Translations under genes and position numbers: made by a program
Shown: positions 1 to 24,155 of the stretch, piece after piece
Numbering within the stretch: position 1 is the first letter of the stretch
How the letters are laid out: every line of letters begins with the position of its first letter
Assembly (NCBI GenBank): GCA_023132135.1
Contig: JAGLYR010000108.1
Coordinates: 1-24,155 of the forward strand
Length of the DNA: 24,155 nt
Reading direction: 5' to 3'
Source of the DNA: Candidatus Eiseniibacteriota bacterium
GTDB lineage: Bacteria > Arandabacterota > Arandabacteria > JAGLYR01
Notes under the pieces: model-generated
Seen by the model: the letters and a program-made list of their open reading frames with translations, nothing else
Databases searched by the model: none
Told to the model about the DNA's origin: nothing

Positions 1-1
1 G

Positions 2-3000
2 CAGCAGGAACTGCGCAATCACCTCCGCGCACGGGCTCGCCAGCTTGGCGACCGTCAGGACTCGCGCAGCCGGCTATCCATCGATCACATCGTCAACGAG
101 TGTGCCTACGAGAACTGGCACCGGATGCTCTTTGCCCGGTTCCTAGCCGAGAACCACCTGCTCATCGAACCGGAGATGGGGGTGGCCATTAGCCTGGCGG
201 AGGCAGAGGAACTGGCCAAGGAAGAGGGATCAGACTTGTGGGTATTTGCCTCTCGCTGCGCCCAGCGGATGTTGCCGCAGATCTTCCGGCCAGATGATCC
301 TCTGCTTCAGGTGTCCTTCGCTACCGAGCACATGCTCAAGCTCGAAGGGCTGCTCGCGTCGCTACAGTCGTCAGTCTTCACCGCCTCCGATGCTCTGGGG
401 TGGGTCTACCAGTTCTGGCAGAGCAAGAAGAAGGACGAGGTTAACCGCTCGGAGGTCAAGATCGGCGCCGACGAACTACCGGCTGTGACACAGCTCTTTA
501 CCGAGCCATACATGGTGGAGTTCCTCATCCACAATACCCTCGGCGCGTGGTGGGCAGGCAAGAATCTTAACGCAGAGGACGCGGAGAACGCAGAGACGGA
601 AGAAGAGTTGAGGAAGAAACTGGCTCTTCCCGGCATCAACTGGGAATACCTTCGCCTTGTCCGCGAGGAAAATGGGGACTGGCTCAAGCGCAGGGCGAAG
701 CCCGAAGACGTGCCTGTCCCCGATTTTCCGACCCATGACGATCAGGCCCCAGCGACCGAGCATTTGGGACCGTGGCGCCCCGCCGCCGGGACCTTCGACG
801 GCTGGCCCAAAGCCGCCAAGGATATCAAGGTCCTTGACCCATGCTGTGGATCCGGCCATTTCTTGGTCGCGGCGCTGCACCACCTCGTGCCAATCCGCAT
901 GGCAGAGGAAGGCCTGTCGGCACGCGAGGCTATCGACGCAGTCCTCCGCGATAATATCCACGGCCTCGAGATCGACGAGCGTTGCTGTCAGATCGCCGCC
1001 TTCGCCCTGGCGTTCGCCGCATGGACCTATCCCAACCTCCCCTCGCCCTCTGGGAGAGGGGCCGGGGGTGAGGGAGTGTGTGCGCTCGGCTACCGGCCGC
1101 TGCCGGATCTGCACATCGCCTGCACCGGCATCGGGCCGCAGGCTACACAAGAACAGTGGCTCAACCTTGCCGAGCAGTCGGGTATGCCGACGGCCACAGA
1201 TGAGCGGACAAGGATCAAGAACGGCCTGCTCAACCTGCACCGGCTGTTCTCCCAGGCGCCCACACTGGGGTCGCTCATCAACCCTGCGGGACTTCGCGGG
1301 GATGTCTTCGCCGCCGACTACGTAACGATCCAGCCGTACCTGGCGGCGATCCTCAAGGCTGAGAAGGCCGACGACGAAATCCGCGAGCGCGTCATCGCCG
1401 CCGCCGGCATGGTCAAGGCCGCCGACCTGTTGGCCGGTAAGTACACGCTTGTCATCACGAATGTGCCGTATCTCGGGCGCGTGAAGCATGGCGAGGCACT
1501 CAAGGCATGGTTGGGGAGTCAGTATCCTCGCAGCAAGTCTGATTTGGCGGCGTGCTTTGTGGAACGTTGCCTCGGCTTTTGCGCTGCAAGTGGCACCACT
1601 GCGGCGCTCACGCCACAGACGTGGTTCTACCAGGCAGCCTACAAGAAAGCGCGGGTGCATCTGCTTCTGCATCTGGCATGGCACTTCGTGGCAAGGTTGG
1701 GCGAAGGGGGGTTCAGCAGCCAGGCGGCCGCTGGCGCGTTCACCGCCATGATCGTACTGAGCAAAGGCGCTCCTCCTAACGACTGGTCGTTTGCTGGCCT
1801 TGACGCTTCCCAGGAACGCGATCCCGCCGGTAAGGGACGGGCGCTGTCCGATCGACATACCGAGCGGCTCCTGCAGAGCGAACAGATCAGGAACCCCGAC
1901 CACAAGGTAACACTTCGCGCCCACTCGTCATCTGTGCGACTGACCGAATACTGCTCCTGCTACCTAGGTCTGGGTACTGGCGATTATGCGCACTACGGGC
2001 GGGTGTTTTGGGAATTCCAAGACTGCTCTGAAGATTGGGCACTGCATCAAAGCACGGTTGAGAAGCCATGCCTGTACGGTGGTCGTTGTAACGTAGTGGC
2101 TTGGGATCCCACCATCAACCGTGTCCGAGGTATGTCACCGACTGAGCGAGAGCAGATCCATAACCAAGACCAGACCGGCCAACAAGCATGGGGCAAGCCG
2201 GGCGTTGCCGTCGGGCTTATGCGCGAACTTAAGCCGACTCTCTACACGGGAGAGAAGTTCGAGAAGATGCTTGGCGTGCTGTTGCCCAGAGACCCCACTA
2301 TCATCCCTGCCCTCTGGGCCTATGTGAGCAGTCAGGACTTTGGCAAGTCCGTTCGGGAATTGGACAACGGCATCGTTGTTGCCAACGCGACCTTGGCGAA
2401 AGTTCCCTTCGATCTCGCCCACTGGCAGGAGGTCGCCGCAGAGAAGTACCCCGACGACTTGCCCGAGCCGGAGAGCGACGACCCGACGCAGTGGCTCTTT
2501 CACGGTCGGCCTGAGGAATCAACAGCGCCGCTTCAGGTTGCCGTGGCGCGGCTGCTGGGTTACGGCTGGCCGGCGGAACTCGATGAGGAAATGCGCCTCA
2601 GCCAGCGGGCACGCGAGCTGGTCAAGCAGTGTGGCGAGCTGCTCAAGTTTGCCGACAGCGATGGCATCGTCTGCATTCCGTCGGTGCGCGGCGAGGAACC
2701 CGCTGCCGGTCGCCTGCTTGGCTTACTCACTGCATGTGACGTTGAGATGGGGGGCGATCCGGAAGACTGGCTCCGGAATGACTTCTCCGAGGAACACTGC
2801 AAGCTCTTCCACAACCGGCCATTCATTTGGCACATCTGGGACGGCCGGAAGCGGGACGGCTTCCATGCTCTGGTCAACTACCACAAGCTTTGCGAAGGTG
2901 GTGGCAAGGGACGGAAATTGCTCGAATCACTCACGTACTCCTACCTGGGTTGGTGGATCAACCGACAGAAGGACGAAGTGAAGCGGGGAGAGGGTGGCGC

Positions 3001-3463
3001 GGAAGACCGTCTGGCCGCCGCGATGGAACTCCAGAAGCGATTGATAGCTATCTTGGCCGGGGAACCGCCTTTTGACATCTTTGTTCGCTGGAAGCCGCTA
3101 AGTGAGCAAGCCATCGGTTGGGAGCCTGACAGCAACGATGGAGTGCGGATGAACATCCGACCGTTCCTGTCCTCCGACCTGCCGAAAGGAGTATGCTCGG
3201 GCGCCCGGAAAGGCGCTGGCATTCTGCGACATAAACCAAACATCAAGTGGACCAAGGACCGCGGCAAGGAGCCAGAGAGACCCAAGGCCGAGTACCCGTG
3301 GTTCTGGGGCTGGGACGAGAAGACCGAGGATTTCATGGGTACCGGCAAGAAGCCAGACGGTAATCGCTGGAACGGCCTGCACTACACCAACAAGGTCAAG
3401 CAGAAGGCTAGGGAAAGACCCACCACGGAAGGCGCGGAGAGCCGGAGAGGAGAAACACAATGA
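2..3463 (+). CDS. pglX: PglX, BREX-1 type adenine-specific DNA methyltransferase (5' end outside window)
   Basis: The frame is open from base 2, and the residues before the first ATG at 125 (SIDHIVNECAYENWHRMLFA, from about 83) match PglX-type N-termini, so the true start lies left of the window. At least 1153 residues are visible. Counting from the ATG at 125, SAM-binding motif I is DPCCGSG at 238-244 and catalytic motif IV is TNVPYLG, with N446-V-P-Y449 in place of the usual NPPY. The C-terminus (PWFWGWDEKTEDFMG, then GNRWNGLHY) is typical of the family. PglX methylates host DNA at N6-adenine as the self-marking arm of BREX. The stop overlaps the next start (ATGA), so translation is probably coupled. 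Two dispersed repeats lie inside the reading frame (567-600, 1036-1076) without breaking it. BREX membership also rests on pglZ and brxL downstream; a related Eco57I-type methylase is the alternative. Confidence 0.9.
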   Translation, partial: QQELRNHLRARARQLGDRQDSRSRLSIDHIVNECAYENWHRMLFARFLAENHLLIEPEMGVAISLAEAEELAKEEGSDLWVFASRCAQRMLPQIFRPDDPLLQVSFATEHMLKLEGLLASLQSSVFTASDALGWVYQFWQSKKKDEVNRSEVKIGADELPAVTQLFTEPYMVEFLIHNTLGAWWAGKNLNAEDAENAETEEELRKKLALPGINWEYLRLVREENGDWLKRRAKPEDVPVPDFPTHDDQAPATEHLGPWRPAAGTFDGWPKAAKDIKVLDPCCGSGHFLVAALHHLVPIRMAEEGLSAREAIDAVLRDNIHGLEIDERCCQIAAFALAFAAWTYPNLPSPSGRGAGGEGVCALGYRPLPDLHIACTGIGPQATQEQWLNLAEQSGMPTATDERTRIKNGLLNLHRLFSQAPTLGSLINPAGLRGDVFAADYVTIQPYLAAILKAEKADDEIRERVIAAAGMVKAADLLAGKYTLVITNVPYLGRVKHGEALKAWLGSQYPRSKSDLAACFVERCLGFCAASGTTAALTPQTWFYQAAYKKARVHLLLHLAWHFVARLGEGGFSSQAAAGAFTAMIVLSKGAPPNDWSFAGLDASQERDPAGKGRALSDRHTERLLQSEQIRNPDHKVTLRAHSSSVRLTEYCSCYLGLGTGDYAHYGRVFWEFQDCSEDWALHQSTVEKPCLYGGRCNVVAWDPTINRVRGMSPTEREQIHNQDQTGQQAWGKPGVAVGLMRELKPTLYTGEKFEKMLGVLLPRDPTIIPALWAYVSSQDFGKSVRELDNGIVVANATLAKVPFDLAHWQEVAAEKYPDDLPEPESDDPTQWLFHGRPEESTAPLQVAVARLLGYGWPAELDEEMRLSQRARELVKQCGELLKFADSDGIVCIPSVRGEEPAAGRLLGLLTACDVEMGGDPEDWLRNDFSEEHCKLFHNRPFIWHIWDGRKRDGFHALVNYHKLCEGGGKGRKLLESLTYSYLGWWINRQKDEVKRGEGGAEDRLAAAMELQKRLIAILAGEPPFDIFVRWKPLSEQAIGWEPDSNDGVRMNIRPFLSSDLPKGVCSGARKGAGILRHKPNIKWTKDRGKEPERPKAEYPWFWGWDEKTEDFMGTGKKPDGNRWNGLHYTNKVKQKARERPTTEGAESRRGETQ
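567..600 (+). repeat. 9-bp tandem repeat inside pglX
   Basis: Three 9-bp units (ACGCAGAGG, ACGCGGAGA, ACGCAGAGA) at 570-596 encode the acidic run NAEDAENAETEEE. Arrays of this kind are, from memory, scattered between genes in many environmental genomes. Here the array sits in frame in a coding region and is probably an inserted, tolerated surface loop. Confidence 0.6.
1036..1076 (+). repeat. GC-rich palindromic dispersed repeat inside pglX
   Basis: The block includes a perfect hairpin, CCCTCT (1046-1051), loop GGG, AGAGGG (1055-1060), then GGGGGTGAGGGAG. It encodes the peptide LPSPSGRGAGGEG, which I recognise as a common translation of a widespread bacterial dispersed repeat. It falls between AFAAWTYPN and LGYRPLPDL, residues that look like normal methyltransferase sequence, so it reads as an in-frame insertion. 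Confidence 0.6.
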
Positions 3464-6105
3464 GCGCCGTCAGGTACGCACGGTTCTGGAAATGTGCACT
3501 GCAGCTCAATCCCTGGGACTATTTTGCAAAGTACCGTAACAAAAACCATGAACTGGATGAAGCCGCTTACAATGCAGAAGTGCTGCAGATCTGCCAGGCG
3601 GAAGACATACGTGTGGTAGGCATCGCTGACCACGGAAGCGTGGATACGCTGGACGCGCTTCGGCAGGTCTTGGAGGGTGGCGGCATCACGGTGTTTCCAG
3701 GATTTGAGATTGCCTCTTCTGAGAAGGCGCATTTCGTCTGCCTGTTTCCAGAAGGCACCTCAGTCCAGCAACTTGAACGGTATTTGGGGAGCCTGAAGCT
3801 TCTGGATCCTAAGGATGGCGTGCGGCCGTCATCGCTAAGCGCGGAGCAACTCTTGGAGGAGGTCGATAAGCTGGGAGGCATAGCCTACGCCGCACACTGC
3901 ACGGATGACAGCGGCGTGTTGCAGCGCAAACTGAACCATGTCTGGCAGAATCCTCTCCTTCAGGCCGCTCAGATCCCAGGCGCCCTCAATGAGCTGAAGG
4001 ACGACAACGGAATTGCCTACCGTCAGATTCTCCTCAATAAGGATCCCAATTACCGCCGTGATCGCGCGATCGGCGTCATCAATGCACGGGATGTCGCTGA
4101 GCCGAAGGATCTTCGTGCGCCGCAGACATGCTGCCTTGTGCGCATGACCCAGCCGGGCTTCGACGCCTTCAAGCAAGCGCTCCTTGACCCCGAATCCCGT
4201 GTACGACTGTTGAGTGATCGGGAAGAGCGATTCTTCTCTCGGCTGGAGCGAGTCCGGTTTACCGGGGGCTATCTACCGGGTGTGGATATCCGGTGGTCGG
4301 GGCATCTGGACACGATCATTGGCGGGCGTGGCACAGGGAAAACGACCCTGCTGGAGTGCATTCGCTATGCGCTGGAGCAAGAGCCCATCAGTGAACGAGC
4401 CAAGCGGACACACCGAGAGATCGTGAAACACAACCTCGGGGCCGGGCGCGTGAAACTCGACATCCGTTCCTTCACCATGCAAGGGCGTAAATTCACCATC
4501 TCCCGTCGCTATGGCGAGGCCGCGATTGTCCAGGACGAATCTGGGAACACCTCAACATTCAGGCCGGCGGACCTGCTTCCGCGATTGGAGATCTTCGGAC
4601 AAAACGAAATATTCGAGATTGCTCAGGACAATGGCGGACTGACGCGCCTTCTGCGGCGCTTCATCTCCGGCGGCGAAAAAGCGGAGCACCGGCGGGCCGA
4701 GATACGGGAGAAGCTACGGGCCAATGCGAAGCGCCTCATGGATGCTGGGGCCAAGCTTGCCGAAATCGAAGACCAGGTCGCGCGGCTGCCAAAGCTGGAG
4801 GAGCAGGCCAAGCAGTTCCAAGACATTGGTCTTGGCAAGAAGCTTGGCATTGTTCCGAAGCTGGAGAAGGAGAAGCAGCTCGCATCACGCGTGGGGGACG
4901 AACAATGCAATGTGGAGGAGGCGCTAACCGTCCTGCAAGATGCCTTGCCCGACACGGCTTTTCTCGGCGATGAAGCCGTCAAGGACCTGCCGCATGCTGA
5001 CGAACTCATAGGAATCCGGGAGTACCTGACTACGCTGCGCACCGACCTGGAGAGCTTGATTTCCAATGCCAGGCAAAGGCTGGATTCTACCAATACTGCG
5101 GTCAACGAGAGGCTGGCTGTTCTGAGGAAGGCAATTGCCGATGCTGAAGCGGCCCTAGAGAAAGAGTTCGCCAAGATTCCCGCGTTTGAGGGTCGCTCTG
5201 GTAGAGAAATCGGCTCCGCGTACCACCAAGTGCTCAAGGATATCGAACAGATTCGTCCCTTGAAGTCCGGTCGTGACACGCGGCAAGCGCTGGTCGATGA
5301 GCTGCGCAAGGAGCGGGAGAACCTTCTGGCAGACCTCTCGGAGGCAGTCGCCGATATGGCCGCGGAGATCGACGTTGAGTTAAAGTCGCTGCGCAGGAAG
5401 TTGGCGGGCAAGCTCAAGCCGTACGTCGATCACGCTGCAAATCGCAGGGTACTGAAGGGCTTTCTGTTGGAATGCAGTTTGGAGGGCGTGGGTGAGGCGA
5501 GGTTACGATGGCTTGATGAGGCGGAGGATTTCTCACCGGTCAAACTCGCCCAGACGATCCGACAGGGATCGGACGCGCTCAAGAACGCCGGTTGGGGGAT
5601 CACTCCCGGTGTTGCAGATGCGCTGACGAAACTACCGGAGTCGAAGTTGCTGGAACTCGAAGCCATGGAGTTGCCGGACATCATCCGGTTGGAGCTAAAC
5701 GTTGCACATGGCGACAGGGACAACTACCGCTCGATCAGTAAGCTCTCGACCGGTCAACAATGCACGGCTGTGCTGCATTTGCTGCTCCTCGATAACCGAG
5801 ACCCCCTGATTGTCGACCAGCCGGAAGACAATCTGGATAACGCATTCATTGCGGAACGCATCGTCAGTGAACTGCGCACCGCAAAGGTCGGTCGGCAGTT
5901 TATCTTCGCGACACACAACGCGAACATCCCGGTGTTCGGCGATGCAGAGTGGATTGGTGTATTGAAGGCGGGCGAACATCAAGCCAGCATGCCCGAGGAC
6001 TTGCAGGGGGCAGTCGACGTTCCTGAAATCCGAGAGCAGGCCGCCTTCATCCTGGAGGGAGGGCGCGAGGCGTTCATTCAGCGCAAAGAGAAATATGGCT
6101 TCTGA
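3460..6105 (+). CDS. TrlF-like protein: PHP domain plus SMC/ABC-type ATPase (BREX accessory)
   Basis: 881 residues. The N-terminal ~250 residues resemble a PHP phosphoesterase: ADHGSVD at 56-62, then FPGFEIAS at 79-86, H91 and AAH at 144-146. The first PHP metal motif (normally H-x-H) is absent, reading KCALQLNPWDY. An SMC/RecN-like ATPase follows: Walker A GGRGTGKTT at 288-296, a Q-loop-like FGQNEIFEI near 377, a long charged coiled-coil stretch (about 400-650), signature STGQQ near 762, Walker B LIVDQPEDNLDN near 784 and an H-loop ATHNAN near 819. The start overlaps the pglX stop by 4 nt; 15 nt with GGAGGTGG separate the stop from the next gene. The family is found with defence systems (established, from memory). 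The specific job in BREX is unknown; nucleic-acid sensing or processing coupled to ATP is inference. Confidence 0.82.
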   Translation: MSAVRYARFWKCALQLNPWDYFAKYRNKNHELDEAAYNAEVLQICQAEDIRVVGIADHGSVDTLDALRQVLEGGGITVFPGFEIASSEKAHFVCLFPEGTSVQQLERYLGSLKLLDPKDGVRPSSLSAEQLLEEVDKLGGIAYAAHCTDDSGVLQRKLNHVWQNPLLQAAQIPGALNELKDDNGIAYRQILLNKDPNYRRDRAIGVINARDVAEPKDLRAPQTCCLVRMTQPGFDAFKQALLDPESRVRLLSDREERFFSRLERVRFTGGYLPGVDIRWSGHLDTIIGGRGTGKTTLLECIRYALEQEPISERAKRTHREIVKHNLGAGRVKLDIRSFTMQGRKFTISRRYGEAAIVQDESGNTSTFRPADLLPRLEIFGQNEIFEIAQDNGGLTRLLRRFISGGEKAEHRRAEIREKLRANAKRLMDAGAKLAEIEDQVARLPKLEEQAKQFQDIGLGKKLGIVPKLEKEKQLASRVGDEQCNVEEALTVLQDALPDTAFLGDEAVKDLPHADELIGIREYLTTLRTDLESLISNARQRLDSTNTAVNERLAVLRKAIADAEAALEKEFAKIPAFEGRSGREIGSAYHQVLKDIEQIRPLKSGRDTRQALVDELRKERENLLADLSEAVADMAAEIDVELKSLRRKLAGKLKPYVDHAANRRVLKGFLLECSLEGVGEARLRWLDEAEDFSPVKLAQTIRQGSDALKNAGWGITPGVADALTKLPESKLLELEAMELPDIIRLELNVAHGDRDNYRSISKLSTGQQCTAVLHLLLLDNRDPLIVDQPEDNLDNAFIAERIVSELRTAKVGRQFIFATHNANIPVFGDAEWIGVLKAGEHQASMPEDLQGAVDVPEIREQAAFILEGGREAFIQRKEKYGF

Positions 6106-6120
6106 GAACGGAGGTGGCAG

Positions 6121-7362
6121 ATGCTCAAAGCCGAGCTCCTGGAGATCATTGCATCGGGCGAAAGCTCAGGCGTTGAGTTCAAGCGTGACGACGTGCGCCC
6201 CGAACAGATCGGGAAAGAGATCGTTGCCATGACCAACCTGAAGGGCGGGCGACTTTTACTTGGCGTAGAGGACGACGGGACGATCAGCGGGATTCAGCGA
6301 GCGGACACGGAGGAATGGGTGATGAACATCTTCGCCTCCAAGATCCACCCCATGCTCCTGCCCTTCTACGAAGAGGTGGCCATGGATGGTGGAAAACGCG
6401 TAGCGGCGGTCACCTTTACTGAAGGACCCAGCAAACCCTACGTCCTCAGACATGAGGGGCGCGAAGAGATATACATCCGAGTGGGTACCACTTCACGCCT
6501 GGCAACCCGAGAACAGCAGGCTCGCCTTCATGAAATGGGCGGCATGCTGCACGCCGAGTTGCTCCCGGTCTCTGGCGCCGGACTGGATGCTCTCGACCGA
6601 CAACGTCTATCCGATTTCCTGGATCACATCACGCGCGACGCCGCCATGCCACAATCAGAAGCCGAGTGGTACGGCCGTCTGTCCGCCCTCGGCTTCATGA
6701 CCGACGGTCCGGGAGGAGTACCCGTTTGTACGATTGCGGGAATTCTGCTCTTCGGTCAGGCCCCACGCCGGTTTCTGCGTCACGCCGGCATTCGACTGAT
6801 GATCTTCGAGGGGAAAGAGAAGACGTATGACGCACGCTATGACCGAGTCCTTGACAGTCCGATCCTTTCCTTGTGGACCAAGTCCGGCGACAGCGGGCGT
6901 GTTCGCTCGGGTGATGGACTTCTCGACAAAGCCGACGCGATCCTGAAGCCCTATATCACCGACGAGAGCGATGAAATCGGCGAGGGCTTTCGCAGAGATG
7001 CGGCGCCACGTTTCTCTCGTGAAGTCATCCGAGAAATTCTGCTGAATGCGGTCGCCCACCGCGACTGGACACGATTCACCGACATTGAGCTTGTTGTCTA
7101 TGCCGACAGGTTGGAGGTGACCAGCCCTGGGCCACTGCCCAATACAATGACGATTGAAAAGATGATAGCGGGGCAGCGTTCGCCGAGGAACCTTCTCCTT
7201 GTCGATGTCCTCCGAGATTATGACTACGTCGATGCGCGGGGGATCGGTATCCGTAACAAGGTGATCCCGCGCGTACGTAAAATGACCGGTCGCGACCCAA
7301 TCTTCGAGGAGACGGACGACTACCTGAAGACCACCGTGCCCGCAGCCGGAGCCACCATATGA
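6121..7362 (+). CDS. AlbA_2/Schlafen-type putative DNA-binding, ATP-binding protein
   Basis: 413 residues. The N-terminal AlbA_2 (SLFN) domain covers about 8-130: ESSGVEFKRDD, then IGKEIVAMTNLKGGRLLLGVEDDG, then IYIRVGTTSRLA. The C-terminal third resembles the HATPase_c_4 module of RecG-like transcriptional-regulator proteins: EVIREILLNAVAHRDW near 301-316, then LEVTSPGPLPN and RGIGIRNKVIPRV. These proteins are commonly labelled ATP-binding or putative DNA-binding, without a proven reaction. GGAGGTGGCAG precedes the ATG. The 3' end overlaps pglZ by ATGA, so it is translated as part of the BREX operon. Regulation of the operon or nucleic-acid sensing are both possible roles and neither is shown by the sequence. 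Confidence 0.82.
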   Translation: MLKAELLEIIASGESSGVEFKRDDVRPEQIGKEIVAMTNLKGGRLLLGVEDDGTISGIQRADTEEWVMNIFASKIHPMLLPFYEEVAMDGGKRVAAVTFTEGPSKPYVLRHEGREEIYIRVGTTSRLATREQQARLHEMGGMLHAELLPVSGAGLDALDRQRLSDFLDHITRDAAMPQSEAEWYGRLSALGFMTDGPGGVPVCTIAGILLFGQAPRRFLRHAGIRLMIFEGKEKTYDARYDRVLDSPILSLWTKSGDSGRVRSGDGLLDKADAILKPYITDESDEIGEGFRRDAAPRFSREVIREILLNAVAHRDWTRFTDIELVVYADRLEVTSPGPLPNTMTIEKMIAGQRSPRNLLLVDVLRDYDYVDARGIGIRNKVIPRVRKMTGRDPIFEETDDYLKTTVPAAGATI

Positions 7363-9707
7363 ACGACGCAACGACCCTCCTTGAGGCGGTCCGCGCCTCG
7401 CTTGCCCACGCCGCGCGACACAACCCCGGCGATGTAGTAGCGCCAGCGGCGATTCTGTGGGCAGACGCGGATGGCCAATGGCGACCCGTTGTAGAGCAGC
7501 TGCGGGCACTGATGCCTGAGCTTCTGACGCTCGGAGAGTACGATACCGAGACCCGAACTGGGCCGGCGATCTGGCTGCGGTGTGTGGTCGAGCCCGAGGT
7601 GCGGGCTAAGACGTTCCCCGATCTCGCTTGGCCAGAAGACGCCGTGCCGGTGATCTACATGCCGGGCGTGAGCCGCCAGACACTCCGAGCGGTCGAAGAA
7701 TGCCCGGGTGCGCTCAAGCCGCTAGTCGAGCTCCAGTATCGCGGGACTGTCTGGACACAGAAGAACGGGAAAGACTGGACCGTGCGGGCGTTCCTGGTGA
7801 GCGACGACGGTGGGCTGGGTCTGGATGTTGCCGAAGATCGGGTGACATTGGAATCCATGCTCGGATCGCTGTCAGAACTGGCGGTGACCCCGATTGCGTT
7901 CCTCACCGGCAAGCGTTTGGAAGCAGAAGAATTCGACAACCTCGTGATCGGAGACACACCGCGGGATCTTCTGAAATGGCTGAGTGATCCTCCGGGCTCG
8001 CGCGAACAATGGAATGAAGCGAAGTGGTCAGCTTTTCGGAATCGGTGCCGGGAGGAGTACAGTTTCGATCCAGAGACCGACGGCGAGCTCGTGGGCGCGG
8101 AGAATCTGGGCCAGCGGAAGGATACCTGGTCCGTTGTCTGGCAACGTTTCGCTGAGTCACCGGCGCTATATCCTGGAATTCCGGACCTGCTGCGGCGGGC
8201 CAAGCCGATTAGCCAGCTGACGTTCGACAAAGAGCCATGGCCGGACGAAAGCGAGTCGATGGAGAGCGAGCTGCGCGAGGCGTTGGTCGAAGTCGGTTCA
8301 ATGACGCCGGAGGAGGCGCGGCAACGCTTGGGACAGCTGGAGGTCGAGCATGGAATGCGCCGGGGATGGGTCTGGGCGCGGCTGGGTATGTGTTCCCTGG
8401 CCAATGCAATGGAACACCTTTCGGTCCTGGCTGAGCGTACAGCTGCGACGTTGGGTGGGGAATCTGCGGACGCAATGGCTAGACTGTATGGCGAGAGTGG
8501 TTATCTGGTGGACAACGCCGTCTTGCGTGCTCTCGAGTGCGTGAAATTGGCACAGGACACGGCCGCGGTACATGCAGCAGTCCGTTGCGTCTACCTTCCG
8601 TGGCTGGAAAACACCACCACGCACTTCCAGGAGTGCTTGGCGAAGCAACGGTTGCCGGTGGCAACTGAACAGGAGAGCTTCCAGATCGAGCCGGGCGAGT
8701 GCGTTCTCTTTGTAGACGCTCTGCGTTTCGATGTGGCCCAACGCTTTGCGGCGATGGCTGGTGAGCGGCAGATCGAGGTTTCATCCGGCCGGCGTTGGGC
8801 GGCTCTACCAACGGTTACAGCTACAGCAAAGCCAGCGTCTTCACCGGTTGCTGCAAGACTGCGCGGCGAACGACCGGAGGGAGACTTTTGTCCGGGATTG
8901 AGCGACACCGGAGAGAGGTTAACCACGGACAGGCTTCGCAAACTACTTGCGGCCGAGGGTTTTCAGGTCTTCGACGCGGCGGAGACAGGTGATCCGCAGA
9001 GCACGGACGCGCGCGGCTGGACCGAGTACGGCGAGTTTGACAAGCTGGGTCATGCTCTCCAAGCGAAGCTGGTGGCTCGGATCGACGATCAGTTGGCCCT
9101 CCTGCTAGAGAGAGTAGAGGGGCTGCTGAAAGCGGGCTGGAAGCGGGTACGAGTAGTCACTGACCATGGCTGGCTGCTTTTGCCGGGCGGTCTGCCGAAG
9201 GCTGACTTGCCGAAGTATCTTGCCGAGAGTCGCTGGTCGCGGTGTGCGTCTATCAAGGACAGCTCCCACGTTCAAGTGCCGGTGGCCGGTTGGTACTGGA
9301 ATCCGAAGGAACGGTTTGCCTACGCGCCAGGTGTGTGCTGCTTCGTGAAGGGTCGGGACTATGCCCACGGAGGCGTGAGTCTGCAGGAGTGCGTCATTCC
9401 TGTCTTGGCCCTAGCCTCGACTGCGCCAGCGCGCGTACCCTCGACAGTAAGTGAGGTTCTCTGGGTGGGTCTGCGTTGTCGGGTGACCGTGCAACCGGCG
9501 AGCGAGGGACTACAGGCCGACCTGCGGACTCAGCCAAACAACCCGAACTCGAGCATTGTGGAGCCAAAGACCCTGGATACACAGGGGAAAACAGCGTTGC
9601 TGGTCGCCGACGATTCCTACGAGGGAACGATGGCGAGCGTCGTGATCCTTGACAAGTCCGGGCGCGTGGTATGCAAGGAGGCCACGACAGTTGGAGGTGG
9701 AGAATAG
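7359..9707 (+). CDS. pglZ: PglZ, BREX-1 phosphatase-like protein, type B
   Basis: 782 residues. The N-terminus (HNPGDVVAPAAILWADADGQ) and the following TETRTGPAIWLRCVVEP fit the type B PglZ group. The alkaline-phosphatase-superfamily core is in the C-terminal half: CVLFVDALRFDVA at 448-460 (D453 and D458), VTDHGWLL with D602-H603, and HGGVSLQE at 670-677, all consistent with metal-binding segments. PglZ is essential for BREX and interacts with PglX in studied systems (established); its exact substrate is debated. The start is an ATGA overlap with the AlbA_2 gene, and the stop is one base before the brxL ATG. Confidence 0.92.
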   Translation: MNDATTLLEAVRASLAHAARHNPGDVVAPAAILWADADGQWRPVVEQLRALMPELLTLGEYDTETRTGPAIWLRCVVEPEVRAKTFPDLAWPEDAVPVIYMPGVSRQTLRAVEECPGALKPLVELQYRGTVWTQKNGKDWTVRAFLVSDDGGLGLDVAEDRVTLESMLGSLSELAVTPIAFLTGKRLEAEEFDNLVIGDTPRDLLKWLSDPPGSREQWNEAKWSAFRNRCREEYSFDPETDGELVGAENLGQRKDTWSVVWQRFAESPALYPGIPDLLRRAKPISQLTFDKEPWPDESESMESELREALVEVGSMTPEEARQRLGQLEVEHGMRRGWVWARLGMCSLANAMEHLSVLAERTAATLGGESADAMARLYGESGYLVDNAVLRALECVKLAQDTAAVHAAVRCVYLPWLENTTTHFQECLAKQRLPVATEQESFQIEPGECVLFVDALRFDVAQRFAAMAGERQIEVSSGRRWAALPTVTATAKPASSPVAARLRGERPEGDFCPGLSDTGERLTTDRLRKLLAAEGFQVFDAAETGDPQSTDARGWTEYGEFDKLGHALQAKLVARIDDQLALLLERVEGLLKAGWKRVRVVTDHGWLLLPGGLPKADLPKYLAESRWSRCASIKDSSHVQVPVAGWYWNPKERFAYAPGVCCFVKGRDYAHGGVSLQECVIPVLALASTAPARVPSTVSEVLWVGLRCRVTVQPASEGLQADLRTQPNNPNSSIVEPKTLDTQGKTALLVADDSYEGTMASVVILDKSGRVVCKEATTVGGGE

Positions 9708-9708
9708 C

Positions 9709-11757
9709 ATGGAACTTGATCATCTTGACCAACTCGCGGCTTCGGCCTTTGATGGGTATCTTGTTCGAAAGGACCTGGTGCGCCGGTACAGCCGGCAGTT
9801 CCCCGTCCCCACGTATGCAGTCGAGTTTCTCCTCGGCAGGTACTGCGCCTCTGTGGACGAGGATGAAATTGCCGAAGGGCTCCAGGTCGTTGAGCGACAG
9901 CTCACGGATCGAACGGTTAGAACTGGACAGGAGGAGCTTTTCAAGGCTCGTGCCCGGGAAAAGGGGCAAGTGAAGCTTATTGACCTCGTGAAAGCCAAGC
10001 TCGATTCGAAAAACGACTGCTTCATCGCAGAGCTCCCCAGCCTGCAACTTACAAAGGTCCGAATCTCCGATGATATCGTCCACAACCACGAGCGAATGCT
10101 TACAGGTGGCTTCTACGCCGAGGTGACACTAGAGTATGACGCCGCAATTGCTCAGGAACAGGGAGGGCGGCCTTTTTGCGTCACCGGCCTGAGGGCCATT
10201 CAGCTATCGAAAACGGATGCGCTCACGAGTCTTTCCCGGGGAAGGTCTCAGTTCACAACATCGGAATGGGTAGACTTGCTGATCCGGTCTGTGGGTTTGG
10301 AGCCAGCCGCTTTGTCGGAGAGGGCTCGCTGGGTAGCGCTCCTTCGAATGGTCCCCTTTGTCGAGCGGAACTACAACGTCGTGGAGCTGGGGCCACGCGG
10401 GACCGGCAAGAGCCACCTGTATCAGCAAATCTCACCGAACTCCCACCTGATCTCCGGTGGTAAGGCAACCGTGGCCAAGATGTTTGTCAACAACGCGAAC
10501 GGGCAGCGAGGACTCGTGTGTCAGTACGATGTTGTGTGCTTCGATGAGATCTCGGGCATCTCCTTCGACAAGAAGGACGGCGTCAACATAATGAAGGGTT
10601 ACATGGCTGCGGGCGAGTTCTCTAGAGGGAAAGAGAGCATTCGCGCCTCAGGCAGCCTCGTGATGGTCGGGAATTTCGATGTGGACGTTCAACAACAGCA
10701 GAGGATCAGCCACCTCCTTGGACCACTGCCCCCAGAGATGCGCAATGACACAGCGTTCATGGACAGGGTCCATTCCTATCTGCCTGGGTGGGAGTTCCCA
10801 AAACTGAATCCCAACGAGCACCTGACGAACCATTTCGGTTTGGTAAGTGATTTCCTGTCAGAATGCTGGAGCAAGCTCCGAGAAGTCAGCCGAGTCTCGA
10901 TTCTCCAGGGTAGGGTTAACTGGGGAGGGGCACTAAGCGGGCGAGATATCGAGGGGGTCAGCAAGACGGTAAGTGGCTTGATCAAACTCCTGTACCCTGA
11001 TCCCTCCACTCCAGTGCCTGAAGAAGAACTGGAGAAAGTCGTACGAGTCGGACTTGAGAGCCGCCGGCGAGTGAAGGAACAACAGAAGAGAATCTTGAAG
11101 ACGGAATTCCGAAACACGCACTTCAGCTATTTCATGGGCGTGGACGGAATTGAGCAATTCGTATCGACTCCGGAACTTCACAGCGACGATGCTATCGAAG
11201 GAGATCCTCTTCCGCCCGGGCAGGTGTGGGCCATCAGTCCGGGAGCAGAAGGTGCTGGGGTCGGGCTCTATCGAATCGAGATCACTGCAGGTCCGGGTGG
11301 AAGCGTCCGGATTCTGAATGCGCAGGTGCCGGCGACATTTCGTGAAAGCGTCAAGTTCGCAGAGCAGAACCTGTATGTGAGAGCGCGAGAACTGGTTGGT
11401 GATCGGGATCCCAGGGCACACGAGTTCTCGATTCAGCTCCGAGCTATCGACGCAGACCGCTCAGGTGCTGGTCTAGGACTCGCAGTTCTCATTGCTCTAA
11501 GCGGAGCGCTCCTCGAGCGGAGCACAAAGGGCGGTCTGATCATCGTCGGTGCCCTCAATCTCGGCGGCTCGATAGAGATGGTTCTGAATCCCGTGACCGT
11601 GGTCGAACTCGCTGTGGAGAAAGGCGCCACAAGTGTCCTCATGCCAGTTTCCGCTCGAAAGCAGCTCTTCGATCTCTCTGACGACATGGCAACGAAGGTG
11701 AATATCGAATTCTACTCGGATCCGGGGGACGCGCTGTTGAAGGCGCTACTGGAGTAG
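9709..11757 (+). CDS. brxL: BrxL, AAA+ ATPase with Lon-like C-terminal domain
   Basis: 682 residues from the ATG at 9709, preceded by TTGGAGGTGG. A start 20 codons upstream would overlap pglZ and adds non-conserved residues. The N-terminus LAASAFDGYLVRKDLVRRY fits BrxL. AAA+ core: Walker A GPRGTGKS at 228-235 and Walker B VVCFDE with D279-E280. The Lon-like fold runs from about 530 to the end (RSGAGLGLAVLIALS; KGGLIIVGALNLGGSIE). The canonical Lon Ser-Lys dyad is not evident: the Ser-Ala-Gly position reads G586-A-G and the Lys position falls near V629. Structures of BrxL show an MCM-like DNA-binding ring required for restriction (established), which fits a non-proteolytic Lon fold. It is the last gene of the coupled operon; no U-tract terminator follows. 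Confidence 0.92.
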   Translation: MELDHLDQLAASAFDGYLVRKDLVRRYSRQFPVPTYAVEFLLGRYCASVDEDEIAEGLQVVERQLTDRTVRTGQEELFKARAREKGQVKLIDLVKAKLDSKNDCFIAELPSLQLTKVRISDDIVHNHERMLTGGFYAEVTLEYDAAIAQEQGGRPFCVTGLRAIQLSKTDALTSLSRGRSQFTTSEWVDLLIRSVGLEPAALSERARWVALLRMVPFVERNYNVVELGPRGTGKSHLYQQISPNSHLISGGKATVAKMFVNNANGQRGLVCQYDVVCFDEISGISFDKKDGVNIMKGYMAAGEFSRGKESIRASGSLVMVGNFDVDVQQQQRISHLLGPLPPEMRNDTAFMDRVHSYLPGWEFPKLNPNEHLTNHFGLVSDFLSECWSKLREVSRVSILQGRVNWGGALSGRDIEGVSKTVSGLIKLLYPDPSTPVPEEELEKVVRVGLESRRRVKEQQKRILKTEFRNTHFSYFMGVDGIEQFVSTPELHSDDAIEGDPLPPGQVWAISPGAEGAGVGLYRIEITAGPGGSVRILNAQVPATFRESVKFAEQNLYVRARELVGDRDPRAHEFSIQLRAIDADRSGAGLGLAVLIALSGALLERSTKGGLIIVGALNLGGSIEMVLNPVTVVELAVEKGATSVLMPVSARKQLFDLSDDMATKVNIEFYSDPGDALLKALLE

Positions 11758-11797
11758 ATGGGTATTGGGAATGGTGTGGGACTGCAGGCCCCGTCTC

Positions 11798-11826
11798 TTG
11801 TCTCCCGCGCATGGTTAGAATATCCT
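11798..11826 (+). promoter_or_regulatory. Weak sigma70-like promoter candidate upstream of the DUF6119 gene
   Basis: TTGTCT (11798-11803), 17-nt spacer, TATCCT (11821-11826): four of six matches at each box. It lies in the 161-nt gap after brxL and would give the next gene its own transcript. The match is weak and could be chance. Confidence 0.3.
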
Positions 11827-11918
11827 TGAGTGGAACCGGCTACGCAAGTTCATGCAGGGTGCCCAGAAACGCTTGCATTCACGGCAATCGGCATCTCTGA
11901 CCAGCAAGGCGGTGTGAA

Positions 11919-13601
11919 ATGAAGAAGAGAGTCCGACAAATCAACTTCTACTTGATGAAACGAAGCGATCGTGAATTCGGAGACGTGCTCAAGAACCCCA
12001 GTGTCCTCCACCGCGAAGATGTGAGCGCTGAGTGGGGATTTGAGGCTGCTCTGTTTCTGCGAGATCCAAAGGCTCGGATTCCCTGGTGGCTGAAATTCCT
12101 ACAAACAGCTTTCCCGGATATCGAGCCCCGCTTCAAGAATGTCAGTAATGCCGCCGTCTTGTTGGTCCGCGCAGGCTCTCGGATGCTGGCGATTACATTT
12201 GGCTACGGAAAGTATCTCTTGGATCCAGACTGCTATGAATCCGATTTCGGCCTCAAGGTTGCATTGAACACGATCAATCCCGAGCGCCTACGGAGTGTCG
12301 ATGTGAGGACTATTGAAGAGCTAACTCTTCAAACCAGGAAGCAAGCAAGCCGGGGCTCATCCGTGGAAACGTTTGGCTTGGACGTGACTAGCGATCTCTT
12401 GAGGGGTGTCACGGGAGAACCCCGTGATGCAGATTTTGCCAAAAGGGTCACTGGAGCTGACGCCCTCGTGCTGATATTGCCAGCAGCATTTGGGGATTTG
12501 GGCAAGAAATGTGAAGAGATCTTGAGGGCCTATGAGAGTGATTCATACAAAGAGCATTTCAGTTGGATCGACCATCTACGCGGTGTGAGAGATGCAAATG
12601 TTATTCAGGTTCTGGACACTCAGATGGTTCAATCCATTCGCGATGGGGATAGCGACTCTCTTCATATGGCCCCCCCGGAACCTGTGGACTGGGAGCAAGT
12701 GGAGGGGTTCAGCTATTCCACGCGAAGGGGCCATCAGGTCCTGGACGCAGACATGGATTTCGACGAGTTCTTCGACACTGTTCAGGACCCCCACGCACTC
12801 TCTTCGGTGGGATTGAGAAAGGCTCGTGTGCTCGTGAAGCTTACAGGGATGGACCGAGCGGTGCCTCGTTGGTCCGTCTATAGTTGTCTCGTCTTCGAGA
12901 CAGATTACAATGGTTCCCTGTATGTCTTGTCCGGTGGTCGATGGTTCTGCGTTGAGCGTGACTTCGCGGGCGAAGTCCAGGACTTCGTAGGTGCCCTGCC
13001 TGTTTCGCGCCTGGAGATCCCTAGGAGTCAAGTTGGCGAGTGGGAGAGCGACTACAACAAACGAGCGGCCAACTCTCGGCCCGACATAGTGCTGATGGAC
13101 AGGCAGTTAGCTAGATGTGGCGGTGGGCACGGGCCAATTGAAGTCTGCGATCTCTTCACTTCCGAAAGGCAGTTCGTTCACGTCAAGCGCAAATACCGTT
13201 CGTCGACTCTCAGCCACCTGTTTGCGCAGGGAACGGTCTCTGCCGAGGCGTTCCTCCGTGATGAGAACTTCCGCAGCGACGCTCGGAGCATCTTGACGAC
13301 AGCTGGTTCGGAACTAGCTGGCTTGATTCCGGCCGAAAGGCCCCTAGCTGGAGACTTTGAAGTCGTGTTCGCTATTATCACGGGGAAGGCTGGGCACGTG
13401 GGAAAAAGCCTTCCTTTCTTCAGCAAGCTACATCTCATGCAGGCTGCGCGACGACTTCAGCTTCTGGGGTACAAAGTGGGAGTCTACGGAATTCCCTTTG
13501 TTGGTCGGGCCAAGCCGGAGAGTGTCCTGGATCCTGCTGCTTTGCCGGCAGGCGATGTCGGCTACTCGGAAACCATTGGTCCTCTCAGGACACAACAGTG
13601 A
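11919..13601 (+). CDS. TIGR04141/DUF6119 family protein
   Basis: 560 residues; AAGGCGGTGTGAA precedes the ATG. I recognise the sporadically distributed TIGR04141 (DUF6119) family from the N-terminus (VRQINFYLMK), the central GFEAALFLRDPK-type segment and the C-terminal block PIEVCDLFTSERQFVHVKRK followed by SSTLSHLFAQGTVSAEAF. The family occurs patchily, often in defence or mobile regions, with no established biochemistry known to me. The block RPDIVLMD (near 387) to DLFT and HVKRK (near 420) has the spacing of a nuclease-like D...D...xxK core, but His replaces the usual acidic residue, so nuclease activity is only a guess. It lies 161 nt after brxL. Unlike the GC-rich genes further right, long antisense reading frames are largely absent here, suggesting different codon composition and separate acquisition. 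Confidence 0.72.
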   Translation: MKKRVRQINFYLMKRSDREFGDVLKNPSVLHREDVSAEWGFEAALFLRDPKARIPWWLKFLQTAFPDIEPRFKNVSNAAVLLVRAGSRMLAITFGYGKYLLDPDCYESDFGLKVALNTINPERLRSVDVRTIEELTLQTRKQASRGSSVETFGLDVTSDLLRGVTGEPRDADFAKRVTGADALVLILPAAFGDLGKKCEEILRAYESDSYKEHFSWIDHLRGVRDANVIQVLDTQMVQSIRDGDSDSLHMAPPEPVDWEQVEGFSYSTRRGHQVLDADMDFDEFFDTVQDPHALSSVGLRKARVLVKLTGMDRAVPRWSVYSCLVFETDYNGSLYVLSGGRWFCVERDFAGEVQDFVGALPVSRLEIPRSQVGEWESDYNKRAANSRPDIVLMDRQLARCGGGHGPIEVCDLFTSERQFVHVKRKYRSSTLSHLFAQGTVSAEAFLRDENFRSDARSILTTAGSELAGLIPAERPLAGDFEVVFAIITGKAGHVGKSLPFFSKLHLMQAARRLQLLGYKVGVYGIPFVGRAKPESVLDPAALPAGDVGYSETIGPLRTQQ

Positions 13602-13656
13602 TTTCGAACCCTCGGTTCTTGAGAAGGGACGCTATATCCCTGGCTGGTAGAACCAA

Positions 13657-13674
13657 TGAGCTGATCGCAGCTCA
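13657..13674. other. Small perfect hairpin between the DUF6119 gene and the next gene
   Basis: TGAGCTG (13657-13663), loop ATCG, CAGCTCA (13668-13674). No T-tract follows, so it is not a standard terminator. It could be an operator palindrome or an mRNA-processing hairpin ahead of the gene at 13704. Confidence 0.35.
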
Positions 13675-13703
13675 AAACACCACCAAGATCAGGAGGAGCT
13701 GAG

Positions 13704-13964
13704 ATGGGTACCTGTTATGACCTTCCGCCATTGATCGGTACCCCGAAACAGAGAAAGGTGGCAGAACGTATTCGAGAACGGAAAGTCCCAGAACTGAAAA
13801 GACTCGAGGCACAGCTGAAGGCGGATCCTCCTGAAGGTATCGATCTCGAAAAAGCGCTTCGCTCAATTGACATTGCGGTCAACAGGAGAGCCCCTAACTG
13901 GTGGACCGACATTAGCGGCCTCTCGGCAGAAGAGATCATGAGAAAAGTAGATCCATCTCTGTAG
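13704..13964 (+). CDS. Small conserved-looking hypothetical protein (86 aa)
   Basis: AGGAGG at 13691-13696 lies 7 nt before the ATG, a strong ribosome-binding site. The protein is charged and probably helical: PPLIGTPKQRKVAERIRERK at 8-27, then an Arg/Lys/Glu-rich segment, and NRRAPNWWTDIS near 60-71. The G-T/S-x-KQ...AE-x-IR start combined with a later WW-x-D resembles small uncharacterised proteins I have seen in bacterial accessory DNA, whose function is not known. No signal peptide or membrane segment. It sits 102 nt after the DUF6119 gene and may be co-transcribed with it. Confidence 0.65.
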   Translation: MGTCYDLPPLIGTPKQRKVAERIRERKVPELKRLEAQLKADPPEGIDLEKALRSIDIAVNRRAPNWWTDISGLSAEEIMRKVDPSL

Positions 13965-14123
13965 TCTTCTGCAATACCCGCCCTTCCGAGCACCTGGTGG
14001 GCCGGAGGGGGGTAGGGGGTCAGCACCCATTCTAGTGCGTATTCTGAGGACACAATGCCAATTCCTGAGACACCAACACTTGAAATCAACGTTCTGTCTC
14101 GAGATTGAACGGGGGAGGTTCAC

Positions 14124-14477
14124 TTGGATGAGGAATTGCGTCAACGGTTGATCGAGGCCGCGCGAAGTCGAGGCGTGCTGCACTACAAGGACGCAGCACG
14201 TGTGCTTCACATAGACTGGGAGCGGTTGGATCACTGCCAGCGGTTGTTCCAGGAGCTGGACGATATCTCGACCTTCGAGCACGAACAAGGCCGGCCGCTG
14301 CTCTCTGTAGTAGTTGTCCGCGAAGAAGACCATCGGCCAGGGAAGGGTTTTTTCAAGATGGCGAGAAGATGCGGGAAGCAGACGCCGCAGGAAGACGATG
14401 ATACCTTCTTCGCCGCTGAGCTGAAGCGTACGCACGATTACTGGGTGGGTCAACCGACAGGTCCGAACGAAGAGTGA
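14124..14477 (+). CDS. Small hypothetical protein with winged-helix-like N-terminus (117 aa), TTG start
   Basis: The start is TTG at 14124, chosen because GGGGGAGG (14111-14118) lies 5 nt upstream; the nearby ATG at 14128 is in another frame. The N-terminal ~45 residues (LIEAARSRGVLHYKDAARVL) look like a short DNA-binding-type helical domain. The middle block GRPLLSVVVV (52-61), then RPGKGFF, recurs in a family of small uncharacterised bacterial proteins found in accessory regions (from memory). The end HDYWVGQ matches the same type. No export signal. It follows the 86-aa gene by 159 nt and is the last gene before the repeat-rich junction. Confidence 0.65.
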   Translation: MDEELRQRLIEAARSRGVLHYKDAARVLHIDWERLDHCQRLFQELDDISTFEHEQGRPLLSVVVVREEDHRPGKGFFKMARRCGKQTPQEDDDTFFAAELKRTHDYWVGQPTGPNEE

Positions 14478-14504
14478 AGAAGACAATCCTCACGACTCCG
14501 GCTG

Positions 14505-14530
14505 TGTAATTCGGGACTGTAATTCGGGAC
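14505..14530. repeat. Two adjacent 13-bp direct repeats
   Basis: TGTAATTCGGGAC occurs at 14505-14517 and again at 14518-14530. Sequences of this kind (GTAATTCGGGGAC-like) are seen beside RAYT transposase genes, and a RAYT remnant lies directly next to it on the minus strand. Confidence 0.6.
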
Positions 14531-14540
14531 AAACCACTCA

Positions 14541-14660
14541 TTAGCCGAACTGCTTGTCTAACCTAGGCCTACGACCTCGTTTCTGTGGCAGGAGCGACCG
14601 CCCGGGCATCTTCTCCAGCCGATTCAAGAACTCCCTCCCTCCGCAAGGCAATCTGGTGTG
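14541..14660 (-). pseudogene. Remnant 3' end of a RAYT (IS200-like, REP-associated) transposase
   Basis: On the minus strand this ends in TAA (14541-14543) and reads GGREFLNRLEKMPGRSLLPQ followed by KRGRRPRLDKQFG. This resembles the conserved C-terminus of RAYT transposases (GxxxFxxRLExxxGRxLxPxKRGR). Only about 40 residues survive; the catalytic HUH and Tyr parts are missing. The homology fades just before a TTAA-flanked repeat at 14672-14699, which may mark the truncation. The identification rests on this tail and on the adjacent 13-bp repeats. Confidence 0.55.
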
Positions 14661-14671
14661 GCTATGCCTCA

Positions 14672-14699
14672 TTAATGGCTGGTGAGAAATGCGGGTTAA
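14672..14699. repeat. Solo copy of the TTAA-flanked 19-bp terminal repeat
   Basis: The 19-mer GGCTGGTGAGAAATGCGGG (14677-14695) is identical to the right terminal repeat of the element at 17898-18021. It is followed by TTAA (14696-14699), with another TTAA at 14672-14675. It looks like the end of a related, otherwise lost element. Confidence 0.65.
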
Positions 14700-14701
14700 C
14701 A

Positions 14702-14730
14702 ACTTGAGGTTCCATTCTGGCACCTCAAGT
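14702..14730. repeat. 9-bp inverted repeat
   Basis: ACTTGAGGT (14702-14710) and ACCTCAAGT (14722-14730) form a 9-bp stem with an 11-nt loop, directly after the solo terminal repeat. No T-run follows. The gap from 14731 to 15192 holds only the repeats listed next and no gene that I can support. Confidence 0.4.
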
Positions 14731-14763
14731 CAACGGGGTGGTCGCCGCTACTTGCCCTACGTT

Positions 14764-14824
14764 CTCCAGGAACAGTATACCCGTTCCGCACTTTCGTGAT
14801 ACTCTGGGAAGCGGCCGGGATCCG
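14764..14824 (+). repeat. 61-bp direct repeat, copy 1
   Basis: Begins CTCCAGGAACAGTATACCCG and ends near GGCCGGGATCCG. It matches copy 2 (15001-15061) at 59 of 61 positions by eye. The two copies flank 176 bp containing an inverted repeat pair. Confidence 0.75.
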
Positions 14825-14888
14825 AGTTTCCCGGGACATAGGGGTTGTTGAAAAACGCCGGGGGTTTTGGGGGACGGCAGTGTGGTGT

Positions 14889-14968
14889 CCTTCGACGGGT
14901 TCAGGACGAACGGTGTTTTCGTGTCAGGAGAGCAAGCAGCCCTCCGTTCGCCCTGAGCCCGTCGAAGG
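14889..14968. repeat. Inverted pair of a 25-bp common dispersed repeat
   Basis: The arm at 14889-14913 (CCTTCGACGGGTTCAGGACG...) is the reverse complement of the arm at 14944-14968 (CCGTTCGCCCTGAGCCCGTC...) with 2 mismatches. The CGCCCTGAGCCCGTCGAAGG core is a very common dispersed intergenic repeat in bacterial genomes (recognised from memory). A transcript could fold into a long hairpin with a 30-nt loop. Confidence 0.75.
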
Positions 14969-15000
14969 GTCGACGGAGCTGTCGAAGCGGCGCGTGAGCT

Positions 15001-15061
15001 CTCCAGGAACAGTATACCCGTTCCACACTTTCGTGATACTCTGGGAAGCGGCCGGGATACG
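15001..15061 (+). repeat. 61-bp direct repeat, copy 2
   Basis: Second copy of the unit at 14764-14824; differences are at the CCGCAC/CCACAC position and near the 3' end (GATCCG/GATACG). Together with copy 1 it brackets the inverted pair at 14889-14968, giving a direct-inverted-inverted-direct layout. Confidence 0.75.
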
Positions 15062-15192
15062 GAAAGGTTTCACTCTTGCTTCCTGGAGGACTGTCCCGCA
15101 CACTGAGTTGCGCACTGCGCTGCACTCAAGTTGCAGATGAACAAGACCGAAGCTCGGGGAGACAAGGTGACGCTCACTCTCCGGGAGGCAAG

Positions 15193-15723
15193 ATGACCTA
15201 CAAGTCCCAAACCACGCTCCTTGGTTTTCCGCTTGTTCATGTTGCCACTGCGGAGATGCGGGACGGACGGATTGTGAGAGGCATCGCCAGAGGCTGGATT
15301 GCCATCGGCGACATCTCGTTCGGCGTGATTGTTTCCATCGGGGCGGTCTCCATCGGTGGCATCGCGCTGGGAGGAGTTGGCCTGGGACTGCTCTCTCTGG
15401 CGGGGTTGTCCATAGGGGTGTTTGCGTTGGGAGGCGTAGCGGTCGGGATTGTCGCAATGGGGGGATTTGCGGTTGCGTGGCATGCCGCGATGGGCGGTGC
15501 GGCAATCGCCCGCGAATTCGCGCTTGGGGAGTCGGCGATTGCCGAGCATGCCAATGATGAGGCTGCCAGGGAGTTCTTCAGCGGGAGCGGATTCCTCGCG
15601 GGGGTATCCTCGGTCATGAGGAATGCCCGCTGGCTCGTGCTTCTGGCTGCTCTTCCTGTGATCCAGGCTGTGCTCCGGAGGAAGAGGGAGAAGGAGCACG
15701 AAGTACGAAGCACGACGCACTAG
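15193..15723 (+). CDS. Gly-rich multi-span membrane protein of unknown function (176 aa)
   Basis: Start chosen at ATG 15193, with GGGAGG at 15183-15188; the longer frame from 15076 runs through repeat-derived DNA. The N-terminus MTYKSQTTLLGFPLVHVATA is followed by RGIARGWIAIGDISFGV and then repeated short hydrophobic Gly-rich units (SIGAVSIGGIALGGVGLGLL; ALGGVAVGIVAMGG) over about 45-110, suggesting closely packed membrane segments. A last hydrophobic helix (ARWLVLLAALPVIQAVL) precedes a basic tail. Proteins of this pattern occur in several Gram-negative environmental lineages without assigned function. The last codons (GAAGTACGAAGCACG) look like a short repeat that may have replaced the original end. 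Confidence 0.72.
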   Translation: MTYKSQTTLLGFPLVHVATAEMRDGRIVRGIARGWIAIGDISFGVIVSIGAVSIGGIALGGVGLGLLSLAGLSIGVFALGGVAVGIVAMGGFAVAWHAAMGGAAIAREFALGESAIAEHANDEAAREFFSGSGFLAGVSSVMRNARWLVLLAALPVIQAVLRRKREKEHEVRSTTH

Positions 15724-15740
15724 CCTGGATTTTGCATGAA
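15721..15740 (+). repeat. Half-site related to the 19723-19768 palindrome
   Basis: TAGCCTGGATTTTGCATGAA overlaps the stop of the preceding gene. It is closely similar to TAGCCTGGACTATGCACAAA (reverse strand of 19750-19769) and to GGGATTATGCATGAAT at 19566-19581, so three related copies occur here. Confidence 0.45.
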
Positions 15741-15797
15741 CCCCTGCTGCGAGGATCTCAGGGTGTGCCTGGACTGCGTTGCGCCGCCGAAGCCACT

Positions 15798-15849
15798 CGT
15801 CATCCCCGCCCCGGATCGGGGTCCGGGGCAGGCTCTAGCGGGGACGACG
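15798..15849. repeat. Imperfect palindromic dispersed repeat
   Basis: Arms CGTCATCCCCGC (15798-15809) and GCGGGGACGACG (15838-15849) differ at one pair and enclose CCCCGGATCGGGG-type sequence. The pattern is a common intergenic repeat in bacterial genomes. An open frame across it (15736-15966) is an artefact of the repeat. Confidence 0.65.
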
Positions 15850-15920
15850 GGTAGGAAGAGGGGATTGGGGGTCAAGTCTTGCATGCGCGCATGCGGCAGG
15901 GAAACCCGGAGGTTGTCGAA

Positions 15921-16334
15921 ATGTTCCGCATCGGGCTATTGGTTGTCCTCGCGATGCTGTGTCTGATGATCGGTTGTTTCCCCTTTGGCAAAGGCCCGGG
16001 TGCGGCCAGGAACATTGAGCTGACGGCGGGCGATGACGGCCGGACGATCAGGATGCTTGAGGGCGGGATTCTGATCGTGGCTCTGGAATCCAACCCCAGC
16101 ACAGGATACACGTGGGAAGCTGTCGGGATTGACGAGAAAATCCTGCGCCGGATCGGCGAAAAGGAGTGGCGGCAGAAGCCCGGTACGGAAGGGATGATGG
16201 GCGCGCCGGGAACCATGCGGATCCGGTTTGAGGCGGTGGGGAAGGGGAGCGCGAACCTGAAACTCGTGTACCATCGGCCGTGGGAGAGGGAGAAACCTGA
16301 AGAGACGTTTTCGATCGAAGTTGTGGTGCGCTAG
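15921..16334 (+). CDS. Chagasin-like (MEROPS I42) protease inhibitor lipoprotein
   Basis: 137 residues from ATG 15921, preceded by CGGAGG (15906-15911) 9 nt upstream; an ATG at 15879 would add 14 residues before the signal peptide. Residues 1-18 are a hydrophobic signal ending in a lipobox-like MIGC with C19, so the protein is probably an envelope lipoprotein. The I42 loops are visible: NPSTGYTW at about 58-65, GAPGTMRIRFEAVGKG in the middle and the RPWE motif in YHRPWERE. Length fits the family. Chagasin-type proteins inhibit papain-like cysteine proteases; the target here is unknown and no such protease lies in the window. Probably has its own transcription unit. Confidence 0.85.
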   Translation: MFRIGLLVVLAMLCLMIGCFPFGKGPGAARNIELTAGDDGRTIRMLEGGILIVALESNPSTGYTWEAVGIDEKILRRIGEKEWRQKPGTEGMMGAPGTMRIRFEAVGKGSANLKLVYHRPWEREKPEETFSIEVVVR

Positions 16335-16352
16335 CCCGTCTTCCTGCTCCCC

Positions 16353-16381
16353 TTGACACCTTCCCATTCCATCGGTATAGA
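16353..16381 (+). promoter_or_regulatory. Strong sigma70-like promoter
   Basis: TTGACA (16353-16358), exactly 17 nt, TATAGA (16376-16381): 6/6 and 5/6 matches to consensus. It lies 19 nt after the I42 gene stop and reads toward the 330-aa gene, whose chosen start is about 380 nt further on. Confidence 0.65.
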
Positions 16382-16770
16382 CGAAAGCCTCTGTTCACGC
16401 GCAAATGAGTCCATGTTACCCGAAGCAAAGAAGGGTCGGGGACATGCCGAATGGGGTCTTCGGTGCTGGGAGGAGGTCGGTAGTACCGTCACCAAGACAC
16501 CTCCAGAAGTCCCCTGTGCAGGCTGTCCCCGACCTGTCTTCTACATCCATATCCACCCGCGAACGGCCGCGAAGTTCCTGCCTGTGTATCGGACATCCAC
16601 GGCTTCCAGTTGAGACCGTGCTCGCCGGTTGGCCCGGGATCCTGTCCTGCCGGAGCCCCACCAAGAAGCCACGAAGGGAAGTCAGCGTTCCGGCACGTTC
16701 ATTGCGACAGCCCTACTCTCGTACGGCAACGACGACAGGCAACGACGGGTTTCCGGGAGGAGGTTGCGTG
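16382..16770 (+). other. Long untranslated leader with no supported gene
   Basis: The downstream frame extends back to an ATG at 16405, but that ATG has no ribosome-binding site and the extra 122 residues are Pro/Arg/Ser-rich with no domain look. I see no repeat or riboswitch consensus that I can name. If the promoter at 16353 is real, this is a leader of about 380 nt. Confidence 0.4.
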
Positions 16771-17763
16771 ATGCTACGTGCTTGTAGGGGAAACAGTTAC
16801 GACAAGAGTGCAGACTCCAGTGCAACGGTCTGTGAAGGCGGGCGATTTTTCTTCACCTCTCAAGTCTGCAACGAAATCATCCGCTCGCTAACCGAGAGAC
16901 ACCCGGAATCCATCGTGGACGTCGTCGCAAGGGCGGAGGTGCTGGCAGGTGAGTACGGTGGCGGAATCACGGAACCCTCCCTGTCGTTCATTCTTGCCAA
17001 GGCTTACTGCTACAGCGGAGACGCGAGGTTCCTTGATCGGCTGACGGTGCTGATCGCCAACGGGGATGAGGTGACAGGGAACGGCGCGAGCCGGCCCTAC
17101 GACCAGGGAATGGTCTGGCGAGCGGCCCGGTTAGTCTCGGACCTGTTCGCGTTCCACCTGGTTCATGGCTCCGGGCACCTCGCCGCCGAGAAGCTGGTCC
17201 AGAAAATCCGGACCGACTGCGCAGCTCTGACGAAAATCCGCAAGTCGGCGGGCTCGCTGGCGAGGGTCATGGCGGCCGGAGCCGTGGCCCAGGCTTGCAT
17301 GAGTCTGCCTGGTCTGGGTTCGTCGGATCGGCGCCGCGAGCGGGGGCTGGCCACGCTGAGTGAGCTCATTGGCGAGTATGCCTTCCCGTCGCGTCCGTTG
17401 AGTTTGGGGGAACGTTGCCTGGTAGCGGAAACGTACCTGTCCTTGATCGCCCTCTCGCTGGTGCACGGGCTGGATGTTCCCGCCCATGTGCTGGGTGGAG
17501 TGGAGGCCGTGGTCGACAGCATCGCTCAGGACTCTGCAGCACCGGTTGCCCGCGGGGGTAGTGAGTTGGTTCTCAATATCGCTCCCTTTGAGGCTTCAGC
17601 CTCAAGCGAGGCGATTCTGAGCCTGAGCGCCTTACTCTTCGATCGGTTGGATCTGGCCGGAGGAGAGTTCCGGGTGGCCGAGACCGTGATGTGGCTGATG
17701 GGTGTGACGGGTCTGGAGGAATATGAAAGCTTCTGCACGGAGGAAATGCTGACTACCGTGTAG
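16771..17763 (+). CDS. Hypothetical, mostly alpha-helical protein (330 aa)
   Basis: Start at ATG 16771, with GGGAGGAGG at 16755-16763 giving 7-nt spacing; the adjacent GTG at 16768 is a less well spaced alternative. I do not recognise the family. The protein is rich in amphipathic helices with repeated features such as PSLSFILAKAYCYSGDARFL, then RAARLVSDLFAFHLVHGSGH and LVAETYLSLIALSLVHGLDV. This is reminiscent of helical-repeat or alpha/alpha-toroid proteins, but no catalytic motif is visible. No signal peptide or membrane segment, so probably cytoplasmic. It may be driven by the promoter at 16353. The stop runs directly into a 7-bp tandem array, which may have replaced the original 3' flank. 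Confidence 0.6.
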   Translation: MLRACRGNSYDKSADSSATVCEGGRFFFTSQVCNEIIRSLTERHPESIVDVVARAEVLAGEYGGGITEPSLSFILAKAYCYSGDARFLDRLTVLIANGDEVTGNGASRPYDQGMVWRAARLVSDLFAFHLVHGSGHLAAEKLVQKIRTDCAALTKIRKSAGSLARVMAAGAVAQACMSLPGLGSSDRRRERGLATLSELIGEYAFPSRPLSLGERCLVAETYLSLIALSLVHGLDVPAHVLGGVEAVVDSIAQDSAAPVARGGSELVLNIAPFEASASSEAILSLSALLFDRLDLAGGEFRVAETVMWLMGVTGLEEYESFCTEEMLTTV

Positions 17764-17888
17764 ACAGAAAACAGAAAACAGAGAACAGAAAACAGAGAAC
17801 CGAGAGCCGAGAACCGAGAACCGAGAACTGAGAACTGAGAGCCGAAAATAGAAAATAGGAAATAGAAAGTAGGAAATAGAGAATAGGG
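17764..17888 (+). repeat. 7-bp tandem array (about 17 units)
   Basis: From 17764 the sequence breaks cleanly into heptamers: ACAGAAA, ACAGAAA, ACAGAGA, then ACCGAGA, GCCGAGA, ACTGAGA, ATAGAAA, ATAGGAA, ATAGAGA variants (consensus about RYYGARA). It starts one base after the preceding stop codon. Neighbouring units are the most alike (ACAGARA, then CCGAGA, then CTGAGA, then ATAGRAA blocks), which suggests stepwise local duplication. Confidence 0.8.
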
Positions 17889-17897
17889 CAAGAGGAG

Positions 17898-18021
17898 TTA
17901 ACCCGCATTTCTCACCAGCCTCGTCGCGAGGCGTTGTAGATACCTGTAATGACGAGTATGACAAAGTCAGTGCAGGTAGATACGCCGCCGCAGCAGATGG
18001 CTGGTGAGAAATGCGGGTTAA
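17898..18021. mobile_element. MITE-like element with perfect terminal inverted repeats and TTAA ends
   Basis: The left repeat CCCGCATTTCTCACCAGCC (17902-17920) is a perfect 19-bp inverted match to GGCTGGTGAGAAATGCGGG (17999-18017). Each side is flanked by TTAA (17898-17901 and 18018-18021), giving a 116-bp element with an apparent TTAA target duplication. There is no transposase inside, so it would need one in trans. TTAA targeting and this size suggest a relative of IS1380/piggyBac-type elements, which is inference. A solo end occurs at 14672-14699. Confidence 0.75.
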
Positions 18022-18080
18022 GGAACCTCCGGATGGGATTGAGGGTTGGAGTATGTCGAAGGCGATTGGACTGATCCGGG

Positions 18081-18109
18081 TTGACATGTCCCGGGTTAGG
18101 TGCTAGCCT
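18081..18109 (+). promoter_or_regulatory. Sigma70-like promoter for the UshA-like cytochrome gene
   Basis: TTGACA (18081-18086), 17 nt, TAGCCT (18104-18109), with TGC directly before the -10 as an extended -10 element. Transcription would begin near 18116, about 70 nt before the chosen GTG start. It lies just after the MITE-like element. Confidence 0.5.
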
Positions 18110-18184
18110 GCGCGGTACGTTTGGATCTGTGTGATTTCTCGTCGCTCTTTTGACCCTGTTCAGATCCCAAGGAGGTTGCTCGAC

Positions 18185-19561
18185 GTGTTGAAGCCATGGG
18201 AAAGGGTTCCGGCAGTGGTGGGACTCGCTGGATTCGTGGCGTTGGGGGTCGGCTGTTCCATCATGCCGGAGAAAGAGCCCATCCCTGATGAACTGGCTAT
18301 CCTGTTCACCGCTTCCACCGGTGCCGAGATTGAGCCCTGCGGCTGACACGCCGCCGACAAAGGCGATCTGGCCCGGAGGGTCGGACACATTCAGGAGTTC
18401 AGGGAAGGAAACGCCGCTCCCCTCGTCCTCGATGCCGGGGATTTCTTCGGCCCCAAATCTCCGCCCCGGGAGCGCGACAAGAGCAAGATTGTGAGCCGGA
18501 TCATGGGCATTGCCCAGTACGATGTGGTGGGAATCGGGGAGGCGGAGCTCCGCTATGGCTTGGGTTTCCTCCGTTCCCAGATTAAGGCTCATGATCTCCC
18601 CGCTGTCTCGGCCAACCTGGTCTATCTGGACTCGGGAGACTACATTGTCGAGCCGTACAGCGTGGTGAAACGCGGAGGGTTCAAGGTCGGGGTGACGGCT
18701 GTATCGGGAGAGCTGGAAAGCTTCAGGGGCAAGGAGAGCCTCAAGGACTGGCGCGACCAGAACGTTACGCTCTCGGATCCCGAGACCGCGTTGACCGAGG
18801 TCATCGACAGAATGCGGCAGAAGGAAAAAGTGGACCTGGTGATCGTTCTCTCGCATATGGGTTATGAGGAAGGGGCCAAACTTGGGGAGGCGATCCCGGG
18901 AATCGATGTCTGGATAGAGGCCCACAACCGCGGGCGTATGGTTACGCCGGAGAAGAAGGGTGAGACCATCTATGCCGCTTGCCGGGGCCGTTCTTCCGGG
19001 TACGGCGAGCTGTATCTGTCCTTGGCAGAGGAAGGTGCTGTCAGCAACTTCGTGGGGCGGGCGGGGGGTCTTACCAGCAAGGGCAGGTCGGATGAGGCGG
19101 CGTTGGCTGTGATCATGGAGTTCAAGCAGGCCGGCAAGAAGCCCACACGCCGGGTGAGGAAGGCCGACCAGCCCGTCGTGGATGCGGCCATGGTCTCCAA
19201 GGATACGTTTGTGAGCGCGGAGTCTTGCAGGAAGTGCCATGCAGGGGTCTATGAGTCGTGGGCGATGACGGGGCATGCCTCCGCCTATGCGACCATTGCT
19301 GAGACCGCTCAGTGGAACGATCCTGACTGCCTGATCTGCCATACTACCGGCTATGGTGAAATGAGCGACCCTGAGTCGGGGATGATCGAGCCCAAGTTCT
19401 GGAACGTGCAGTGCGAGTCGTGCCACGGGATGGGTACCCAGCACTCCAGGCATCCGGGAGCCGCCGAGGTGCCCGAGCATGTCTGCCTTGAATGTCACAA
19501 CCAGAGCAACAGTCCCGAGTTCGACTACGATGCGTATGTGGAACACATCGTTCATCATTAA
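18185..19561 (+). CDS. UshA-like tetraheme cytochrome c, probable selenoprotein (in-frame TGA = Sec54)
   Basis: Read as 458 residues across the in-frame TGA at 18344-18346. The GTG start at 18185 has AAGGAGG 9 nt upstream; an upstream GTG at 18131 lacks this. Residues 9-24 (PAVVGLAGFVALGVGC) look like a lipoprotein signal with an imperfect lipobox. A degenerate metallophosphoesterase/5'-nucleotidase-like domain follows: FTASTGAEIEPCG-Sec54-H, LDAGDFFG, GIGEAEL and LSHMGYEEG, with AHNRG where GHTH is usual. The C-terminal part has four c-type heme sites: CRKCH (348-352), CLICH (382-386), CESCH (410-414), CLECH (434-438). Reading frame and homology-like sequence continue intact after the TGA (HAADKGDLARRVGHIQEF). 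I recall an NCBI-named group of UshA-like (seleno)proteins; membership is unchecked. A nonsense-mutated pseudogene is the alternative. It likely acts in the periplasm or on the outer face of the cell in electron transfer. Confidence 0.75.
18344..18385 (+). promoter_or_regulatory. UGA codon with candidate bacterial SECIS stem-loop
   Basis: After the TGA (18344-18346), bases 18367-18374 (TCTGGCCC) pair with 18378-18385 (GGGTCGGA) in an 8-bp stem with two G-U pairs, and the loop is GGA (18375-18377). The loop begins 28 nt after the TGA and starts with G, within the distance and loop rules described for bacterial SECIS elements. A smaller alternative is CGCC/GGCG around GACAAA (18352-18365). Confidence 0.6.
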
Positions 19562-19621
19562 GACCGGGATTATGCATGAATGGGTATGCCCGCGATGTGT
19601 TGGTGCGTTGTAGGACAGGAG

Positions 19622-19719
19622 AATAGACAATAGAGAATAGACCGCAATAGAGAAGTGTGAAGGTGTTTCTATGATGCTCTTGTCCGTGATCTATTCTCTA
19701 TTGTCTACTTCTCTATTGC
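19622..19719. repeat. Inverted heptamer-type repeats
   Basis: TAGACAATAGAGAATAGA (19624-19641) has a perfect 18-bp inverted copy at 19690-19707, and GCAATAGAGAAG (19644-19655) has one at 19708-19719. The order A-B-A'-B' is not a simple hairpin. The units (ATAGACA, ATAGAGA) belong to the same heptamer family as the array at 17764. Confidence 0.7.
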
Positions 19720-19722
19720 TCT

Positions 19723-19768
19723 GCCTGGACTATGCACAAATCCTTCCGGATTTGTGCATAGTCCAGGC
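19723..19768. repeat. Perfect 21-bp-arm palindrome
   Basis: Arms at 19723-19743 and 19748-19768 are perfect reverse complements (GCCTGGACTATGCAC... and its complement) around the loop TTCC. No T-tract follows, and related half-sites at 15721-15740 and 19566-19581 show that it is a dispersed repeat, probably two ends brought together head to head. Confidence 0.75.
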
Positions 19769-19798
19769 TAAGGGTTACGGGTGCCACAAGAAAGTCCG

Positions 19799-19832
19799 GA
19801 CCCGTCGGCTGAGCGGCCGACGGGTCTCTTTT
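19799..19832 (+). terminator. Rho-independent terminator
   Basis: GACCCGTCGGC (19799-19809), loop TGAGCG, GCCGACGGGTC (19816-19826): a perfect 11-bp GC-rich stem followed by TCTTTT. It would end transcription from the cytochrome gene about 240 nt downstream of its stop and isolate the VWA gene that starts at 19855. Confidence 0.8.
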
Positions 19833-19854
19833 ATCTGCGAATGAGCGAAATATC

Positions 19855-22125
19855 ATGATCTTTCTCTGGACCATAGCACGACCCGGACTGGCAATTCGTC
19901 CCGGGATGCCGTGGCTTGTCCTCGTCCTGTTTCTCCTGGGGCTGGCCCTTGTCGGCGAGGCGTACTTCCGCAGCGCTCCTCCCATCTCAAGTCGCCGCCG
20001 CTTGCTTCTCGCATCCCTGCGTTTCGCTGCGCTGCTGGTCTTGATGCTGATCATCCTGGATCCTACCCTTACTCTGACCTCGGGAGTTTCGGAAAAGCCG
20101 AAGGTGACCGTGCTGGTGGACACATCCCGGAGCATGGGCTTCTCGGACCGGAGACCGTCCGACAGCTCTGCAGAACCGGACAGTTCCCGGACCCGGCCGA
20201 GGATCCAGAGAGCGTTTGAGATCCTGTGGGGACCTCCGCGCGGGCTGATCGACGAACTGAAGAGCAAGGCTGAGGTTCGGTTATTCCAGTTTGCAGAAGA
20301 TGTCGCTGCCCTCGGGGACAGGGGAACAACAGAGGCGGCGTGGGTGGAGGAATCGGGCGGCGGCGACCAGACCAACTTCGGCCGGGCGCTGGCGAAGGCA
20401 GTGGAGGGAGGGGGCGGGGGCAGGCCCGACGCTGTGATCCTTCTCTCGGATGGACTCAGCAACGTGGGCAAGGATCCGGTGGTGCTGGCTTCGCACCTTG
20501 GAGTTCCCGTCCATACGGTGGGAATAGGGGATCCAAATCCACCGAAGGATGTAGCCATCGCCCGGTGCCTGGCCAATGAGGTGGCCTACGTGGACAGCCG
20601 GGTGGAAGTCCGCGTGGATTTCGCTGTTTCCGGGTTGGAGATCGACAGCGTGCCGATCCGGCTCTGGGGGGGAGAGGATCTCCTGGACTCGGTGTGTGTG
20701 GATGTGGGGGGCCGCAGCGAGACGCGCAGGGTCAGCCTGTTCTTTACGCCCGCCGAAGAGGGTGTCCACCGCTACAGGGTTGAGATCCCCGCCCAGAAGG
20801 GCGAGGACATGATTGAGAACAACCAGCGTCTGCTGGTGGTCTCGGTCCTCAAAAACCGGATAAAGGTCTACCACGTGGCGTCCCGACCCAGCTGGGACTA
20901 CGCTTTCCTGAACCGGGTTCTGGAGCGAGACGCCAGTGTGGAGGTGACTGCCCGGGTCCTCACCCCGTCCGACGCGACGGTCTTGCCACCCCCCGGGGAA
21001 CTGGCGCAGTACGACGTCCTCATTCTCGGCGATGTCTCGCGCCGGCATCTCAAGGGTGATGAAGCGGACCGGTTGGTTGAGGCCGTGACCAGAGAGGGCA
21101 AGGGACTGGTTATCTTTGGTGGGCGGGATGGTCTCGATTTCAGAGGAACGCCGGTCGAGGAAATTCTCCCTCTGGAATCCGGAGCCGGGCGCGGTCGTCA
21201 CCTGGTCGACACATTTCTGCCGGTTCTCACCCCGGAGGGCGCTGTGCACATGGTGACCCGCCTGGAGTCGGAGAGCGAACGGAACCGGGCCGCTTGGGCG
21301 GAGCTGCCGCCGCTGGATGCCATGAACGTTCTGGGGGCGCCGAAGCCCGGCGCCCAGAGACTGCTCGTGCACCCGTCGAGGAATGACGGGGGTGAACCCC
21401 TGGCTGTCGTCACCGTCCACCGGACGGGGGCCGGCAAGTGCGTGTTGATCTCCGCATACACGCTGTGGCGCTGGAAGTTCCTCGTGGCGGGATTCGGTGG
21501 AATGGGCGATCCCTACGAGCGGTTCTGGGGAAACGTGGTCCGGTGGCTGGTTTCCCGGGAGGATCTGAAGCGGGTGCGGGTGGCTAGCGATCGCCACGTG
21601 TACCGGAGCGGAGAGGTCGTCGTGTTTCGCGCGCAGGTGTACGACGATCTGTTTCAGCCCGTCGACGGCGCGACGGTTGTGGTGACACTCACGGGTAAGG
21701 ACCGCACCGCGGATGGAAGAGTGGAGGAGGAACTGGTTCTCGACCCCGTGGGTGTGGGACAAGGTCATTACGAGGGCCGGCTCCCGTTTCTCCCTGCGGG
21801 TGACTATGAGGTCTCGGCCGAGGCTCTCAAGGGGGGGCAGGATCTGGGTAAGGACCGGACTGAGCTGGCGGTGGACACCTACAGCCTGGAGTACGAGAGA
21901 ACAGCCATGGGCGAGAATCTCATGAGGCAGGTTGCCCGGGCCAGCGGTGGGCGGTACTACACGCCAACCGGCGCCGACGGACTGGTTCGAGGGATGGATC
22001 TGGAGCAGAGGTGGGTTCGGCGGGTTCGCGAACTGCGGGTGTCCAATGGGGCCCTGCTCTTTGTACTATTCGCCGGGTTGCTATTCGCCGAGTGGTTCAT
22101 GCGCAAGCGCAGCGGGCTGTCGTGA
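19855..22125 (+). CDS. Membrane-anchored von Willebrand factor A domain protein (756 aa)
   Basis: Two hydrophobic helices near 18-37 (WLVLVLFLLGLALVGEAYF) and 49-68 (LLASLRFAALLVLMLIILD) and one near 730-748 anchor the protein. A VWA domain follows the second helix, with MIDAS residues DTSRS at 89-93, a TNFGRAL segment and SDG at 198-200. Beyond about 340 comes a glutamine-amidotransferase-like fold (YDVLILGDV, then GKGLVIFGG) lacking an obvious catalytic Cys triad, then beta-rich domains. This architecture is typical of large proteins in MoxR/DUF58/Bat-type clusters in several Gram-negative phyla (established for the architecture; those partners are not in the window). The start is ATG 19855 with a poor ribosome-binding site (GAGCGAAA); the terminator just upstream suggests a separate transcript. 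Probably a periplasmic metal-dependent protein-protein interaction module. Confidence 0.8.
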   Translation: MIFLWTIARPGLAIRPGMPWLVLVLFLLGLALVGEAYFRSAPPISSRRRLLLASLRFAALLVLMLIILDPTLTLTSGVSEKPKVTVLVDTSRSMGFSDRRPSDSSAEPDSSRTRPRIQRAFEILWGPPRGLIDELKSKAEVRLFQFAEDVAALGDRGTTEAAWVEESGGGDQTNFGRALAKAVEGGGGGRPDAVILLSDGLSNVGKDPVVLASHLGVPVHTVGIGDPNPPKDVAIARCLANEVAYVDSRVEVRVDFAVSGLEIDSVPIRLWGGEDLLDSVCVDVGGRSETRRVSLFFTPAEEGVHRYRVEIPAQKGEDMIENNQRLLVVSVLKNRIKVYHVASRPSWDYAFLNRVLERDASVEVTARVLTPSDATVLPPPGELAQYDVLILGDVSRRHLKGDEADRLVEAVTREGKGLVIFGGRDGLDFRGTPVEEILPLESGAGRGRHLVDTFLPVLTPEGAVHMVTRLESESERNRAAWAELPPLDAMNVLGAPKPGAQRLLVHPSRNDGGEPLAVVTVHRTGAGKCVLISAYTLWRWKFLVAGFGGMGDPYERFWGNVVRWLVSREDLKRVRVASDRHVYRSGEVVVFRAQVYDDLFQPVDGATVVVTLTGKDRTADGRVEEELVLDPVGVGQGHYEGRLPFLPAGDYEVSAEALKGGQDLGKDRTELAVDTYSLEYERTAMGENLMRQVARASGGRYYTPTGADGLVRGMDLEQRWVRRVRELRVSNGALLFVLFAGLLFAEWFMRKRSGLS

Positions 22126-22246
22126 AGGAAAGGACTGAGGATTGACACGAGAGTAGAGAGCGGGAAGTCGACCGGCTGGACGGTGCACGAACCCCATTCG
22201 GGGTCCATGGATTGTCCGGGCCGATGGGGGGGGAAGGGATGATGGG

Positions 22247-23152
22247 ATGCGTGGCTTTCGAACCGGTCTCGGTGTGTCTGCGCTCGTCGCCGGCGCGTTT
22301 GTACTTGCAACGAAGGGGGTGGGAACCAGTCCGGCGGGGGTCCTGATCAATGAGGTAATGTACCACCCCGCCTCGGGAGGAAAGGAATGGATTGAACTCT
22401 GGAATACATCGATCCACCCGGTCTCGCTTCGAGACTGGACCCTGGAGGATTCCAGGCGAAAACCGTCTTCTCTTGCATCGGGTAATCTCACACTGGCGCC
22501 CGGTGCCTTTGTTGTTCTGGTCCCCGACGCCGACGCCTTCTCTGGGGAGTTCCCGCACGCAGATCCGTACCTCGTTCACGAACTCGAAGGCGCCTGGCCT
22601 GCCCTGAACAACACTCAACCCCCGGATCGATCCTACGCGGATCTCGTCATCCTGTCCGACGAGACCGGCGCAGTCGTAGATTCCCTCGCCTATGGAGAGA
22701 ACTGGGGCATCCCCGGCTATTCCCTCGAGCGACTGGGCCCGGCGTTGGGCTCGGTTGCATCCAACTGGTGCGGATCCCTGGCGCAGGACAGGGCGACGCC
22801 GGGAGCGCCCAACAGCGTTTACCTTGAGGCTGACTCCCCGTCGGCACTGGTCGCCGAGCCGAATCCCTTCCAACCCGAGCTGGACGGGGTCGCCTTCATC
22901 TCGTTCCGGATTTCCCCCGGGTCTCCAACAGTGCGGCTCCAGATCTTCGACGCGGTGGGCCGGCTGGTCCGAACACTCCTCGAAGACCGGATGGCCGGCC
23001 GATCGGGTCGGGTCGCGTGGGACGGAAGGGATGATTCCGGGTGCCCGGCGCCGACGGGCATCTACATCCTGTATCTGCAGGCGATCGACGTTGGAGAGGG
23101 AGTGATGGCAGAGGCGAAAGGAACGATTTGTGTGGCGCGCGGTTTCCGGTGA
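22247..23152 (+). CDS. Secreted lamin-tail domain protein with FlgD-like Ig C-terminus
   Basis: 301 residues. A hydrophobic signal peptide occupies about 1-30 (LGVSALVAGAFVLATKGVG). The lamin-tail domain starts GVLINEVMYHPASGGKEWIE, then LWNTSIHPVSLRDWTLEDS, LAPGAFVVLVPD and ATPGAPNS. The C-terminal ~95 residues match FlgD-type Ig/T9SS-like tails: EPNPFQPELDG, LQIFDAVGRLVRTLLEDR, VAWDGRDDSGCPAPTGIYIL. Such tails serve as cell-surface sorting or adhesion modules in FCB-group bacteria (established). It follows the VWA gene by 121 nt and precedes the last gene by 75 nt, so the three may form an operon. GGGGGGAAGGG upstream serves as the ribosome-binding site; nearby ATGs at 22239 and 22242 are poorer fits. 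Confidence 0.83.
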   Translation: MRGFRTGLGVSALVAGAFVLATKGVGTSPAGVLINEVMYHPASGGKEWIELWNTSIHPVSLRDWTLEDSRRKPSSLASGNLTLAPGAFVVLVPDADAFSGEFPHADPYLVHELEGAWPALNNTQPPDRSYADLVILSDETGAVVDSLAYGENWGIPGYSLERLGPALGSVASNWCGSLAQDRATPGAPNSVYLEADSPSALVAEPNPFQPELDGVAFISFRISPGSPTVRLQIFDAVGRLVRTLLEDRMAGRSGRVAWDGRDDSGCPAPTGIYILYLQAIDVGEGVMAEAKGTICVARGFR

Positions 23153-23227
23153 GAGGGATGCGAAACGGCGAGAACACCGGGGGGCCGGGGACTCTGGGCT
23201 CGGGACTGATTTCGGGAGGTGATGCGG

Positions 23228-24049
23228 ATGTGGAGGGGAAAAATCATCATTGTGATGCTGGCAGCGCTCTGTCCCTCGACTGTGACAGGCGCGTTTGAAC
23301 GGACGCCTGCAGATGCCGAGGCTGGCGCATTGGCCGGTGCCGGCGCGGGGCGCAGGGTTGCAGAGGGCCGGTTGTTCGCAAACCCCGCACAGCTGGCGTG
23401 GGTTCAGGGAGTGCCGTTCCAAGTCACGCGGGGGAGCCTGTATGGAGTCCGGTCCCTTGGGTGGACGGCGGCGGCGGGCGGCAAGTGCCTCGGGTCAGGT
23501 GCAGTGTGCGCGGGACTCGCCCGGTTTGGCGACGATGGGTACCGGGAGATTACCATGGGCGCATCGCTGGGCTTCCCGTGTGGCGCCACGGGAGTTGGAG
23601 CCGGGTTCCGAGTGCAGCTTGCGGAGGTGATGGGGCTTGGAACCATGTGGAGGACGGTTCTGGATCTGGGGATGCTCCAGCCAGTGGGAGATAGCGTTTG
23701 TCTGGGGCTCGTCGTCGCAGGTCTGGGTGCAGGTGGAGATGTGCCGGAGAATGGTTTCGCGGGCCCCCGCATCTGTCTCGGGAGTTCCATTCGGGCAGGG
23801 AAGGGGATCATTGCACTCGTGGATGTGGAACAGGGGACGGGTGAGCCTCGGAGAATTCACTTCGCAGTTGAATCGTCCATTGGAGCCGGAGCAGTTTTCC
23901 GGGTGGGCCGGGTCACTGAACCGGGAGAGGTGTGCGGAGGATTGGGGCTGAGAAAGGGAAGGATGGGAATCGACATCTCGGTCCAGTGGCACGCGGTGCT
24001 GGGGTTCTCGAATAGGATCACGGTGGCGATAGGACTGAGCAGTCCGTAG
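23228..24049 (+). CDS. Exported beta-rich protein, possible outer-membrane PorV/PorQ-like barrel
   Basis: 273 residues from ATG 23228, placed 8 nt after GGGAGG (23214-23219); GTG 23219 and ATG 23222 are closer in-frame alternatives. The signal peptide is about MWRGKIIIVMLAALCPSTVTGA. The segment GALAGAGAGRRVAEGRLFAN followed by PAQLAW resembles the 'A..GGAG.A...A..FNPA.LA' start of PorV/PorQ-type outer-membrane proteins. The rest consists of alternating hydrophobic/Gly beta-strand-like segments (VCAGLARFGDDGYREITMGA; CLGLVVAGLGAGG). I cannot assign a substrate; in FCB bacteria relatives help secretion or sit beside surface proteins, which fits the lamin-tail neighbour. Assignment as a barrel is inference. 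Confidence 0.6.
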   Translation: MWRGKIIIVMLAALCPSTVTGAFERTPADAEAGALAGAGAGRRVAEGRLFANPAQLAWVQGVPFQVTRGSLYGVRSLGWTAAAGGKCLGSGAVCAGLARFGDDGYREITMGASLGFPCGATGVGAGFRVQLAEVMGLGTMWRTVLDLGMLQPVGDSVCLGLVVAGLGAGGDVPENGFAGPRICLGSSIRAGKGIIALVDVEQGTGEPRRIHFAVESSIGAGAVFRVGRVTEPGEVCGGLGLRKGRMGIDISVQWHAVLGFSNRITVAIGLSSP

Positions 24050-24078
24050 TCCCTGGTCCAAGGAAAAGGGCACTTAAA

Positions 24079-24136
24079 GCCCCCGGAGGGGGCGGCTCAA
24101 TGTTAGCCCCGGGTGAAGCGAAGCGGAACCCGGGGG
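24079..24136. repeat. Dispersed GC-rich repeat with two hairpins
   Basis: GCCCCC-GGA-GGGGGC (24079-24093) is followed by CCCCGGGT (24107-24114) pairing with ACCCGGGG (24128-24135) around GAAGCGAAGCGGA. The GGGTGAAGCGAAGCGGAACC core is a common intergenic repeat in environmental genomes. It may double as a transcript-end hairpin for the last gene, but no T-tract is seen. Confidence 0.55.
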
Positions 24137-24155
24137 GAAGGAAGAAGAGGAAGGG

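Follow-up and report, generated by a model that had tools for sequence, protein, structure and literature searches.

A selenoprotein of the UshA-like group COG0737 carrying a CxU motif was reported, with 76 sequences, in a 2008 survey of marine metagenomes (PMC2398784), and a 2026 review (PMC13188914) enters the family NF041198 with CxU and NF049981 with CxxU. The gene described here lies in a window of 24,155 nucleotides (the whole stretch of DNA that was analysed) from a Candidatus Eiseniibacteriota bacterium. Comparison with these systems gives good support for regarding it as a new example within an already named selenoprotein family, and not as a new kind.

The UshA-like tetraheme gene occupies positions 18185 to 19561 on the forward strand, as do the other mapped parts of the gene, and would encode 458 amino acids with UGA codon 54 read as selenocysteine (Sec); this assignment is based on the match to NF041198 (E 5.4e-77) and on full-length alignment with orthologues. 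As read from the window sequence, the start codon is GTG at 18185, preceded at a distance of 9 nt by a Shine-Dalgarno-like AGGAGG (18170-18175), and the terminator is TAA at 19559-19561. A preliminary description had reported that one TGA breaks an otherwise continuous UshA-like tetraheme frame. The frame of 458 codons does contain this TGA, at 18344-18346, and no other internal stop, and four CxxCH sites lie downstream of it. Residues 50 to 54 are E-P-C-G-UGA, giving the P-C-G-U form of the PCG-U/C motif expected in NF041198. With standard gene callers the product would be cut at residue 53, or merely the downstream ORF 18491-19561 would be reported. An N-terminal hydrophobic signal sequence is evident from the sequence itself (18185-18259). 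Its last residues, LGVGC, compared by hand with the lipobox pattern, make a lipoprotein signal at C24 possible. Intergenic inverted repeats, noted by eye only, flank the gene at 17900-18020 and 19610-19770, for example aacccgcatttctcaccag and its complement.

The predicted protein shares the PCGU motif and the UshA-like domain with NCBIfam NF041198 (UshA_like_PCGU, "UshA-like (seleno)protein"). The match is significant in two stretches covering both halves of the model, the C-terminal part of which extends over the cytochrome tail; the protein differs from the model in having no match to model positions 273-356. Its score of 259.5 bits is 15.5 under the curated cut-off of 275 bits, the NCBI naming threshold, and so fails it, and the homologues L020 (276) and L054 (286) pass. 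By homology the protein is best classed as a slightly divergent member of NF041198, not as an equivalog under the NCBI rule. A related UshA-like domain is also found in NF049981, UshA-like (seleno)protein family 2 (E 1.3e-9), but the motif of that family is CxxU and the score of 37.9 is far under its cut-off of 140. The thiosulfohydrolase SoxB (TIGR04486; structures 2wdc and 4uwq) belongs to the same domain superfamily (E 1.4e-14), with a score of 53.3 against a cut-off of 550. To our knowledge, SoxB has neither a heme tail nor a CGU motif. The heme-binding region resembles cytochrome c554 (Pfam PF13435, E 1.2e-11), here fused to a phosphoesterase-like domain. The COG0737 selenoprotein, the source of which was marine metagenomes, likewise has CxU in a UshA-like protein; the passages of the survey dealing with it (PMC2398784) contain no discussion of a heme domain, which the window protein does carry. 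A literature search for PCGU gave no match.

Homologues were sought in 60 related genomes. The gene was identified in 7/7 of the same-class relatives searched, each copy having one TGA, at the identical aligned codon in all seven. Five further distinct homologues (L026, L028, L054, L055 and L056) have TGA at this codon, and four distant ones (L027, L029, L030 and L031) have Cys, encoded by TGC or TGT. Among the aligned homologues residue 54 is TGA in 12 others and Cys in 4, and nothing else; Cys (EPCGC) was the residue given for related proteins in the preliminary description. The columns of C52, G53 and C/U54 were invariant in an alignment of 14 sequences. The pattern at residue 54, as seen in these alignments, is that of a classic Sec/Cys exchange, which makes a sequencing error or a pseudogene implausible.

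If the TGA were a real stop or a sequencing error, the gene would be a pseudogene or the product of mis-assembly, and a recent nonsense mutation or a base-call error would indeed give a single in-frame stop of this kind. Twelve further distinct homologues nevertheless share a TGA at the aligned codon, flanked in each direction by conserved protein, and such recurrence in practice excludes a chance sequencing error; together with Cys at residue 54 in the distant homologues and the presence of Sec machinery in the genome, it leaves this explanation highly improbable. Reassignment of UGA genome-wide, or its reading by a suppressor, would place Trp or another residue at codon 54. Beyond the in-frame TGA itself nothing was found in its favour, whereas, of 12 ORFs inspected in the window, six terminate in TGA, and homologues without TGA at this codon invariably have Cys, so that the probability of reassignment or suppression is negligible. 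The TGA-terminated ORFs include those ending at 3463 (pglX), 6105 (TrlF-like), 7362 (AlbA_2-like) and 22125 (VWA-like). These four had been cited previously as showing that UGA is not globally reassigned, and since all of them do end in TGA, UGA functions as a stop elsewhere in the window.

A search of the genome (3.40 Mb in 345 contigs, 96% complete) for selA, selB, selC and selD had been proposed as a check, and all were found: a tRNA-Sec with anticodon UCA (L001), selA (543 bits), selB (356 bits) and two strong copies of selD. The other tRNA-Sec-like matches checked besides L001 were tRNA-Leu, tRNA-Ser and tRNA-Trp. One selD, on contig C44, is intact; the other (L013, G000:C86:3990-4913) has an in-frame TGA within GAGUACK, which we take to be the usual Sec site of SelD. 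Based on this TGA, it is very probably a second Sec-using gene of the genome.

The published limits for bacterial SECIS elements are a loop of 3-9 nt with G within the first two positions, a stem of 4-16 bp, a distance of 16-37 nt from the UGA and a minimum free energy of at most -7.5 (PMC13188914). A putative hairpin at 18367-18385, UCUGGCCC-GGA-GGGUCGGA, is the minimum-energy fold for that stretch and falls within every one of these limits, with a 3-nt GGA loop, a stem of 8 bp, a distance of 28 nt and a stem energy of -10.6 kcal/mol. The preliminary description had placed the hairpin 28 nt after the UGA; the structure and its GGA loop were recovered, but 28 nt is the distance to the loop, the stem beginning 20 nt after the UGA. 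By itself the hairpin is weak evidence for Sec, because, when simplified rules are applied to six genes of the window, a passing hairpin comes after 6.8% of their codons (1.3% for one equally stable). That relatives conserve both the TGA and the stem codons indicates that it is more than a chance structure. The stem codons are those of residues 62-67, and the synonymous choice at these is nearly constant among 13 Sec forms (Leu CUG in 12/13, Ala GCC in 12/13, the first Arg CGG in 12/12). A codon entropy as low was obtained in 0/100,000 degeneracy-matched draws from the same gene, a figure which is not an exact probability because the sequences are related. Judged in this way, the stem codons are conserved beyond protein constraint. 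In one Sec form (L028) the hairpin differs from that of the others. Compensatory changes in the hairpin were few and not above shuffles, as expected of an element within a conserved coding stretch, and covariation is not claimed. A search of Rfam with the window and the region around the UGA, at E up to 1, matched no family.

The Sec machinery, the TGA/Cys homologues, the fit to the SECIS model and the conservation of the stem codons support the selenoprotein reading of the preliminary description, and UGA 54 is almost certainly read as Sec. Comparison strongly supports a mechanism in which SelB and tRNA-Sec would decode this codon, steered by the downstream hairpin.

The metallophosphoesterase domain of UshA/5'-nucleotidase type was located at 18305-19039. 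It matched the profiles of 5'-nucleotidases and SoxB, and Foldseek gave matches to 5'-nucleotidases. The cytochrome c554-type region was located at 19226-19498, with CxxCH heme-binding sites at residues 348, 382, 410 and 434. The predicted structure was confident in the domain core alone; pLDDT was below 50 for residues 51-57 and for the greater part of the heme region. The metal-ligand motifs are degenerate. Based on the alignments, the Asp and His of motif I correspond to Ser44 and Gly46, GNHE is GEAE and GHSH is AHNR, so that the full dinuclear metal-ligand set of 5'-nucleotidase and SoxB is absent; Asp86, His224 and His247 are kept at motif positions. The residues of motif I, GNHE and GHSH are assumed to bind metal, from general knowledge of UshA. 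Because of these replacements a normal dinuclear phosphoesterase centre is unlikely. The C-G-Sec motif ends eight residues past motif I, and the degenerate site beside it, taken with the tail of four hemes, points to a redox enzyme of the periplasm.

The selenoprotein might still be a metal-dependent nucleotidase or phosphatase in which Sec is a metal ligand and not a redox centre. Fold and profile both match 5'-nucleotidases and the three residues named above persist, yet the loss of the motif I Asp and His, the change of GNHE to GEAE and the electron transfer implied by the fused hemes argue against this function, which is considered rather unlikely. A redox role is probable.

In seven class relatives (L048, L049, L050, L051, L052, L053 and L057) the gene is found, in whole or in part, in the order DUF1573, rhodanese, MauE/DoxX, UshA-like selenoprotein, NapH-like, with SIR2 following the NapH-like gene where the contig extends. 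The DUF1573 protein of this cluster shows a weak resemblance to the OS_HP2 (seleno)protein family. Two Cys forms adjoin TlpA-like or DsbA-like genes. The DUF1573, rhodanese, MauE/DoxX and NapH-like cluster is absent around the window gene, and the case for sulfur chemistry therefore draws no support from that gene's own neighbours. Elsewhere in the window, BREX-type anti-phage defence genes (PglX, Ppl/TrlF-like ATPase, AlbA_2-like, PglZ and BrxL) occupy 2-11757, followed directly by the gene for a DUF6119 protein (11919-13601), and a Chagasin-family peptidase inhibitor I42 gene is located at 15879-16334.

A periplasmic oxidoreductase is the most likely working model. The protein would be exported, probably with a lipid anchor to judge from its signal sequence, and would acquire four c-type hemes. 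In its phosphoesterase-like domain, from which several customary metal ligands are missing, the C-G-Sec motif lies just past the first of the metal-ligand motifs; Sec would attack or bind the substrate and the hemes would carry electrons. The leading candidate substrate is a sulfur compound, since the domain resembles SoxB and several relatives adjoin rhodanese, DoxX/MauE and NapH-like genes. Sulfur chemistry is nonetheless a tentative proposal for the window protein. It is more doubtful still that the PCGU family as a whole is a heme-coupled, Sec-dependent sulfur oxidoreductase of SoxB-like fold, acting in the Eisenbacteria relatives alongside DUF1573, rhodanese and DoxX/MauE proteins and a quinol protein of NapH-like type.

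The window gene adds a Sec-using example in a poorly studied lineage, and the cluster conserved in its relatives is a concrete functional lead for a catalogued selenoprotein family. If the sulfur oxidoreductase reading of the PCGU family were true, it would represent a new periplasmic sulfur redox pathway.
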